A DNA stretch of 64,000 nucleotides from Rhizobium binae. GTDB taxonomy: Bacteria > Pseudomonadota > Alphaproteobacteria > Rhizobiales > Rhizobiaceae. The DNA is taken from contig NZ_CP071604.1 of NCBI RefSeq assembly GCF_017357225.1, positions 3,475,001 through 3,539,000 of the forward strand. The letters are read 5' to 3'. The notes below the pieces were generated by a model, which was not told the DNA's origin, made no database searches, and saw only the letters and a list, made by a program, of their open reading frames with translations. Below are positions 1 through 64,000 of this stretch, piece after piece (within the stretch, counting starts at the first letter, position 1; each line of letters opens with the position of its first letter). Position numbers and translations under genes: made by a program.

Positions 1-101
1 TCGGTGTCGACGGCGCCGACCACAGTCACGCCGTCTATTTTGCTGAAATGGGTGAGCTGGTTTTTTGCCATCACGCCCGTACCAAGAACGAGTAGTCGCA
101 T
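1..101 (-). CDS. Gfo/Idh/MocA-family oxidoreductase, N-terminus only (thuB-like)
   Basis: Only the first 33 codons lie inside the window. They read MRLLVLGTGVMAKNQLTHF, a beta strand followed by a glycine-rich turn (GTGVMA) and then VVGAVDTD, which is the start of an NAD(P)-binding Rossmann fold as in Gfo/Idh/MocA dehydrogenases. The ATG lies 9 bases beyond the thuA stop codon, so the two genes are surely cotranscribed. In Sinorhizobium meliloti thuA is followed by thuB, an oxidoreductase of this family used in trehalose catabolism, so a ThuB-like role is likely. The fragment is too short to prove it. Confidence 0.7.
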   Translation of the reverse strand, partial: MRLLVLGTGVMAKNQLTHFSKIDGVTVVGAVDT

Positions 102-110
102 GAATGCTCC

Positions 111-896
<786 letters not shown>

Positions 897-948
897 GATG
901 TGCTCCTCTGGAAGCTGGAAATATCGAACAGGCGGGAAAAGCAGAATT

Positions 949-960
949 CAAAGCGCTTTG
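949..960. promoter_or_regulatory. Candidate LacI-family operator upstream of thuA
   Basis: CAAAGCGCTTTG is a perfect 12-bp palindrome with a central CG, the usual look of LacI/GalR-family operators. It lies 53-64 bases upstream of the thuA GTG. The S. meliloti thu operon is controlled by ThuR, a LacI-type repressor, so this is a plausible operator. No regulator gene is visible in the window. The rest of 897-1090 shows nothing else I can name. Confidence 0.4.
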
Positions 961-1090
961 GAAAAGCGCCTTGGGTGCGCCTCGATCTCCTCCACGTCCA
1001 AGCAACACATAGCCCTTTGTCAGGAATTTGACAAAGGGGAAAATTTCACTCGCTCGCCTCGCAGGAGGATTTAAAAATATCTCAGTAAAA

Positions 1091-1432
1091 TCAATGCGAA
1101 ACGGATTTCGAGAACAGGTTGACGACGACGACGCCGGATATGATCAGCCCTAGGCCGACGATCGCCGGCAGGTCCAGCCGCTGCTTGAAGAAAACGAGTC
1201 CGACCGAGGAAATCAGCACGATTCCCAAAGCGCTCCAAATCGCGTAAGCGACTCCCACGGGAATGCTCTTCAGCGTCAGCGACAGGCAATAGAAGGCCGC
1301 GGCATAACAGGCGACGACAAGCGCCGTCGGCCCGATGCGGGTGAATTGCTGCGACAATTGCAGCGCGGTCGTGCCGATGACTTCGAGCACGATGGCTGCA
1401 AAGAGCAGCCCGTAAATGGCGGCCTGGCTCAT
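1091..1432 (-). CDS. Small multidrug resistance (SMR/EmrE-type) efflux protein
   Basis: 113 residues, the normal length of an SMR transporter, with four hydrophobic helices. The essential membrane glutamate is present at position 17 (AAIVLEVIGT), matching E14 of EmrE, and the helix-3 stretch AYAIWSALGIVLI matches the GxG-type packing motif of the family. SMR proteins work as dimers in the inner membrane and exchange protons for cationic drugs or guanidinium compounds. The gene starts 19 bases after the stop of the TetR gene on the same strand, so repressor and pump form one operon. Confidence 0.9.
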   Translation of the reverse strand: MSQAAIYGLLFAAIVLEVIGTTALQLSQQFTRIGPTALVVACYAAAFYCLSLTLKSIPVGVAYAIWSALGIVLISSVGLVFFKQRLDLPAIVGLGLIISGVVVVNLFSKSVSH

Positions 1433-1451
1433 AGAGGCATTCCTTTTCGGA

Positions 1452-2015
1452 TCACTTTCTAGTCAGCTCGACAAGGCGGTTGATGAGATCCCGCCTCAGA
1501 GCATCGCTGATATCATGGCTCTCCAGCGTATCGGAGAACCACAGGCCGTCGGCAGCAAAGCGCACGATCTGCGCGTCGAGGGAGGAATCAGTGCCGACAT
1601 ATTCCTCGGCCCGCGCCTGCACCCATTGTCGCCAGCGAAGGCGCAGCCGGGGTTCGGCAAGAAGCGCGATCGTCACCTGCGTCCAGCTTCGGGAATCGTC
1701 GGGACGATCCTTGAGGCCGGACACCGCCCTGAGATAGGCGCGGGTGAAGCGGCCTTGCGGCTGCGGATCGCCGCGCATCAGTTCCTCGATATCGGCGTCG
1801 AACTTTTCAAGCAGGTTCTCGAACAGAGCGTCGAGCAGTGCATTCTTCGTCCGGAAATGATGCAGCAGCCCGCCCTTGCTGACGTTGGAGGCGGAAGAGA
1901 CCGCATCGAGCGTGACGGCCGCCATTCCATCGCTGGCTGCAAGGCGTGCGGCGACCTCCAGCAACTGCTGGCGCACGAGAGCCGGTTGTTTCTTGCGATG
2001 GTGAGCGCTTGACAT
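1452..2015 (-). CDS. TetR-family repressor of the SMR efflux gene
   Basis: 187 residues. The N-terminal helix-turn-helix is clear: LLEVAARLAASDGMAAVTLDAVSSASNVSKGGLLHHFRTKNALLDALFENL, the standard TetR arrangement, followed by a variable ligand-binding C-terminal domain. A longer reading from 2051 is possible, but that would place a perfect 14-bp palindrome inside the coding region. The ATG at 2015 is therefore preferred and the palindrome then lies 15-28 bases upstream. The gene is cotranscribed with the SMR pump at 1091-1432, so the regulator probably represses itself and the pump until a cationic substrate binds. Confidence 0.85.
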   Translation of the reverse strand: MSSAHHRKKQPALVRQQLLEVAARLAASDGMAAVTLDAVSSASNVSKGGLLHHFRTKNALLDALFENLLEKFDADIEELMRGDPQPQGRFTRAYLRAVSGLKDRPDDSRSWTQVTIALLAEPRLRLRWRQWVQARAEEYVGTDSSLDAQIVRFAADGLWFSDTLESHDISDALRRDLINRLVELTRK

Positions 2016-2029
2016 GCAATTGCAAAGAT

Positions 2030-2043
2030 ACCGTCCGGACGGT
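2030..2043. promoter_or_regulatory. TetR-type operator palindrome
   Basis: ACCGTCCGGACGGT is a perfect 14-bp palindrome located 15-28 bases upstream of the preferred TetR start. The flanking TATACCGTCC-like layout resembles operators of the QacR/AcrR/EthR-like TetR group. Its position suggests autorepression of the TetR-SMR operon. Confidence 0.65.
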
Positions 2044-2184
2044 TTTGTCAAGAAGAATCGGGTGAATGCCCTGCTCCATGGGCATTATGGGCGAAATGCC
2101 GCGGCACTTTGATGACAGTTGCGATCATTTCCCGCCAGGTGCATGAAGGATCGGGCGGATGGCAATGATACGGGGGATGATTTT

Positions 2185-2595
2185 GTGACGGAAAAGGTCA
2201 CCACTCTATATGAAGCGATCGGCGGCAATCCCACCGTGCGGGCGCTGACGCATCGCTTCTACGCGCTGATGAACGAACTGCCGGAGGCAAGCAATGTGCG
2301 CGCCGTTCATCCGCCGAGCCTTCAGGGCAGCGAAGAGAAATTCTACGAATACATGACCGGTTATCTCGGCGGCCCGCCGCTCTATACCGACAAGCGCGGC
2401 CACCCGCGACTGCGCAGCCGCCATCTCGTCGCCGAAATCGGCCCGGTCGAGCGCGACGAATGGTTGCTCTGCTTCCGCCGCGCGCTCGACGAGACGATCG
2501 CGAGCCAGGCGTTGCGCGACCTGATCTGGGCGCCGGTCGAGCGCCTTGCCTATCACATGCAGAACAGGGCCCCTGACACCGAGGAACAACCATGA
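2185..2595 (+). CDS. Group II truncated hemoglobin
   Basis: 136 residues with the reading TLYEAIGGNPTVRALTHRFYALMNELPEA at the N-terminus, FYEYMTGYLGGPPLYTDKRGHPRLRSRHL in the middle and DEWLLCFRRALDE after it. These are hallmarks of group II (trHbO-like) truncated hemoglobins: the distal Tyr region in RFY, the proximal histidine in the RxRHL stretch, and the conserved W in EWLLCF. Such proteins bind oxygen or NO, or protect from peroxides. The frame is open back to 2119, but a GTG at 2185 with GGGGGA at ideal distance fits the family length better. The stop overlaps the ATG of the DUF423 gene (ATGA), so the two are translationally coupled. Confidence 0.85.
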   Translation: MTEKVTTLYEAIGGNPTVRALTHRFYALMNELPEASNVRAVHPPSLQGSEEKFYEYMTGYLGGPPLYTDKRGHPRLRSRHLVAEIGPVERDEWLLCFRRALDETIASQALRDLIWAPVERLAYHMQNRAPDTEEQP

Positions 2596-2963
2596 GCCTG
2601 AACGCGCGTCTGGAGCCGGTGCTCTATCTCTTTGCCGGCTTGTTCGGCGCGGCCGGCGTGGCGCTCGCCGCCCTTGCCACCCATGGCGGCGGCCAAGCCA
2701 ACCTTCCGGCTTCGGCATCCGCCATGTGTCTCGCCCACGCCCCTGCCCTACTGGCATTGGCTCTCGGCACAACAAGGCTCAAAACCGCCTGGCTGGCCGG
2801 TTTCCTCATGATTGTCGGGACGCTGCTCTTTGCGGGTGACCTGGTGACGCTGCGGTTTACCGCCGCCGGCCTCTTCCCCTATGCCGCGCCGATCGGCGGC
2901 TGGGCGATGATGCTTGGCTGGCTGGCCGTTGCGGCGGGCGCGGGCTTCCGGGTCAGGGCTTAG
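2592..2963 (+). CDS. DUF423 family inner-membrane protein
   Basis: 123 residues with four hydrophobic helices. LFGAAGVALAALATHGG near the N-terminus, FLMIVGTLLFAGDLVTLRF in the middle and PIGGWAMMLGWLAV at the end match the DUF423 (YgdD-like) family. The function of this family is unknown. It overlaps the hemoglobin stop codon by four bases, so it is part of that small operon. Confidence 0.8.
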   Translation: MSLNARLEPVLYLFAGLFGAAGVALAALATHGGGQANLPASASAMCLAHAPALLALALGTTRLKTAWLAGFLMIVGTLLFAGDLVTLRFTAAGLFPYAAPIGGWAMMLGWLAVAAGAGFRVRA

Positions 2964-3091
2964 GATGAGATAATCCGATCCCTGATAGACGACATTGGCG
3001 AAGCCGAGCTTTTCTCGATAGAATGTAAGCGTCGCATCGCTATCGAGCGACGGAAGGCCCGGCAGGACCTCGATGCGATCGGGCCCCTCGT

Positions 3092-3406
3092 TTACATGCC
3101 GTCGACCACATTGAAGCCTTCGAAGACCGGCGGCCCTTTATACATCGCCTTACGGTCGCCGGCATTGCGGTGCGCAGCGCGAAATCTCTCGGACCTCGTC
3201 CAGTTCTGAAAATCCTCTTCGCTCTTCCAGACCGTATGCGAGGAATAGAGCGTATAGCCCTCTTCTGCGTTAAGCTTGCCGCGCAGCAGACGGAATTCGA
3301 CGAAACCGGGCACCTCGGCCAGGCCGGAATCGCGGTTACGCCAGACGGTCTCGAAATCGCCCTCGGTCCGGGTTACGACCTTGAAGCGGTTCATTGCGAT
3401 ATACAT
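3092..3406 (-). CDS. ABM-domain monooxygenase, probable IsdG/HmuQ-type heme-degrading enzyme
   Basis: 104 residues forming one antibiotic-biosynthesis-monooxygenase domain: MNRFKVVTRTEGDFETVWRNRDSGLAEVPGFVEFRLLRG, then YTLYSSHTVWKSEEDFQNWTRSERFRAAHRNAG. The Asn near position 6, the Trp in F-NW and the His in FRAAH correspond to the catalytic N-W-H set of IsdG-type non-canonical heme oxygenases; HmuQ of Bradyrhizobium is of this type. SD AAGGAGA precedes the ATG. It is the last gene of a three-gene operon that begins behind an iron-box-like palindrome, next to tonB, which supports a heme or iron role. The substrate remains an inference. Confidence 0.72.
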   Translation of the reverse strand: MYIAMNRFKVVTRTEGDFETVWRNRDSGLAEVPGFVEFRLLRGKLNAEEGYTLYSSHTVWKSEEDFQNWTRSERFRAAHRNAGDRKAMYKGPPVFEGFNVVDGM

Positions 3407-3415
3407 GAAATCTCC

Positions 3416-3688
3416 TTACGCCTTCCTCTTGCCCATCCTTGCGGCATGTGAGGGAAAGGCAAGGATATTATTGCCGTTTGCCGCCGCCGGGCCAAGCGGT
3501 CTCGTCGTCGCTTCTCCGGGCATGCGCGCCTCCCAGGTCGGGAACAGCATCACGTTCTTATAGATCTGTTGGCGTTCGGCATGCTGCTGAAAAAGCTCGT
3601 AAAGCTCGGGCACGAGGCCGTCGCCGCTCTGCGCGGCGAGCTTGTGCAGGCCGATGATGGTGAAGCCGTCGGGGCGGTGATGGTTCAC
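3416..3688 (-). CDS. Hypothetical protein in the iron-linked ABM operon
   Basis: 90 residues, no family I recognise. The sequence is soluble-looking, with a helical part (LHKLAAQSGDGLVPELYELFQQHAERQQIYKN) and a low-complexity tail ending in GKRKA. Its start overlaps the stop of the DUF2325 gene by four bases (ATGA), and it ends 9 bases before the start of the ABM monooxygenase gene. It is clearly one operon with both, so a role connected with heme or iron handling is plausible but unproven. Confidence 0.65.
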   Translation of the reverse strand: MNHHRPDGFTIIGLHKLAAQSGDGLVPELYELFQQHAERQQIYKNVMLFPTWEARMPGEATTRPLGPAAANGNNILAFPSHAARMGKRKA

Positions 3689-4092
3689 CGGGAATTGTCT
3701 CGTTCGTTCATCGTCTGCAGCGCACGCTCCAGGCTGGACTTGCTGCCGTTGCGCAGCGGGATGAAAGCCTTGCCGAACTTCTTGCAGCCGGTTTTCACCC
3801 TCAGGCAGGCATCGTGGCTGATACAGTCGATCGGGCAGAACACGCAGTCGACCGAGGGAAGCACGGTATCGATGCGCGAAACCGCTTCACGCAACCCGCC
3901 GTCGTGATGGATGAGCTCAGCGCCGAAATTGCTGGCGATCTGGCGAAGATGCGCCACCTGGCAGTCGCGGCCGCCGACATAGAGGAAACTGCGGCCATCC
4001 AGTTTGGACCGTCCGAAGGATGCCTCAGCAGCGTCCTCGCCCGCGCTGTCGCGGACTTGCCGGTTCGATCCCTTCTTGCCCTTGCGAGCCAT
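3685..4092 (-). CDS. DUF2325 domain protein
   Basis: 135 residues. After a basic N-terminus, the reading FLYVGGRDCQVAHLRQIASNFGAELIHHDGGLREAVSRIDTVLPSVDCVFCPIDCISHDACLRVKTGCKKFGKAFIPLRNGSKSSLERAL is a complete DUF2325 domain: the HHDGG motif, the D-V-S/C-H-DA motif and the CKKFGK-F-LR motif are all present. The biochemical role of the family is unknown. It is the first gene of an operon with the 90-residue protein and the ABM monooxygenase. A TGA-N9-TCA palindrome lies 91-105 bases upstream of its start. Confidence 0.8.
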   Translation of the reverse strand: MARKGKKGSNRQVRDSAGEDAAEASFGRSKLDGRSFLYVGGRDCQVAHLRQIASNFGAELIHHDGGLREAVSRIDTVLPSVDCVFCPIDCISHDACLRVKTGCKKFGKAFIPLRNGSKSSLERALQTMNERDNSR

Positions 4093-4182
4093 ATACCACC
4101 CGTTCGCTCGTTGATCGTCACACGATTCCTGCGTGTGCGGGTGGAACTTATTAAACTTGATTTTCGCAGTAAAGTCTAAAGT

Positions 4183-4197
4183 TGATAATTTTAATCA
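4183..4197. promoter_or_regulatory. Iron-responsive operator (IRO/RirA-type box)
   Basis: TGATAATTTTAATCA fits TGA-N9-TCA, the IRO box found at iron-regulated promoters in Rhizobium leguminosarum and bound by RirA. It is AT-rich and nearly palindromic in an otherwise GC-rich region. It sits just past the tonB stop (4201) and upstream of the DUF2325-ABM operon that runs left from 4092, so it most likely controls that operon. Confidence 0.65.
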
Positions 4198-4200
4198 TAT

Positions 4201-5436
4201 TTATCTCCTCCCGATCTCGAAGACCTGAGTGAAGCGCATCGAACTTCCGCCCGGAGGCGGACTGAAGGGTGATGCGCGCCGCACAGCATCAGCAGCCGCC
4301 TGATCGATCTCCGAAACGCCCGAGCTTCTGGAGATGACAGCAGAGACAAGATTACCGCTTCCAGCGATGGTCAGCGTCACTGCCGCCGTTCCACTAACAT
4401 TCTTCGGCTCACGAAGGGCGCGCCGGATGCGCGCACGAACCTTTCCGCCATAGTTGGCACGGGCGGCTGTGCCCACCCCGTTATTATTGCTGGCAGCTTG
4501 CGAATTGCGGTCTGACTGTGCTGAGGGATTACCTTCCGCGACACCACGTGTAGAATCCTGCTGCGCCTCGCCCTTCGACCCAGCAGTCTTTTTCGGCGGG
4601 CGCTTTTTCTCGACCGGTTTCGGCTTTTCCTTAGTCACGGCTTTCGGTTTCGGCTTCGGCGGCACGACCTCCTCCGGCTCGACTGCGGCGACAGGGGGCG
4701 TCTCGAATGGTTGAACTTCCGGGGATATCTCGTCAGAAGGCTTGCGCTCCTCGGGAATGACCGTCGACATCGGCTGTGCGATAGCAGTTTCTGCTTGAAC
4801 TTCGGAAACGAGGATTTCCGGCTCGACCGCCGCTGTAATTTCCGGCGAAACGCGCGTTACCTCTGGAGAAGGGGCTTGCTGAATCGGATCCTGAGCTTCT
4901 GCGGGCGAGACTTCGGTCGGCTGGATTGTCTCCGGCTCTACTGCCTCTGGAATAATTTCTTCCTGTACGGTCACATCGGTCTCGCCGGCAGCGGTCTGGT
5001 CGACGTCCGAATTACCATACATGACGACGCTGACGGCTTCGCCGGCTTCCTCGATTGCTTCTTCCGCTATGTGGGGGAAGGCAACGATCACCACTGCGGC
5101 CAAAGTCGCATGGAAAATTAGCGAGCAAAAACAACTCAGCGTCTCCCGCCGCCGCATTGGCTTCTTCTCGCCTTCCTGTTTTTGCACCGCCGCGTCCATC
5201 GGCGGCGCAGAGAGCGGAGAGGTCGGCACGGTTTCCGGATGGTCGGGAAAGGCGGATATCTGCGCGAAACGCGTGTAGTGGATCACCGTTTCGCCGGCCG
5301 GCTGCCGCGGTACGTTGCGCAGTTCGGAAAGCTCGTGGCCGGAATGCATGCCGGGCGTGTTGTCGTTGAGGCTGCCGCTGGCGTCCGCCTTCCCGATGAG
5401 CACCTGCCTCGATCTGGTTTTCGCTGAAATCGCCAT
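4201..5436 (-). CDS. tonB: TonB energy-transducing protein
   Basis: 411 residues. A membrane anchor (about residues 101-120, CFCSLIFHATLAAVVIVAF) is followed by a Pro/Glu/Lys-rich spacer (about 130-300, with EEVVPPKPKPKAVTKEKPKPVEKK) and a C-terminal TonB domain: YGGKVRARIRRALREPKNVSGTAAVTLTIAGSGNLVSAVISRSSGVSEIDQAAADAVRRASPFSPPP. TonB couples the proton gradient to outer-membrane receptors for siderophores and heme. A 93-residue cytoplasmic extension precedes the anchor, longer than in most TonB proteins; an internal start at M94 would give a standard layout. Upstream lies an exported protein on the same strand; the adjacent divergent hmuV remnant recalls the tonB-hmuPSTUV arrangement of R. 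leguminosarum. Confidence 0.9.
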   Translation of the reverse strand: MAISAKTRSRQVLIGKADASGSLNDNTPGMHSGHELSELRNVPRQPAGETVIHYTRFAQISAFPDHPETVPTSPLSAPPMDAAVQKQEGEKKPMRRRETLSCFCSLIFHATLAAVVIVAFPHIAEEAIEEAGEAVSVVMYGNSDVDQTAAGETDVTVQEEIIPEAVEPETIQPTEVSPAEAQDPIQQAPSPEVTRVSPEITAAVEPEILVSEVQAETAIAQPMSTVIPEERKPSDEISPEVQPFETPPVAAVEPEEVVPPKPKPKAVTKEKPKPVEKKRPPKKTAGSKGEAQQDSTRGVAEGNPSAQSDRNSQAASNNNGVGTAARANYGGKVRARIRRALREPKNVSGTAAVTLTIAGSGNLVSAVISRSSGVSEIDQAAADAVRRASPFSPPPGGSSMRFTQVFEIGRR

Positions 5437-5467
5437 TGTCTACGCCTCGGACAGACTGAAACATGTC

Positions 5468-5488
5468 CGCCGGGGTTCATCCCCGGCG
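5468..5488 (-). terminator. Hairpin between the exported protein gene and tonB
   Basis: An 8-bp perfect GC stem (CGCCGGGG / CCCCGGCG) with a 5-base loop lies between the stop at 5494 and the tonB start. No U-run follows on the minus strand, so it is more likely an attenuating or mRNA-stabilising hairpin than a full terminator. Confidence 0.4.
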
Positions 5489-5493
5489 TTATC

Positions 5494-5919
5494 TTAGCCC
5501 TCGAAGGGAACCGAAATCTGCGAACGGGTGACGAGACCCTTCATGCATTCGCCGGCAGCCGGCCCGTCGCAGACCGGCGTGTCGTTGATCAGGATGCGGG
5601 TCACGCTCTCGCATTTGACATTTGGCATGTCGAACTGGCGCACGCGCTTCTTACCCCGCGGCAGATCCCGGAAATCGAGGACGGTGATGCGGTCGACGGC
5701 GTTCTTGTCGTTGAAGAAGGCGAGTTCGAAGGAGACCTTGTTGATGGCGGCGGGCAGCTGGTTGAGCGCGACGAAGGTCATTATGCAGCCCTTCTGCGTG
5801 GGCGCCAGCGCGTTGAGCTCGACATTGAGAGAGGCTGCCGGCGCCGCCTCCTGTGCCTGGCATACGCCCGCAACCGCCGTCAACAAGCCGGCTGCAGCAG
5901 CCGCAAACCTGATCGTCAT
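5494..5919 (-). CDS. Exported hypothetical protein upstream of tonB
   Basis: 141 residues from the ATG at 5919, which follows GGAGGAG. The N-terminus MTIRFAAAAAGLLTAVAGVCQAQEA is a classic signal peptide with an AQA cleavage site, so the protein is periplasmic or secreted. The mature part has four cysteines (GCIM, VKCES, PVCDG, GECMKG) that could form two disulfides, and the stretch KVSFELAFFNDKNAVDRITVLDFRDLPRGKKRVRQFD suggests a beta-sandwich. I do not recognise a named family. It is followed by tonB 57 bases downstream on the same strand, so a link to TonB-dependent uptake is possible. Confidence 0.75.
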   Translation of the reverse strand: MTIRFAAAAAGLLTAVAGVCQAQEAAPAASLNVELNALAPTQKGCIMTFVALNQLPAAINKVSFELAFFNDKNAVDRITVLDFRDLPRGKKRVRQFDMPNVKCESVTRILINDTPVCDGPAAGECMKGLVTRSQISVPFEG

Positions 5920-6020
5920 ATGCTCCTCCGCCATTGTCGCAGGCCGCCGCCAGGCAGCTTCATCTCAGCAATCTCAAAAACTTGACCGTAATAGTATCCT
6001 ATTGCGTCTTTAAAAAACTA

Positions 6021-6035
6021 TGAGCAAGAAAGTCA
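6021..6035. promoter_or_regulatory. Weak second IRO-like box
   Basis: TGAGCAAGAAAGTCA also fits TGA-N9-TCA, but the inner nine bases are not palindromic. It lies 102-116 bases upstream of the exported-protein/tonB transcription unit and near the hmuV remnant, where a divergent iron-regulated promoter would be expected. The rest of 5935-6190 is AT-richer than its surroundings and holds no gene I can support. Confidence 0.3.
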
Positions 6036-6189
6036 AGTTAATAGTCGCGAAAGCCGGGGGCCACTGATCCCCGGCCTCACGGAATTGCCAACCGAAATGA
6101 TGGTTGAAAAGCCAGATACCTTTAAGCACGCGCTGGTGCTCGGCGAGCCGGCGGCGAAACAGCGAGTCGTCGAAAGCGCGGATATCTTC

Positions 6190-6937
6190 CGCGGCACGAA
6201 CGATCATCAGTGACGTCGCCTTCACCGCCAAGGGCGGCGAGTTGACGGCGATCGCCGGCCGAACGGCTCCGGCAAGACGACGACGATGAAAGCGATCTCG
6301 GGCGAGCTTGGCTATGACGGCTCGGTGCGCATCGGCGGCGGCGAAGTGAAGGGGCAGAAACCCTGGCAGCTTGCCGCCGTTCGCGGCATGCTGCCGCGGG
6401 CAAGTACCATCTCCTTTCCCTTCACCGTGCGCGAGATCGTCCGGATCGGCCTGACTTCGGGCCTCAACTTCAATCCCGACAAAGCCGATCAGACGGCGGC
6501 GACGGCACTTGCTTCCGTCGACCTCTCCGGCTTCGAAGGCCGCTTCTACCAGGAACTCTCCGGCGGCTAGCAGCAGCGCGTGCAGCTTGCCCGCGTGCTC
6601 TGCCAGATCTCCGAGCCTGTCGTCGACGGCAAGCCTTGCTGGCTGCTGCTCGACGAGCTGGTCTCGACCTCGACATCAGCCATCAACCATCATCTCGCTC
6701 GCCCGGAGTTTCTGCGAACGCGGCGGCGGCGTCATGCATGACCTCAAACTGACGGCGCTTTTCGCCGACCGCGTCGTGCTGATGAAGTCAGGGCGCCTTG
6801 CTGCCGCCGGAAGCATCCGCGAGGTGTTGTCCGACGAAATCACGCTCTCGGTCTTCGGCTGCGCCCTGCGCATCAACCAGGTGCCGCCCGACGGCACGCC
6901 CCTCGTGCTCGCTCACAGCGCCCCTCCTCGGCGCTAG
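6190..6937 (+). pseudogene. hmuV: Degenerate hemin ABC transporter ATPase (hmuV remnant)
   Basis: Translated in pieces, this stretch reads as HmuV: TIISDVAFTAKGGELTAIAG, then PNGSGKTTTMKAISGEL, TISFPFTVREIVRIGL, FEGRFYQELSGG, QQRVQLARVLCQ and MHDLKLTALFADRVVLMKSGRL, ending VFGCALRINQVPPDGTPLVL. It cannot make a protein. One C is missing inside the Walker A codons near 6260, shifting the frame. The glutamate codon of the LSGGEQQ signature is TAG at 6568-6570. Further frame changes follow near the Walker B/D-loop (about 6660-6740). The rest of hmuPSTU is absent. In R. leguminosarum hmuPSTUV lies divergent from tonB, as this remnant does. Confidence 0.85.
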
Positions 6938-6951
6938 CCGGCCCGCGCGGC

Positions 6952-6976
6952 GGAACTTTTCACCGCCCGGCACGTT
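6952..6976 (+). promoter_or_regulatory. EcfG-type promoter for the DUF883/holin-like pair
   Basis: GGAAC at 6952-6956, 16 bases, then CGTT at 6973-6976: an exact match to the alphaproteobacterial EcfG consensus GGAAC-N16/17-CGTT. Transcription would begin near 6983, about 104 bases before the ATG at 7087. Confidence 0.75.
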
Positions 6977-7086
6977 TTCGGCAGTGATTTGAGTCAATGC
7001 CGGGCGGTCTCATCTATGCAACGAACGGTCATGACCCCCGTGCAAAACAGGCGGGCTTGCGCGCGCCCCAGCCAATGGAGATAACC

Positions 7087-7431
7087 ATGACCTATTCCAT
7101 TTTTCACTCCGGCCGCAGCCGCCGCAACGGCAGCTTCCATAATTTCGAATCCGGCATTGAGGAACAGATCGAGGCGCTGCGCGACGAGCTGGCGGAACTG
7201 ACGCGCCTCGTCGGCAAGAATTCCCGCAATCAGGGCGATAAGATCCGCGGCCAGGCCAGCGCCGGCTATGAGGAACTGCTCAGCCGCAGCGAGGATCTCT
7301 TGCGCGAATTGCAGCACGGCTACGAGCGCAGCGCGACCGAGATGCGCGAGACCGTGCGCAAACATCCGCTGGCAACGATCGGCGCCGCGGCCGCCTTCGG
7401 CCTGGCCATCGCCTTCCTCGCTCGGCGCTGA
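7087..7431 (+). CDS. DUF883/ElaB-YqjD-like membrane-anchored protein
   Basis: 114 residues: a charged, helical N-terminal part (EEQIEALRDELAELTRLVGKNSRNQGDKIRGQASAGYEELLSRSEDLLRELQHGYERSATEMRETVRKHP) followed by one C-terminal transmembrane helix, LATIGAAAAFGLAIAFLARR. This is the ElaB/YqjD (DUF883) plan. In E. coli those proteins are C-tail-anchored, bind ribosomes and are controlled by the stress factor RpoS. The start at 7087 follows GGAG with good spacing. An EcfG-type promoter upstream gives it the equivalent alphaproteobacterial stress control. The holin-like gene follows 8 bases downstream. Confidence 0.78.
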   Translation: MTYSIFHSGRSRRNGSFHNFESGIEEQIEALRDELAELTRLVGKNSRNQGDKIRGQASAGYEELLSRSEDLLRELQHGYERSATEMRETVRKHPLATIGAAAAFGLAIAFLARR

Positions 7432-7439
7432 GGAAGGCG

Positions 7440-7838
7440 ATGCTCTCGATCCTCAGCCTGCTGACGGGCGCAAGCGTGCATCGGACCGTCGCGCGCGCCA
7501 AGCGCACCAGCATCTTCGTTGTGCTGGCCCTGCTCTTCCTCCTCACCGCCTATGCGCTGGCCGTCACTGCCGGCGCCATCTGGCTCGCCGGCATTTACGG
7601 TCCGGTCGGCGCTGCCCTCTTCCTGGCCGCTTGTGCATTGCTAATCGCCATCATCCTGGTGGTGGTGATGGTGATCATCAATGCCCAGGAGAAACGTCGC
7701 GCCCGCGAGCGCCGTGCAGCACTGGAATCGCTGGCGGCAGTCGGTCTCGGCCTCGTCCGCGCCCAGCCGCTCCTGACCGCTGGCGTGCTGGCGGCAATCG
7801 TCGCGGCCAATCTGGTGGGGTTGAAGCGGGAGGATTAA
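7440..7838 (+). CDS. Small membrane protein, phage-holin-III/YqjE-like
   Basis: 132 residues with two strong transmembrane helices (SIFVVLALLFLLTAYALAVTAGAIWLAGIYG and AALFLAACALLIAIILVVVMVIINA), a charged stretch (QEKRRARERRAALE) and a third hydrophobic segment near the end. The layout resembles YqjE / phage holin superfamily III proteins, which in enterobacteria also sit next to yqjD. It is cotranscribed with the DUF883 gene under the EcfG-type promoter at 6952. No lysis function is implied. Confidence 0.65.
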   Translation: MLSILSLLTGASVHRTVARAKRTSIFVVLALLFLLTAYALAVTAGAIWLAGIYGPVGAALFLAACALLIAIILVVVMVIINAQEKRRARERRAALESLAAVGLGLVRAQPLLTAGVLAAIVAANLVGLKRED

Positions 7839-8022
7839 GGAGAAGGAGAGGGCCGCCTCCCCGATTCCGAAGCTACCTTTCCTCCTCATTTCTATGCCCT
7901 CAGGCTTCGCCCAAGGGATCGCAGGAATGAGCGTGGAGAGGTAATGCTTCGAATGACGATCGCTCACTAAAACGATGCAAAAAACCGTCGCCGCAACAGG
8001 CAGCCGGCTTTTCGATCGCTTG

Positions 8023-8580
8023 TCAAAACGCAAACGCCTTCGACGTCAGCGGCGCCGAAGTTGCGTCCGGGCCGAAATCGGCTTCGCCCGAGATCTGCAG
8101 CAATTCCTGCAGCCGTTGGCGGGCGCGGTTGACGCGGCTCTTGATGGTGCCGACGGCACAGCCGCAGATTTCGGCGGCCTCCTCGTAAGAAAAGCCGGAG
8201 GCGCCGACGAGGATGATCGCTTCGCGCTGGTCCGGCGGCAACTGGTCGAGCGCTTTCTTGAAATCCTGCAGGTCGAGCGCGCCATATTGCGAGGGGTGCA
8301 TCGCCATCGATTCGGTAAACAGGCCGTCGCTGTCCTGCACCTCGCGGCCGCTTTTACGCATCTGGCTGTAGAGTTCGTTGCGCAGAATCGTGAAGAGCCA
8401 GGCCTTCATATTGGTGCCCATCTCGAAATGATCCTGCTTGGCCCAGGCCTTCATGATCGTATCCTGGACGAGATCGTCGGCACGGTCGTGGCGGCCGATG
8501 AGCGAGATCGCGAAGGCGCGAAGACTGGGCAGGGCCGCCAGCAATTCCCGCTTGAAGCTGGGTTGCACTTTATCTTCCAT
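8023..8580 (-). CDS. ecfG: General stress response sigma factor EcfG
   Basis: 185 residues, an ECF sigma factor with region 2 (LRAFAISLIGRHDRADDLVQDTIMKAWAKQDHFEMGTNMKAWLFTILRNELYSQMRK) and region 4 (LDQLPPDQREAIILVGASGFSYEEAAEICGCAVGTIKSRVNRARQRLQELL). The DLVQDTIMKAW and FEMGTNMKAWLFTILRN stretches are characteristic of the EcfG (ECF15) group. It directs RNA polymerase to GGAAC-N16/17-CGTT promoters, several of which occur in this window. The gene starts 10 bases after nepR on the same strand, and phyR is divergent: the conserved alphaproteobacterial general stress locus. NepR holds EcfG inactive until phosphorylated PhyR binds NepR. Confidence 0.95.
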   Translation of the reverse strand: MEDKVQPSFKRELLAALPSLRAFAISLIGRHDRADDLVQDTIMKAWAKQDHFEMGTNMKAWLFTILRNELYSQMRKSGREVQDSDGLFTESMAMHPSQYGALDLQDFKKALDQLPPDQREAIILVGASGFSYEEAAEICGCAVGTIKSRVNRARQRLQELLQISGEADFGPDATSAPLTSKAFAF

Positions 8581-8590
8581 GCGGGCGATC

Positions 8591-8797
8591 CTATTCGGCC
8601 ATCTTGGCGGAAGCCATCATCTCGGCATGGTCGAGCTTTTCGAGAAGATCGAGAAAACGATCGGGGATCGCTTCACCCTGCGCGGCCGCATAAAGCGACC
8701 GCAATTTGACGCCGATCTGATTGTTCGGGTCCAGGATATCGCTTGCCCGCAGCTCCAGCTTTCGCTGATCGGCTGCTTCTTTCTTGCGTGTGGTCAT
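8591..8797 (-). CDS. nepR: Anti-sigma factor NepR
   Basis: 68 residues from the ATG at 8797. The central motif NQIGVKLRSLYAAAQGEAIPDRFLDLLEKLDHAE is the NepR signature: two helices that wrap around EcfG, with the conserved LRxLY and IPDRFLDLLxxLD stretches. NepR sequesters EcfG and is released when phospho-PhyR takes it over. An in-frame upstream ATG (8839) would add 14 residues, but the NepR core fits the shorter reading. It lies 10 bases ahead of ecfG and divergent from phyR. Confidence 0.92.
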   Translation of the reverse strand: MTTRKKEAADQRKLELRASDILDPNNQIGVKLRSLYAAAQGEAIPDRFLDLLEKLDHAEMMASAKMAE

Positions 8798-8942
8798 CAA
8801 TTCGTCTTCTCGCCGGTTGTCTGTTCCAGAGGCGTGCACGGCATAATCACGACTTCAACCAGCGACACCGAGGTAATACGATGTTGCCGATGTTTGCCGC
8901 GGCGTGGGTCAAAATGCTACGCCCTTTCTTTGTCGGCTGGAA

Positions 8943-8968
8943 TAATGCGGCGCGACGAAAAAAGTTCC
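8943..8968 (-). promoter_or_regulatory. Candidate leftward EcfG-type promoter for nepR-ecfG
   Basis: On the minus strand GGAAC (8968-8964) is followed after 16 bases by CATT (8947-8944), one base off the EcfG consensus CGTT. It would give autoregulation of nepR-ecfG with a leader of about 140 bases. The -35 lies in the palindrome shared with the phyR promoter. Confidence 0.45.
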
Positions 8969-8988
8969 TGCCGTTCCGGAACTTTTTT
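8958..8988. repeat. Perfect inverted repeat carrying two divergent EcfG -35 elements
   Basis: Arms of 11 bp (8958-8968 and 8978-8988, AAAAAAGTTCC and its complement) flank a 9-base centre. Each arm contains GGAAC pointing outward, so one palindrome supplies the -35 element for phyR on the right and for nepR-ecfG on the left. Confidence 0.75.
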
Positions 8989-9002
8989 ATCAAGATGGCG
9001 TT
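8978..9002 (+). promoter_or_regulatory. EcfG-type promoter of phyR
   Basis: GGAAC at 8978-8982, a 16-base spacer and CGTT at 8999-9002 match the EcfG consensus exactly. The predicted transcript starts near 9009, 39 bases before the phyR ATG, giving the positive feedback known for this system. Confidence 0.85.
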
Positions 9003-9047
9003 AATCGCTCATTGAAGCCAATGCCGGCCTGTATACAGGAGCCATAT

Positions 9048-9842
9048 ATGACACTTTCTACTCGAATTGCGCCGCACCTTCCTTATCTGCGTCGCTATTC
9101 CCGCGCGCTGACCGGTACCCAGACTTCAGGTGACGCCTATGTCGCCGCCGTTCTTGAAGCCATCATCGCCGATCTATCGATTTTCCCGGATACGGCGAAT
9201 GACCGGGTCGCCCTCTACAAACTGTTTACGCAATTATTTGGTTCCACTGCAGTCCAGATTCCCGAGCCGACCTCGCCATATGCGTGGGAACAGCGCGCCA
9301 CCCTCAACCTGTCCAAAGTCTCGCCCGGCGCCCGCCAGGCTTTTCTGCTCGCTTCCGTGGAGAATTTCCGCGTCGCCGAAATCGCCGAAATTCTCGAGCT
9401 CGATGAACAGGATGTCATGCAACTGCTCGACAAGGCTTCTCAGGAGATTTCCCGTCAGGTTGCAACCGATATCATGATCATCGAGGACGAGCCTTTGATC
9501 GCCATGGATATCGAGCAGATGGTCGAAAGCCTCGGCCACCGCGTCACCGGAATCGCCCGCACCCATGCCGAAGCCGTCGCGCTCTACAATAAGACGAAAC
9601 CAAGCATGGTGCTCGCCGACATCCAGCTTGCCGACGGCAGTTCCGGCATCGACGCGGTCAACGACATTCTCAAGACGTCGAGCGTGCCAGTGATCTTCAT
9701 CACCGCTTTCCCGGAACGGCTTCTGACGGGCGAGCGCCCCGAACCCACTTTCCTCGTCACCAAACCTTTCAACCCCGACATGGTCAAGGCACTGATCAGC
9801 CAAGCGCTTTTCTTCAATGAATCGACCAAAGTAGCCGCCTGA
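9048..9842 (+). CDS. phyR: Stress response regulator PhyR (sigma-like domain plus receiver)
   Basis: 264 residues from the ATG at 9048 with CAGGAG upstream. Residues about 1-135 imitate an ECF sigma factor (SRALTGTQTSGDAYVAAVLEAI, and KVSPGARQAFLLASVENFRVAEIAEILELDEQDVMQLLDKA in place of region 4). Residues about 140-258 form a receiver with the acidic pair in IIEDEPL, the phosphoacceptor D191 in LADIQLADG, the switch T in IFITAFPE, and the K in VTKPFNP. When phosphorylated, the sigma-like domain binds NepR and frees EcfG. The gene is divergent from nepR-ecfG and has its own EcfG-type promoter. A histidine kinase gene follows on the same strand. Confidence 0.95.
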   Translation: MTLSTRIAPHLPYLRRYSRALTGTQTSGDAYVAAVLEAIIADLSIFPDTANDRVALYKLFTQLFGSTAVQIPEPTSPYAWEQRATLNLSKVSPGARQAFLLASVENFRVAEIAEILELDEQDVMQLLDKASQEISRQVATDIMIIEDEPLIAMDIEQMVESLGHRVTGIARTHAEAVALYNKTKPSMVLADIQLADGSSGIDAVNDILKTSSVPVIFITAFPERLLTGERPEPTFLVTKPFNPDMVKALISQALFFNESTKVAA

Positions 9843-9862
9843 TGCGCAATTTTCCGGCCTTC

Positions 9863-9888
9863 GGAACCAAACCGTCGAAACAGGCGTT
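9863..9888 (+). promoter_or_regulatory. EcfG-type promoter of the HWE kinase gene
   Basis: GGAAC at 9863-9867, 17 bases, CGTT at 9885-9888. The start site would be near 9895, which rules out translation from the in-frame ATG at 9892 and supports the GTG at 10015. Confidence 0.8.
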
Positions 9889-10014
9889 CCGGTGCTGCCG
9901 GGACGCGCGATGGCCTTAATGGTTTTTGCAGCGCTTTGTTCTAGAGTTGGCAGGCAGTTTCTGGAGGTCGTTCCCTTCGGCGACGTTCAAGATGTCACAA
10001 GGAAAGGCGGCCGA

Positions 10015-11028
10015 GTGAATACGACTGAACCATTGTCGGGCACGCCTTTCACCTTCGAGGGTAAAGCCGCAATGATGGAACGGGCGCTCGGCAGCGCCGG
10101 TATTTCAATTCTCTGCCAGGACGCCCGGCTTTCGATTTTCTACGCCGAAAATCTGCCGCCGTATTTCGCGGCGCTCTTCATGCCCGGCGGCACTGATGCC
10201 GGCCTTTTCGGTGACATCCATGGGCAGTATCTGACAGTGCTCAAACAGAAGGTGCTGGAGACCGGCATCCCCAACAATGCCGAGGTCGAAATCGACGTCG
10301 ACGGCGAAATGCGCACCTATGAACTAAAAATCCAGCGCACCGGAGAACGTGGCACGCACGGGCTTTTGTCGGTCATGACGGAGGTCACCGAAAGCCGGCA
10401 TCGCGAAAAAGTACTCAAATCGCTGCTGCGCGAACTCTCGCACCGCTCGAAGAACCTTCTCGCCATCATCCAAGGCATTGCCACGCAGACGGCGCGCAAC
10501 ACGCTCTCGCTTGACAGCTTCCTCCTGAAATTCCGCGGGCGGCTGCAATCGCTTTCCAATTCCCAGGACCTGATCACGGATTCAAGCTGGCGCGGCGCCT
10601 ATCTCTTCGAACTCGCCGAAAAACAGTTCGCCCCCTACTGGCCGGAAACATCAGGCTCTATGCCGATCTACGGCATAAACGCGCATCTGACGCCGAATGC
10701 CGCCGTGCATCTCGGGCTCGCCCTCCACGAACTCATCGTCAACTCCGCCTCCTTTGGCGCAATTGCCGGCGGCGCTGCCTCGATCACGCTCAACTGCCGG
10801 GAAGCTGCGATCGGCGACAGACGGGCGATCGAGATCGCCTGGGCGGAAGTGCTGCAGGATCAGTCGGAGGTCCACGAATTCAGCGACAACAGCTTCGGCC
10901 GCACCGTGCTGGAGCGTGTCGTGCCCTCGTCGGTCAACGGCAAAGCGGAACTGAAACTCGTACCCGGCCGCATCGAATATCGGCTGAGCATTCCGGAAAC
11001 TGAATTCGAAATCTTCAAGCGTGTGTGA
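10015..11028 (+). CDS. HWE/HisKA_2-family histidine kinase of the stress locus
   Basis: 337 residues from a GTG at 10015, preceded by AAGGAAAGG. The N-terminal 120 residues look like a PAS-type sensor (FYAENLPPYFAALF, GEMRTYELKIQRTGERGTHGLLSVMTEVTE). The dimerisation box RELSHRSKNLLAIIQGIATQTAR places the phospho-histidine at H143. The ATPase part shows HLGLALHELIVNSASFGA, the N-box of HWE/HisKA_2 kinases, and a W-E pair in EIAWAE. No membrane segment is visible, so it is cytoplasmic. Lying next to phyR under an EcfG-type promoter, it is a good candidate for the PhyR kinase (PhyK/PakF role), though this is inferred. An open frame extends back to 9892, but that start overlaps the predicted transcription start. 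Confidence 0.85.
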   Translation: MNTTEPLSGTPFTFEGKAAMMERALGSAGISILCQDARLSIFYAENLPPYFAALFMPGGTDAGLFGDIHGQYLTVLKQKVLETGIPNNAEVEIDVDGEMRTYELKIQRTGERGTHGLLSVMTEVTESRHREKVLKSLLRELSHRSKNLLAIIQGIATQTARNTLSLDSFLLKFRGRLQSLSNSQDLITDSSWRGAYLFELAEKQFAPYWPETSGSMPIYGINAHLTPNAAVHLGLALHELIVNSASFGAIAGGAASITLNCREAAIGDRRAIEIAWAEVLQDQSEVHEFSDNSFGRTVLERVVPSSVNGKAELKLVPGRIEYRLSIPETEFEIFKRV

Positions 11029-11053
11029 GAAGCCCTGACGATAAACCCAAACT

Positions 11054-11177
11054 GAAAAACAGCCGGTGCGAGGGCGGCGCACCGGCTGTCTTCACTCACC
11101 GGGAGGGGACCGTGAGTACGTCCGGATAGTGGGTTGGGGGCGCGCATGTTGGGTCGATGCGATCACCATCCGGATAT
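11054..11177 (-). ncRNA. Candidate EcfG-controlled small RNA (GsrN-like architecture)
   Basis: An exact EcfG-type promoter points left at 11208-11184 and an intrinsic terminator ends at about 11054, giving a transcript of roughly 124 nt from 11177. Three hairpins can be drawn. Stem 1 pairs 11164-11174 with 11121-11131 (11 bp, one G-U) around a 32-nt loop rich in C (GCGCCCCCAACC). Stem 2 pairs 11112-11117 with 11094-11099 and exposes GGUCCCCUCCCG, which can pair with Shine-Dalgarno sequences. Stem 3 is the terminator, 12 bp (11078-11089 / 11059-11070), then UUUU. This resembles GsrN of Caulobacter, a sigma-T-dependent sRNA near the same regulators with a C-rich 5' loop. A 25-codon frame (11171-11094) exists but has no ribosome site. 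Confidence 0.7.
11059..11089 (-). terminator. Intrinsic terminator of the small RNA
   Basis: A perfect 12-bp stem (ACAGCCGGTGCG and its complement) with a 7-base loop, followed on the minus strand by a run of T. On the plus strand the stem is followed by CTTCAC, so it is a true intrinsic terminator mainly for leftward transcripts, though it may also help end the kinase mRNA. Confidence 0.8.
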
Positions 11178-11183
11178 CGCAAT

Positions 11184-11208
11184 AACGACGACGTCCGAGT
11201 TTGGTTCC
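11184..11208 (-). promoter_or_regulatory. EcfG-type promoter of the small RNA
   Basis: On the minus strand, GGAAC (11208-11204), a 16-base spacer, and CGTT (11187-11184): an exact consensus. No protein gene lies downstream in this direction before the terminator at 11059-11089. Confidence 0.78.
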
Positions 11209-11411
11209 CTGCGATCGTAAAAAATTCCACTTTTTTGAATCTTTTTTTTGCGCTCCCCTTCTGCACCGAACGCGCAAGTAATTCTCAGGCCCGGGGCGGG
11301 AAAATTTCTTGTGCAAAAACAGCATCTTGCGTGGACACTCGAAAGAGCCGATCCCAAAATTTTACCGTTTGATAAATTTTTAAACCTGAGTTACGCTTTC
11401 CCTCACAGGCC

Positions 11412-11421
11412 GTTTACCAAT
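11412..11421 (+). promoter_or_regulatory. Possible RutR-like half-site before preT
   Basis: GTTTACCAAT here is identical to the left half of the RutR-like operator at 30122-30137. The right half is not conserved. It lies 16-25 bases upstream of the preT ATG and could link preTA to the same regulator. The rest of 11209-11411 is AT-rich, as expected for a promoter region, with nothing else named. Confidence 0.3.
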
Positions 11422-11436
11422 AATGAGGGAACTTCA

Positions 11437-12798
11437 ATGGAACGACTGGAAACTGGGATTCATGCCGGCCGGCTTTCGCCCGCCGAGTATGAGGCTAACT
11501 TTTCCGATCTTCATCCGCGCCTCGACAATCACGAGGCGCTGGTCGCCGCCGACCGCTGTTATTTCTGTTACGACGCGCCGTGCATGACGGCCTGTCCGAC
11601 CTCGATAGATATTCCGCTGTTCATCCGCCAGATTTCGACCGGCAACCCGATCGGCTCGGCGAAGACAATTTTCGATCAGAACATCCTTGGCGGCATGTGC
11701 GCCCGCGTCTGTCCCACCGAAGAGCTCTGCGAACAGGCCTGTGTGCGCAACACGGCCGAGGAGCGGCCTGTCGAGATCGGCCGCCTGCAGCGTTACGCCA
11801 CCGATGCGGCCATGCAGGCCGGCAAGCAGTTCTATGTCAGAGCCGAAGCGACAGGAAAGAGGATCGCCGTCGTCGGCGCCGGCCCTGCAGGCCTTGCCGC
11901 CGCTCATCGTCTGGCTGTGAAAGGTCATTCCGTGACCATCTACGATGCCAGGGAAAAATCCGGCGGCCTCAACGAATATGGCATCGCTACCTACAAGACG
12001 GTCGACGATTTCGCGCAGAAGGAAGTCGATTACATAATGTCGATCGGCGGCATCGATGTCCGCCACGGCACCCTTCTCGGCCGCGATTTTTCGCTTGCCG
12101 ATCTGCAGGCCCAACATGATGCCGTCTTCCTCGGTATCGGCCTTGCCGGCGTCAACGCGCTGCGCATTGAGGGCGAGAACTTGGCAGGCGTCGACGACGC
12201 CGTCGATTTCATTGCGGCGCTCCGCCAGGCCAAGGACAAGAGCGAGATCGCCGTCGGCCGCCGCGTCGTCGTCCTTGGCGGCGGCATGACGGCGATCGAC
12301 GCCGCCGTGCAGGCAAAGCTGCTCGGCGCCGAGGAAGTGACGATCTGTTACCGCCGCGGCAAGGAGCACATGAACGCCTCGGAATACGAGCAGGATCTGG
12401 CCAGTTCCAAGGGCGTCATCATCCGCCACTGGCTGGCGCCGAAATCAATCCTGTCGCAGGATGGCAAGGTCGCCGCGATCGAGGTGGAATATACAAAGAT
12501 TGTCGAAGGTCGCCTCGTCGGCACCGGCGAGACCGGCGTGATCGCAGCAGACCAGATCTTCAAGGCAATCGGGCAGACCTTTGATGCCTCCGGCCTTGGT
12601 TCACTCCGCATGGAATCCGGCCGCATTGCGATCGACGTCGAAGGCCGCACCTCGCTCGACAAAGTCTGGGCCGGCGGCGACTGCGTGTTCGGCGGCGAGG
12701 ACCTTACGGTTTCCGCCGTCGCCCACGGCCGCGACGCGGCCGAATCCATCCATCGCGCCCTCACCGCCGCCGCTGCACCGGCTGTCGCGGTTGCCTGA
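11437..12798 (+). CDS. preT: NAD-dependent dihydropyrimidine dehydrogenase, subunit PreT
   Basis: 453 residues from the ATG at 11437 (SD GAGGGA). The N-terminal Fe-S domain has cysteines in RCYFCYDAPCMTACPTSIDIPLF and CARVCPTEELCEQACVR. Then come an FAD-binding motif (VVGAGPAGLAAAHRLA) and an NAD(P)H-binding motif (VVVLGGGMTAIDAA), ending in GGDCVFGGEDLTVSAVAHGRDAA, the GltD-like layout. PreT passes electrons between NADH and PreA, which reduces uracil and thymine to dihydropyrimidines in the cytoplasm. preA follows after 15 bases. The downstream pathway enzymes are at 30278 and 32342, about 15 kb away. Confidence 0.93.
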   Translation: MERLETGIHAGRLSPAEYEANFSDLHPRLDNHEALVAADRCYFCYDAPCMTACPTSIDIPLFIRQISTGNPIGSAKTIFDQNILGGMCARVCPTEELCEQACVRNTAEERPVEIGRLQRYATDAAMQAGKQFYVRAEATGKRIAVVGAGPAGLAAAHRLAVKGHSVTIYDAREKSGGLNEYGIATYKTVDDFAQKEVDYIMSIGGIDVRHGTLLGRDFSLADLQAQHDAVFLGIGLAGVNALRIEGENLAGVDDAVDFIAALRQAKDKSEIAVGRRVVVLGGGMTAIDAAVQAKLLGAEEVTICYRRGKEHMNASEYEQDLASSKGVIIRHWLAPKSILSQDGKVAAIEVEYTKIVEGRLVGTGETGVIAADQIFKAIGQTFDASGLGSLRMESGRIAIDVEGRTSLDKVWAGGDCVFGGEDLTVSAVAHGRDAAESIHRALTAAAAPAVAVA

Positions 12799-12813
12799 AG
12801 GGGAGAATGAACA

Positions 12814-14127
12814 ATGGCTGATCTCCGCAATAATTTCGTCGGCATCAAATCCCCAAACCCGTTCTGGCTGGCGTCGGCACCGCCGACCGACAAGGCCTAT
12901 AACGTCGAGCGCGCCTTCAAGGCCGGCTGGGGCGGCGTGGTCTGGAAGACGCTGGGCGAGGAAGGCCCGCCAGTCGTCAACGTCAACGGCCCGCGTTACG
13001 GCGCAATCTTTGGCGCCGACCGCCGCCTGCTCGGCCTCAACAACATCGAACTCATTACCGACCGTGACCTCTACACCAACCTGCGCGAGATGAAGCAGGT
13101 CAAGATGAACTGGCCGGACCGGGCGTTGATCGCCTCTATCATGGTGCCTTGCGAGGAACAGGCGTGGAAGTCGATCCTGCCCCTGGTAGAAGAGACCGGC
13201 GCTGACGGCATTGAACTCAACTTCGGCTGTCCGCACGGCATGTCGGAGCGCGGCATGGGCTCCGCCGTCGGCCAAGTGCCCGAATATATCGAAATGGTCG
13301 TGCGCTGGTGCAAGCAGTACACCCGAATGCCCGTCATCACCAAGCTGACGCCGAACATCACCGATATCCGCCGCCCCGCCCGCGCCGCCAAGGCCGGCGG
13401 CACCGATGCCGTTTCGCTGATCAACACGATCAATTCGATCGTCTCCGTCGATCTCGACAACTTCGCTCCCAACCCGACGGTCGGCGGCAAGGGCAGCCAT
13501 GGCGGTTATTGCGGCCCGGCGGTCAAGCCGATCGCGCTCAACATGGTGGCCGAAATCGCGCGTGATCCCGAAACCTACGGGCTGCCGATCTCCGGCATCG
13601 GCGGCATCACCACCTGGCGGGACGCGGCCGAATTCCTGGTTCTTGGCGCTGGCAACGTCCAGGTCTGCACGGCCGCCATGACCTACGGCTTCAAGATAGT
13701 CCAGGAAATGATTACTGGCCTCAGCGACTGGATGGACGAAAAGGGTCACAAGACCCTGGACGACATCACCGGCCGCGCCGTGCCCAACGTCACCGACTGG
13801 CAGTATCTTAACCTCAACTACATCGCCAAGGCGAAAATCGACCAGGACGCCTGCATCAAATGCGGCCGCTGCCACATCGCCTGCGAGGACACTTCGCACC
13901 AGGCGATCACCAATGTCGTCAACGGCCTGCGCCATTTCGAGGTGATCGAAGAGGAATGCGTCGGCTGCAATCTCTGCGTCAATGTCTGCCCGGTTGAGAA
14001 CTGCATCACCATGGAACCGCTGGCCGCAGGAACCCTCGACAAGCGTACCGGCCGGACCGTCGATCCGAACTATGCCAACTGGACAACGCATCCAAACAAC
14101 CCGATGGCCCGCCGGGCGGCGGAATGA
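12814..14127 (+). CDS. preA: NAD-dependent dihydropyrimidine dehydrogenase, subunit PreA
   Basis: 437 residues. An FMN-binding dihydroorotate-dehydrogenase-like barrel (PNPFWLASAPPTDKAYNVERAFKAGWGGVVWKT at the start, ELNFGCPHGMSERGMG with the active-site cysteine, TKLTPNITDI, and GIGGITTWRDAAEFLVLGAGNVQVCTAAM for phosphate binding) is followed by a C-terminal two-[4Fe-4S] ferredoxin domain, CIKCGRCHIACEDTSHQ and CVGCNLCVNVCPVENC. With PreT it reduces uracil and thymine, the first step of reductive pyrimidine breakdown. SD GGGGAG lies ahead of the ATG. A hairpin follows the stop. Confidence 0.95.
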   Translation: MADLRNNFVGIKSPNPFWLASAPPTDKAYNVERAFKAGWGGVVWKTLGEEGPPVVNVNGPRYGAIFGADRRLLGLNNIELITDRDLYTNLREMKQVKMNWPDRALIASIMVPCEEQAWKSILPLVEETGADGIELNFGCPHGMSERGMGSAVGQVPEYIEMVVRWCKQYTRMPVITKLTPNITDIRRPARAAKAGGTDAVSLINTINSIVSVDLDNFAPNPTVGGKGSHGGYCGPAVKPIALNMVAEIARDPETYGLPISGIGGITTWRDAAEFLVLGAGNVQVCTAAMTYGFKIVQEMITGLSDWMDEKGHKTLDDITGRAVPNVTDWQYLNLNYIAKAKIDQDACIKCGRCHIACEDTSHQAITNVVNGLRHFEVIEEECVGCNLCVNVCPVENCITMEPLAAGTLDKRTGRTVDPNYANWTTHPNNPMARRAAE

Positions 14128-14138
14128 CGGCATCGCAA

Positions 14139-14161
14139 CGCCGCGGACTTGGTCCGCGGCG
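14139..14161 (+). terminator. Hairpin after preA
   Basis: A perfect 10-bp GC stem (CGCCGCGGAC / GTCCGCGGCG) with a 3-base loop, 12 bases after the preA stop. There is no T-run, so it may stabilise the 3' end or act with Rho. Confidence 0.55.
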
Positions 14162-14278
14162 AGACGCTGTATGGCAGATGCAATTTTCGGGCTTAATGGG
14201 GCCCTAAGGTGGCGAAGGCATGTCTGGGAACATCATGAGGCTGCCGAAGTTAGCGCAGGCGATCTCCGCGAGAGAGCC

Positions 14279-16267
14279 ATGCACGACCACTCAAGCAGCA
14301 AAAACTCGAAACCGATGCCTCCCATTTCGAACCGACGCCTTCCGATCGGAGCCGAGGTTGACGCCGACGGCGTTTCGTTCCGATTGTGGGCCCCTGCCAG
14401 GGAGCGCTGTTTCCTCGTGATCGAGGGAAATTCCGAACACGAGATGATGGCGGAGGACTCCGGCTACTTCTGGCTCTATGTGCCGGGTCTGACTGCAGGG
14501 GCGCGATACCAGTTTCACTTTGGAGACGCGAGCGATCTCCTTGCCGATCCTGCCTCGCGTTTTCAGCCGGATGGTCCGTCAGGGTCATCGGTCGTCGTGG
14601 ATCCGACCCGGTATCCCTGGAATGATCATGATTGGCAAGGAATGTCAGCCTTCGGAACTACCCTCTATGAGATGCACATCGGCACCTTCACAAGGGACGG
14701 CAGCTTTGCGTCAGCCCGGGAAAAGCTGGCAAAACTTCGAATGATCGGCATCAACTGCCTCGAAGTAATGCCGATCAATGAGTTTGAAGGCGAATTCGGC
14801 TGGGGCTACGACGGCACGTTGCTCTATGCTCCGACGCGACTCTATGGACCGCCGGATGATGTGCGCGCCTTCGTCGATGAAGCCCACCGGCTCGGCATGG
14901 GGGTGATTCTCGACGTGGTCTACAATCACTTCGGCTCCGGCGAACGTTTTTGCGAATTCACACCTGAGTATTTCACCGAGCGTTACTCGAACGAGTGGGG
15001 CAAGTCGATCAACTTCGATGGTCCGAACAGCCGAGGCGTTCGCGAATATGTCGCAAAGAACGCAGCCTATTGGATCGACGAATTTCACTTTGATGGACTG
15101 CGCATCGATGCAACGCAGGCCCTGTTTGACTCAAGCCGCGAACACATCGTGACACTCATCGCCAGGGAAGCGCGGGCAGCAGCGGGACAGCGTCAAATCT
15201 ATCTCGTCAGCGAAAATGAGCCGCAGCAAACCAGTATGGTGCGGCCGGTTGAAGTGGGAGGGCATGGACTGGATGCCCTTTGGAATGATGATTTCCACCG
15301 CTCCGCAACAGTAGCGCTGACGGGCCGCAGTGAAGCCTATTATCATGATCATCGCGGTTCCGCCCAAGAACTCGTTTCTGCCGCCAAATATGGATACCTG
15401 TTTCAGGGACAGCGATATGATTGGCAGGATCGACCGCGGGGAACTCCGGGGCTCGACCTCGAGCCCTGGCATTTCATCCACTTTCTCCAAAATCACGATC
15501 AGGTCGCCAACTCCGGCACTGGAGCCAGGATCGGTCACATGACATCCCCGGCCCGCCTTCGGGCCCTCACGGCCCTGCAACTGCTCGGCCCGCAGACGCC
15601 CATGCTCTTTCAGGGGCAGGAGTTTGGCTCCTCGTCTCCGTTCTATTATTTCGCCGACCATGATGGAGAAATCGCCGACATCGTCCGGCAAGGGCGACGC
15701 GATTTCATCAGCCAATTCCCGAACCTGAGGGATGAGAAACTCGTCGAACACATGGCGGATCCATGCGCTCGCGCGACGTTCGACGAGGCAAAGCTTGACT
15801 GGGCGGAATGGGAGAGGAACGCAGCGATCGTCCGGTTTCATCGCGACTTGCTGCATCTCCGGCAAACAGACAAGGCATTTTCTCGCCAGGCCTGCGCCCG
15901 TGACGGCCAGATGGACGGCAGTATCTTGTCCAGCACAGCCTTGCTCCTGAGGTTCTTCGCCGAGAAACCGTCTGACGAGAGATTGTTGCTGATCAACTTC
16001 GGCAATGACATCGTGGTTGACAGTCTGCCGGATCCGCTTTTTGCTCCACCTGGAGGCCACCATTGGCATCTCTCTTGGTCGAGTGAAGAGGCCGCCTATG
16101 GCGGCAGCGGACGCCGCTGCTATGACTTCCACAAGCCTTGGGTATTGAACGGGGATATTGCCCTGGTTCTCGCCCCCGCGAAATTCCAGAATCAGCAAAA
16201 CGTCTCAACAATGCCGTTGGAGGAATGGCAAGCCGGCATTTCGAGAGTTGGGGGCTCCGGCACCTAG
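14279..16267 (+). CDS. treZ: GH13 malto-oligosyltrehalose trehalohydrolase-like enzyme
   Basis: 662 residues from the ATG at 14279. An N-terminal CBM48-like domain (RLPIGAEVDADGVSFRLWAPARERCFLVIEG) leads into a GH13 barrel. Catalytic regions: DVVYNHFG, GLRIDATQ (nucleophile Asp), LVSENEPQ (acid Glu) and LQNHDQVANSG (transition-state Asp with its His). The F-GQEF stretch before FYYFADHDGE is typical of TreZ, which frees trehalose from maltooligosyltrehalose. The partner TreY is not in the window. No good EcfG-type promoter precedes it; GGAAC-N16-AGTT at 14227 is only a near match. It starts 151 bases after preA and is convergent with the SIR2 remnant. Confidence 0.83.
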   Translation: MHDHSSSKNSKPMPPISNRRLPIGAEVDADGVSFRLWAPARERCFLVIEGNSEHEMMAEDSGYFWLYVPGLTAGARYQFHFGDASDLLADPASRFQPDGPSGSSVVVDPTRYPWNDHDWQGMSAFGTTLYEMHIGTFTRDGSFASAREKLAKLRMIGINCLEVMPINEFEGEFGWGYDGTLLYAPTRLYGPPDDVRAFVDEAHRLGMGVILDVVYNHFGSGERFCEFTPEYFTERYSNEWGKSINFDGPNSRGVREYVAKNAAYWIDEFHFDGLRIDATQALFDSSREHIVTLIAREARAAAGQRQIYLVSENEPQQTSMVRPVEVGGHGLDALWNDDFHRSATVALTGRSEAYYHDHRGSAQELVSAAKYGYLFQGQRYDWQDRPRGTPGLDLEPWHFIHFLQNHDQVANSGTGARIGHMTSPARLRALTALQLLGPQTPMLFQGQEFGSSSPFYYFADHDGEIADIVRQGRRDFISQFPNLRDEKLVEHMADPCARATFDEAKLDWAEWERNAAIVRFHRDLLHLRQTDKAFSRQACARDGQMDGSILSSTALLLRFFAEKPSDERLLLINFGNDIVVDSLPDPLFAPPGGHHWHLSWSSEEAAYGGSGRRCYDFHKPWVLNGDIALVLAPAKFQNQQNVSTMPLEEWQAGISRVGGSGT

Positions 16268-16324
16268 AGCAACCCCAGAAAAAGTGACAGGGTTTCCTGT
16301 CTGGTATTGTGTGAAAACAATAGT

Positions 16325-17216
16325 TTAGAGCGGTTCTGCGCTTCGACAAAAAATCGAACCGCCGGCATCCGGGTTTCGGCGTTCAAGTAGACGTTCAAGG
16401 AACTGAGCGAGGGAGGCGCCGGAGCTCTCGCCGTCGCCGTTGAGGACGGTGACGCCCCACCTCTTCAGGACATGCACCTGCACTTCGGTTGGCTCGTGCA
16501 TGAAGAGAAATAGCGGGGGCCGGTGTCGGTCCAGTTCTGTCCGCCGCCATGTCGACCAAAGGTGGTGGAGCAGAAAGCGAATATTCAGATCTGACATGCT
16601 GTAGCCGATGAACTGCAATGTCGAGGCGAAGGCATCACTCCTGAATTTAATGTCCAAGGGGGCATCAAATGACAGGCGCTCGACGTAGTGCGACTCGGTC
16701 AGTACCAGCGTGTCCGGATCGGAGAAATCGCCGTGATATTTGACGATCTGAGTTTTGCCGGCCGGCGCCGTCGCCATGTCTTTCGCGCTCGTGGTCCGCG
16801 TGAATGGCCGCCCGAATGTTTCATAGGACATCTCGAGATTTGAATCGTAAATCGTCGTGCAGACGAGAGGAAAGTCCAGTTCCACGATCAGCCGATGCAA
16901 CTCCGAGTTCTTCAGTTGCGCCGGCGAAATCTGCCACTCGCGCTTCATCCAGTCGACCAACTGAGACAATGAGCCGTGCTTCAGGCGGTAGTATTCGGCG
17001 ATCTTCTGGTAGGTCGTGCCGTTCGCGGCGGCGAACGACGAAGGAAGGCCCAGATCCATCAACATGTGGTGAATCAGGCAGGTCCAAGCCGACATTCATC
17101 GATATGCCTGCGCCAACGAACAAGATGGCCTGCCGGCGTTCAAGCGCGCCGGCGATCGCCACTATCTGTTCATCATGTGCCACGGCTGCTCCTGACCTCT
17201 GTAGGCCGAACGTCAT
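16325..17216 (-). pseudogene. SIR2-like domain protein, frameshifted
   Basis: Two overlapping frames make one SIR2_2-type protein of about 290 residues. The first frame (17216 to about 17090) gives IAGALERRQAILFVGAGISMNVGL, the NAD-binding GAG start. The second (about 17090 to 16325) continues WTCLIHHMLMDLGLP and holds LIVELDFPLVCTTIYDSNLE, IVKYHGDFSDPDTLVLTESHY, FIGYSMSDLNIRFLL. The join at NVGL/W is out of frame, apparently through a small deletion, so the full domain is not made unless translation slips. Stand-alone SIR2 proteins of this kind are NADases often found in antiphage systems. No partner gene is visible. A sequencing error cannot be excluded. Confidence 0.7.
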
Positions 17217-17391
17217 CTGGAGGGACTTGTTTCCGTCCGCTAGCGTACCTCCATGAGGCGCTTTGAGGCCTCAAGCTGGAAAGCCGTGGCCACTCTCAGT
17301 TTTTTGCGTGGCTGCTTTGCGCGCCTCGGCAGGCCCAGACCGGCTGCGGGGATACAAACGACCGGCACCTCCGTGATCCGCCTGCGCCGGC

Positions 17392-17826
17392 CTAGATGGC
17401 GTCGCCGATCCTCTGCGGGCCTCTTTGCGTCTCCAACTCGTGGGCGTATGGACCCGCATGTCCACCGGTTCTCATGAAGTGCTTATCGATTTCGGTGATG
17501 ATCGCTTCAGCCTTCTCTCCGCCATTCAATCTGATCAGAGCGTCCAGCTTCGCTTCCGTGCGGTCATCGTTTTCCTTCGATGAAGGAGACCCGATATAGA
17601 GAAAGTAGGCGAGACCGACGACCTGCCAGAGCAATTGCAGGAATTCGGACTGCCAATTTTCGAAGGTGTCTCGGCTCATCTCCATGAGGTAGGCATTGAT
17701 ATCAGGGGCTTGACCGTGGCTCTGTTGCTCGCCGACAAAAGCAAACCAGCCAAACAACCAATGGCCGGCGAGCGAAAATAGAAAGAAGCCGACGGTGATC
17801 CAGGCGTAGGCGTACTTCTTGAACAT
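17392..17826 (-). CDS. DUF6766-like membrane protein
   Basis: 144 residues with a perfect SD (AAGGAGGT) before the ATG. Two membrane helices, AWITVGFFLFSLAGHWLFGWFAF and FLQLLWQVVGLAYFLYIG, flank the motif DTFENWQSEFLQ; the C-terminal third is soluble and charged (SSKENDDRTEAKLDALIRL). The WQSEFLQ stretch after a double-helix pattern fits the DUF6766 family, whose role is unknown. It lies downstream of the LLM oxidoreductase and the trehalose-synthase-like gene on the same strand, and its 5' end lies inside the extended LLM reading frame, which argues that they are cotranscribed. The stretch 17217-17391 holds no gene I can support. Confidence 0.65.
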   Translation of the reverse strand: MFKKYAYAWITVGFFLFSLAGHWLFGWFAFVGEQQSHGQAPDINAYLMEMSRDTFENWQSEFLQLLWQVVGLAYFLYIGSPSSKENDDRTEAKLDALIRLNGGEKAEAIITEIDKHFMRTGGHAGPYAHELETQRGPQRIGDAI

Positions 17827-18929
17827 GATACCTCCTTTGGACAGGCAACCGTGGGCGGTGAGCTAGACCAGCCGCATTGGTTAAAATCCTCATCAGCTGA
17901 TACCTGGCCTGCCCCCAAGTCCCCCCGGATTGCGCGATCGGGCGCAGCAGCCGGCCCGCCAACCCTGAAAGCGGGTAGGACCTCGCGTCCAAACGCTTTG
18001 ATGAACTCGCGCTGATTGCGCCCGACATTGTGAATATAAATCTCTTCAAATCCCATCGCGACATCGGCTTTCAGCCACTCGACATGCTGTTGCGGATCGG
18101 CCGAGATGCGCACGTGCTCATCCATATCTTCAGGCCGCACCTTCAGACACGCCTCATCGAATTCCCTCGGCAAACGAAGCGTTTCCGAGATCGCGGCCGA
18201 AATTGCGTTGCTCCGCCATTGGTCGAAAGCGCTTGCCCTGGCTTCCTCTTCGGAGCCGGCATAGGAAACATGTGTCTGCAAGTAGAGTGGCTTTTCCTTC
18301 CCGCCGCCGCGCCGGAAGGCGTCGACGACTTGGCCGAGCTTGTCCGGCGGCTGGTTGATGGTGATTAGCGCATCCGCCCAGCCTCCCGCCCACTCGGCCG
18401 TTTCCGGCGAAAGCGCCCCGGCGATAATGCGGGGGAGCCTATCGGGCAGTGTATGGACCCGTGCCTGATCGACCTTGATGGGCTCGGACCGGCTGACAAG
18501 CTTTCCCGCCCACAGGTCGCGTATGATCTCGACCGCGGCCCCCAACCGTTCATTTCTTTCTGCCTTGGAAGGCCAGCGTTCGCCGATGACGTGCTCGTTC
18601 ATAGCCTGCCCGCTACCGACCGCGATCCAAGGCAATCGGCCTGAAAACATCTCTGCGATCGTCGCGCCAGCCTGTGCAGTAATCGCCGGATGATATCGCC
18701 AGCCCATAGGGACGGTGATGATGCCGAACGGAATAGACCGCGTGGCCTGAAGCGCCGCCCCTAACCAGGCCCAGGCAAAGCCGGACTGCCCCTGCCTCTC
18801 GCTCCATGGCGTCAGGTGATCGGACGACATCACGGCGTCGAAACCTGCAGCCTCCGCAGCCTGGACATATCCAAGGAGCTCACTTGGTAAAAATTGTTCA
18901 TGGGACGCGTGATAGCCGATGAGCGTCAT
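17676..18929 (-). CDS. LLM-class flavin-dependent oxidoreductase with aberrant C-terminus
   Basis: The first 320 residues are a luciferase-like monooxygenase: IGYHASHEQFLPSELLGYVQAAEAAGFDAVMSSDHLTPW, then LPWIAVGSGQAMNEHVIGERWP, ending MGFEEIYIHNVGRNQREFIKAFGREVLPAFR. It resembles the TIGR03885-type F420/FMN oxidoreductases of about 320 residues. After that the frame runs on for some 95 residues of low-quality sequence (PAAAPDRAIRGDLGAGQ...), overlapping the next gene by 151 bases in another frame. A small indel near 17950 probably removed the normal stop, or the strain carries a longer tail. It overlaps the trehalose-synthase-like gene by four bases (ATGA), so the two are one operon. Confidence 0.78.
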   Translation of the reverse strand: MTLIGYHASHEQFLPSELLGYVQAAEAAGFDAVMSSDHLTPWSERQGQSGFAWAWLGAALQATRSIPFGIITVPMGWRYHPAITAQAGATIAEMFSGRLPWIAVGSGQAMNEHVIGERWPSKAERNERLGAAVEIIRDLWAGKLVSRSEPIKVDQARVHTLPDRLPRIIAGALSPETAEWAGGWADALITINQPPDKLGQVVDAFRRGGGKEKPLYLQTHVSYAGSEEEARASAFDQWRSNAISAAISETLRLPREFDEACLKVRPEDMDEHVRISADPQQHVEWLKADVAMGFEEIYIHNVGRNQREFIKAFGREVLPAFRVGGPAAAPDRAIRGDLGAGQVSADEDFNQCGWSSSPPTVACPKEVSCSRSTPTPGSPSASFYFRSPAIGCLAGLLLSASNRATVKPLISMPTSWR

Positions 18930-20569
18930 GACCCGTTACCTTCGGAAACAAACCAGTGGTAGGCGTAAGGCTCGAGCGCCAGGCGTGGTTGGATGACACC
19001 TTCGAACTCCACATCGCCGATCAGATCTCGGAACTTGCTGGGCTGCATGCCGCCAAAATTGATTTCCGTCTTGATCTGCCGGCCAGCGAGATTGTGGACG
19101 AGCAACAACAGCGAGCCGGCGTCTTCAAAGCCGTGGACCAAAACCGCCGGATCCTCGGCGCTCAATCTCACCATCCGGCCCTTCGTGAAAATCGGCTGCT
19201 TCCTGCGAAGCGAAATAAAGCGCCTGATCCCGTTCAACAGCGAATTCGGATCCTTGGTCTGATCGGCAACATTCACCTTTTTGTAGGAAAACGGTCCGTC
19301 GGCGACGATCGGCTGACACAGTTTTCCGATATTCGCACTGGAGAACCCTGCATTCCTGTCCGCCGACCATTGCATCGGCACCCGCACTGCATTGCGGCCA
19401 GACTGGGACAGGTCTTCGCCGATGCCGACTTCATCGCCGTAAACGATAAGCGGCGGCCCGCTCAGCGAAAAAATGATGCTGAAGGCGAGTTCCATTCGTC
19501 GCTGGTCGCCGTTCAGCATGGGCGCAACGCGGCGTCGGATACCGCGGCCGAATGCCTGCATCTCTTGCTTCGGCGCGAAGGTGTCGAAGACATTCTTCTT
19601 CAAATCCGCGGGAACACGGGAGAAATCGAGCTCGTCGAGATTGCGCAGGAAATTGACCCAGCCGCAACCGGGCGGAGGCTCCGGGAGCAGGCTCAGCCCC
19701 TGATTGATCGGGGTCGCGTCTTCCCCGGCGAAACCTGCGAATAGATAGCAGGCGAGCATGAAATTGAGCAGAAGCTGAAGTTGGTCCCCTTCGCCAAAAA
19801 AGTCGTCGGAAGCTTCAGGCGGAAGATTGACTTCGCCGAGGAGCACACCACCCGGCCGCCTGCTTTGTAGATAGCTGCCGATCTGTCTGAGTATGCCATG
19901 CGGATCACGGGGATTGGCATGCTCAAGTCCTTTGTCGGCGATGATGAGCGGCGCGGCGTCGAGCCTGAACCCGCTGACCCCGAACGCGATCCAGTAGTCG
20001 ACGATGCGCAACATCTCTTCCCGGACCAGCGGATTGGCAGCGTTCAGTTCGGGCTGAAATTCATAGAAGCTATGAAAGTAATAGGCTCTCGCCACCTCGT
20101 CATAGGTCCAGAGGCTGTCCACTTCGCCCGGAAAAATCGATTTGGCGCCGGCAGCGACAGGTGGGGGATCACCGCTCCAGACATAATAGCCGCGGTAGCG
20201 AGTCTCATCGTCCCGTCTGGCGGCCTGGAACCAGGGATGCTGATCGGATGTATGATTGACGACAAGATCGATAATCACCCGAATGCCGTGTTCACCCGCG
20301 CTATGCAGAAATGTCAGGAAGTCATCGAGCGTTCCGACCTTCGGGCTGACCGAATAGAAGTCGCTGACGTCATAACCGTTGTCCCGGTCCGGACTGCCGT
20401 AAAACGGCAGGAGCCAGATGCATGTGATTCCGAGTTCCGAAAGATAGGTCAGCTTTTCCGTCAGTCCGACGAAGTCGCCAATGCCGTCGCCATTGCCGTC
20501 GGCGAATTTCTCGACATCGATGCTGTAGATCACCGCCTCCTCATACCAGCTACTGCTTCGGTTCGGCAC
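18926..20569 (-). CDS. GH13 trehalose-synthase-like enzyme
   Basis: 547 residues, start GTG at 20569 after GGGAGA. GH13 regions: DLVVNHTSDQHPWF, GFRLDAAPL (nucleophile Asp), VLLGEVNL (acid Glu), LIVYGDEVGIGE. The order YEEAVIYSIDVEKFADGNGDGIGDF and the WLLPFYGSPDRDNGYDV stretch match trehalose synthases (TreS, GH13_16), which interconvert maltose and trehalose. In region IV the usual FLRNHDEL reads FLRNLDEL: the His that contacts subsite -1 is replaced by Leu, so activity or specificity may differ. An exact EcfG-type promoter lies 39-63 bases upstream. The operon continues with the LLM oxidoreductase and the DUF6766 gene. Confidence 0.82.
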   Translation of the reverse strand: MPNRSSSWYEEAVIYSIDVEKFADGNGDGIGDFVGLTEKLTYLSELGITCIWLLPFYGSPDRDNGYDVSDFYSVSPKVGTLDDFLTFLHSAGEHGIRVIIDLVVNHTSDQHPWFQAARRDDETRYRGYYVWSGDPPPVAAGAKSIFPGEVDSLWTYDEVARAYYFHSFYEFQPELNAANPLVREEMLRIVDYWIAFGVSGFRLDAAPLIIADKGLEHANPRDPHGILRQIGSYLQSRRPGGVLLGEVNLPPEASDDFFGEGDQLQLLLNFMLACYLFAGFAGEDATPINQGLSLLPEPPPGCGWVNFLRNLDELDFSRVPADLKKNVFDTFAPKQEMQAFGRGIRRRVAPMLNGDQRRMELAFSIIFSLSGPPLIVYGDEVGIGEDLSQSGRNAVRVPMQWSADRNAGFSSANIGKLCQPIVADGPFSYKKVNVADQTKDPNSLLNGIRRFISLRRKQPIFTKGRMVRLSAEDPAVLVHGFEDAGSLLLLVHNLAGRQIKTEINFGGMQPSKFRDLIGDVEFEGVIQPRLALEPYAYHWFVSEGNGS

Positions 20570-20607
20570 CGCGACGGTCTCCCGTTAATCTCTGTTGCAC
20601 ACCTTCT

Positions 20608-20632
20608 AACGGTTTCGGACGGAGGGGGTTCC
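20608..20632 (-). promoter_or_regulatory. EcfG-type promoter of the trehalose-synthase-like operon
   Basis: On the minus strand GGAAC (20632-20628), a 16-base spacer, CGTT (20611-20608): exact EcfG consensus. Predicted start near 20601, about 32 bases before the GTG at 20569. This puts the treS-like/LLM/DUF6766 operon in the general stress regulon. Confidence 0.78.
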
Positions 20633-20748
20633 TTGGTTGCGCCAGGTCCACTGACATCATGGGGAACCGGATGAAAGTCCGGCTCGACGGAACCCGCAGG
20701 CAGCACCGGTATTCTCCCAACATCCCAACAATTAGGAAAGCCTCACCG

Positions 20749-22428
20749 ATGGATCAGTCCACGACACCGCTGGGAGGTCCCACGCGATCACCTCTCCAAC
20801 CGAAATGGTGGCATACGGCGACCGTCTACCAGGTCTATCCACGCAGCTTCTGCGATTCGAACGGAGATGGCATCGGCGATCTTCCCGGCATCACCTCAAA
20901 GCTCGATTACCTGAAGAAGCTGGGGATCGACATCGTTTGGTTGTCGCCGATCTACAAGTCGCCGATGGACGACAATGGTTACGACATATCCGATTATCGG
21001 GATATCGCCTCCGAGTTTGGCACGCTCGCAGATTTCGACCGGCTCGTGGCGGAGGCGAAAGACCGTGGGATCGGCATCATGCTCGACCTCGTTGTTAACC
21101 ATACCTCGGACGAGCATCCGTGGTTTCTTCAATCCCGCCAGGGGCCGGGCAACCCGTTCCGCGACTTCTACATCTGGCGCAAACCCGCCCAGGACGGGGG
21201 GCCGCCCAACACCCTGAAATCCTCCTTCGGCGGGCCGGCCTGGACCCTCGACCCTGCAACCGGCGAGTATTACCTGCATATGTTTTCCCGCCGCCAGCCG
21301 GACCTCAATTGGGAGAACGAAAGGGTAAGGGCGGAAATCTATGACATGATGAACTGGTGGCTTGAGCGCGGCATTGCCGGCTTCCGCATGGATGTCATCG
21401 ATTACATCGGCAAGCAGGTGGATCGAGAGCTCGTCAAGGATGGGCCGCATCTGCACGATTATTTGCAGGAGATGAATGCCAAGACCTTCGGCAGCCGCGA
21501 CATCCTGACGGTTGGCGAAGCCTGGAGCGCCACACCAGGCGCGGCCCTCCTTTATTCCGGGCGTGAACGCCAGGAATTGTCGATGATCTTCCAGTTCGAG
21601 CATGTCACCCAACAGTGGGACGCGGTTTATGGAAAATGGCGCCCGAAACCGTTCGACCTGGTGAATCTCAAGACCGTCCTCAGCAAGTGGCAGCTTGCCT
21701 TGTCGGAAGATGGATGGAATTCCCTTTTCTGGGGCAATCACGATTTGCCGCGCGCCGTTTCGCGCTATGGCAATGTCACCGGCTATCATACCGAGTCGGC
21801 GAAGATGCTGGCGACCGTGTTGCATCTTCTGAAGGGCACGCCCTTCGTCTATCAGGGCGAAGAGATCGGTATGACCAACGTCCCCTTCACCTCGATCTCA
21901 CAGTATCGCGACATCGAAACCATCAACATGCACAGGCTGCACGTGGAGGCCGGACTTTCACCGGAGGAATTCATCCGCGGAGCAAACGAGAACGGCCGCG
22001 ACAACGCCCGCACCCCGATGCAATGGAGCGCCGCCCCCTATGGCGGCTTTTCGACCGGCGTACCCTGGATCGAGGTCAATCCCAATTACGCCAAGGTCAA
22101 TGCCGAAGCAGCCATAAACGACGAAAAGTCGATCTGGAACCACTATCGCAAGCTGATCGCTCTCAGGAAAACCCATCCTGTCGTCGTCTATGGCGAATAC
22201 CGCTCCTGGCTCGACCAACATCCCGATGTCTTCGTTTATACGCGCACGCTCGACAGGATGTGGATCATCGTGGTCGCCAACTTCACCCCCAAGGAGATTA
22301 CGCTGAGTTTGCCAAAGGAGCTCGCCATCAACGGGGAATGCCTGATCTGCAATTACGAACCGGTGCATATGATCGGCGAAACTGTTGACCTCAAGCCGTA
22401 CGAAACCTTCGCAATAGAGTGTAAGTGA
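20749..22428 (+). CDS. GH13 alpha-glucosidase (oligo-1,6-glucosidase type)
   Basis: 559 residues from the ATG at 20749, which has TAGGAAAG upstream; the frame is open back to 20659. It has all four GH13 regions: DLVVNHTSDEHPWF, GFRMDVIDY (nucleophile Asp), TVGEAWSATP (acid Glu) and WGNHDLPRAVSRYG (Asp with conserved His). WWHTATVYQVYPRSFCDSNGDGIGDLPGI at the start and ARTPMQWSAAPYGGFS near residue 430 are typical of cytoplasmic alpha-glucosidases that cleave maltose, sucrose isomers or isomaltose. It is divergent from the trehalose-synthase-like gene, with 179 bases between them. Confidence 0.9.
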   Translation: MDQSTTPLGGPTRSPLQPKWWHTATVYQVYPRSFCDSNGDGIGDLPGITSKLDYLKKLGIDIVWLSPIYKSPMDDNGYDISDYRDIASEFGTLADFDRLVAEAKDRGIGIMLDLVVNHTSDEHPWFLQSRQGPGNPFRDFYIWRKPAQDGGPPNTLKSSFGGPAWTLDPATGEYYLHMFSRRQPDLNWENERVRAEIYDMMNWWLERGIAGFRMDVIDYIGKQVDRELVKDGPHLHDYLQEMNAKTFGSRDILTVGEAWSATPGAALLYSGRERQELSMIFQFEHVTQQWDAVYGKWRPKPFDLVNLKTVLSKWQLALSEDGWNSLFWGNHDLPRAVSRYGNVTGYHTESAKMLATVLHLLKGTPFVYQGEEIGMTNVPFTSISQYRDIETINMHRLHVEAGLSPEEFIRGANENGRDNARTPMQWSAAPYGGFSTGVPWIEVNPNYAKVNAEAAINDEKSIWNHYRKLIALRKTHPVVVYGEYRSWLDQHPDVFVYTRTLDRMWIIVVANFTPKEITLSLPKELAINGECLICNYEPVHMIGETVDLKPYETFAIECK

Positions 22429-22517
22429 AGCTCTCGAGCCAGCGTGATTTCGCCAAGCGGCTTGTTTCGGCGGTATCGAGCTCGTTGAAAAGTAGCAGGC
22501 TATGTCGGCGCGATGCT

Positions 22518-23516
22518 TCAGCCGCCGAATGACTTCCGATAGGCATGCGGGCTCGTGCCCAGCCGCTTGCGGAAGTGGTGCCGCATCGTCGCCAGCGTGC
22601 CGAAGCCGCTTGATAACGCGATGTCATCGAGCGATATGGCAAGCTCTCTTTCGAGAAGGTCGCGGGCATGGCGCAGCCGCTCCTTCAGCAGCCATTCGCC
22701 GACGCTGAGACCGGTCGTCGCTTCGAAGCGGCGCTGGAAGGTGCGCATGCTCATGCCGGCCCTTTTTGCGAGCAGGCTGATCGGCTGTTCCTCGGCAAGG
22801 CTTGCGCGCATCCACTCGATCAGCGGGCCAAGGCGTATGCCCTCGCGCTCCTCCGGAACCGGCGCGCTGATGAACTGCGCCTGCCCGCCTTCGCGGTGCG
22901 GCGGCACGACGAGCCGGCGGGCAACGCTGTTGGCAGCCTCCGAGCCGAAATCGCCGCGTACGACATGGAGGCAGAGATCGATGCCGGCAGCGCTGCCGGC
23001 CGCCGTCAGCAGGCTGCCTTCGTCGATGTAGAGAACATCGGCATTCAGCGTGATGTCTGGATAACGCGCCGCGATCGAGGCGACATAGCGCCAATGCGTC
23101 GTCGCCCTGCGGTTGGCGAGTAAGCCGGCCCCGGCAAGAACCGCAACGCCGGAGCAGAGCGACATGATGCGGGCACCGCGCTGATGCGCTGCCCTCAGCG
23201 CTGCTGTGAGCGGCGCTGGCACCGGCGCATCGATCGCCCGCCAGCCGGGCACGACGATCAGATCCGCCTCGTCGAGCACCTCCAATCCCTTGTTGACCGC
23301 GACCGTCAGTCCGCCGGTGGCGCGAAGCGGGCCTGGCTCGATGGCGCAGACTGAAAAGCGATACCAGGCCTCGCCCATCTCCGGACGCGGCAGGCCGAAG
23401 ACCTCACAGGCTATCCCGAATTCGAAGGTGCAAAGCCCGTCATAGGCGAGCACTGCAACCAGCGGTCCTCTCGTCTGCGGAGATGAATTTGGCATGATTT
23501 TTACGCTGTCAGTCAT
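22518..23516 (-). CDS. ftrA: FtrA-type transcriptional regulator (DJ-1/PfpI domain plus AraC HTH)
   Basis: 332 residues. The N-terminal half is a GlxA/DJ-1-like domain: LVAVLAYDGLCTFEFGIACEVFGL and RIMSLCSGVAVLAGAGLLANRRATTHW, containing the elbow cysteine in SLCSG. The C-terminal half has two AraC-type helix-turn-helix motifs: PISLLAKRAGMSMRTFQRRFEATTGLSVGEWLLKERL and ISLDDIALSSGFGTLATMRHHFRKRLGTSPHAYRKSF. It is divergent from a rhodanese gene 69 bases away, a pairing common in proteobacteria, and probably controls it. The ATG at 23516 is chosen; 23495 is an alternative. Confidence 0.85.
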   Translation of the reverse strand: MTDSVKIMPNSSPQTRGPLVAVLAYDGLCTFEFGIACEVFGLPRPEMGEAWYRFSVCAIEPGPLRATGGLTVAVNKGLEVLDEADLIVVPGWRAIDAPVPAPLTAALRAAHQRGARIMSLCSGVAVLAGAGLLANRRATTHWRYVASIAARYPDITLNADVLYIDEGSLLTAAGSAAGIDLCLHVVRGDFGSEAANSVARRLVVPPHREGGQAQFISAPVPEEREGIRLGPLIEWMRASLAEEQPISLLAKRAGMSMRTFQRRFEATTGLSVGEWLLKERLRHARDLLERELAISLDDIALSSGFGTLATMRHHFRKRLGTSPHAYRKSFGG

Positions 23517-23585
23517 GATGGCCAATTTCGCCAAGCTCTAGCATCGGCGATACCAGGCGGCAATCCAACATGAAAGGAAAGATCG

Positions 23586-23996
23586 ATGCTAAGCGCCGTC
23601 TCTGAAATCCCCGCCGCCGAGCCCGAACTCGCGGCTGCCCATTATGCCGCCAAGCTCGCCTTCGAGACCGATTGTTCTGATGTCCGTGCCGCCTTTGCGG
23701 CCGGTAACGTCGATTTCGTTCTTCTCGACGTACGCTCGCCGGCGCTGTTCGCGCAATCCCACGTGCCGGGCGCAATCAACCTGCCGCACGGCAAGATGAC
23801 CGCGCATCGCATGTCGGAATGGGCAAGGGACACGCTGTTCGTCGTCTATTGCGCCGGTCCTCATTGCAACGGCGCCGACAAGGCGGCTTTCCGCCTCGCC
23901 AAACTCGGCCTCAGAGCCAAGCTGATGATCGGCGGGATGACCGGCTGGGCCGACGAGGGTTTCGGTTTCGAAAGCCAAGCCGCTGCTGCCGAATAG
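23586..23996 (+). CDS. Rhodanese-domain protein
   Basis: 136 residues, one rhodanese domain: VDFVLLDVRSPALFAQSHVPGAINLPHGKMTAHRM, then the active-site loop YCAGPHCNGADKAAFRLAKLGLRAKLMIGGMTGWADEGF. The catalytic Cys is C91 or so in VVYCAGPHCNGA; a second Cys follows in the same loop. Rhodaneses move sulfane sulfur to thiols or cyanide. SD GGAAAG precedes the ATG. The gene is divergent from ftrA, which most likely regulates it. Confidence 0.85.
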   Translation: MLSAVSEIPAAEPELAAAHYAAKLAFETDCSDVRAAFAAGNVDFVLLDVRSPALFAQSHVPGAINLPHGKMTAHRMSEWARDTLFVVYCAGPHCNGADKAAFRLAKLGLRAKLMIGGMTGWADEGFGFESQAAAAE

Positions 23997-24035
23997 CGGA
24001 GCGCTCCCCTCCACGATACGAGGGGGGCGCATCGC

Positions 24036-25058
24036 CTAAAACTCGATGACGACCTTGCCGAAGGGGCCGCGATAGAGATGATCGAGGGCCTGCGGCAATT
24101 CCGCGAAGGCATAACGCCTGTCGATGACCGGCTTCAACCCGGTCTGGTCGACGGCGCGCACCAGATCTTCTAGCGCCCGGCGATGACCGACGGTAATTCC
24201 CTGCACGACCGGCGCCTTGAGAAGCAGCGGCGCCACCGGCGCCGAGACCTCGAAACCCTCGAACACACCGATTACCGAAATTCGGCCGTTGACCGCCACG
24301 GCCTTTAGCGCTTGGCCGAGATGCGGTCCACCGACGATTTCGAGCACGTGGTCGGCCCCGTAATCACCGGTCAGTTGATGGAGCCGCTCCACCCAGTCGC
24401 CCTCGTGCCGATTGATCAGATGATCGGCGCCGAGTGCCTGCGCCCGCTCGAGCTTTTCGGCACTGCCTGATGTGATGAAGACCTCGGCGCCATGCGCCTT
24501 GGCGATCTGCAGGCCGAAAAGTGCGACGCCACCGGTGCCCTGCACCAGCACCTTGTCGCCGGCCTTGAGCTTGCCGCATTCGATCAGCGCGAACCATGCC
24601 GTCAGTCCGGCGCAGGGCAGCGTGCTCGCTTCGGCGGCGTCGAGCGTTTTCGGCGCAAGCGTGAACCACTCCTCGGAGAGCACCGCGTGTTCGGACAGCA
24701 CGCCCGGATAGAAGCCGCCGCGCGTCTGGTAGGGCGGTGTACGCGCCGTGCCCGGCCCGCGGCCGTCGATCCAGTCCGGAGAAAAGGTGGAGATAACGAG
24801 ATCGCCGGGTTTGAAGCGCCTGACATGAGGCCCGACGGCCTCGACCACGCCGGCCATGTCCGAGGCCGGCACGAAGGGAAACTGCAGCGGTAGTCCCATG
24901 CCACTCTCGAGCACCAGCCTGTCGCGGAAATTAAGTGAGACCGCTTGTGTACGCACCCGGATCATGGTGCCCGACACTTCGGGTATTCTGGCTTCACCGA
25001 TCCTCAGATTGGCCTCCGCCCCGATGGCATCGGTTTGCCACTGCCTTGTCATCTGCAT
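24036..25058 (-). CDS. Zinc-type/quinone-oxidoreductase-like alcohol dehydrogenase (MDR superfamily)
   Basis: 340 residues from the ATG at 25058 (SD AAGGAG); the frame is open upstream but the extension looks non-coding. MDR features: RVRTQAVSLNFRDRLVLESG, PASDMAGVVEAVG, LPCAGLTAWFAL, and the NAD(P) motif KVLVQGTGGVALFGLQIAKAHGAEVFIT. The catalytic zinc ligands of true alcohol dehydrogenases (Cys near 40, His-Glu near 65) are not in place: position 'NFRDRL' replaces 'CxTD', so it is probably a zinc-independent NAD(P)H oxidoreductase. A LysR regulator is divergent 102 bases away and likely controls it. Confidence 0.8.
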   Translation of the reverse strand: MQMTRQWQTDAIGAEANLRIGEARIPEVSGTMIRVRTQAVSLNFRDRLVLESGMGLPLQFPFVPASDMAGVVEAVGPHVRRFKPGDLVISTFSPDWIDGRGPGTARTPPYQTRGGFYPGVLSEHAVLSEEWFTLAPKTLDAAEASTLPCAGLTAWFALIECGKLKAGDKVLVQGTGGVALFGLQIAKAHGAEVFITSGSAEKLERAQALGADHLINRHEGDWVERLHQLTGDYGADHVLEIVGGPHLGQALKAVAVNGRISVIGVFEGFEVSAPVAPLLLKAPVVQGITVGHRRALEDLVRAVDQTGLKPVIDRRYAFAELPQALDHLYRGPFGKVVIEF

Positions 25059-25160
25059 CTTTCTGCTCCTTCTCGATTGGAGGAGCCGCAGATATATCGT
25101 TGAATACTGATCTCCTGTTGCGATATTAGATCGCCACAATGGTGCCACAAGGGAAACAAT

Positions 25161-26060
25161 ATGGAACGGCTGAAGGGCATTTCCATCTTCGTCGAAACGG
25201 TCGAAGCCGGTGGTTTCGCCGCTGCCGCCGAGCGGCTCCATCTCACCCGCTCGGCAGTCAGCAAGACGATTGCGAGGCTCGAACAGCGGCTCGGCGTGCG
25301 GCTCTTCAATCGCACGACCCGTACCCAGAACCTGACGGACGAAGGCCGCTTCTTCTATGAGCGATGCATGAGGGCCGTCGAGGAAATCCGCATCGGCGAG
25401 GCACAGCTCGAATCGGGAAGGCGGGAGGTCCGCGGCAGGCTGCGTGTATCGATGCCGGCGCTGTTCGGCCGCCATTGCGCCGCTCCGATCCTGACCCGCC
25501 TGCTCGACGACCATCCGGATCTCGAACTCGACCTATCCTTCAGCGATCGGGTCGTCGATCTCCTGGAGGACGGCTTCGACCTTGCCGTCCGCAACGGTCC
25601 GCTGAAGGACAATCCCGACCTGATGGCGCGGACGATCGCCCGGCAATCCATGACGGTCTGCGCCTCGCCCGCTTATCTCGAAGAGTACGGCGTGCCGCAG
25701 ACGCTCGACGATCTCGCCCACCACCACGGTATCGTCTATCGCAGGGGCGACAATGACAGGGCCTGGACCTTCCCGGCGGCGGCCGGTCCCCCACGCAACG
25801 TTCTGCCGAAATCGCGGCTGCGGCTCGACGATCTCGCCTCGATAGCGGACGCCGCGGTTGAAGGCCGTGGGCTTGCCTGGCTGACCTGCTGGCTGGTGCG
25901 GGACAGAGTCCTGTCCGGAGAACTCGTGCGGGTTCTAACCGACGTCCCCTCCACCATTTTCGAAGCTTATGCCGTATGGCCGAGATCACCAGTGATGCTG
26001 CCGAAGGTGCGCCTTGCGATCGATACGCTGGCCGCGGAACTACCGGCGATCATGAGCTGA
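25161..26060 (+). CDS. LysR-family transcriptional regulator
   Basis: 299 residues. N-terminal winged HTH: MERLKGISIFVETVEAGGFAAAAERLHLTRSAVSKTIARLEQRLGVRLFNRTTRTQNLTDEG. The C-terminal part is the LysR substrate domain (RLRVSMPALFGRHCAAPILTRLLDDHPDLELDLSFSDRVVDLLEDGFDLAVRNGPL). It is of the DsdC/CrgA-like group with the VRNG motif. Divergent from the MDR dehydrogenase gene, which it probably regulates. Confidence 0.9.
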   Translation: MERLKGISIFVETVEAGGFAAAAERLHLTRSAVSKTIARLEQRLGVRLFNRTTRTQNLTDEGRFFYERCMRAVEEIRIGEAQLESGRREVRGRLRVSMPALFGRHCAAPILTRLLDDHPDLELDLSFSDRVVDLLEDGFDLAVRNGPLKDNPDLMARTIARQSMTVCASPAYLEEYGVPQTLDDLAHHHGIVYRRGDNDRAWTFPAAAGPPRNVLPKSRLRLDDLASIADAAVEGRGLAWLTCWLVRDRVLSGELVRVLTDVPSTIFEAYAVWPRSPVMLPKVRLAIDTLAAELPAIMS

Positions 26061-26182
26061 AAGACGCAATCCGCTCACCAGATCGAGCCGATGGGGAAGT
26101 CCATGTTTTTCTATGGGTTTCCCTGGAAATACTGAGACGCTGCAATATATGGCTAGTTCGTCGCTCTCGCATAAACGGCATC

Positions 26183-26749
26183 ATGTGCCCCATCGCTCAG
26201 AACACGGTCCATATGTCACTTCGCAGCGTGCTCCGCGCACAAACGGCAGATTGCCACGCCCAAGTCGACAAGCTCTTCGGCACTTTCGACCTCTCCAGGA
26301 AAGAACAGTACAAGACATTCCTGCGCGCGCACGCCCGCATCATACCGGCAGCCGAAAATGCTCTTGAGGAAGCCGGAGTCGTTCGGCTGCTGCCGGACTG
26401 GCCGGAGCGAAGACGTGCGCAACTACTGTTTGCCGACATCGGCGAACTCGGCGACCGGTTGCCCGAGCTCTTTCCGCCACCGGCCTTTCACGGTGAAGCA
26501 GCGCTCTGGGGCGCCGTCTACGTTCTCGAAGGCTCCAAACTCGGCGGCGCCTTGCTCGCCAAATCCGTACCCGATCGCCTGCCCAGCCGCTATCTCACGC
26601 CGCAGGGCGAAAGGGGCGCCATCAGGATATTCATGGATCGCCTCGATGCGAGCGGCGTCGACGATCCTGCCGCCGCCGTTTCGGCGGCGCGCGCGCTCTT
26701 CGATCTCTTCCTCAAAGCCGGAGAGCTCGAATTGGAAGCCGTTCCATGA
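26183..26749 (+). CDS. bphO: Biliverdin-forming heme oxygenase (BphO)
   Basis: 188 residues. SLRSVLRAQTADCHAQVDKLFGTFDLS holds the proximal heme ligand His in the ADCHAQVD stretch, and EAALWGAVYVLEGSKLGGALLAKSV is the conserved distal helix (usual form GxxYVxEGSxLGG) of bacterial heme oxygenases linked to phytochromes. The enzyme opens heme to biliverdin IX-alpha, the chromophore of the next gene product. Its stop overlaps the phytochrome ATG by four bases. The start is uncertain: ATG 26183 or 26213, neither with a strong SD. Confidence 0.88.
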   Translation: MCPIAQNTVHMSLRSVLRAQTADCHAQVDKLFGTFDLSRKEQYKTFLRAHARIIPAAENALEEAGVVRLLPDWPERRRAQLLFADIGELGDRLPELFPPPAFHGEAALWGAVYVLEGSKLGGALLAKSVPDRLPSRYLTPQGERGAIRIFMDRLDASGVDDPAAAVSAARALFDLFLKAGELELEAVP

Positions 26750-29322
26750 GCGACTTGCGCGAACCCGTCGATCTCACCAATTGCGACCGAGAGCCGATCC
26801 ATCAGCTCGGCGCCATCCAGCCCTTCGGCTTTCTGCTGGCAATATCTTCGGACTGGATCGTCACGCGGGCCTCGACAAACCTTGCGGAGTTTCTCGGGGT
26901 GGAACAGGCCGACGCGCTCGGCCGTCCCGTTTCATCGCTGATCACGCCGGAGGCGCTCCACACCATTCGCAACAAGTTGACCACGCTGCGTGGTCCCGAT
27001 GTCGTCGAACGAATTTTCGACATTGCCTTGATGTCCGATCAGTCGCGCTTCGACCTTGCCGTCCACTTCAACGAAAATCAGGTCATTCTCGAAGGGGAAC
27101 GCGGGCAGGAGGAGAAGCGCAACGGCCCCTCGCTTTCCATGCGCAGCATGATCTCTCGCCTCGACCAGGCGGAAACGCTGGAGGCTTTCTTCCGCGAGGG
27201 CGCAAGACAGGCCCGTGCTCTCACCGGCTTCGACCGGGTGATGGTCTATCGTTTTGATGAAGGCGGTTCGGGCGAAGTCGTGGCGGAAGCCGCCCGCAGC
27301 GGCATTGGCTCGTTCCTAGGGCTGCACTATCCGGCGTCCGACATCCCGGTCCAGGCGCGCGCCCTTTATCTGCGCAACCTGTTCCGCATCATCGCCGATG
27401 TTGATGCGGCGTCCGTGCCGGTTCTCCCGCAACTCGACGAACAGGGCCAGCCGCTCGATCTCTCCATGTCGGTGCTGCGTTCGGTCTCGCCGATCCACAT
27501 CGAATATCTGAAGAACATGGGCGTCGGCGCTTCGCTCTCCATATCGATCGTCGTAGACGGCAAGCTCTGGGGCCTGTTCGCCTGCCATCACTATGGCCCG
27601 CGTCTGCCATCGGCCCAAAGCCGTTCCACCGCCGAACTCTTCAGTCAGATGTTCGCTTCGCGCCTCGAAAGCCGCGAACGGCGGCTGGCGCTCGACTACG
27701 AGACCAAGGCGCGCCGCATCGCCGACCGGCTTCTCACTTCCGTGGCTGATAATGCTAGCCTGCTCGACGACCCGGCCTGGCTGATCGAGGCGCTCGCCGA
27801 TGCCATTCCCGCCGACGGGATTGGTGTCTGGATCAACGGGCGGATGGCGCTAGCCGGCATCGGGCCGGATGAGAGAGGTTTTTCGGCACTCGTGCGCCAC
27901 CTGAACCGCAATGCCGGCGGCCGGATCTACGCGGTGGACAGGCTTGCGGAGACCTATCCGGATTTCGAAATCGACCCGGTTGTGGCGGGTATGCTCGCCA
28001 TCCCGATCTCGCGTTCGCCGCGCGATTATGTTGTGCTCTTCCGGCAGGAATTGGTGCGCACCGTCCGCTGGGGCGGTGATCCGCACAAGCCGGTGGAACA
28101 CGGCCCCAACGGCCCGCGGCTGACGCCGCGCAAGAGCTTCGAGGCCTGGGCGGAACTGGTGCGCGGCCGCTCGCTTCCCTTCACGGAAGCCGAGCGCCGC
28201 GTGGCGGAAACGATCCGCGTCACGCTGATCGAGGTCGTGCTGCGCCTGACAGACGAGGCCAGCATGGCCCGCCAGATGGCAAACGAGCGGCAGGAGCTGT
28301 TGATCGCCGAGCTTAACCACCGCGTCCGCAACATATTGAGCCTGATCACCGGCATCATCCGCCAGTCGCAGACGACATCGGTCAGCCTCGGCGACTATAT
28401 CCGCCAGATCGAAGGCCGCGTTCAGTCGCTGGCACGGGCCCACGATCAGATCACCCGGGATCACTGGGCGCCCGCTTCGCTCAGGCAATTACTGGCGGCC
28501 GAGACCGCAGCCTATCTCGGCAAGAACGCGCAGCGCATCCGCATGAGCGGCGAGGACGTGCTCCTGGAACCGCAGGCCTTTTCCACCGCCGCCCTGGTTT
28601 TCCACGAGCTGATGACCAATAGCGCCAAATACGGCAGCCTTTCCGCCGCCGGCAGCGGCACCGTGGAACTCGGTTGGCATCGAGACGGCGAAGGCGATTT
28701 GTGCATTGCCTGGCGCGAAAGGAACGGCCCCGCTGTCGCCGAGCCGACACGCCACGGTTTCGGTTCGACGATCATCCGGCGCTCCATTCCCTACGATCTC
28801 GGCGGCAAGGCCGAGGTGCGCTACATTGAAAGCGGCCTCGAAGCGGATTTCTGCATTCCGGCCCGCTATGTGAATGCCGTCGACCCCGCGGGCGGATTGC
28901 CGGATGCGCTGCTGGACGGCGTTGCCGAACGCAAGACCACCCCCGCCGATCCGGAGCCGCTGTCGGGCCTGAAGATTCTGCTGGTCGAAAACAACCTGAT
29001 CATCGCCATGGATGGAGAAGACATCCTGCGCCGCCTCGGCGCCGAGGTGATAACGGCGCCGAACGTCGCCGAGGCGATGGAAATCCTGGCCGACCGGTCT
29101 TTCGACTTCGCGCTTCTTGATGTCAATCTCGGCGACGAGACCAGCTTCGGCATTGCCGACCGGCTGACAGCCGAAGGCGTGCCCTTCGCTTTTGCGACCG
29201 GTTATGGCGAGGGCATCGCCCAGGCGAACAGCCATTCGGATGCGCCGGTGCTGCAGAAGCCCTATACGACCGAAGGCATAACGGATCTTCTTGCCCGGGT
29301 GCCGCTGCTGAAGAAAGAATAG
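26746..29322 (+). CDS. bphP: Bacteriophytochrome with HWE histidine kinase and receiver (Agp2-like)
   Basis: 858 residues. PAS-GAF-PHY sensor: the biliverdin-binding cysteine is C13 in LTNCDREPIHQLGAIQPFG; GAF shows HYPASDIPVQARALYLRN; PHY shows VRWGGDPHKP, the tongue motif. The output is an HWE kinase with phospho-histidine H525 (AELNHRVRNILSLITG) and HELMTNSAKYG, then a receiver domain (LLVENNLIIAMD, phosphoacceptor D792 in LLDVNLGD, K in LQKPY). This PAS-GAF-PHY-HWE-receiver order is that of Agrobacterium Agp2/AtBphP2, a bathy-type phytochrome. It is coupled to bphO upstream and convergent with a TetR regulator. Confidence 0.93.
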   Translation: MSDLREPVDLTNCDREPIHQLGAIQPFGFLLAISSDWIVTRASTNLAEFLGVEQADALGRPVSSLITPEALHTIRNKLTTLRGPDVVERIFDIALMSDQSRFDLAVHFNENQVILEGERGQEEKRNGPSLSMRSMISRLDQAETLEAFFREGARQARALTGFDRVMVYRFDEGGSGEVVAEAARSGIGSFLGLHYPASDIPVQARALYLRNLFRIIADVDAASVPVLPQLDEQGQPLDLSMSVLRSVSPIHIEYLKNMGVGASLSISIVVDGKLWGLFACHHYGPRLPSAQSRSTAELFSQMFASRLESRERRLALDYETKARRIADRLLTSVADNASLLDDPAWLIEALADAIPADGIGVWINGRMALAGIGPDERGFSALVRHLNRNAGGRIYAVDRLAETYPDFEIDPVVAGMLAIPISRSPRDYVVLFRQELVRTVRWGGDPHKPVEHGPNGPRLTPRKSFEAWAELVRGRSLPFTEAERRVAETIRVTLIEVVLRLTDEASMARQMANERQELLIAELNHRVRNILSLITGIIRQSQTTSVSLGDYIRQIEGRVQSLARAHDQITRDHWAPASLRQLLAAETAAYLGKNAQRIRMSGEDVLLEPQAFSTAALVFHELMTNSAKYGSLSAAGSGTVELGWHRDGEGDLCIAWRERNGPAVAEPTRHGFGSTIIRRSIPYDLGGKAEVRYIESGLEADFCIPARYVNAVDPAGGLPDALLDGVAERKTTPADPEPLSGLKILLVENNLIIAMDGEDILRRLGAEVITAPNVAEAMEILADRSFDFALLDVNLGDETSFGIADRLTAEGVPFAFATGYGEGIAQANSHSDAPVLQKPYTTEGITDLLARVPLLKKE

Positions 29323-29325
29323 CGC

Positions 29326-29976
29326 TCACACAGCAGGGGAATTCGGACGCAGCCCTCCGATGAAGAGCTGCTCCAGAAACCGCGCCGCATCTTCGAAGCG
29401 CCCGTCACCGGAATGTTCCTGGCCCAGAACGGCGCGCACCTGCACGTCGAAATCGGCGTAATGCTGCGTCGTCGACCAGATGGAGAAGATCAAGTGGTAG
29501 GGATCGCAGGTGGCGATCTTGCCCGCTTTCGCCCAGGCGCGGATGACCTCCGCCTTCTCGTCGACCAGTTGCTTCAGCGGTCCTTTCAGCTCGTCCTCGA
29601 TATGCGGCGCGCCCTGCAGTACCTCATTGGCGAACAGTCGGCTTTCCCGCGGAAAATCGCGCGCCATCTCCAGCTTGCGTCTGATGTAGCTGCGGATCTC
29701 CTCTTCCGGATTGCCCTCGGCATCGAAGGCGCGCAGCGGCTCGAGCCAGGTGTAGAGCACCCGGTCGATCAGTGCCCGGTGCATGGCCTCCTTGGTGCGG
29801 AAATAGTAGAGCAGATTGGGTTTGGACATCCCGGCCACTTCGGCGATCTGGTCGATGGTCGAACCGCGAAAGCCGCGCGCCGAAAACACATCGAGCGCCG
29901 CTTCCAGAATCTGCTCTTCCTTCTCCTCCTGGATTCGTGTCCGCCTCAGTGTCTTCGCTGCTCTCGGAATAGCCAT
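29326..29976 (-). CDS. RutR-like TetR-family regulator of pyrimidine catabolism
   Basis: 216 residues. The HTH is QILEAALDVFSARGFRGSTIDQIAEVAGMSKPNLLYYFRTKEAMHRALIDRVLYTWLEPLRAFDAEGNPEEEIRSYIRRKLEMARDFPRESRLFANEVLQGAPHI, and the C-terminal half (YFRTKE, FPRESRLFANEVLQGA, DPYHLIFSIWSTTQHYADFDVQV) matches RutR, the uracil-sensing regulator. It is divergent from the N-carbamoyl-beta-alanine amidohydrolase gene. A site fitting the RutR consensus at 14 of 16 positions lies in the gap. Confidence 0.85.
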   Translation of the reverse strand: MAIPRAAKTLRRTRIQEEKEEQILEAALDVFSARGFRGSTIDQIAEVAGMSKPNLLYYFRTKEAMHRALIDRVLYTWLEPLRAFDAEGNPEEEIRSYIRRKLEMARDFPRESRLFANEVLQGAPHIEDELKGPLKQLVDEKAEVIRAWAKAGKIATCDPYHLIFSIWSTTQHYADFDVQVRAVLGQEHSGDGRFEDAARFLEQLFIGGLRPNSPAV

Positions 29977-30121
29977 CGGCTATTGTTTCCCCTTGAAATT
30001 CAACTTCTTCGCTCAAGTTTGAGCAGGACAGACCTCCTGCCGCCTTCTTGAGCAACTGCCCGCATTTTTATCGGCAATTTTCGTGATTTTCGTCTTGAGC
30101 CCGGCGGTGGAAGTTGTAATG

Positions 30122-30137
30122 TTTACCAATCGGTCAA
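30122..30137. promoter_or_regulatory. RutR-like operator
   Basis: TTTACCAATCGGTCAA fits the RutR consensus TTGACCANNTGGTCAA at all positions except the third and tenth. It lies 146 bases upstream of the TetR/RutR gene and 141 bases upstream of the amidohydrolase, between the two divergent genes. The rest of 29977-30277 shows no further feature. Confidence 0.55.
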
Positions 30138-30277
30138 ATTATCCGCCAGATGAAAAACAAAGGCAACTGGCGATTTTCCGGCGCTCGACAAAACCAATAA
30201 GAGGCGCCGGAAGAGACCGCGGGAACAGGCAGGCATGTCCCTTGCATGACTGCCGCAAACAGGTGAGGGCTTGAAAA

Positions 30278-31531
30278 ATGGTGGCAGCACCAGGCGAGAA
30301 CATGCGCGTCAATGGCGACCGTCTCTGGGACAGTCTCATGGACATGGCCAAGATCGGACCGGGCATTGCAGGCGGTAACAATCGCCAGACGCTGACGGAT
30401 TCGGATGCCGAGGGCCGCAGCCTTTTCAAAAAATGGTGCGACGAAGCGGGCCTAACCATGGGCGTCGACCAGATGGGCACGATGTTCGCCACGCGGTCCG
30501 GCACCGATCCCGATGCCCTGCCCGTCTATGTCGGCTCGCATCTCGACACCCAGCCGACCGGCGGCAAATATGACGGCGTGCTCGGTGTGCTCTCAGCCCT
30601 CGAAGTCGTGCGCACCATGAACGACCTCGGCATCAAGACCAAGCATCCCATCGTCGTCACCAATTGGACCAATGAGGAAGGCGCGCGTTTTGCCCCTGCC
30701 ATGCTGGCCTCCGGCGTCTTTGCCGGCGTGCACAGCCTGGACTTTGCCTATAATCGCCGGGACCCCGAGGGCAATCTCTTCGGCGACGAGTTGAAGCGCA
30801 TCGGCTGGGTCGGCGACGAAGAGGTCGGCGCCCGCAAGATGCACGCCTATTTCGAATATCACATCGAACAGGGCCCGATCCTCGAGGCCGAAGACAAGCA
30901 AATCGGCGTCGTTACCCATTGCCAGGGCCTATGGTGGCTGGAGTTCACGCTGACCGGCAAGGAAGCCCATACCGGCTCGACACCGATGAACATGCGCGTC
31001 AATGCTGGTCTTGCCATGTCGCGCCTCCTGGAAATGGTGCAAAGCGTGGCGATGGGCGAACAGCCGGGCGCCGTCGGCGGTGTCGGACAGGTGTTTTTCT
31101 CGCCGAACTCCCGTAACGTGCTGCCCGGCAAGGTCGTCTTCACCGTCGACATCCGCTCCCCCGACAAGGCCAAGCTCGACCGCATGCGGGCGAAGATCGA
31201 GGCCGAGGCGCCTGGCATCTGCGATGCGCTGGGCGTCGGCTGCTCCATCGAGGCGATCGGCCATTTCGCACCTGTTACCTTCGATGAAAAGCTCGTTGCC
31301 TCAGTTCGCACCGCCGCCGAGCGCCTCGGCTACACCCACATGAACCTCATCTCCGGCGCCGGCCACGACGCCTGCTGGGCCGCCAAGGTGGCGCCTGCAA
31401 CGATGGTCATGTGCCCCTGCGTCGGCGGCCTCAGCCACAACGAGGCGGAAGAAATCTCCAAGGAATGGGCAACGGCCGGAGCCGACGTGCTGTTTCATGC
31501 GGTGGTCGAGACGGCGGAGATCGTGGCGTGA
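30278..31531 (+). CDS. Zn-dependent N-carbamoyl-beta-alanine amidohydrolase (beta-ureidopropionase)
   Basis: 417 residues, M20/allantoate-amidohydrolase family. Metal-site motifs: VGSHLDTQPTGGKYDGVLG (His-Asp bridging pair), TNWTNEEGARF (Glu and the usual Asn-rich loop), and YHIEQGPILEAE. The dimerisation domain follows, and GAGHDACWAAKVAPATMVMCPCVGGLSHNEAEE supplies the last ligands. With preTA and the dihydropyrimidinase gene (32342) it completes uracil to beta-alanine plus CO2 and ammonia, so that step is the best assignment. The stop overlaps the start of the DUF559 frame by one base (TGATG). Confidence 0.88.
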   Translation: MVAAPGENMRVNGDRLWDSLMDMAKIGPGIAGGNNRQTLTDSDAEGRSLFKKWCDEAGLTMGVDQMGTMFATRSGTDPDALPVYVGSHLDTQPTGGKYDGVLGVLSALEVVRTMNDLGIKTKHPIVVTNWTNEEGARFAPAMLASGVFAGVHSLDFAYNRRDPEGNLFGDELKRIGWVGDEEVGARKMHAYFEYHIEQGPILEAEDKQIGVVTHCQGLWWLEFTLTGKEAHTGSTPMNMRVNAGLAMSRLLEMVQSVAMGEQPGAVGGVGQVFFSPNSRNVLPGKVVFTVDIRSPDKAKLDRMRAKIEAEAPGICDALGVGCSIEAIGHFAPVTFDEKLVASVRTAAERLGYTHMNLISGAGHDACWAAKVAPATMVMCPCVGGLSHNEAEEISKEWATAGADVLFHAVVETAEIVA

Positions 31532-32325
31532 TGTCTGCTTTCGCGCCCGGAGCCCCCTCATCCGACCCTTCGGGCCACCTTCTCCCAGCCGGGGAGAAGG
31601 GAACGGCAAACGTCGCGGCTTCCCCCTTCTCCCCTCGGGGAGAAGGTGCCCGAAGGGCGGATGAAGGGGCTCCGGGCGCGGCCGAAATTGTCGAACAGGA
31701 TATTCGGAATCACCGTCCCGACAAGATCAGACAGGGTCTTCACAACGAAATTAAAATGGCTAACGTCGCGCCCGCAGCCCCCTCATCCGACCCTTCGGGC
31801 CACCTTCTCCCCGCTGGGGAGAAGGGAACGGAGGACGTCGCGGCTCCTCCCTTCTCCCCTCGGGGAGAAGGTGCCCGTAGGGCGGATGAGGGGGCGCCGG
31901 GCGCGACGAAGATTATCAAGCAGGATATCCGCAAACATCGTGCCGACAAAACCGATCAGGCCAGAGCTCTTCGACGCGGCGAAACCGAAGAGGAATACCA
32001 CCTCTGGAGCGACCTGCGTGCCCGCCGCCTGAACGGCTACAAATTCGCACGGCAAGTTCCGCTCGGCCCGTTCATCGTCGATTTTCTCTGTCGTGAACAA
32101 CGCTTGATTATCGAAATAGACGGCTTCCAGCACGCCGAAAGTGTTGCCGATCAACGCCGAACCGCGTGGCTCAATGCCAGCGGCTATTCCGTGCTGCGCT
32201 TCTGGAATCGGGAAATCTCGCGCGAACGACGCTCGGTTCTTGAAACGATCCTGGCCGCATTGCAGGGCCAACTCGAATTCAGCTCAGAAATGCCCAGCTT
32301 CTATTCGCCTGCCGAACAACGATAA
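31531..32325 (+). CDS. DUF559 endonuclease-like protein with RIME-like repeats in its 5' part
   Basis: 264 residues if translated from the ATG at 31531. The real domain is the last 120 or so residues: ARALRRGETEEEYHLWSDLRARRLNGYKFARQVPLGPFIVDFLCREQRLIIEIDGFQHAES, a DUF559/Vsr-like PD-(D/E)xK nuclease fold with the IVDF and IEIDG metal-binding acids. The first 140 residues are two in-frame translations of RIME-like palindromic repeats (SSDPSGHLLPAGEKG...SPRGEGARRADEG twice), separated by a duplicated EIVEQDIRNHRPDK / KIIKQDIRKHRADK segment. A start at 31756 or a lost original start near 31910 are alternatives. DUF559 genes are commonly near such repeats in rhizobia. Confidence 0.65.
   Translation: MSAFAPGAPSSDPSGHLLPAGEKGTANVAASPFSPRGEGARRADEGAPGAAEIVEQDIRNHRPDKIRQGLHNEIKMANVAPAAPSSDPSGHLLPAGEKGTEDVAAPPFSPRGEGARRADEGAPGATKIIKQDIRKHRADKTDQARALRRGETEEEYHLWSDLRARRLNGYKFARQVPLGPFIVDFLCREQRLIIEIDGFQHAESVADQRRTAWLNASGYSVLRFWNREISRERRSVLETILAALQGQLEFSSEMPSFYSPAEQR
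31542..31680. repeat. RIME-like palindromic repeat, copy A
   Basis: About 139 bp. The termini CGCGCCCGGAGCCCC and its complement form a perfect 15-bp inverted repeat; inside, two palindromes (CTTCTCCC-agccg-GGGAGAAG and a CCTTCTCCCC-tc-GGGGAGAAGG unit) give the double-hairpin layout of the Rhizobium-specific intergenic mosaic element (RIME1). Confidence 0.75.
31765..31907. repeat. RIME-like palindromic repeat, copy B
   Basis: About 143 bp, about 85-90 % identical to copy A by eye, with terminal inverted repeats GTCGCGCCCG / CGGGCGCGAC. Copy A and its 84-bp right flank, and copy B with its right flank, are homologous, so the pair looks like a tandem duplication of about 225 bp rather than two separate insertions. 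Confidence 0.75.
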
Positions 32326-32341
32326 AGAATAGGGAACGATC

Positions 32342-33796
32342 ATGACCACAGTCATCAAAAACGGCACCATCGTCACGGCCGACCTCACCTATAAGGCTGA
32401 CGTCAAGATCGACGGCGGCAAGATCGTCGAGATCGGTCCGAACCTCTCGGGCGACGAGACCTTGGATGCCACGGGCTGCTACATCATGCCCGGCGGTATC
32501 GACCCGCACACCCATCTCGAAATGCCCTTCATGGGCACCTATTCCTCCGACGATTTCGAGAGCGGCACGCGCGCGGCGCTTTCCGGCGGCACGACCATGG
32601 TCGTCGATTTCGCCCTTCCGGCCCCCGGCCAGTCGCTGCTGGAAGCGCTGACCATGTGGGACAACAAATCGACCCGCGCCAATTGCGACTATTCCTTCCA
32701 TATGGCGGTCACCTGGTGGAGCGAGCAGGTCTTCAAGGAGATGGAGACCATCGTCCGTGACAAGGGCATCAACACCTTCAAGCACTTCATGGCCTATAAG
32801 GGCGCGCTGATGGTCGATGACGACGAGATGTTCGCATCGTTCCAGCGCTGCGCCGAACTCGGCGCGCTGCCGCTGGTGCACGCCGAAAACGGCGACGTCG
32901 TCGCCTCCATGTCGGCAAAGCTGCTCGCCGAAGGCAATAACGGCCCCGAGGCGCACGCCTACTCCCGCCCCGCCGAAGTCGAGGGCGAGGCTACCAACCG
33001 CGCCATCATGATCGCCGACATGGCCGGCTGCCCCGTCTATATCGTCCATACCTCCTGCGAGCAGGCGCACGAGGCGATCCGAAGGGCCCGCGCCAAGGGC
33101 ATGCGCGTCTACGGCGAACCCCTGATCCAGCATCTGACGCTCGACGAGAGCGAATATTCCAATCCCGACTGGGATCACGCCGCCCGCCGCGTCATGTCGC
33201 CGCCCTTCCGCAGCAAGCAGCACCAGGACAGCCTCTGGGCGGGCCTCGCCTCCGGCTCGCTGCAGGTGGTCGCGACCGATCATTGCGCCTTCACCACCGC
33301 GCAGAAGCGGTTCGGCGTCGGCGACTTCACCAAGATCCCGAATGGCACAGGTGGCCTCGAAGACCGCATGCCGATGCTCTGGACGCATGGCGTCAACACC
33401 GGCCGGCTGACGATGAACGAGTTCGTCGCCGTCACCTCGGCCAACATCGCCAAGATCCTCAACATCTATCCGAAGAAGGGCGCGATCCTCGTGGGCGCCG
33501 ATGCCGATATCGTCGTCTGGGATCCGAAGCGCTCCAAGACCATCTCGTCGAAGACGCAGCAGTCGGCGATCGATTACAATGTCTTCGAAGGCAAGGAAGT
33601 AACCGGCCTGCCGCGCTACACACTGACCCGCGGCGTCATCGCGACCGAGGAAAGCACCATCAAGACCCGCGAGGGCCACGGCGAGTTCGTCCGCCGCGAA
33701 CCCGTAACCGCCGTCAGCAAGGCGCTCTCCACCTGGAAGGAGATCACCTCGCCCCGCAAGGTGGAGCGCAGCGGCATTCCGGCAACGGGCGTGTAA
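32342..33796 (+). CDS. Dihydropyrimidinase
   Basis: 484 residues, the usual length for dihydropyrimidinase/hydantoinase. Binuclear metal site: IDPHTHLEMPF (HxH), FKHFMAYKG (carbamylated lysine), LVHAENGD and YIVHTSCEQ (two histidines), ATDHCAFTT (aspartate). GGTTMVVDFALP and IPNGTGGLEDRMPML are also typical. It opens dihydrouracil and dihydrothymine to N-carbamoyl-beta-amino acids, between PreTA and the amidohydrolase at 30278. SD AGGGA lies upstream of the ATG. The long spacer with RIME repeats and the DUF559 gene separates it from the amidohydrolase, yet the direction is the same. Confidence 0.93.
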   Translation: MTTVIKNGTIVTADLTYKADVKIDGGKIVEIGPNLSGDETLDATGCYIMPGGIDPHTHLEMPFMGTYSSDDFESGTRAALSGGTTMVVDFALPAPGQSLLEALTMWDNKSTRANCDYSFHMAVTWWSEQVFKEMETIVRDKGINTFKHFMAYKGALMVDDDEMFASFQRCAELGALPLVHAENGDVVASMSAKLLAEGNNGPEAHAYSRPAEVEGEATNRAIMIADMAGCPVYIVHTSCEQAHEAIRRARAKGMRVYGEPLIQHLTLDESEYSNPDWDHAARRVMSPPFRSKQHQDSLWAGLASGSLQVVATDHCAFTTAQKRFGVGDFTKIPNGTGGLEDRMPMLWTHGVNTGRLTMNEFVAVTSANIAKILNIYPKKGAILVGADADIVVWDPKRSKTISSKTQQSAIDYNVFEGKEVTGLPRYTLTRGVIATEESTIKTREGHGEFVRREPVTAVSKALSTWKEITSPRKVERSGIPATGV

Positions 33797-33853
33797 CATG
33801 GCGCGTCATCATACGGCTATCAACCGGACACCAATGCCTCCATGCCAATGACC

Positions 33854-34267
33854 TCACGCCGTCACCAGCGCGTCCAGTTCCGGCAGAAGCACGACGCTTT
33901 CCTGCTCGTTCGGGTCGGTGCGCGCGATGACCGCTGTGCACGGCGTGCTGCTGAGGTTTGCAGGCATGTGCGGCACGCCGGCCGGAATATAGAAGAGCTC
34001 GCCGGCATGGACGACAACGTGATGCTCGAGCCGGTCGCCGTACCAGGTATGGGCCTCGCCGGAGAGCATGTAGATCGCCGTCTCGTGCGCCTCATGCAGA
34101 TGCGCCTTGGCGCGCACACCGGGCGGGATCGTCAGCAGATGCATGCAAATCCCTTTGGCGCCGACCGTCTCGGCCGCGATCCCTTCGAAGTAGCTCAGTC
34201 CCTGCTTGCCGTCATAGGCATGTTTCGGGCGAACGATGTGGCAGGTGGGTTGTGATGTCGCGTCCAT
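33854..34267 (-). CDS. Cupin-domain protein
   Basis: 137 residues from the ATG at 34267 (SD GGAGAAAG). It has both cupin motifs: LLTIPPGVRAKAHLHEAHETAIYMLSGEAHTWYG (motif 1, H-H...E) and GELFYIPAGVPHMPANLS (motif 2, P-G-H), so a metal-binding beta-barrel is expected. No substrate can be named. It is on the opposite strand to the pyrimidine genes on both sides; a link to them is not evident. Confidence 0.85.
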   Translation of the reverse strand: MDATSQPTCHIVRPKHAYDGKQGLSYFEGIAAETVGAKGICMHLLTIPPGVRAKAHLHEAHETAIYMLSGEAHTWYGDRLEHHVVVHAGELFYIPAGVPHMPANLSSTPCTAVIARTDPNEQESVVLLPELDALVTA

Positions 34268-34361
34268 TCTCTTTCTCCATGAAACGTGCCGCCGGCGGGG
34301 CCTGTGGCGATGGTAACATGCAAACCGCCTCCCCGCGGCGAAAACAAGAACGGTCGCATTG

Positions 34362-35147
34362 ATGCAAGCACCCTCCGTCGTATCCGCCAAGGATCTCTGT
34401 CTCACCTACCAGGCGAATGACGGCCCGGTGCGGGCGCTGAGTGATGTCAATCTCGATGTCCGCAAGGGCGACTTCGTCTCTTTCATCGGCCCGTCCGGCT
34501 GCGGCAAGACGACATTCCTGCGCGTCATCGCCGACCTCGAGAAGAGCACCTCGGGCGAAATCTCGATCAACGGCATGACGCCGGAAGAAGCCCGCAAGGC
34601 CCGTGCTTACGGCTATGTCTTCCAGGCGCCGGCACTGTATCCCTGGCGCACGATCGAAAACAACATCGCCCTGCCGCTGGAGATCATGGGTTATAGTGGC
34701 GCTGATCGCACGCGGCGGATTGCCGAAGCGCTCGATCTTGTCAGCCTCACCGGCTTCGAGAAGAAATTCCCCTGGCAGCTTTCCGGCGGCATGCAGCAGC
34801 GCGCCTCGATCGCCCGCGCCCTCGCCTTCGACGCCGACCTGTTGTTGATGGACGAACCCTTCGGCGCATTGGACGAGATCGTCCGCGACCATTTGAACGA
34901 AGAGCTGCTGAAACTCTGGGCCCGCACTAACAAGACGATCTGCTTCGTCACCCACTCCATCCCCGAGGCCGTCTATCTCTCTACCAAGATCGTGGTGATG
35001 TCGCCGCGCCCGGGCCGCGTCACCGATGTGATCGACTCGACGCTGCCGGCCGAACGCCCGCTCGACATCCGCGACACCCCGGAATTCCTGGAAATCGCCC
35101 ATCGCGTTCGCGAAGGGCTGAGGACGGGGCATAGCCATGAGGTTTAG
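34362..35147 (+). CDS. ABC transporter ATP-binding protein (nitrate/taurine/NMT1 type)
   Basis: 261 residues. Walker A GPSGCGKTTFL, Q-loop VFQAPALYPWRTI, signature LSGGMQQRASIARAL, Walker B LLLMDEPFGALDE, and H-loop VTHSIPEAVYL. The subtype with ALYPWRTI and VTHSIPEAVYLS is that of TauB/SsuB/ThiZ-like systems. It energises the two permeases that follow and the NMT1-like binding protein at 37318. From its position in the pyrimidine cluster it may import a pyrimidine or a related base, but no evidence for the substrate is visible. Confidence 0.9.
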   Translation: MQAPSVVSAKDLCLTYQANDGPVRALSDVNLDVRKGDFVSFIGPSGCGKTTFLRVIADLEKSTSGEISINGMTPEEARKARAYGYVFQAPALYPWRTIENNIALPLEIMGYSGADRTRRIAEALDLVSLTGFEKKFPWQLSGGMQQRASIARALAFDADLLLMDEPFGALDEIVRDHLNEELLKLWARTNKTICFVTHSIPEAVYLSTKIVVMSPRPGRVTDVIDSTLPAERPLDIRDTPEFLEIAHRVREGLRTGHSHEV

Positions 35148-35195
35148 GCGGTTGAGTCCGAGGGGTGGCTATGCATTCGACGCCAACAGTTGGGG

Positions 35196-36134
35196 ATGGT
35201 CGCCGTGAAACCCGACACCCTCAAAAACAAGATTATCCCTGTCACCACCATCCTGCTTGCCCTCGTCGCCATCTGGTATGTCGCCGCGGTGCTGATGAAC
35301 GCGCCGTTCCAGCGTGACAGGGACAGCCGCGCCGGGGTCACACCGACGACGTTCGAATTCATCGGCAAGACACTCGCCCAGCCGAAGCCGATCCTGCCGG
35401 CGCCGCATCAGGTGGCGCAGAATGTCTACGAGAATACAGTGCTGCGCAGCCTTTCGAGCAATCGCAGCCTCGTCTATCACAGCTGGGTGACGCTCTCCTC
35501 CACCTTGCTCGGTTTCGGTTTCGGCATGCTGCTCGGCATCCTTCTTGCCGTGCTGATCGTGCACAACCGCGCCATGGACCGCTCGCTGATGCCCTGGCTG
35601 GTGGCGAGCCAGACCATACCGATCCTCGCCATCGCACCGATGATCGTCATCATCTCCTATAACGTGCTGACTGGCGACAATGCGCTTGCCCATCTCCTGA
35701 ACCTCGATTCCGACGCCTCGCGTCTGGTCTCCAAGGCGCTGATCTCCACCTACCTCTCTTTCTTTCCGGTCGCCGTCGGCATGGTGAAGGGATTGCGGTC
35801 GCCCGAGATCATGCATCTCGATCTGATGCGCACCTATTATGCCAGCCCAATGCAGACTTTCTGGAAATTGCGCGTCCCGGCCTCGATCCCCTTCCTCTTC
35901 ACCTCGATGAAGGTGGCTATCGCCGCCAGCCTGGTCGGCGCCATCGTCGGCGAGCTGCCGACGGGGGCCACCGCCGGCATCGGTTCGAAGCTGCTTGCCG
36001 GCTCCTATTACAGCCAGACCATCGATATCTGGGCGGCGCTCGTCGCCGGATCGCTGCTCGCGGGCATCCTTGTCTCAATCGTCGGCCTTGCCGCCAAGAT
36101 CGTCGACAGCGCCATGGGCGGGAGGCCGGCATGA
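35196..36134 (+). CDS. ABC transporter permease 1
   Basis: 312 residues. BPD_transp_1 permease with a signal-anchor helix (IIPVTTILLALVAIWYVAAVLM) and the coupling-helix motif in the stretch SPEIMHLDLMRTYYASPMQTFWKLRVPASIPFLFTSMKVAIAASLVGAIVGE (EAA loop: the D-xx-R-x-G-like position is occupied by YASP). Partner of the permease at 36131, which overlaps it by four bases (ATGA). The GTG at 35205 has a better SD distance than the ATG at 35196, so the true start could be 9 bases later. Confidence 0.88.
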   Translation: MVAVKPDTLKNKIIPVTTILLALVAIWYVAAVLMNAPFQRDRDSRAGVTPTTFEFIGKTLAQPKPILPAPHQVAQNVYENTVLRSLSSNRSLVYHSWVTLSSTLLGFGFGMLLGILLAVLIVHNRAMDRSLMPWLVASQTIPILAIAPMIVIISYNVLTGDNALAHLLNLDSDASRLVSKALISTYLSFFPVAVGMVKGLRSPEIMHLDLMRTYYASPMQTFWKLRVPASIPFLFTSMKVAIAASLVGAIVGELPTGATAGIGSKLLAGSYYSQTIDIWAALVAGSLLAGILVSIVGLAAKIVDSAMGGRPA

Positions 36135-37258
36135 GACACTTGACCTTCTCCTGGCAGGGCGTGACCGCCCTCCTCCTCTGCCTTGCAGCGTTGGTCACCC
36201 TGCCGCTACTCGCCGAGGGCGCGGCACGACCCTTCACCGACGGCACGGGCACCCTCGTCTTCATCATCGTCATCGCCGCCGCACTGCTGTCCTTTGCGCC
36301 ACAGCCGCCGGCCTACCGCGCCACCGTGCTGTTCATCGGCGCCCATGGCGCCGCCTGGATGCTGCTTTCAGCTCTCTCAGGCAATGAGGGCATGGCGACG
36401 CGGGCTTTCTTCCTGCTGCTCTTCGCCTGCTGGCTGCTTGCCTGGCGATGCGTCACCGAGCTGTCGAATCAGCAGCCCGCCACCGCCTTGGGCAAATCGA
36501 CGCTGCAACTGTTGATCCCGGCAATCTTCGGCGCCTGGATCCTCATCCTCTGGGAAGCAGCCACGCGCGGCGCCGGCATTCCCTTCATCATCCTGCCGCC
36601 GCCGAGCGCCATCGGCGCGCGTATCATGGCCTCGCTGCCGATCCTCGGCGACGACGTCAAGCAGACGATCTTCAAGGCGGTGCTGATCGGTTATATCGTC
36701 GGCTGCCTCAGCGGCTTCCTCGTCGCCGTATTGGCCGACCGCGTCGCCTTCCTGCGCCGCGGCCTGCTGCCGATCGGCAACATGGTCTCAGCCCTGCCGA
36801 TCATCGGCATCGCCCCTGTCATGGTCATGTGGTTCGGCTTCGACTGGCCGTCGAAGGCCGCCGTCGTCATCATCATGACCTTCTTTCCGATGCTGGTGAA
36901 CACTGTCGCCGGCCTTGCCGCCTCCGGCAGCATGGAACGCGACCTGATGCGCACCTATGCGTCGAGCGACTGGCAAACGCTGCTGAAGCTCAAGCTTCCG
37001 GCGGCCATGCCCTTCATTTTCAACGCACTGAAGATCAACTCGACGCTGGCACTGATTGGTGCCATCGTTGCCGAATTCTTCGGAACGCCGATCGTCGGCA
37101 TGGGCTTCCGCATCTCCACCGAGATCGGCCGCATGAATGTCGATATGGTCTGGGCGGAAATCGCCGTCGCGGCGCTGGCCGGCTCGATCTTCTATGGCGT
37201 CATCGCCCTGACCGAACGGGCGGTGACATTCTGGCATCCGTCTATCCGTGGTGGCTAG
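36131..37258 (+). CDS. ABC transporter permease 2 with extra N-terminal helices
   Basis: 375 residues. A BPD_transp_1 domain occupies the C-terminal two thirds, with LMRTYASSDWQTLLKLKLPAAMPFIFNALKINSTLALIGAIVAEF as the coupling region. The first 110 residues carry three to four additional helices (VTALLLCLAALVTLPLLA, LVFIIVIAAALLSFA, AFFLLLFACWLLAW) not seen in the first permease. The stop is 59 bases before the binding protein. Confidence 0.88.
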   Translation: MRHLTFSWQGVTALLLCLAALVTLPLLAEGAARPFTDGTGTLVFIIVIAAALLSFAPQPPAYRATVLFIGAHGAAWMLLSALSGNEGMATRAFFLLLFACWLLAWRCVTELSNQQPATALGKSTLQLLIPAIFGAWILILWEAATRGAGIPFIILPPPSAIGARIMASLPILGDDVKQTIFKAVLIGYIVGCLSGFLVAVLADRVAFLRRGLLPIGNMVSALPIIGIAPVMVMWFGFDWPSKAAVVIIMTFFPMLVNTVAGLAASGSMERDLMRTYASSDWQTLLKLKLPAAMPFIFNALKINSTLALIGAIVAEFFGTPIVGMGFRISTEIGRMNVDMVWAEIAVAALAGSIFYGVIALTERAVTFWHPSIRGG

Positions 37259-37317
37259 GCGCGCGCGGGCTTCGTAAACAGGGTCCGGGCATAACTTCAG
37301 AGGGTAAGGATAAGAAA

Positions 37318-38289
37318 ATGAGAAAGTTGATGGTTGCAATGATGGCGAGCGCGATGACGCTGGCCGCCGCGCACGCGATGGCCGCCGACAAGGTGGTGCT
37401 GCAGCTGAAATGGGTCACGCAGGGCCAGTTCGGCGGCTATTACGTCGCCAAGGACAAGGGCTTCTACAAGGAAGAAGGCCTCGACGTCGACATCAAGCCA
37501 GGTGGCCCTGATATCGCCCCCGAGCAGGTGATCGCCGGCGGCGGCGCCGATGTCATCGTCGACTGGATGGGCGGCGCCCTCGTTGCCCGCGAAAAGGGCG
37601 TTCCGCTCGTCAACATCGCTCAGCCCTACCAGAAGTCGGGCCTGGAAATGATCTGCCGCAAGGACGGCCCTGTTAAGACCGAGGCCGACTTCAAGGGTCA
37701 CACGCTCGGCGTCTGGTTCTTCGGCAACGAGTACCCCTTCTTCGCTTGGATGAACAAGCTCGGCCTCTCCACCGAAGGCGGCCCGAACGGCGTCACCGTG
37801 CTGAAGCAGAGCTTCGATGTGCAGCCGCTCGTCCAGAAGCAGGCCGACTGCATCTCCGTCATGACCTACAATGAATACTGGCAGGCGATCGATGCCGGCT
37901 TCAAGCCGGAGGAACTGACGGTCTTCAACTATACCGCGATGGGCAACGACCTCTTGGAAGACGGCCTCTACGCGATGGAAGACAAGCTGAAGGATCCGGC
38001 CTTCAAGGAGAAGATGGTCAAGTTCGTCCGCGCCTCGATGAAAGGCTGGAAGTACGCGACCGAAAACCCTGATGAAGCTGCCGAGATCGTCATGGACAAT
38101 GGCGGCCAGGACGAGAATCACCAGAAGCGGATGATGGGCGAAGTCGCCAAGCTCGTCGGCGACGGCTCCGGCAAGCTAGACGAAGCGCTCTATGCCCGCA
38201 CCGCAAAGGCGCTGCTCGACCAGAAGATCATCAGCAAGGAGCCCTCGGGCGCCTGGACGCACGATATTACCGACGCTGCTTCCAAGTAA
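37318..38289 (+). CDS. NMT1/THI5-like periplasmic substrate-binding protein
   Basis: 323 residues. Signal peptide MRKLMVAMMASAMTLAAAHAMAA with an AMA-A cleavage site, then KVVLQLKWVTQGQFGGYYVAKDKGFYKEEGLDVDIKPGG, an NMT1/THI5-type start (like ThiY/SsuA). PDIAPEQVIAGGGADVIVDWMGGALVAREKGVPLVNIAQPYQKSG continues the fold. It delivers the substrate to the permeases at 35196 and 36131. Relatives bind formylaminopyrimidine or other heterocycles, consistent with a pyrimidine operon. SD TAAGGA lies upstream of the ATG. Confidence 0.9.
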   Translation: MRKLMVAMMASAMTLAAAHAMAADKVVLQLKWVTQGQFGGYYVAKDKGFYKEEGLDVDIKPGGPDIAPEQVIAGGGADVIVDWMGGALVAREKGVPLVNIAQPYQKSGLEMICRKDGPVKTEADFKGHTLGVWFFGNEYPFFAWMNKLGLSTEGGPNGVTVLKQSFDVQPLVQKQADCISVMTYNEYWQAIDAGFKPEELTVFNYTAMGNDLLEDGLYAMEDKLKDPAFKEKMVKFVRASMKGWKYATENPDEAAEIVMDNGGQDENHQKRMMGEVAKLVGDGSGKLDEALYARTAKALLDQKIISKEPSGAWTHDITDAASK

Positions 38290-38310
38290 TCGCGGCAACA
38301 TTGCGAGGCG

Positions 38311-38337
38311 AACGCGCGGAGAAGATCTCCGCGCGTT
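38311..38337 (+). terminator. Intrinsic terminator after the ABC transporter operon
   Basis: Perfect 12-bp stem (AACGCGCGGAGA / TCTCCGCGCGTT) with a 3-base loop, followed by TGATATTTTT. A clear Rho-independent terminator 22 bases after the binding-protein stop. Confidence 0.9.
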
Positions 38338-38687
38338 TGATATTTTTCCCGCTTGAACGAAAAAACACCGTGCAGCTGTCGCGTTTGTCCGACGTCAAAC
38401 GTCATTGGCTAGAGGCAGGATCAATCATCGTCATGCTCGCATAACCCTTGGGTGATTGATTCAAGTCCTGATGGTAATTATTATCAGCTCATGGGGAATT
38501 GTTTTCTGCCGGGCTTGCATATCGAGCAAATCGATACCAATTAGAAGCCGATTTGCCGACGAGGGACGAAGACGGCAAATGATATGCGGATACCCTTGAG
38601 AATGCAGGAAAGGCAGTGGCCTAGTCGCGAGCTGAAGGACAGACGCGCGAGTTCGGCCAACGCTGTTACAAGATTGGACGACGACGC
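38338..38687 (+). promoter_or_regulatory. Promoter region of the RND efflux operon
   Basis: 350 bases without a gene. It holds an 8-bp inverted repeat (38420-38427 / 38453-38460, ATCAATCA and complement) and an AT-rich imperfect palindrome at 38468-38487, CTGAT...ATCAG with 5-bp arms; either could be a regulator site. No regulator gene is adjacent. No EcfG or IRO motif was found here. Confidence 0.4.
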
Positions 38688-39878
38688 ATGGCACGCAGGC
38701 CGAACGGATTTTTAGGCGCATCCACCCTTCTTGCAGCGGCACTGGCTGCATCCACCGCATTTTCTGAGGAAGCGCCGGTCGCAAAACCGCAGCAGAACCT
38801 GCCGGCGATCGTCGTTACCACGGCGACAAACCGCACTCTTGTCGACCGTGTCATCGGCACCGGAACGGTCAAGCCCGTCGAGGAGGTCTATATCCAGCCG
38901 CAGGTCGAGGGACTGTCGATCCGCACGCTGAAAGCCGATGTGGGCGACAAGGTTCAGGCGGATAGCACGCTGGCGACGCTGAACGATGATGCGCTGGTGC
39001 TGGAGAAAAGCCAGATGATGGCGACGAAGGCGAAGGGCGAGGCGAGCCTCGCCCAGTTGCGCGCTCAGCTCATCGAAGCCCAGGCCAACGCCGAACAGGC
39101 CAGGCAGCAGCAGGCTCGAGCCCAGGAAATGGGCAAGAAGGGTACAGTCTCCACCGCCCAGGTCGAGCAGGCCGATGCGACCGCCGCTGCCGCCAATGCT
39201 CGCGTCGTTTCCGCAGAACAGGCGATCGAGGTCGCCGAGGCCGATCTCAAGGTCTTCGACAGCCAGATCGCCGATGCCGATCTGAAGCTCGCCCGCACTG
39301 ACGTGAAGACGCCGGTCGCCGGTACGATCGCAGCCAAGAACGCCAAGGTCGGCGCCATTGCCGCCGGCAACGGAGAACCGCTGTTCACCCTCATCCGCGA
39401 TGGCGATATCGAGCTCGTCGCCGAAGTCGCCGAAAGTGACATCGTCAGGATCATGGCCGGCCAGAAGGCGACGATTTCGCTTTCCGGCAGTCGCGAAAAG
39501 CTTTCCGGTGCCGTGCGCCTGGTGTCGCCGACCGTCGATCCCACCACCCGCCTCGGCCTCGTCCATATCTCCATCGACGATGACAGCAAGGCGCGCTCCG
39601 GCATGTATGGCAGCGCCGAGATCATCGTGCGCGAGACACAAGGCGTATCGCTTCCCCTGACCGCGGTCCTGACGGGCAACGAAGGCTCGTCGGCCCGCAA
39701 GGTCGAGGATGGAGTGGTAAAATTCGCCAAGATCGAGACCGGCATCCAGGACGGCGCCTATGTCGAGGTCGTTAAGGGATTGAAGAGCGGCGATGAGGTC
39801 GTGGCCAAAGCGGGGGCTTATGTCCGCGACGGCGACCACATCACGCCGGTGCGTGAACAGCCCGCGGCTTCCAACTAA
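38688..39878 (+). CDS. RND efflux periplasmic adaptor (membrane fusion protein)
   Basis: 396 residues. A signal peptide-like start (FLGASTLLAAALAASTAFSEEAPVA) is followed by a biotinyl-lipoyl-like domain (VIGTGTVKPVEEVYIQPQVEGLSIRTLKADVGDKVQADSTLATLNDD), a long alpha-helical hairpin of coiled coil (residues about 110-200, rich in Ala/Gln/Glu), and a beta-barrel (LARTDVKTPVAGTIAAKNAKVGAIAAGNGEPLFTLI). Typical AcrA/MexE-type adaptor. The transporter gene follows after 12 bases. Confidence 0.9.
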   Translation: MARRPNGFLGASTLLAAALAASTAFSEEAPVAKPQQNLPAIVVTTATNRTLVDRVIGTGTVKPVEEVYIQPQVEGLSIRTLKADVGDKVQADSTLATLNDDALVLEKSQMMATKAKGEASLAQLRAQLIEAQANAEQARQQQARAQEMGKKGTVSTAQVEQADATAAAANARVVSAEQAIEVAEADLKVFDSQIADADLKLARTDVKTPVAGTIAAKNAKVGAIAAGNGEPLFTLIRDGDIELVAEVAESDIVRIMAGQKATISLSGSREKLSGAVRLVSPTVDPTTRLGLVHISIDDDSKARSGMYGSAEIIVRETQGVSLPLTAVLTGNEGSSARKVEDGVVKFAKIETGIQDGAYVEVVKGLKSGDEVVAKAGAYVRDGDHITPVREQPAASN

Positions 39879-39890
39879 AGAGACCACCCG

Positions 39891-42800
39891 ATGAATTTTT
39901 CAGCCTGGTCCATTCGAAACCCGATCGCGCCGCTGCTGGCCTTCTGCCTGCTGATATTCATCGGCATTCAGTCCTTCAACACGCTGCCGATCACCCGCTT
40001 CCCGAACATCGACGTGCCGCTGGTTTCGATCAGCGTGACGCAGAGCGGCGCTTCGCCGGCCGAACTGGAAATGCAGGTGACGAAGGAGATCGAAGACGCA
40101 ATCGCCTCGATCACCGGTATCGACGAAATCCAGTCGACGGTGACCGATGGCAGCTCGCAGACCAACGTCATGTTCCGCATGGAGGTTCCTACGGAACAGG
40201 CGGTGCAGGACGTAAAAGATGCCATCGATCGCATCCGCAGCGATCTGCCGGCGACAGCCGAAACGCCGATCGTCACCAAAGTCGATGTCGAGGGTCAGGC
40301 AATCCAGACCTTCGCGGTTTCCTCGCCTGATATGTCGCTGGAAGAACTCTCCTGGTTCGTCGACGACACGATCAAGCGCGCGCTGCAGGGCCAGGCCGGC
40401 ATCGGCCGCGTCGACCGTTACGGCGGCGCCGATCGAGAAGTGCGCATCGAGCTCACCCCCGGCAAGCTCGATGCCCATGGCATCACGGCCGCAAGCGTCA
40501 ACCAGCAGCTGCGCGGCACCAACGTCGACCTCGGCTCCGGCCGCGGACAGGTGGCGGGTAGCGAACAGGCGATCCGCGTTCTCGGCGACGCCCGTAATGT
40601 TGCCGAGCTTGCCGACACGACGATTGCGCTGCCGAACGGCCGCTTCGTCAAGCTTTCTGATCTCGGCGTCATCAAGGACACTTACGAGGAGCCGAAATCC
40701 TTCTCGCGCTTCAACGACACCCCAGTCGTCACCTTCGGCGTCTTCCGCTCGAAGGGTGCCAGTGAGGTCAGCGTCGCCGAAACTGTGGCGCAGAGCCTCG
40801 ACAAGGTCAGAGCCGACAACCCGAATGTGAAGATCGAGATGATCGACGATTCGGTTTATTTCACCTACGGCAATTACGAAGCCGCCATCCATACGCTGCT
40901 CGAAGGGGCGCTGCTCGCCGTCATCGTCGTCCTGCTCTTCCTCCGGAACTGGCGTGCGACGCTGATCTCGGCGATCGCCCTCCCCCTCTCGGCGATCCCG
41001 ACTTTCTGGGTCATGGATATGATGGGCTTCTCGCTGAACCTCGTCAGCTTCCTCGCCCTGACGCTTGCGACAGGCATCCTGGTCGACGACGCGATCGTGG
41101 AAATCGAAAACATCGCCCGCCACATCAAGATGGGCAAGACGCCCTATCGGGCGGCGATCGAGGCGGCTGACGAAATCGGCCTCGCCGTCATCGCCACCAC
41201 CTTCACCATCATTGCCGTCTTCGTGCCGGTTTCCTTCATGCCGGGCATTCCGGGCCAGTACTTCATCCAGTTCGGCCTGACCGTCGCTTTCTCCGTCTTC
41301 TTCTCGTTGCTGGTCGCGCGCCTCATCACTCCGATGATGGCCGCCTATCTGATGCGCGCTGAAGACGGGATGGAAGACCATCACGACAATGACAGCCTGC
41401 TGATGAAGGGTTATACGCGCCTGATCCGGGGGACGACCGGACATAAGTATTCGCGATATCTGACTTTGCTTGCGGCGATCGGCTTTCTCGTTGGCTCGGT
41501 TTTCCTGCTGATGAAGGTTCCCGGCAGCTTCCTGCCGCCGGAAGACGCCTCGCGTATCGTTCTTTCCGTCGAACTGCCGCCGAATGCGCGGCTCGACGAC
41601 ACCGAGAAGACGACCAATGCGATCTATGACAGGGTCAAGGACATCAATGGCGTCGACAGCGTCTTCGTCCTCGGTGGCGCATCGCCGAAGGGCGATCTCG
41701 AACTGCGCCGTGCGACCATCACGCTGGCGCTCCACAAGCTCGACCAGTCGCTGGTCAAGAAGGTGGTCAACGACGTGCTCGGCCATATCCCGGTCATTGG
41801 CCCGATGTTGCCGAAGGTGGAAGTCCACGGCCGCGAGCGCCCGCAATGGGATATTGAAAAGGAAGTCTTCGCCAAGCTGCGCGATATTCCCGATGTCCAT
41901 ATCCTGAAGCTCAACGACCGCGGCGAACGCGACCTCTCCTTCAACTTCCTCTCCAAGAATGAGAAGGACCTGAACGAGGCCGTCGGCATTCTGGAATCAA
42001 AGCTGCGCGCCGATCCGCTGCTAGCCAATGTCAGCGCCGACGGTGCCCTGCCCCGTCCGGAACTGCAGGTCTACCCGCGCAAGGATGAAGCTGCCCGCCT
42101 CGGCATCACGCCGCAACAGATCTCCGAGACGATCCGCGTCGCCACCATCGGCGACGTCGATGCGGCACTTGCCAAGATCTCGCTCGACGATCGCCAGATT
42201 CCGATCCGGGTGCAGGCAGCGCTCGACATGCGCCGCGACCTTGCCGCCATCCGGGCGCTGAAGATTCAGACCGCCAGCGGCGGCACCGTTCCGCTCGCAA
42301 GCGTCGCCAATATCGACTACTCGGAAGGCGTAAGCTCGATCAAGCGCAATAACCGCTACCGCGTCGTCTCGATCGGTTCCGACCTGCCGCAGGGCGTGGC
42401 GCTCGACACGGCCTCCGCCAGGTTCCGCGAGATCGTTCAGGCGGCCAACATCCCGGCGACTGTGCACCTTGCCGAAAGCGGCGATACCAAGGTGCAGACC
42501 GAGATGCAGCAGAGCTTCGTCAACGCCATGTTGATGGGCCTTCTGCTGGTGCTGACGGTGCTGATCCTGCTCTTCAAGGACGTGATCCAGCCCTTCACCA
42601 TCCTGTTCTCGCTGCCGCTCGCGATCGGCGGTGTCGCGGCGGGCCTGATCATCACCAGCAATCCGCTGTCCATGCCAGTGATGATCGGCATTCTGATGCT
42701 GATGGGTATCGTCACCAAGAACGCCATCCTGCTCGTCGATTTCGCGATCGAGATGCGCCATCAGGGCATGTCTCGCGTCGAGGCCATGGTCGAAGCCGGC

Positions 42801-43217
42801 CGCAAGCGCGCCCGGCCGATCATCATGACTTCGATCGCCATGTCCGCGGGCATGCTGCCGTCGGCGCTCGGTGTCGGCGAAGGTGGCTCGTTCCGTGCGC
42901 CGATGGCAATCGCGGTGATCGGCGGCATCATCGTCTCGACGGTACTGTCGCTCGTCGTCGTGCCGTCCTTCTTCCTGATCATGGACGACCTGTCCCGCTT
43001 GCTCGGCTGGATGTTCGGCCGTCTGGTTGGCAGGAAGGACGAGGAGGACCTGCCGCTGTCGCGCGAGGATCTCACCCGCGTTACCCGCGAGAACCGCAGC
43101 GATATCGATGCGCTGGACGAGCGCCTGACGGCGATCGAAAAGCCGGAAGGCAAGCGCAAAAGCTCCACCGGCAAGGATACGAACGTGCTTCGCCTGCCGC
43201 CGTTTGCGGCGGAGTGA
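39891..43217 (+). CDS. RND-family efflux transporter (AcrB/MexF/HAE1 type)
   Basis: 1108 residues, slightly longer than the usual 1030-1060. Starts with SIRNPIAPLLAFCLLIFIGIQSFNTLPITRFPNIDVPLVSISVTQSGASPAELEMQVTKEIEDAI, the classic RND opening. The proton-relay helix 4 shows LALTLATGILVDDAIVEIENIARHI with the DD pair; the second half repeats the fold (LLFKDVIQPFTILFSLPLAIGG, LLMGIVTKNAILLVDFAIEM). A C-terminal cytoplasmic tail of about 60 residues (KDEEDLPLSREDLTRVTRENRSDI...) explains the extra length. Exports drugs or other amphiphiles together with the adaptor at 38688. An outer-membrane partner is not encoded here. Confidence 0.92.
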   Translation: MNFSAWSIRNPIAPLLAFCLLIFIGIQSFNTLPITRFPNIDVPLVSISVTQSGASPAELEMQVTKEIEDAIASITGIDEIQSTVTDGSSQTNVMFRMEVPTEQAVQDVKDAIDRIRSDLPATAETPIVTKVDVEGQAIQTFAVSSPDMSLEELSWFVDDTIKRALQGQAGIGRVDRYGGADREVRIELTPGKLDAHGITAASVNQQLRGTNVDLGSGRGQVAGSEQAIRVLGDARNVAELADTTIALPNGRFVKLSDLGVIKDTYEEPKSFSRFNDTPVVTFGVFRSKGASEVSVAETVAQSLDKVRADNPNVKIEMIDDSVYFTYGNYEAAIHTLLEGALLAVIVVLLFLRNWRATLISAIALPLSAIPTFWVMDMMGFSLNLVSFLALTLATGILVDDAIVEIENIARHIKMGKTPYRAAIEAADEIGLAVIATTFTIIAVFVPVSFMPGIPGQYFIQFGLTVAFSVFFSLLVARLITPMMAAYLMRAEDGMEDHHDNDSLLMKGYTRLIRGTTGHKYSRYLTLLAAIGFLVGSVFLLMKVPGSFLPPEDASRIVLSVELPPNARLDDTEKTTNAIYDRVKDINGVDSVFVLGGASPKGDLELRRATITLALHKLDQSLVKKVVNDVLGHIPVIGPMLPKVEVHGRERPQWDIEKEVFAKLRDIPDVHILKLNDRGERDLSFNFLSKNEKDLNEAVGILESKLRADPLLANVSADGALPRPELQVYPRKDEAARLGITPQQISETIRVATIGDVDAALAKISLDDRQIPIRVQAALDMRRDLAAIRALKIQTASGGTVPLASVANIDYSEGVSSIKRNNRYRVVSIGSDLPQGVALDTASARFREIVQAANIPATVHLAESGDTKVQTEMQQSFVNAMLMGLLLVLTVLILLFKDVIQPFTILFSLPLAIGGVAAGLIITSNPLSMPVMIGILMLMGIVTKNAILLVDFAIEMRHQGMSRVEAMVEAGRKRARPIIMTSIAMSAGMLPSALGVGEGGSFRAPMAIAVIGGIIVSTVLSLVVVPSFFLIMDDLSRLLGWMFGRLVGRKDEEDLPLSREDLTRVTRENRSDIDALDERLTAIEKPEGKRKSSTGKDTNVLRLPPFAAE

Positions 43218-43234
43218 AGAGCGCCCGAGAAAAC

Positions 43235-43266
43235 AAACGGGCCGGGAGCAATCTCCCGGCCCGTTT
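43235..43266. terminator. Bidirectional intrinsic terminator between RND transporter and ureG
   Basis: Perfect 14-bp stem (AAACGGGCCGGGAG and complement) with loop CAAT. T-runs follow on both strands (TCTTTTTT on plus, GTTTTC on minus), so it ends both the rightward efflux mRNA and the leftward urease mRNA. Confidence 0.88.
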
Positions 43267-43317
43267 TCTTTTTTCTCTTGCTGCGGCCACCGATTTCGAG
43301 CGGCTACGGGGTGACCG

Positions 43318-43938
43318 TCAGAGCCCGCCCTGTTCCCTGAGGAAACTGACGATCGAATTAACGCCGTCGCCGCGCTTCATGTCGGAAAATACGAAGGGGC
43401 GTGAGGCACGCATGCGCGTCGCATCCCGGTCCATCACCTCGAGATCGGCGCCGACATAAGGTGCCAGGTCCTTCTTGTTGATGACGAGCAGGTCCGACCG
43501 AGTGATGCCAGGCCCGCCCTTGCGCGGAATTTCCTCGCCCTGACAGACGGAGATGACATAGATGGTGATGTCGGCGAGGTCGGGTGAAAAGGTCGCCGCC
43601 AAATTGTCACCGCCGGACTCGATGAAGACGACGTCGAGATCGGGAAAGCGTTCGTTCAAGCCGGCGATCGCCTGAAGATTGATCGTCGCATCTTCACGAA
43701 TGGCAGTATGCGGGCAGCCGCCGGTCTCCACGCCGACGATGCGGTCGGACGGCAAAGCCTGCATCCGTACCAGCGCCTCGGCATCCTCGGTCGTATAGAT
43801 GTCGTTGGTGACGACGGCGACCGAATAATCATCGCGCATCGCCTTGCAGAGCTTTTCCGTCAGCGCCGTTTTGCCCGAGCCAACCGGCCCGCCAATGCCG
43901 ACGCGCAGGGGTCCGTTTCTTGATTTCATGTGTTTCAC
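43318..43938 (-). CDS. ureG: Urease accessory GTPase UreG
   Basis: 206 residues. P-loop [31 protein letters not shown], the metal-site [17 protein letters not shown] (CPH), and [14 protein letters not shown]. UreG uses GTP hydrolysis to deliver nickel to the urease apo-complex with UreD, UreF and UreE. Last gene of the minus-strand urease cluster; ureF ends 80 bases upstream. Confidence 0.96.
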
Positions 43939-44018
43939 TCCAATCGAGCCGGATGATAACGACGGTGGCGGCGCGCGCCACCGTCAAATGACGCAGTTTC
44001 TGCGGATAATCGACGTCC

Positions 44019-44690
44019 TCACGAGCGAAACAACCGCGTCGCCTGCGTCTCGTGGCGCAGACTGGCGATATCGGCCTGTATGGCGGCCGAACCCAGATCA
44101 TCGAGCGTTGAGCCCGCAGCTTGCCGGGCGGTCGCTGCAATCTGCTCCTCGAGACCGGCAAGGACGGCAACGCCATCCCTCTGTCCGGCGACGCCGAGGC
44201 GGATGCCCGCCGAAACGGCCTGCGAGGCATAAGCATGCAAGAAGACCGCAATCACCTTCTCAAGCCCAATGCCATGCGCGCCCGCAACCGCTCCGACCGC
44301 GATCGGATAAGCAGCCTTGCTCGGCAACCTCTCAAAAACGTCGTCGGGCCAGGCCTGCGCCGCCGCGAGGAAGGCGTCGCCGAGCAGCATGGTTTCCTGA
44401 TGGCGTTCGCGCGATCCGGCAAGCGCCTCGGCGAGTGCCGCGATTTCGGCAAGGCGCGCGGGATCTGCCTGCTGCCTGTGACTTTCGGCCAGAAGCACGG
44501 CATCGTTCCAGGCCGAACCGTGTTCGATCAGCGTGCCGATCCACGCGGCAAGCGAGGCCGCATCGCAGACGAACCCGTCGCTCACCGCCCGCTCCAGCCC
44601 GCCCGAATAGGCAAAACTGCCCACCGGAAAGGCCGGTGAAAGCCATGCCGTCAGGCGCAGCAATGCCTGCAGCTCATGATCCCCAGTCAT
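44019..44690 (-). CDS. ureF: Urease accessory protein UreF
   Basis: 223 residues. RLTAWLSPAFPVGSFAYSGGLERAV at the N-terminus is the UreF signature, followed by all-helical sequence (AFLAAAQAWPDDVFERLPSKAAYPIAVGAVAGAHG). UreF links UreD and UreG in the maturation complex and checks nickel insertion. It lies 5 bases after ureE and 80 bases before ureG. Confidence 0.94.
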   Translation of the reverse strand: MTGDHELQALLRLTAWLSPAFPVGSFAYSGGLERAVSDGFVCDAASLAAWIGTLIEHGSAWNDAVLLAESHRQQADPARLAEIAALAEALAGSRERHQETMLLGDAFLAAAQAWPDDVFERLPSKAAYPIAVGAVAGAHGIGLEKVIAVFLHAYASQAVSAGIRLGVAGQRDGVAVLAGLEEQIAATARQAAGSTLDDLGSAAIQADIASLRHETQATRLFRS

Positions 44691-44695
44691 CGTGT

Positions 44696-45286
44696 TCAGT
44701 CGAGCTTGTGGCCGTTATGTCCGTGGTCGTGATCATGCGAATGCCCGTGGTCATGACCGCATCCCGGCCCATGGACATGGTCATGGCCGTGATCGTGTTT
44801 ATGCTCATGCCCGTGATCGTGGTGGGCATGACCGTGATCATGCGAATGCCCGCCATGGGAATGATAAGCGCCGCGCGCGGGCTGGAAGGGCTCGTCGATC
44901 TCAAGCACGGTGGCGCCGAGCCCCTGCAGCATGTTGCGGATGACATGATCGCGCAGGATGACGATGCGGTCTTCCTCGATCTGGGCGGCAAGATGACGGT
45001 TGCCGAGATGCCAGGAAAGCTCGACGAGATGCGTGCGGTCGCGTCCGCGAATTTCGAAGAGTTTTTCGTCGGCAGCCAGAATCTCGATCAGTTCCCCATC
45101 CTCGCGCACCAGCAGGTCGCCATTGGCGAAGAGCACCGGGTCCTTGAGATCGAGCATGACCATCTCGCCATTTTCCAGATGCAGCAGCTTGCGGCGCAGG
45201 TGGCGCAGATCGTGCGGCAGCTTGACCTGGGCGGTCGGATGGGAGGACGGGGTACCGGCGGGAAGATAGGAAGTGACGCGCTGCAT
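44696..45286 (-). CDS. ureE: Urease nickel metallochaperone UreE with long His tail
   Basis: 196 residues. N-terminal domain ([59 protein letters not shown]), then the metal-binding domain with [36 protein letters not shown], and a tail of about 60 residues that is roughly half histidine and aspartate ([18 protein letters not shown]...). UreE supplies nickel to the UreDFG complex. The exceptionally long His-rich tail may store nickel. Cotranscribed with ureF and ureG. Confidence 0.96.
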
Positions 45287-45370
45287 GATATGTCCGTTTT
45301 GCTGAGACGACCACGCAAAATAGCCTTTCCCGACGCAAGCACCAATGGTCTTTTGCTCACGTCAGGACTT

Positions 45371-46231
45371 TTATATCCCGTAAGCCTGCATCACGTTGTC
45401 GCTCTCAGCTCTCCTGCCCTTGGCATCGAAGCCGTTATCGGCGAGCCCGTGCCAGGCATGATGCAGGCCTTCCCGTTCATGCACGACGCGATTGCGTCCG
45501 AGCGCCTTGGCGAGGTAGAGCGCCCGGTCCGCCGAGGCATACACCGCCTGCTTGCTGCGCCCGGCGGCGAGATCGGCAACGCCGCCGGAAACGGTGATGC
45601 GGATATCGTGCCCCTCGGCCGCGATGGCGCCGCTTGCGATCCGGGCTCGCACCCCTTCGACGCGCTTCAGCCGCGCCTCCAGCTCGCCGGAGACGATGAC
45701 GCCGAACTCCTCTCCGCCCAGCCGCGCGACGACGGACATGTCGTCGAAAGCGGATCTAAGCATAGCCGAAACTGCGGTGATGACCGCATCGCCGCAGGCG
45801 TGGCCGAAACGGTCGTTGATCGCTTTGAAGCGGTCGACGTCGAAAATGACAAGCGAGGCATCGCCCTCCGCTTTGTCGAGCGCCTCCGTGAAGGCGCGGC
45901 GGTTCAAGAGCCCGGAGAGCGTATCCGTGCGGCTGAGCCTTTCGAACTCCGCCCGCGAAAGCGTCAGCTCATGCATGGTAAACCCAGCGGCCAGCGACAG
46001 CATGCCGCAGACGGTGCCGCCGACAAGCCAGGAAAAAGCCGCGCCGAAGCCGATCGCATGCGAAAGGGTCATCGGCAGCAGCCCGAAAAAACCGAGCGGC
46101 GGTATCGTCAGCGCGAGGATGACGCCCGAGAGAATGACAGCAAAAAAGCTCATCCTCAGCGCAAAGAGATAGACGTTCCTGCGATATTGAAAATCGCCGA
46201 AACCGGCCTGCAGCGACATCCAGCTTCTCAT
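45371..46231 (-). CDS. Membrane-bound GGDEF diguanylate cyclase
   Basis: 286 residues from an ATG at 46231 with AGGAAGG upstream (a GTG start at 46261 is possible). Two N-terminal helical hairpins (LFALRMSFFAVILSGVILALTIPPLGFFGLLPMTLSHAIGFGAAFSWLVGGTVCGMLSLA) precede a GGDEF domain: DVDRFKAINDRFGHACGDAVI and the active-site LGGEEFGVIVSGEL, i.e. GGEEF. It should make cyclic-di-GMP; no EAL domain or I-site RxxD is evident nearby. It sits in the middle of the urease cluster between ureE and the DUF2459 gene on the same strand, with wide gaps (84 and 299 bases), so it may have its own promoter. Confidence 0.85.
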   Translation of the reverse strand: MRSWMSLQAGFGDFQYRRNVYLFALRMSFFAVILSGVILALTIPPLGFFGLLPMTLSHAIGFGAAFSWLVGGTVCGMLSLAAGFTMHELTLSRAEFERLSRTDTLSGLLNRRAFTEALDKAEGDASLVIFDVDRFKAINDRFGHACGDAVITAVSAMLRSAFDDMSVVARLGGEEFGVIVSGELEARLKRVEGVRARIASGAIAAEGHDIRITVSGGVADLAAGRSKQAVYASADRALYLAKALGRNRVVHEREGLHHAWHGLADNGFDAKGRRAESDNVMQAYGI

Positions 46232-46261
46232 GAGAATCGACCTTCCTGCCCGGCGTTGCAC

Positions 46262-46560
46262 GGCATTGATAAGTGCCCAATTGCTGCGGGTGTCTTAATC
46301 AACTCGTTAAAATTCGAGCGGCTTTCGACGATTTGTCAGAAGGATTTTTCTAGCAGGGGATGCAAACATTGAATCCCTGGAATCGGACAGGTTTGCAGGT
46401 GCCTATATCATTGATACTTAATGATTTTCCCGAAGGAAAATAGGCATCTGTTCCAGAATGGCCTACCTGTGGAAAACCCGGGCCCTGCGATCGATTTATA
46501 CAATCAGATGGGGAGTGACGTTCATAATTCCGTTTACATGCGCACTGGTCGGCAGCTGCA
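46262..46560. other. Intergenic stretch between the GGDEF and DUF2459 genes
   Basis: 299 bases, AT-richer than the flanks. I see no protein gene, RNA gene or clear regulatory motif. It probably holds the promoter of the diguanylate cyclase gene. Confidence 0.4.
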
Positions 46561-47232
46561 TCAATTGTAGACACCGGCAGATAATCGCAATGATTGTGGA
46601 AGCGGATTCCATAAGCCGGTTCGAAGTCCGGCCGAGCGGAGTGCTGCAGCAGTCCAGGTGTTGCAGCCGAAGAGAGCATTGAAATACCCCTCGGCCTCGA
46701 AGAACCGGTCAATCTCGCCGTACCCTGCGTTTGAGATCAGCTTCACCTCGCTCGCTTCGCGGACAAAGCTGTCCGAGATGAAGCGACGCAGTCGCGCCAG
46801 TTGTTCGTCACTGATATCGAATGCCGTCACGGCCGACTGCGGCTCGGTGATATGGCCGGCGAGATCCACATGCAGCACCGAACGGTCGATCGTCAGAGCC
46901 CGCAATACCGGCAGCGGCTTCAGCTCCGCCCAAGTCGGCGTTTCCAGATAGAAGGCGCGGCCTCCCCAGCCGACGACGGGCCATTCCGCGTTCGGATGAT
47001 CGAGCGGAAAGCCGGGATCGTCGAGGAAGGAAAAGGCGGCCCGCGTTTCCTCGTCGAGCGGAATGGCAATATCGGTATGGATCGGTCCCGACAGCAGCAG
47101 AATCCGATGGGTCGCCGCCGAGGACGACGCCTCGACCGGGGCAATCAGCGGCCGGGGAATGAAGGTTCCGGCCGTCACCAATGCAACAAGCAGCAATACG
47201 ATCCGCAACAGCCAACGGATGCCCGTCTTCAT
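46561..47232 (-). CDS. DUF2459 / TIGR02117 family protein
   Basis: 223 residues. An N-terminal helix (LRIVLLLVALVTAGTFIPRPL) anchors or exports it. The rest shows SGPIHTDIAIPLDEE, VGWGGRAFYLETPTW, LHVDLAG and YGEIDRFFEAEGYFNALFGCNTWTAAALRSAGLRTGLWNPLP, which is the pattern of the TIGR02117/DUF2459 family. The conserved H-D and C-N-TW residues suggest a papain/NlpC-like hydrolase fold, but no function is proven. It follows ureC by 33 bases on the same strand. Confidence 0.8.
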   Translation of the reverse strand: MKTGIRWLLRIVLLLVALVTAGTFIPRPLIAPVEASSSAATHRILLLSGPIHTDIAIPLDEETRAAFSFLDDPGFPLDHPNAEWPVVGWGGRAFYLETPTWAELKPLPVLRALTIDRSVLHVDLAGHITEPQSAVTAFDISDEQLARLRRFISDSFVREASEVKLISNAGYGEIDRFFEAEGYFNALFGCNTWTAAALRSAGLRTGLWNPLPQSLRLSAGVYN

Positions 47233-47265
47233 CGGAATCGTCCGGCGGGCACGGAAAGAGCCGGC

Positions 47266-48978
47266 CTAGAACAGAAAATAGCGCTGCGCCATCGGCAGCA
47301 CCGTCGCCGGCTCGCAGGTCAGCAGTTCGCCATTCGCCCTGACTTCATAGGTCTCCGGATCGACTTCGATCTCCGGCGTCAGGTCGTTATGGATCATCGA
47401 TGCCTTGGAGATGCCGCCGCGCGTGTTCTTCACCGCCATCAGTTCCTTCGCGACTCCGAGCCGGCCCTTCAGGCCGGCATCGAGCGAGGCCTGGCTGACG
47501 AAGGTGACGGAAGAATTGGTGAGGCTCTTGCCGTAGGAGGCAAACATCGGCCGGTAGTGCACCGGCTGCGGCGTCGGGATCGAGGCGTTCGGATCGCCCA
47601 TGGGGGCTGCCGCGATCGAGCCGCCGAGCAGCACCATGTCGGGCTTTACGCCGAAGAAGGCCGGATTCCACAGCACGAGGTCGGCGCGCTTGCCGATCTC
47701 GACCGAGCCGATCTCATGGCTGAGACCATGCGCGATCGCCGGATTGATCGTGTATTTGGCAATGTAGCGGCGAACGCGGAAATTGTCGTTGTCGCCCTTT
47801 TCCTCTTTCAGCCGGCCGCGCTGGCGCTTCATCTTGTCGGCCGTCTGCCAGGTACGGATCGCCACCTCGCCGACGCGCCCCATGGCCTGGCTGTCGGACG
47901 AGATGATGGAGAAGGCGCCGATATCGTGCAGGATATCTTCAGCGGCGATCGTCTCCTTGCGGATGCGGCTTTCGGCAAAGGCGATATCCTCGGGGATCGA
48001 CGGCGACAAATGATGGCAGACCATCAGCATGTCGAGATGCTCGGCAATCGTATTGACCGTATAGGGCCGCGTCGGATTGGTCGACGACGGGATGACGTTC
48101 GGCTGGCCGCAGATCTTGATGATGTCGGGGGCATGTCCGCCACCCGCCCCTTCGGTGTGGAAGGCATGGATGGTACGGCCCTTGATCGCGCCGATCGTAT
48201 CTTCGACGAAGCCGCTTTCGTTCAGCGTATCGGTGTGGATCATCACCTGCACGTCATATTCGTCGGCAACTGACAGGCAGCAGTCGATGGCGCCGGGCGT
48301 CGTGCCCCAATCTTCATGCAGCTTCAGCGAGGTGGCGCCGGCCAGCACCATCTCGGTCAAAGCCCCCGGCAGCGAGGCATTGCCCTTGCCGGCAAAGGCG
48401 AGGTTCATCGGAAAGGCGTCGGCCGCTTCGATCATGCGCGCAATGTGCCAGGGGCCAGGCGTGCAGGTCGTGGCAAGCGTGCCATGCGCCGGACCCGTGC
48501 CGCCGCCGAGCATGCAGGTCATGCCCGACATCAGCGCTTCTTCGATCTGCTGCGGCGCGATGAAGTGAATATGGCTGTCCATGCCGCCAGCAGTCACGAT
48601 CTTCCCTTCGCCGGCGATCGCCTCCGTGCCCGGGCCGACGATGATATTGACGCCGGGCTGCATATCGGGATTGCCCGCCTTGCCGATCGCAGCGATGCGC
48701 CCGTTCTTGAGGCCGATATCGGCCTTGTAGATGCCGGAATGATCGACGATCACCGCATTGGTGATAACGGTGTCGACCGCCCCATCCGCCCGCGTCACCT
48801 GGCTCTGGCCCATGCCGTCGCGGATCACCTTACCGCCGCCGAACTTCACCTCCTCGCCATAGGTGGTGAAATCCTTCTCGATCTCGATGAAGAGCTCCGT
48901 ATCGGCAAGGCGCACCTTGTCGCCGGTGGTCGGTCCGAACATGCCGGCATAGGCGGCGCGCGAGATCTTATAGGGCAT
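47266..48978 (-). CDS. ureC: Urease alpha subunit UreC
   Basis: 570 residues, standard length. Active-site residues can be read: the HxH pair in [12 protein letters not shown], the carbamylated lysine in [16 protein letters not shown], histidines in [13 protein letters not shown] and [14 protein letters not shown], the mobile flap histidine in [10 protein letters not shown], and the aspartate in SSDSQAMGR. It hydrolyses urea to ammonia and carbamate with two nickel ions. The ATG follows GGAGCC. Upstream on the same strand are the accessory-like gene (48982), the LprI-like gene and ureB. Confidence 0.97.
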
Positions 48979-48981
48979 CCA

Positions 48982-49620
48982 TCAGGCTCCGTAGGAGGAA
49001 GAGACAAGCATTTTTCCGCCGAGCCGCCTGAGGCGCCCCGCGGCAATATAAGATTGGACAAGCTGCCTTTCGGCGGCGAAAGGATGCCATTCCCAGCCGA
49101 CGTGGCCAAAGCCGGCCAACATCACCTCGGCTTGGGGAAATTTGCTCAGCACCTCGGCGATGACGATCATGCCGCTGCTCGGCACGACATAGGGCGCAGC
49201 CGCGAAGGCCGAAAGCGACGCATCGACGGCCTCGTGCATCGACTTGTCGATGACGACATGCGTCTTTCCGGCCTCGGCGCAGAAGGCACTGAACGCGTCG
49301 GTATAGTCGTCGCAGAAATCGTCGAGATCAGGATGCGAGACCGCAAGCGGCGCCCGCATCGCGGCGAATTTATCGGGATCGCGCACGCTCCAGATCTCGC
49401 ACGCCGATTTGACGCCGGGATGGGTGCGCCAGTCACGCGAACCGAGCATCGCCTTCGCCGGACGGCCGGTATTGCAGACCGCGACGGCATCCGTGCGGCT
49501 GCCGCCGGCGCCGTAGGAGCGGCAATCGTTGAAGCGGATGACGAAATCGGCGGCATCGATAATGCCTGCCTGTTCTTCTCCGACCTCACCATTGCCGACG
49601 ATCACAATCTTCTTGATCAC
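48982..49620 (-). CDS. Urease-operon accessory-type protein (GT29-like fold)
   Basis: 212 residues. IVIVGNGEVGEEQAGIIDAADFVIRFNDCRSYG at the N-terminus and SSGMIVIAEVLSKFPQAEVMLAGFGHVGWEWHPFAAERQLV near the end resemble the sialyl-transferase-like (GT29) fold sequences found in the urease operons of rhizobia. Its biochemical role is unknown. It is packed between the LprI-like gene (1 base away) and ureC (3 bases away), so it is translated with both. Confidence 0.72.
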   Translation of the reverse strand: MIKKIVIVGNGEVGEEQAGIIDAADFVIRFNDCRSYGAGGSRTDAVAVCNTGRPAKAMLGSRDWRTHPGVKSACEIWSVRDPDKFAAMRAPLAVSHPDLDDFCDDYTDAFSAFCAEAGKTHVVIDKSMHEAVDASLSAFAAAPYVVPSSGMIVIAEVLSKFPQAEVMLAGFGHVGWEWHPFAAERQLVQSYIAAGRLRRLGGKMLVSSSYGA

Positions 49621-49621
49621 C

Positions 49622-50029
49622 TTAGTTGCTCATCGTCTCTTCGAGCTGCTTCAGCTCTTTTGTGCGTTTATCCGTCTCTTCGGCCAGGCATCCTGCAACC
49701 AGCATCGGCTCCATCGTGCCGCCGCGGGCCTGAAAGCCGAAGGCGTCGCATTGAGCGTCGCGATAATCGATCCAGGCGCGCTGCGCCTTGACCAGTGCCT
49801 TTTCCGCACCCTTCATGTCGCCGTCGAGATCGTTGTCGATCGCCACCATGGCGGCGCGCGTCTTCTTGTATTGCTCGTTCAACGCCTTGTCGGCGGTTTC
49901 ATGACGCGCCACTTCGCAGGAGGTCATCTCCGATTGCGTCTTGGGGTTCTGGCAATCGATATCCTGGGCAAAGGCCGCGCCTGAAGCCAGCAGCATCGCC
50001 GCTCCGCTGAGGCAGATATTCAGACGCAT
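49622..50029 (-). CDS. LprI/DUF1311 family exported protein
   Basis: 135 residues. Signal peptide MRLNICLSGAAMLLASGAAFAQD, then CQNPKTQSEMTSCEVARHETADKALNEQYKKTRAAM and AQRAWIDYRDAQCDAF, the DUF1311 pattern with conserved cysteines (M-C and WxxYRDAxC). LprI-type proteins inhibit lysozyme; whether this one does is unknown. Its place inside the urease operon, after ureB (15 bases), is unusual but is the usual arrangement in this group of rhizobia. Confidence 0.85.
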   Translation of the reverse strand: MRLNICLSGAAMLLASGAAFAQDIDCQNPKTQSEMTSCEVARHETADKALNEQYKKTRAAMVAIDNDLDGDMKGAEKALVKAQRAWIDYRDAQCDAFGFQARGGTMEPMLVAGCLAEETDKRTKELKQLEETMSN

Positions 50030-50044
50030 TCACGTCTCCCGTTT

Positions 50045-50350
50045 CTAAAGCTTGCCCATGACCAACTGACGAAAGCCATAGACCTCGCGTTTGCCGGAAA
50101 GCGGGATCAGCGTCACCGACCGTGTCTGCCCCGGCTCGAAGCGCACGGCCGTACCCGCCGGAATATCGAGCCGCTTGCCATGGGCCGCGGCGCGGTCGAA
50201 GGAAAGCCCGGCATTGGTCTCAGCGAAATGATAGTGGCTGCCGACCTGTACCGGCCGGTCGCCCGTATTGGAAACCTCCAGCGTCACCGTCGGTGCGCCG
50301 GCATTGAGTTCGAGGTCGCCGCTTGCGGCAATGATTTCGCCAGGAATCAT
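50045..50350 (-). CDS. ureB: Urease beta subunit UreB
   Basis: 101 residues, [93 protein letters not shown], the full UreB sequence. SD GGAG lies ahead of the ATG. It follows the DUF1272 gene by 10 bases. Confidence 0.96.
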
Positions 50351-50360
50351 GGAATTCTCC

Positions 50361-50612
50361 TTAAGCCGCCCTGGGCGTGCAGCCCTCGGCCTTCAGTACG
50401 CGTTTCGTCGACGCCGGATTCTTAGCGAGCATAGCGGCCGGCCGGATGGGCCTGGCGACGAGATTGCCGCCGCAATTCGGGCAAGTGCCTTTCAGCACGC
50501 CGTCCACGCAATCGGCGCAGAAGGTGCATTCATAGGTGCAGATCCGCGCCTCAGCGCTCTCCGGCGGCAGATCCTTGTCGCAGCATTCGCAGTTGGGCCT
50601 GAGTTCCAGCAT
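50361..50612 (-). CDS. DUF1272 zinc-ribbon-like protein
   Basis: 83 residues from the ATG at 50612 (GAGGAGACAGGA upstream). [56 protein letters not shown] has eight or more cysteines in CxxC-like pairs, the DUF1272 family. It likely binds zinc. It lies between ureA (10 bases) and ureB (10 bases), inside the urease operon. Confidence 0.88.
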
Positions 50613-50622
50613 TCCTGTCTCC

Positions 50623-50925
50623 TCACCTGATTGGTTCGTGCACGGTGACGAGCTTGGTGCCATCCGGGAAGGTCGCCTCCACCTGCACGTCGTGGATCAT
50701 CTCGGCAACGCCTTCCATCACCTGGTCGCGGCCGATCACATGGGCGCCGGCTTCCATCAACTCGGCGACCGGACGGCCGTCGCGGGCGCCTTCGACGACG
50801 AAGTCGCTGATCAGCGCAATCGCTTCGGGATAGTTCAGCTTGACGCCGCGCTCCAGCCGCCGACGTGCCACGATCGCCGCCATCGAAATCAGGAGCTTGT
50901 CTTTTTCTCTCGGAGTGAGGTTCAT
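50623..50925 (-). CDS. ureA: Urease gamma subunit UreA
   Basis: 100 residues from the ATG at 50925: [100 protein letters not shown], the standard UreA. The frame is open upstream, but those residues are not part of the family. It follows ureD by 28 bases. Confidence 0.97.
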
Positions 50926-50953
50926 TGCTTGCCCATCTGCCTCATGCTTCGCT

Positions 50954-51775
50954 TCATAGATTCCAGACTTTCGGCACAGGCGCACCGTTGCGCAAGACGG
51001 AAATGACCGGGATCAGGATTTTTCTCAGCGTAAAACCGTCGGCTGCCGCAAGGCGAACGACGAGCTTGTCGCTCCAGGTGCTCGCGCCGCCCATGATCCC
51101 TTCGACGAGCGGCCGCACCTTGCCGAGATAGGCTTCGGCCAGCGGACCGGCATAAAGCAACGTCGCAAAGGCCACCTGCCCGCCGAGCACGGCCTGACGC
51201 GCGGCCAATCCCGCGATACCCTCGGAAAGTCTGAGTTCCTCGGCATGGATCAGTCGGCCCGAGCGGCGGATGCGCCAGCGGTCACGAAAGAGCCCCGTCT
51301 GAACCGCCTCGCCCATTGCCTTGCGGCCGAGCAGCACCGCTTCGACGGCCAGGAATTCGGCGCTTTCGTCGAGATCGACGTCCAGGCGGCGGAAAAGCGC
51401 TGCCCTGTCGAAGAGGATCGTTTCCTGCGGAAGCCAGTCGACGCGCGCTCCAACGCCGACTTCGATGCGGGTCGTCACCTCGGCGGTTCCGGCCGACGCC
51501 CTGTAGATCTTTTCGCAGGCCTGGGTGGTAACGTCGATCTTCGTGCCGGCACCGGCAACAACGCTCCAGTCCAGCCGATCGCCGCCGGTCAGCCCGCCCG
51601 CGGTGTTGATGATGACGGCTTCCATCGAGGCGTCAAAAGTATCAGGCAAGCGGATCTTCGCCGCGCCCTCCTGATAGAGCTCGCGAATACGAGTGCGCCC
51701 ATCGAGCAGCCTTGCCGCCAGATGCCCGCGTCCCTCCGCTCTTTGCGGTCTGGTACTCACTGCCGCACTCGTCAT
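50954..51775 (-). CDS. ureD: Urease accessory protein UreD (UreH)
   Basis: 273 residues. Characteristic stretches: [87 protein letters not shown], and [21 protein letters not shown]. UreD is the scaffold on which UreF, UreG and apo-urease assemble before nickel is inserted. It is the first gene of the urease block, 151 bases after urtE. A single SD is not obvious. Confidence 0.95.
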
Positions 51776-51926
51776 GTTGTCCTTTCAATCGCGCCACCGC
51801 TTTCCATTCACGCGCGCGAATGACGGAAAGCAAGCAATTCCCATGCCGCCCGACAAGGGCTGCGGTCCGCGCAGAAGAGATCAACGAACCGTCGTTCTCT
51901 CTGCCGCAAATTGCGGCATTTGCCGG

Positions 51927-52622
51927 TCAGACGGTCAGATGGCGGCGAGCCTCCTGCGTATCCAGCGTTTCGGCAAGCCCTTCATGCACGATCTCGCCGC
52001 GGTCCATGATGTAGACATAGTCGGCAAGCTCCCGGCAGAAATCCAGATATTGCTCGACAAGCAGGATCGCCATGCCGGTGGAATCGCGGAGATAGCGGAT
52101 CGCCCGGCCGATATCTTTGATGATCGACGGCTGAATGCCCTCGGTCGGCTCGTCGAGCACGAGAATTTTCGGCCGCGTCACCATGGCGCGCCCGATTGCC
52201 AGCTGCTGCTGCTGCCCGCCGGAAAGATCGCCACCGCGCCGTGACAACATCGATTTCAGCACCGGGAAGAGACTGAAGATATCGTCGGGAATGTTGCGGT
52301 CGCGGCGGCCAAGCGGAGCGAAGCCGGTTTCGAGATTTTCCTTGACGGTAAGCAGCGGAAAGATTTCGCGCCCCTGCGGCACATAGCCGATGCCATGCTT
52401 GGCACGGGCAAAGGGCGGCAAGCCGTTCAGCTTGGTATTGTTGAAGGTGACAGTGCCGGCCGACAGCGGGTGCTGGCCGGTGACAGCGCGCAACAGCGAG
52501 CTCTTGCCGACGCCATTGCGGCCCAACACGCAGGTGATCTTGCCCATCTCCGCCTTGATGGAGATACCGCGCAACGCCTGCGCCGCGCCATAATGCAGAT
52601 TTGCGTTTTCGACTGTCAGCAT
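51927..52622 (-). CDS. urtE: Urea ABC transporter ATPase UrtE
   Basis: 231 residues from the ATG at 52622 (start at 52634 is an alternative). LivF-like ATPase: Walker A GRNGVGKSSLLRAV, Q-loop GYVPQGREIFPLLTVKENL, signature LSGGQQQQLAIGRAM, Walker B ILVLDEPTEGIQPSI. The typical UrtE ending LDFCRELADYVYIMDRGEIVHEG is present. With UrtA-D it forms the high-affinity urea importer; the substrate is supported by the adjacent urease operon. Confidence 0.93.
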   Translation of the reverse strand: MLTVENANLHYGAAQALRGISIKAEMGKITCVLGRNGVGKSSLLRAVTGQHPLSAGTVTFNNTKLNGLPPFARAKHGIGYVPQGREIFPLLTVKENLETGFAPLGRRDRNIPDDIFSLFPVLKSMLSRRGGDLSGGQQQQLAIGRAMVTRPKILVLDEPTEGIQPSIIKDIGRAIRYLRDSTGMAILLVEQYLDFCRELADYVYIMDRGEIVHEGLAETLDTQEARRHLTV

Positions 52623-52639
52623 CCGTTCACCCATTCTCA

Positions 52640-53158
52640 TCAGTTCATCAGGCTGCGCCTCAGCGTCTGCAGGGCGTAGTCCTGTTCTTTCGTTCTCTCG
52701 CCGCCGATTTCGGCCACGTCCTCGGCAATGCCAATCAGTTGTTGGCGCTCCTGCATGTCGAGCGCATTTAACCAGAGGTCCCGGAACCGGCGGATCGGAT
52801 CTTCCGGACTGGTGACGTTCTTGGACGCCCACTCGCCGAAAACCAGCACCTCTTCCAGGTCGCTCGGCCGGATGATGCCCTTCATGCGGCTGCGGATGGC
52901 ATCCTTCGCCGCGTCGACATACATCGGCTTCTCCTTGGCAAGGCAGAAGAAAAAGGCCACCGCCGCAATCGCCGGATCGGCGATCGAGGCCAGCGGCGCT
53001 ACCTCGGCCTGCTTGCGAAACTTCCTCCGCTTATAAGCGCCCCGCATGCGCTCAACGGAATCGATGATCTCGTTTCCCGCCTCGCGCACCATCTTAAAAC
53101 GCCAATACCAGATGACCGCGCCGCTGACCGCCGCGACCAGAATACCGAGAAAAGCCAT
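52640..53158 (-). CDS. Hypothetical membrane-anchored protein inside the urt operon
   Basis: 172 residues from the ATG at 53158. One N-terminal helix (AFLGILVAAVSGAVIWYWRF) is followed by a charged region (RMRGAYKRRKFRKQ) and a helical, acidic domain (ADPAIAAVAFFFCLAKEKPMYVDAAKDAIRSRMKG, VLVFGEWASKNVTSPEDPIRRFRDLWLNALDMQERQQLIGIAEDVAEIGGERTKEQDYAL). The repeated helices resemble a tellurite-resistance-B (TerB)-like fold, but I am not certain. It lies between urtD and urtE, 17 bases from urtE, and shares their strand. Confidence 0.65.
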   Translation of the reverse strand: MAFLGILVAAVSGAVIWYWRFKMVREAGNEIIDSVERMRGAYKRRKFRKQAEVAPLASIADPAIAAVAFFFCLAKEKPMYVDAAKDAIRSRMKGIIRPSDLEEVLVFGEWASKNVTSPEDPIRRFRDLWLNALDMQERQQLIGIAEDVAEIGGERTKEQDYALQTLRRSLMN

Positions 53159-53234
53159 GACGAAACCCCGCAATAGACCCCGCTCGTTTTAGAGCGTCTT
53201 CCTTTGTCAGGTTCAAGCCTGGAAGTTGCATTCC

Positions 53235-53990
53235 TCACCTTCCTAGATAATTCTCGATCACCTTCGGATCTGAACTGACGAAATCGATCGATCCCTCCGC
53301 CAGCACCGATCCTTCCGCAAGGCAGGTCACCTTGACGCCAAGGTCGCGGATGAAGCCCATGTCGTGCTCGACGACGACGACCGACCGGGTCTTGGCGATA
53401 TCCTTGAGCAGGATCGCCGTTTCCGCTGTCTCCGCATCCGTCATGCCGGCGACCGGTTCGTCGACGAGCAGCAGCTTCGGCTCCTGGGCAAGCAACATGC
53501 CGATCTCCAGCCATTGCTTCTGCCCGTGCGACAGATTGGCAGCCAGTTCGTCGCGGCGGTGGGTCAGCCGCACGGTTTCGAGAATCTCATCGATACGCGT
53601 CCTGTCTTCGCTCGAAAGCCGGTAGAAGAGCGTCGAAAAAACGGAACGGCGGCGGTTCAGCGCCAGCTCCAGATTGTCCCAGACCGTATGGCTTTCGAAG
53701 ACCGTCGGCTTTTGGAACTTGCGGCCGATGCCGAGCTGAGCGATGTCGGCCTCATCCTGCTTAGTGAGATCGACGGTGCCGTTGAAGAAGACCTCGCCCT
53801 CGTCAGGCCGGGTCTTGCCGGTGATGATATCCATCATCGTCGTCTTGCCGGCGCCGTTCGGGCCGATGATGGCGCGAAGCTCGCCGGGCTCGATGACGAT
53901 CGAGAGCGAATTCAGCGCCTTGAAGCCGTCGAAGGAAACCGAGACGCCGCTGAGATAGAGCACGCTGTTGGGTTTGACGTCGGGGATCAT
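53235..53990 (-). CDS. urtD: Urea ABC transporter ATPase UrtD
   Basis: 251 residues from the ATG at 53990. LivG-like ATPase: Walker A GPNGAGKTTMMDIITG, LGIGRKFQKPTVFESHTVWDNLELAL (UrtD-type QKPTVF), LSHGQKQWLEIGMLL (signature LSHGQKQ as in UrtD) and LLLVDEPVAGM. The LSHGQ form of the signature distinguishes UrtD from other LivG proteins. It begins 6 bases after the urtC stop. Confidence 0.94.
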   Translation of the reverse strand: MIPDVKPNSVLYLSGVSVSFDGFKALNSLSIVIEPGELRAIIGPNGAGKTTMMDIITGKTRPDEGEVFFNGTVDLTKQDEADIAQLGIGRKFQKPTVFESHTVWDNLELALNRRRSVFSTLFYRLSSEDRTRIDEILETVRLTHRRDELAANLSHGQKQWLEIGMLLAQEPKLLLVDEPVAGMTDAETAETAILLKDIAKTRSVVVVEHDMGFIRDLGVKVTCLAEGSVLAEGSIDFVSSDPKVIENYLGR

Positions 53991-53995
53991 GGCGC

Positions 53996-55159
53996 TCACT
54001 CCGCTGCCTGGATTTTCGCTTCGATGCCATCTTCCTCTGCAGCCGGCGCGGCAGCATCGGGGACGGCCTTCCATCTGCCGAGGTGGTGCGCGATAGTGCC
54101 GACGACGCCCTTTGGCAGGAACAGGGTGACGGCGACGAAGAGACCGCCCAACGCAAACAGCCAGAATTCCGGGAAGAGGCCGGTGAAGATCGTCTTGCCG
54201 CCATTGACGAGGATCGCGCCGATGATCGGGCCGATCAGCGTGCCCCGCCCGCCGACCGCCGTCCAGATGACGACTTCGATCGAGTTTGCGGGCGCGAATT
54301 CCCCGGGATTGATGATGCCGACCTGCGACACGTAGAGCGCGCCGGCAATGCCCGCCATCATCGCCGAGACGACGAAGGTGAATAGCTTGAAGTGCTCGAC
54401 CCGATAGCCAAGGAAGCGCGTGCGGCTTTCGGCATCGCGCACGCCGACGAGCACCTTGCCGAACTTCGAGCGCACGATTGCCGAAGCGATCGTCAGCGAC
54501 AGCGCCAGAAAGATCGCGGTCGCGGCAAAGAGGCTTGCGCGCGTGCCGTCTGCCTGGATGTTGAAGCCGAGGATATCCTTGAAATCGGTCATGCCGTTGT
54601 TGCCGCCGAACCCCATGTCGTTTCTGAAGAAGGCCAGTAGCAGCGCATAGGTCATCGCCTGGGTGATGATCGAGAGGTAGACCCCGTTAACACGCGAGCG
54701 GAAGGCAAACCAGCCGAAGACGAAGGCAAGCAGGCCGGGCACGAGGAGCACCATCAGCGCCGCAAACCAGAACTGATCGAAGCCGTACCAGAACCAGGGC
54801 AGCTCCTTCCAGTTCAGGAACACCATGAAGTCGGGCAGGATGGGATCGCCATAGACGCCGCGCGAGCCGATCTGGCGCATCAGATACATGCCCATCGCAT
54901 AACCGCCGAGCGCGAAGAAGGCGCCGTGGCCAAGCGAGAGAATGCCGCAGAAACCCCAGACGAGATCGAGCGCCAGCGCCAGCAGCGCGTAGGTCAGGTA
55001 CTTGCCGAACAGCGCCATGATATAGGTCGGGACGTGCAGCGGATGGGTCGGCCCAGTCGAAAGGTTCAAGACCGGCACGAGAATGGCAACCGCCAGCAGC
55101 AGCGCGACGGCGATTGAGATCCTGCGATCGAGAGACCGGAGAAGGAAGGCCGTTATCAT
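53996..55159 (-). CDS. urtC: Urea ABC transporter permease UrtC
   Basis: 387 residues from the ATG at 55159, which overlaps the urtB stop by four bases (ATGA). LivM-like, with a dozen hydrophobic segments. GKYLTYALLALALDLVWGFCGILSLGHGAFFALGGYAMGMYLMRQIG and VRDAESRTRFLGYRVEHFKLFTFVVSAMMAGIAGALYVSQVGIINPGEFAPANSIEVVIWTAVGGRGTLIGPIIGAI match UrtC closely. It forms the membrane channel with UrtB. Confidence 0.94.
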   Translation of the reverse strand: MITAFLLRSLDRRISIAVALLLAVAILVPVLNLSTGPTHPLHVPTYIMALFGKYLTYALLALALDLVWGFCGILSLGHGAFFALGGYAMGMYLMRQIGSRGVYGDPILPDFMVFLNWKELPWFWYGFDQFWFAALMVLLVPGLLAFVFGWFAFRSRVNGVYLSIITQAMTYALLLAFFRNDMGFGGNNGMTDFKDILGFNIQADGTRASLFAATAIFLALSLTIASAIVRSKFGKVLVGVRDAESRTRFLGYRVEHFKLFTFVVSAMMAGIAGALYVSQVGIINPGEFAPANSIEVVIWTAVGGRGTLIGPIIGAILVNGGKTIFTGLFPEFWLFALGGLFVAVTLFLPKGVVGTIAHHLGRWKAVPDAAAPAAEEDGIEAKIQAAE

Positions 55160-56778
55160 GCTTCCACCGCCCTTCCTTTGAGTGCGAAGAGCCCACGCGG
55201 ACGCTTCTGGATGAAGAGAATGATGAGGACGAGCACCAGGATCTTGCCGAGCACGGCGCCGGCGAAGGGCTCGAGGAACTTGTTGACGACGCCGAGCGAC
55301 AAAGCACCGACCAGCGTGCCCCAAAGATTGCCGACCCCGCCGAAGACGACGACCATGAAGCTGTCGATGATGTAGTTCTGGCCGAGGTTCGGCGAGACGT
55401 TGTCGATCTGCGAGAGCGCCACGCCGGCCATGCCGGCAATGCCGGAGCCGAGCGCGAAGGTGAAGGCGTCGACCCAGCCGGTGCGAATGCCCATCGATGA
55501 GGCCATGCGCCGGTTCTGGGTGACGGCGCGCATCTGCAGACCGAAGGCGGAGCGCTTGAGCAGCATCAGCAGCGCCACGAAGACGACCATCGAGAATACG
55601 ATGATCCAGAGCCGGTTCCAGGTGATGACCAGCCCGCCGAAGTCGAAAGCGCCGGACATCCAGCTCGGATTGCGGACCTCGCGATTGGTCGGGCCGAAAT
55701 AGCTGCGGATCGCCTGCTGGAGGATCAGTGACACGCCCCAGGTGGCAAGCAGCGTCTCCAGCGGCCGGCCATAGAGATAGCGGATCACCGAACGTTCGAT
55801 CACGAGGCCGACGAGGCCGGTGAAAAGGAAGGCGGCCGGCACTGCGAAGGCCAGCGAATAATCGGCAAGCGAGGGAAAGGCCGAGGCGATTGTTTCCTGC
55901 ACTACATAGGTCGTATAGGCGCCGATCATCACCATCTCGCCATGCGCCATGTTGATGACGCCCATGACGCCGAAAGTAATGGCAAGGCCGATCGCCGCAA
56001 GCAGCAGCACCGAGCCGAGCGACAGGCCGTACCAGACGTTCTGAACGACATCCCAGAGGGCCAGATCGCGGTTGATCGTATTGATCTCCGCCTGGATCGC
56101 CGGCTTCAGATCTTCAGGCGCGGTCGCCATCGCCGTCGACAGGATCGTCAGCGCATTCCGGCCGCCGCGCGCGGCGATCGTGTCGATCGCAGCCTTCTTC
56201 TCCTCGATGTCGGTGTCGCTCTTCAGCACCATCACAGCGCGTGCCGCTTCCATCGTCGTTTTGATCTCACCGTCCTTCTCGGCCGACAGAGCCGAATTCA
56301 GGAGATCGAGATTGGCGGGATCGGCGTCTTTGAGCATGCCCTCGGCCGCTGCGAGCCGCGCGGAACGATTCGGGCTCAGCAGCGTCAGCTGGCTCATCAT
56401 CGTCGTGATCGTGGTGCGCAGCGCATTGTTGATCTTGACCTTCGACATCATGTCGGGATCGACCTCGGCCGCCGCCTCACCGGTGATCGGATCGGAATAG
56501 GTAGGCTCGTCTTCCGTGCCGCCCTGCACGAGAACAGGCCCGCCGTCCGAATTGACATAGAGCTGGCCATCAGCGAGCTGCTGCAGGATCTGGCTGACAT
56601 GCGTATCCCCGGAAGCGACGAGCGCCCGGATGGCCGCATCGCGCTCGGGAAAGCCGCCAACGCCAAGCGCATCGACGAGGGCATGCACATCGTCCTCGGC
56701 GCGAAGACCGGCCACCGGAAGCGTCAGCCCCGAGATCAGGCACAATGTCAGAAGAAAAATCTTGATGGCGCGAAACAT
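55156..56778 (-). CDS. urtB: Urea ABC transporter permease UrtB
   Basis: 540 residues. The LivH-like permease occupies the C-terminal 300 residues (LLLAAIGLAITFGVMGVINMAHGEMVMIGAYTTYVVQE and FALGSGIAGMAGVALSQIDNVSPNLGQNYIIDSFMVVVFGG). The first 240 residues are an exported domain with signal peptide, typical of UrtB and absent in branched-chain amino acid permeases: this is a diagnostic sign for a urea transporter. urtC overlaps its end. Confidence 0.94.
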   Translation of the reverse strand: MFRAIKIFLLTLCLISGLTLPVAGLRAEDDVHALVDALGVGGFPERDAAIRALVASGDTHVSQILQQLADGQLYVNSDGGPVLVQGGTEDEPTYSDPITGEAAAEVDPDMMSKVKINNALRTTITTMMSQLTLLSPNRSARLAAAEGMLKDADPANLDLLNSALSAEKDGEIKTTMEAARAVMVLKSDTDIEEKKAAIDTIAARGGRNALTILSTAMATAPEDLKPAIQAEINTINRDLALWDVVQNVWYGLSLGSVLLLAAIGLAITFGVMGVINMAHGEMVMIGAYTTYVVQETIASAFPSLADYSLAFAVPAAFLFTGLVGLVIERSVIRYLYGRPLETLLATWGVSLILQQAIRSYFGPTNREVRNPSWMSGAFDFGGLVITWNRLWIIVFSMVVFVALLMLLKRSAFGLQMRAVTQNRRMASSMGIRTGWVDAFTFALGSGIAGMAGVALSQIDNVSPNLGQNYIIDSFMVVVFGGVGNLWGTLVGALSLGVVNKFLEPFAGAVLGKILVLVLIILFIQKRPRGLFALKGRAVEA

Positions 56779-56889
56779 CTTCTCTCTCGCCTTGATTGTC
56801 GCCGGCCTGGAGGCGCAGCGGTAAGGACGGAGCTTCCGCCCGGATCAGCTCCGGACGGAAGTCTTCAGTCTGTCGACGGATCGAGTGCG

Positions 56890-58182
56890 TCAGGAACCCT
56901 TGCCGCCGCATTTGCCGGTCGCGACATTGAAGTTGCCGCAGTTGAGGGGCTTGCGCCAATCGGAGATCAGGTCCTTGGAGTCGGGCAGGTAATCCGACCA
57001 TTCGTCGCCGACGACGGCAGGCGTCTGCTGGACGATTTCGAACTGGCCGTCGGCCTGGATTTCACCGATCAGCACCGGCTTGGTGATGTGGTGGTTGGGC
57101 ATGACGGTGGCATAGCCGCCGGAGAGGTTCGGAACGGTGACGCCGATGATGTTGTCGAGAACGGCATCGGTGTTGGTGGTGCCGGCTGCCTCGACGGCTT
57201 TGACCCAGGCGTTGAAGCCGATATAGGCGGCTTCCATCGGGTCGTTGGTCACGCGTTTGTCGTTCTTGGTGAACGCATGCCATTCCTTGATGAACTTCTT
57301 GTTGGCCGGGCTTTCGACCGACTCGAAGTAGTTCCAGGCGGCCAGGTGGCCGACGAGCGGCTTGGTATCGAGGCCGGCCAGCTCTTCTTCGCCGACCGAG
57401 AAGGCGACGACGGGAATGTCGGTTGCCTTGATGCCCTGGTTGCCAAGCTCCTTGTAGAAGGGCACGTTGGCGTCGCCGTTGATGGTCGAGACGACGGCAG
57501 TCTTCTTGCCGGCCGAGCCGAATTCCTTGATCTTGGCGACTTCCGTCTGCCAGTCGGAGAAGCCGAATGGCGTATAGTTGACGAGAATGTCTTCCTTCGG
57601 AATGCCCTTGGATTCCAGATAGGCTGCAAGGATCTTGTTGGTCGTACGGGGATAGACGTAGTCGGTGCCCTCGAGCACGAAGCGCTTCACGCCCTCGGTC
57701 TTCATCAGGTAATCGACAGCCGGGATCGCCTGCTGGTTCGGAGCCGCGCCCGTATAGAAGATGTTGCGCGAGGATTCTTCGCCTTCATACTGCACGGGGT
57801 AGAAGAGCAGCGAGTTCAGCTCTTCGAAGACCGGCAGGACGGATTTGCGCGAGGACGACGTCCAGCAGCCGAACACGGCGGCGACCTTGTCCTTTTCGAT
57901 CAGCTCGCGCGCCTTTTCGGCAAAGAGCGGCCAGTCGGACGCCGGATCGACGACGACGGCCTCGAGCTTCTTGCCGAGAAGGCCGCCCTTCTTGTTTTGC
58001 TCGTCGATGAGCATCAGCATGGCGTCTTTCAGCGTGGTTTCGGAAATCGCCATCGTGCCGGAGAGCGAATGCAGCACGCCGACCTTGATGGTGTCATCGG
58101 CTGCGACCGCGCCATGGAAGGCGGCCGAAGCTGCCATGACGGCGCCGAGTGCGGCGCCGGTAAGAATGGATTTGAGATTCAT
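56890..58182 (-). CDS. urtA: Urea ABC transporter substrate-binding protein UrtA
   Basis: 430 residues. Signal peptide with AALGAVMAASAAFHGAVAADD, then DTIKVGVLHSLSGTMAISETTLKDAMLMLIDEQNKKGGLLGKKLEAVVVDPASDWPLFAEKARELIEKDKVAAVFGCWTSSSRKSVLPVFEELNSLLFYPVQYEGEESSRNIFYTGAAPNQQ, the UrtA sequence including the CWTSSSRKS and PVQYEGEE stretches that bind urea. First gene of the urt operon; the gap of about 111 bases to urtB is typical. I could not identify a convincing NtrC/sigma-54 site upstream. Confidence 0.96.
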   Translation of the reverse strand: MNLKSILTGAALGAVMAASAAFHGAVAADDTIKVGVLHSLSGTMAISETTLKDAMLMLIDEQNKKGGLLGKKLEAVVVDPASDWPLFAEKARELIEKDKVAAVFGCWTSSSRKSVLPVFEELNSLLFYPVQYEGEESSRNIFYTGAAPNQQAIPAVDYLMKTEGVKRFVLEGTDYVYPRTTNKILAAYLESKGIPKEDILVNYTPFGFSDWQTEVAKIKEFGSAGKKTAVVSTINGDANVPFYKELGNQGIKATDIPVVAFSVGEEELAGLDTKPLVGHLAAWNYFESVESPANKKFIKEWHAFTKNDKRVTNDPMEAAYIGFNAWVKAVEAAGTTNTDAVLDNIIGVTVPNLSGGYATVMPNHHITKPVLIGEIQADGQFEIVQQTPAVVGDEWSDYLPDSKDLISDWRKPLNCGNFNVATGKCGGKGS

Positions 58183-58325
58183 TTGGTTGATCCCCTCTCT
58201 TGTTCCGCAACAGGCCGGAAACGGAAGTTAACTGTTGCCGAGGGGACTATCGGGCGCTGCAGCGCGAAAACACATACGCAAAATGACGTAGACCAGGGGA
58301 TCAAATGCGCAGACCGAGAAAGCAA

Positions 58326-58354
58326 AGGGCATCCCCGCAAGCCGGGGATGCCCT
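58326..58354 (-). terminator. Intrinsic terminator candidate between urtA region and phosphatase gene
   Basis: Perfect 11-bp stem (AGGGCATCCCC and complement) with a 7-base loop; on the minus strand it is followed by TTTGCTTTCTC. It lies 19 bases after the phosphatase stop (58373), so it probably ends that transcript and separates it from urtA. Confidence 0.7.
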
Positions 58355-58372
58355 CTCGGATCGAGACGGAAA

Positions 58373-60277
58373 TCAGCCGTCGATGGTCAGCGTAACCGCG
58401 GTCGGGCCGTAGGAGAGGCTCGCCCTGTGGCCGGAGATCGTGAACTTGCCGAAGCTGCCGGTGATGCTGCCAGCCTTCAGGATATCAATCTTCGTCCCAG
58501 GCGCCGGGACAAAGCCGTGGGCAAGCGTGACGTCGATGTCGCCGGCCAGCTCCGCTTTACCGGCGACGACAAGCGTGCCGGCGCCGTTTGCGCCGAGCGC
58601 CAGCTTTGCCGTCGTATTGGCGAGCTGCAGATAATCGCCGCCCACGCTCACCGGCTTGTCGGCCGCCACGACGAACGAGCCGCCATTGACGGTCAGCCCA
58701 CCGCTACCGAAGGCCGAGGAGGAGCCGGCGACCAGCACACCTTCTTCCAGCACGGTGCCGCCCGCATAGCTGTTGGCGCCCGACAGCCCGAGAATGCCGC
58801 TGCCGCGCTTCACCAGCTTGCCCTTGCCGCCGATGTCGTTGCGCCAGGTGTCGATCGCATTAAAGCCGCCCTTGGCTGAATCCATCGTCACGGTCACATC
58901 CTGATCGAAGCCGCCATAACCGTCGGCGGCAGCAAACAGGTTGAGGCGGCCGTAACCTTCCGCGTCGTCGAGGAGCGGATAGCCGGAGGCGATTTCCGTC
59001 GTTTTCAGAACCTCGCGGCGCTGTTCGCCATCGAGATAGGGCAGACGCGTTTCGAGCAGCGCTTCGGCGCCCTGCGGCACGCGGGCCGGCTGATCGGTCG
59101 CATGAATCGTCGGCATACCGTAGCTCAGGCGCTCCAGCACATAGGCGCGGTTGGCATCATGATCGGAGAAACGGTCTGCGGCAAGCGGCGCGGAATGAGC
59201 GGCGACTTCGAGCGCGCCCGCATCCTGGACACCCGATTTGGCGATCAGCCATGACTGCGCCTGTGCGTAAGCATCGCTCTTCAGCGCGGCATTATCGGCT
59301 TTGTTCAGATTGTAGACAACAGTCGCCGTGCCGAGCATGCGGCCGCCCATCACGTCGAGCGGAGAATGCATGCCGGCGAGAATGCGATCTTCGCCCAGTT
59401 CGCTGGCGCGCGTGACCATTTCCTGGAAACGTTGCGGCACGAGATAGGCCATGGCGAGCGCATCGCGCCAGGCTTCCGCCGTATGACCGCTCGGGAAGCC
59501 GCCGTCTTCGACCGGCTTGCCGCTCTTGGCGGGCTCGAGCGTCGGAACGACCGAGACGTCCTGGCTCCAGCGATAGGGACGCGCATATTTGAAATAGCGC
59601 TTGGCGGGCTCCGTCGAGCCGTCACCGCTTGCGGCGTTGATGAAGTCGATGGCAAGGCCCATGTCAGGATTGGCATCGGTCTTGTTTTCGGTGTCCGGCT
59701 TGCTGCCGGCGCCGCGATTATTGCCCTTGTCATCGTATTTCACCGTCGTCGCATCGGCCGCCACCTCGGTGATCGTGGTGGTCTGCTTGGAGCCAGCCTT
59801 CCAGGCATCGGTCAACGGGCCGAGGCCGTCGACGATGCTGGCATTCTTGCCGCGCCGGTCGTCGAGATAGGCGGCAACCGCCTGCTCGGCCGTCCGCGCC
59901 TTGGTTGCCTTGACGACATAGGCGATGTTGGCGTCATGGACGAGCCTGTTGACGATCTGGCCGTCGGTCTTGCTGAGAGGAATGCCATCCCAATCGGTCT
60001 TGGCGACCGCCGGGCAATTGTCCTTGGCCGGCGCCTCGACGCCGGCATCGACGAAAGGCGTGCGCGGGGTCCAGACTTCCAGAAAGCCGGAGAGAAGGTG
60101 AACGGCGGCATTGGTGTAAACCGTCGAGAAGCAGGCGTCACCACGTTTGTTGGTGTTTCCGGCCTCAACATAAGGCGCTTTCACCGCCGTGGCCTGCTCG
60201 GCGCCAGCAAGCGACGGAACGATCGAAACGAGGCAGACGAGAGCGGTGCTCAGGCGGAAAAGACTTGAAATAGACAT
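58373..60277 (-). CDS. Exported PAP2/class A acid phosphatase with autotransporter-type strand repeats
   Basis: 634 residues. Signal peptide FRLSTALVCLVSIVPSLAGAEQA; the catalytic core has the three PAP2 motifs in order: KRYFKYARPYRW (K-x6-RP), DGGFPSGHTAE (PSGH) and EDRILAGMHSPLDVMGGR (R-x5-H-x3-D). The last 170 residues (GSGILGLSGANSYAGGTVLEEGVLVAGSSSAFGSGGLTVNGGSFVVA) are autotransporter-associated beta strand repeats, but there is no C-terminal beta-barrel, so secretion by a type V route is not expected. Phosphate or phytate scavenging at the cell surface is a fair guess. Confidence 0.85.
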   Translation of the reverse strand: MSISSLFRLSTALVCLVSIVPSLAGAEQATAVKAPYVEAGNTNKRGDACFSTVYTNAAVHLLSGFLEVWTPRTPFVDAGVEAPAKDNCPAVAKTDWDGIPLSKTDGQIVNRLVHDANIAYVVKATKARTAEQAVAAYLDDRRGKNASIVDGLGPLTDAWKAGSKQTTTITEVAADATTVKYDDKGNNRGAGSKPDTENKTDANPDMGLAIDFINAASGDGSTEPAKRYFKYARPYRWSQDVSVVPTLEPAKSGKPVEDGGFPSGHTAEAWRDALAMAYLVPQRFQEMVTRASELGEDRILAGMHSPLDVMGGRMLGTATVVYNLNKADNAALKSDAYAQAQSWLIAKSGVQDAGALEVAAHSAPLAADRFSDHDANRAYVLERLSYGMPTIHATDQPARVPQGAEALLETRLPYLDGEQRREVLKTTEIASGYPLLDDAEGYGRLNLFAAADGYGGFDQDVTVTMDSAKGGFNAIDTWRNDIGGKGKLVKRGSGILGLSGANSYAGGTVLEEGVLVAGSSSAFGSGGLTVNGGSFVVAADKPVSVGGDYLQLANTTAKLALGANGAGTLVVAGKAELAGDIDVTLAHGFVPAPGTKIDILKAGSITGSFGKFTISGHRASLSYGPTAVTLTIDG

Positions 60278-60454
60278 GGTGATACCTGAAATGGTTGAAG
60301 GAACGGCGGGAGAGTTAGAGGGCTAGTGTGACAGAGCCGCTTCAAAAATATGGCAGTTCAGTGAATCTGCCGGTGCTCCGCCCCTTGCCTTTCTGACCCA
60401 TCCCGCCAAAACTGCTGCGAGACGATAGGCCAACCGGAATGCCGGAAGGAAGAC

Positions 60455-63400
60455 ATGGCAGCACGCCAACGCATCATTCCGGTAAGACGCGAATATAATC
60501 GCTGGGTCGCCAACCAGACGCTGGAAGATTACGCGCTACGTTTTACCGCAAAAAGCGCCCGCCACTTCTCCTCCCAGCGCATCGCGCAGACGGCGATCGG
60601 TGCGATCTCTTTCCTGGCGCTGGAGGCGATCGGCGGCGCCATCACCCTGTCCTACGGCACCACCAACGCCTTTTATGCCATTATCGTCGCAAGCATCGCC
60701 ATGCTGGCGATCGGCCTGCCGATCAGCCGCTACGCCATTCGCCACGGCGTCGATATCGATCTGCTGACGCGCGGCGCCGGTTTCGGCTACATCGGCTCGA
60801 CCATCACCTCGCTGATCTATGCGAGCTTCACCTTCATGCTGTTTGCGATCGAGGCCTCGATCATGTCCGGCGCATTGGAGCTGACGCTCGGCGTTCCGCT
60901 CTGGATCGGCTATATCGTCAGCGCCGTCATGGTGATCCCGCTGGTCACGCACGGCGTGCGGCTGATCAGCAAGTTCCAGCTGATGACCCAACCCTTCTGG
61001 ATCGTGCTGAACATCCTGCCCTTCCTCTTCATCGCCTTCATGGATTGGGAAAAATTCGATCTCTGGCGTGCCTTTGCCGGCATCCGCCAAACTTCCGGCC
61101 CGCCAGGCACCGTTGCCGCGTTCGATCTGGTGCAATTCGGGGCAGCCTCGGCGGTCATCCTGGCGCTGATGTCGCAGATCGGCGAACAGGCCGATTTCCT
61201 GCGCTTTCTGCCGCCGGAGCCGCGGCGCAAGTGGCGCCATCGCCTGGCCGTCTTCCTTGCCGGACCCGGCTGGGTCATCATTGGCGCGCCGAAGCTGCTT
61301 GCCGGTTCCTTCCTGGTCGTGCTGACCTTGGCCTCGGGCGTGCCGGTCGATCGCGCCGCCGACCCGGCGCAGATGTATCTGACCGCTTTTGGCTACATGG
61401 TCCCCTGGCACAATGCCGCGTTGCTGCTGATGGCCGCCTTCGTCGTCGTCTCGCAGTTGAAGATCAACGTGATGAATGCCTATGCAGGCTCGCTCGCCTG
61501 GTCGAACTTCTTCTCGCGACTGACCCACAGCCATCCCGGCCGCGTCATCTGGCTGGTCTTCAACGTTGCGATCGCCCTGCTCTTGATGGAGCTCGGCATC
61601 TACCGGCTGCTGGAGGAGACGCTCGGCATCTTTTCGATCATCGCCATGGCCTGGCTGTGCACGATCTTCGCCGATCTCTTCATCAACAAGCCGCTGGGGC
61701 TCGCACCTCCCGGCATCGAATTCAAGCGCGCCCATCTCTACGACATCAATCCCGTTGGCCTCGGCGCCATGGCGCTGTCGGCAACGGTGTCGCTGATCGC
61801 TCATTTCGGCGCCTTCGGCCCGCTCGCCGCCTCGCTTGCCCCCTATATCACTCTTATTGCCGCGCTCATCGCTTCGCCGGGACTCGCCTGGGTGACGAAG
61901 GGCAAGTTCTATCTCGCCCGCAAGCCGCGCCGGAGCTGGAAGAACCTGACGAACATCACCTGTTCCGTCTGCGAGCACCCTTTCGAGCCGGAAGATATGG
62001 CTTGGTGCCCGGCCTATGCCGCGCCGATCTGTTCGCTCTGCTGCTCGCTCGACAGCCGCTGCCACGACATGTGCAAGCCGGCAGCCCGTTTCAATGCACA
62101 GGTCGGCACCGTCGCAAAGGTCCTGCTGCCGGAAACCGTTCTGGGCAAATTGACGACGCGCCTCGGCCGCTACGGCATCGCCGTCGTTCTGGCCCTGGCC
62201 GCCATCGGCGCCATCCTGGCGATGATCGCCCACCAGGTCGCCGCCGCCTCCCCCGAGACGGCCGAGGTGGTCAACCGCACCATCCTGGTCGTCTTTTTCG
62301 TCTTTTCGGTGATATCGGGCGTCGTCTGCTGGTTCTACGTGCTCGCCCATGACAGCCGCGTCGTCGCCGAGGAAGAATCGTCACGCCAGAACACCCTGCT
62401 GCTCAAGGAAATCGCCGCCCACAAGAAGACCGACGCCGCCTTGCAGAACGCCAAGGAGACGGCCGAAGCCGCCAACCGCGCCAAGAGCCGCTATGTCGTC
62501 GGCCTCAGCCATGAGCTGCGCACGCCGCTGAATGCCGTGCTCGGCTATGCCCAGATCCTCGAGCGCGACGAAACCATCCCTGCGCCGCGCCATTCTTCGA
62601 TCAAGGTCATCCGCCGCAGCGCCGAACATCTCTCCGGCCTGATCGACGGTCTGCTCGACATCTCTAAGATCGAGGCCGGCCGCCTGCAGGTCTATTCCAA
62701 CGAGATCAACATCCAGGATTTTCTCGACCAGATCGTCGAGATGTTCCGCCCGCAGGCGCAGGCAAAGGGGCTCGTCTTCGAGCATCAACGCTCGCCGGCC
62801 CTGCCGCAATTCGTCCGCACCGATGAGAAGCGCCTGCGCCAGATCCTCGTCAACCTGCTCTCCAATGCCATCAAGTTCACCGACGAGGGCAGCGTCACCT
62901 TCAATGTCGCCTATCGCAGCCAGGTCGCGACCTTCACCGTTGCCGATACCGGCCGCGGCATTGCCGAAAAGGATCTGACGCGCATCTACGAACCCTTTCA
63001 GCGCGGCGAGGCCGAAAGTGTGCGGCCAATGCCGGGTCTCGGGCTCGGTCTCACAATCACCCGGCTACTGACCAACACGCTCGGCGGCGAGATCGCGGTC
63101 TCGAGCGTGAGGGACGAGGGCTCGACCTTTCGCGTGCGGCTTATGCTTTCGGCCGTCATGCGCGCTGCCGCCCCGCCACAGGAGAAACGTATCGTCGGGT
63201 ATGACGGCCCGCGCCGCACGATCGTCGTCGTCGACGACAATGAGGATCACCGCGAGATGATGCGCGAAATCCTCGCACCGCTCGATTTCATCGTGCTGAC
63301 GGCGGCCGGCGGCGCCGAATGCCTGACGCTGATCGACGGCATCATGCCGGATCTCTTCCTCGTCGATATCCTGATGCCCGGCATGAACGGCTGGCAGCTC

Positions 63401-63838
63401 GTCTCGCGCCTGCGCGAGGCCGGCCAGACGGCGCCGATGGTGATGCTGTCGGCCAATATCGGCGATGCGGCCGTTCTTGGCGACAGCGACGACAGCCACA
63501 ATGATGCGATCGGCAAGCCGGTCGACATCCGCCGGCTGCGCGACAAGCTCGCTTTGCATCTCGGCCTGAAATGGATCTATGCCGACGCCGCGCCTGCCGT
63601 TCCTGACAGAATTGAAGCGCCGTTGCTGAGCCCCGGTGCTGCCCATGTGCAGGAATTGCTGCGGCTGGGAGAAATCGGTTACATCAGGGGCATCGAAGCC
63701 AAGCTTTCGGACCTTGCCAAGGTGGAGGCAAATCGGCCATTCACCGAGGCTCTTCGACCCTATGTCGCCGCCTTCGATCTGGCCGGCTTCATGACCTTCC
63801 TGCACGACTTCGACAAAAAGGTGGAATCCATTGGCTGA
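60455..63838 (+). CDS. NCS1-type transporter fused to a hybrid sensor histidine kinase
   Basis: 1127 residues. About 40-480: twelve or so membrane helices resembling NCS1 cytosine/purine permeases (TLEDYALRFTAKSARHFSSQRIAQTAIGAISFLALEAIGGAITLSYG, GFGYIGSTITSLIYASFTF). About 500-545: a Cys-rich zinc-ribbon-like segment, CSVCEHPFEPEDMAWC and CSLCCSLDSRCHDMC. Two more helices follow. The kinase has H686 in GLSHELRTPLN and the N-box LLSNAIKFTDEG; the receiver has its Asp at about 971 in FLVDILMPGMNG. An Hpt-less C-terminal tail follows. The transporter part probably senses a substrate, as in CbrA-like proteins. Its position after the urea cluster suggests nucleobase, allantoin or urea sensing. 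A response-regulator gene follows directly. Confidence 0.88.
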   Translation: MAARQRIIPVRREYNRWVANQTLEDYALRFTAKSARHFSSQRIAQTAIGAISFLALEAIGGAITLSYGTTNAFYAIIVASIAMLAIGLPISRYAIRHGVDIDLLTRGAGFGYIGSTITSLIYASFTFMLFAIEASIMSGALELTLGVPLWIGYIVSAVMVIPLVTHGVRLISKFQLMTQPFWIVLNILPFLFIAFMDWEKFDLWRAFAGIRQTSGPPGTVAAFDLVQFGAASAVILALMSQIGEQADFLRFLPPEPRRKWRHRLAVFLAGPGWVIIGAPKLLAGSFLVVLTLASGVPVDRAADPAQMYLTAFGYMVPWHNAALLLMAAFVVVSQLKINVMNAYAGSLAWSNFFSRLTHSHPGRVIWLVFNVAIALLLMELGIYRLLEETLGIFSIIAMAWLCTIFADLFINKPLGLAPPGIEFKRAHLYDINPVGLGAMALSATVSLIAHFGAFGPLAASLAPYITLIAALIASPGLAWVTKGKFYLARKPRRSWKNLTNITCSVCEHPFEPEDMAWCPAYAAPICSLCCSLDSRCHDMCKPAARFNAQVGTVAKVLLPETVLGKLTTRLGRYGIAVVLALAAIGAILAMIAHQVAAASPETAEVVNRTILVVFFVFSVISGVVCWFYVLAHDSRVVAEEESSRQNTLLLKEIAAHKKTDAALQNAKETAEAANRAKSRYVVGLSHELRTPLNAVLGYAQILERDETIPAPRHSSIKVIRRSAEHLSGLIDGLLDISKIEAGRLQVYSNEINIQDFLDQIVEMFRPQAQAKGLVFEHQRSPALPQFVRTDEKRLRQILVNLLSNAIKFTDEGSVTFNVAYRSQVATFTVADTGRGIAEKDLTRIYEPFQRGEAESVRPMPGLGLGLTITRLLTNTLGGEIAVSSVRDEGSTFRVRLMLSAVMRAAAPPQEKRIVGYDGPRRTIVVVDDNEDHREMMREILAPLDFIVLTAAGGAECLTLIDGIMPDLFLVDILMPGMNGWQLVSRLREAGQTAPMVMLSANIGDAAVLGDSDDSHNDAIGKPVDIRRLRDKLALHLGLKWIYADAAPAVPDRIEAPLLSPGAAHVQELLRLGEIGYIRGIEAKLSDLAKVEANRPFTEALRPYVAAFDLAGFMTFLHDFDKKVESIG

Positions 63839-64000
63839 GCCGGTCCTTCCCCGCGACATCGTTCTGCTTGTCGATGACTCGCCCGAAGCGCTCGGTTTCC
63901 TGACCGATGCGCTCGAGCAATCCGGCTTTTCCGTGCTGATCGCCACATCGGGCACGGCAGCACTCGGCATCGTCGAGCGCATCACGCCCGATCTCATCCT
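63831..64000 (+). CDS. Response regulator, partial (cut by window end)
   Basis: The reading from a TTG at 63831, with AAGGTGG six bases upstream, gives MAEPVLPRDIVLLVDDSPEALGFLTDALEQSGFSVLIATSGTAALGIVERITPDLI: the first half of a receiver domain with the acidic pair in LVDDSP. It overlaps the kinase stop by eight bases, so the two form an operon and a two-component pair. The phosphoacceptor Asp and any output domain lie beyond the window. Confidence 0.8.
   Translation, partial: MAEPVLPRDIVLLVDDSPEALGFLTDALEQSGFSVLIATSGTAALGIVERITPDLI

Follow-up and report, generated by a model that had tools for sequence, protein, structure and literature searches.

Small RNAs (sRNAs) with C-rich loops are known from several alphaproteobacteria, and the one closest to the locus analysed here is that known in Rhizobium etli as ReC64. 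Vercruysse et al. (2010) found it with a tiling array and on a Northern blot, the latter showing a larger band of unclear origin besides the band of the expected size (PMC2881028). Jans et al. (2013) placed the RNA, at 88 nt, downstream of phyR-tcrY, and reported that its 5′ RACE start fits the prediction from an EcfG1 motif and that it is the sole down-regulated R. etli ncRNA with such a motif ahead of it; a ReC64 gusA fusion was abolished in ecfG1 mutants but retained 82% in an ecfG2 mutant, either sigma factor, EcfG1 or EcfG2, activated the fusion in E. coli, and the RNA was conserved in R. leguminosarum bv. viciae 3841 (PMC3892343). These authors left open any role of such ncRNAs in stress resistance (PMC3892343). 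In an RNA-seq study of 2014, ReC64 and one further ncRNA are listed as rising under salt shock; ReC64 was absent from the heat-raised ncRNAs listed in the part of the paper covered here, which gives predicted SigA and RpoH promoters before ReC64 and no EcfG one (PMC4167512); that prediction sits ill with the direct evidence for EcfG from 2013. The literature naming ReC64, in the portions covered, reports neither a function nor a phenotype.

For Tien et al. (2018), the RNA that Jans et al. had studied in R. etli is a putative homologue of GsrN, on the grounds of transcription, promoter, locus and an exposed C-rich 5′ loop (PMC5869019). According to the same paper, gsrN lies distal to the GSR locus in Caulobacter crescentus and usually near it in Caulobacteraceae, BLASTn matches to GsrN are limited to Caulobacteraceae, the 5′ loop is the best conserved part of the RNA in that family, and the 5′ part is enough for peroxide survival (PMC5869019). 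GsrN is also processed to a stable 5′ isoform, and two bands are on record for ReC64. An initial annotation of our locus, made from the DNA alone, had described Caulobacter GsrN as sitting at the general stress locus, which is incorrect for C. crescentus. PmaR of Agrobacterium tumefaciens, in which a loop mutant abolishes target regulation, differs from ReC64, by description, in consisting of a single long stem with an end loop, in lying between two hypothetical genes, and in being reported from Agrobacterium plus one related strain only (PMC6234868). For a multi-loop design the closest parallel, again judged by description, appears to be SmelA075/SmelA099, which like ReC64 are stress-linked and have several hairpins per RNA, each with an anti-Shine-Dalgarno (anti-SD) motif; they differ from ReC64 in that a genome carries several copies, which vary in the number of modules, and the covered part of that report does not mention an EcfG promoter at a phyR locus (PMC3927594). 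A Sinorhizobium meliloti homologue could not be assigned by name: the rpoE2-locus names were not found in the available text of Valverde 2008, and the S. meliloti start-site paper, as far as covered, names RpoE2-linked sRNAs, none of them tied to this locus.

We analysed a 64-kb window of Rhizobium binae DNA (the window being the whole stretch studied), the relevant features of which are collected in Table 1. The sRNA gene is intergenic, between the end of tcrY (11028) and the next gene (11437), and thus downstream of phyR-tcrY; it has an EcfG1 consensus promoter; and an exact 48-mer of it is present in R. johnstonii 3841 (NC_008380.1), flanked there by tcrY and by the same next gene. ReC64 of R. 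etli CFN42, matched by description, shares the place, the promoter motif and the conservation in 3841. We conclude from position, promoter and 48-mer that the element is ReC64. The initial annotation had proposed an EcfG-type stress sRNA at the phyR-kinase locus, and this observation was correct, the transcript, its ecfG1 dependence and its rise under salt shock having been published for R. etli. However, its suggestion that the RNA is possibly undescribed in the genus has to be withdrawn: the RNA was already known as ReC64, comparison with GsrN included, and we rejected the possibility that it is new. The flanking oxidoreductase gene is presumably PreT-like.

Table 1 Features of the sRNA locus and its surroundings (positions in the window)
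Feature	Position	Strand	Evidence or detail
ecfG, ECF sigma factor	8023..8580	-	Pfam sigma-70 regions 2 and 4
nepR, anti-sigma factor	8591..8839	-	PF18557, 1.2e-13
phyR	9012..9842	+	PhyR sigma-like and receiver domains (Pfam)
tcrY, HWE histidine kinase, convergent with the sRNA	9994..11028	+	PF07536, 4.5e-22
ReC64 sRNA, predicted ~123 nt	11055..11178	-	Fold, covariation, promoter-inferred start ~11178/11177
Hairpin 3, intrinsic terminator	11055..11093	-	Loop CCGCCCU 11077-11071, T-run TTTTT 11059-11055
Hairpin 2	11094..11117	-	C-run CCCCUCCC at 11108-11101; loop UCCCCUC
Hairpin 1	11121..11174	-	11-pair stem, 11174-11164 with 11131-11121
EcfG-type promoter GGAAC-N16-CGTT	11184..11208	-	Exact match
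A/T-rich block upstream of the promoter	11209..11253	.	A+T content, T-runs in 70 loci
Pyridine-nucleotide oxidoreductase gene, other flank of the sRNA gene	11437..12798	+	PF14691, PF07992

The published size of 88 nt plus a larger band differs from the ~123 nt predicted in R. binae, a length that follows from the predicted start at 11178/11177 and the end at 11055. The 88-nt form may be a processed or shortened RNA, and the larger band perhaps the full-length one. No Rfam 15 family scored above its gathering cut-off on the sRNA, and we rejected membership of a listed family; the best score on the sRNA strand was that of ar35, at 15.7 bits against a cut-off of 45, and covered the terminator part only. 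Plasmid copies were not found in PLSDB (blastn, E 1e-5). Elsewhere in the window, Rfam RF02514 (5′ ureB sRNA) scored 120 bits at 48537-48825 on the plus strand, antisense to the minus-strand ORF 47266-48978. We take this ORF to encode the urease alpha subunit; the match is probably due to conservation of the urease coding region, not to an sRNA gene.

The promoter, as read in the sequence of the minus strand, consists of GGAAC (11208-11204), a 16-base spacer and CGTT (11187-11184), with the coordinates and spacing exactly as initially annotated. The accompanying claim that no gene follows it also held: no ORF of at least 80 aa lies wholly inside the sRNA interval, and the two minus-strand ORFs that overlap the interval continue antisense to the kinase gene. 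GGAAC-N16/17-CGTT occurs six times in the window, compared with 0.85 expected, and at least six times in one of 100 shuffles; four of the six motifs lie at 6.9-11.2 kb, around ecfG, nepR, phyR and tcrY. The other exact motifs are at 6952-6976, 8978-9002 and 9863-9888 on the plus strand, where they precede ORF 6997-7431, phyR and tcrY, in that order, and at 20608-20632 and 40164-40189 on the minus strand. By eye, a GGAAC-N16-CATT near-match on the minus strand faces nepR-ecfG. Judging from the sequence, the true start of phyR is probably the ATG at 9048. All 70 Rhizobium loci examined have GGAAC-N15..18-GTT upstream of the sRNA, with C or G preceding GTT in 64. The 45 nt upstream of GGAAC have a mean A+T content of 0.64 in these 70 loci (minimum 0.49; window mean 0.39), and 60 of the 70 blocks include a run of at least five T. 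It is possible that the A/T-rich block is an UP element, or that it marks the end of the tcrY transcript on the plus strand.

We folded positions 11050-11177. The predicted structure has a free energy of -55.3 kcal/mol and a z-score of -4.9, and none of 200 shuffles was equally stable, which bears out the structured RNA initially proposed. The first stem is indeed 11 bp long and begins three bases past the start at ~11177. Its interior contains an inner hairpin (11161-11143), a small GCAU/AUGC stem, and then a C-rich linker with CCCCC at 11140-11136; the exposed C-rich 5′ loop of hairpin 1, CGCCCCCAACC, is reduced to CGCCC in part of the genus. The C-rich loops that had been noted on the first and second stems are seen in the fold, and to these we add the terminator loop, which is likewise C-rich. 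An intrinsic terminator with a T-run is present as described, but not in addition to three hairpins: the third hairpin is itself the terminator, making three in total. A simple terminator scan did not list it, an omission probably due to the stem extending into the T-run.

A 171-base query gave one match in each of the 100 Rhizobium genomes searched. Seventy of these 100 loci were examined, yielding 49 distinct transcript strings (L039, the end of which was not found, was left out); alignment A1 has 40 rows, nine strings with over-extended 3′ ends having been excluded. Because a 64-nt piece, used as a DNA query against the family, matched only the genus (3 of 151 genomes), a covariance model was needed. 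Model R1, comprising 40 Rhizobium sequences, was run on 151 family genomes, three of them from the genus, and returned 15 non-genus matches in 12 genera with E < 1e-3. GGAAC lies upstream of all 15, with xGTT at positions -26 to -31 in 13 and ATT in two (by eye), and all 15 are convergent with, and just after, a match to phyR or tcrY; in eight, phyR is next and the stretch has no tcrY match. Promoter and neighbours are outside model R1 and hence independent of it. Among the weaker R1 matches (E > 0.001), none of the eight examined has such a promoter in the proper position, the promoter check leaving aside L095, L096, L099-L101 and L149. Alignment A3 holds 29 of 32 loci, since the E-value cut, set against antisense matches, also dropped L089-L091.

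At E 3.1e-9 or better, model R2 matched 39 of the 297 family genomes, of which five belong to the genus and 34 to 13 of the 108 other Rhizobiaceae genera sampled. Twelve of the 13 genera were already R1 finds, ten of which had been used to build R2, so that one genus is new. Most sampled Rhizobiaceae genera have no strong R2 match, and detection beyond the genus is patchy. Class-wide samples of 289 (R1) and 337 (R2) genomes, which overlap and include the window's own genome, gave no convincing relative under the stricter Infernal filters used, with which distant relatives may be missed. Each sample produced one marginal foreign match, with E 0.0016 for R1 and 0.002 for R2; the former has neither the promoter nor an adjacent phyR or tcrY.

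Within the genus (unfitted MAFFT alignment), both sides have changed, with pairing kept, in 12 of 35 pairs, and covariation was 0.187, compared with 0.125 in shuffles, although related sequences can exceed shuffles without structure. Of the nine pairs modelled for the outer stem of hairpin 1, seven changed on both sides within Rhizobium. The family alignment gave higher values (26 of 35 pairs changed on both sides; covariation 0.390, against 0.147 in shuffles and at most 0.079 in slid controls), but was fitted to the model and so is biased towards it. Stems and loops are conserved in related genomes.

The 15 other-genus RNAs average 2.8 CCC-bearing hairpin loops each (0.72 in refolded shuffles), with three such loops in 12 RNAs and two in three, and 46 Rhizobium sequences average 2.78 (0.65 in refolded shuffles), with three in 36 and two in ten. 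The terminator loop includes CCC in 12 of the 15 other-genus RNAs and lacks it in three. C-rich runs are found in hairpins inside and outside the genus, as judged from single folds. The unpaired fraction of C is only slightly higher than in refolded shuffles (0.48 vs 0.43); it is therefore the placing of the C-runs in loops that stands out. Across 40 Rhizobium sequences, mean identity is 0.965 for hairpin 2 and 0.972 for the terminator, and 0.862 for the inner hairpin and linker; loop 2 is invariant in all seven modelled columns and the terminator loop in six of seven. Hairpins 2 and 3 are therefore better conserved in Rhizobium than the 5′ region stressed by earlier work. We conclude that genus-wide conservation, relatives in part of the family with promoter and synteny support, covariation, and C-rich loops that usually occur on all three hairpins can be added to what is known of ReC64.

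No target of ReC64 was found among the katG leaders and exact loop complements tested. None of the exact 10-base complements in the 7.06-Mb genome lies just upstream of an ORF start, as defined by crude ORF calls; loop 2 has three other sites (13 for a backwards control) and loop 1 has 14 (5 for the control). With none at a start codon among these 3 + 14 sites, we rejected an exact long complement there as the basis of targeting. A 25-codon open frame, MVIASTQHARPQPTIRTYSRSPPGE (11092-11169, minus strand), passes through the sRNA and is kept in close relatives. The spacing ranges from 57 to 66, and an in-frame start is missing in 15 of 49 distinct Rhizobium strings. The landmark CTCAC is present in 58 of 64 distinct strings, and 23 of the 58 that could be judged on this basis lack an in-frame start within the first 40 nt (a tally of 27 of 64 includes six unjudgeable strings); we therefore rejected a hidden peptide.

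With a probability that we put at roughly two in three, ReC64 is an sRNA that is induced by stress and acts in trans, its several C-rich loops pairing with G-rich or Shine-Dalgarno sequences. Action in trans by pairing is suggested by the C-rich loops, by the analogies with GsrN and PmaR, and by the lack of a conserved reading frame. Under stress, PhyR would free EcfG1, which would start ReC64 at the promoter at 11208-11184, and transcription would stop at the hairpin 3 terminator; the transcript, its start site and its EcfG1 dependence are in print for R. etli ReC64 (PMC2881028, PMC3892343). The RNA is predicted to fold into three hairpins, usually with one C-rich loop each. These loops may pair with G-rich stretches of mRNAs, whether Shine-Dalgarno regions or G-rich leaders, and we infer that pairing would alter the translation or stability of the mRNA, any direction of the effect being likewise presumptive. 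Loops 2 and 3 may matter at least as much as the 5′ loop.

If ReC64 were a true GsrN orthologue, its 5′ C-rich loop would pair with the katG leader and raise KatG, with the other loops serving as scaffold. We consider this unlikely, although it is the proposal of Tien et al., who base it on locus, promoter and exposed 5′ C-rich loop (PMC5869019), and although ReC64 shares with GsrN that loop and the dependence on EcfG/SigT, which is indicated here by the promoter and published for R. etli (PMC3892343). By eye, a G-rich stretch lies about 60-90 nt before the start in many of the 30 katG leaders retrieved from Rhizobium (L150-L179), for example AGGGAGAGAGTGGGG or GGGAGGATGCG, depending on the group. 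We compared nine of these 30 leaders with 20 shuffles each, always using the window's own sRNA. The leader of the window's own genome paired no better than chance, 17 of 20 shuffles pairing as well or better, and seven of the nine paired worse than their shuffle mean; L170 alone clearly beat its shuffles (19 of 20), through loop 2. The computational test is a weak one, and we conclude that a katG target transferred from Caulobacter is not supported in the R. binae genome, a point on which ReC64 appears to differ from GsrN. It also differs in usually having three C-rich loops, and in that conservation in Rhizobium is highest in hairpins 2 and 3, not in the 5′ loop, the reverse of the description for Caulobacteraceae. 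Moreover, homology to GsrN was sought with the ReC64 models only, and neither R1 nor R2 gave a convincing match in the overlapping class samples under strict filters.

Action in cis appears less probable still. The RNA, or its transcription, might oppose the convergent phyR-tcrY transcript as a 3′-end antisense and so tune the stress switch. Such a role is conceivable because the convergent position is kept even where phyR is the neighbour, as in the eight of 15 other-genus loci that have no tcrY match, and the plus strand has no T-run terminator for tcrY within the sRNA gene, the next T-runs being at ~11231-11251. However, an antisense needs no conserved structure, yet the stems covary and the loops are near-invariant, and the portions of the literature covered document no read-through from tcrY. 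A sponge, whose C-rich loops would capture a protein or a G-rich sRNA in place of mRNAs, is very unlikely in our estimation: several similar C-rich loops per RNA would suit the titration of a single partner, but no partner is known, and two alphaproteobacterial sRNAs with C-rich loops, GsrN and PmaR, act on mRNAs (PMC5869019, PMC6234868, as far as covered). It is most improbable that ReC64 is a functionless by-product of a promoter followed by a terminator. That the covered ReC64 literature reports no phenotype would fit such a by-product, whereas its presence in 100 of 100 genomes of the genus, the covariation, the near-invariant loops, and the promoter and place kept in other genera argue against it.

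A more far-reaching form of the trans-acting reading, which we offer tentatively, is that ReC64 founds a Rhizobiaceae RNA family that is multivalent, with three separate C-rich anti-SD loops, that of the terminator hairpin included, which would repress or remodel several mRNAs at once, or one G-rich mRNA at several points. If this is true, targeting would involve the terminator loop as a conserved element, an unusual arrangement. Loops 2 and 3, being near-invariant across the genus, are the first parts to mutate, rather than the 5′ loop alone. A family entry, of which Rfam 15 has none, could be based on the covariance model. If the loops do act as anti-SD elements, the rhizobial stress response would gain a post-transcriptional arm, as in Caulobacter.
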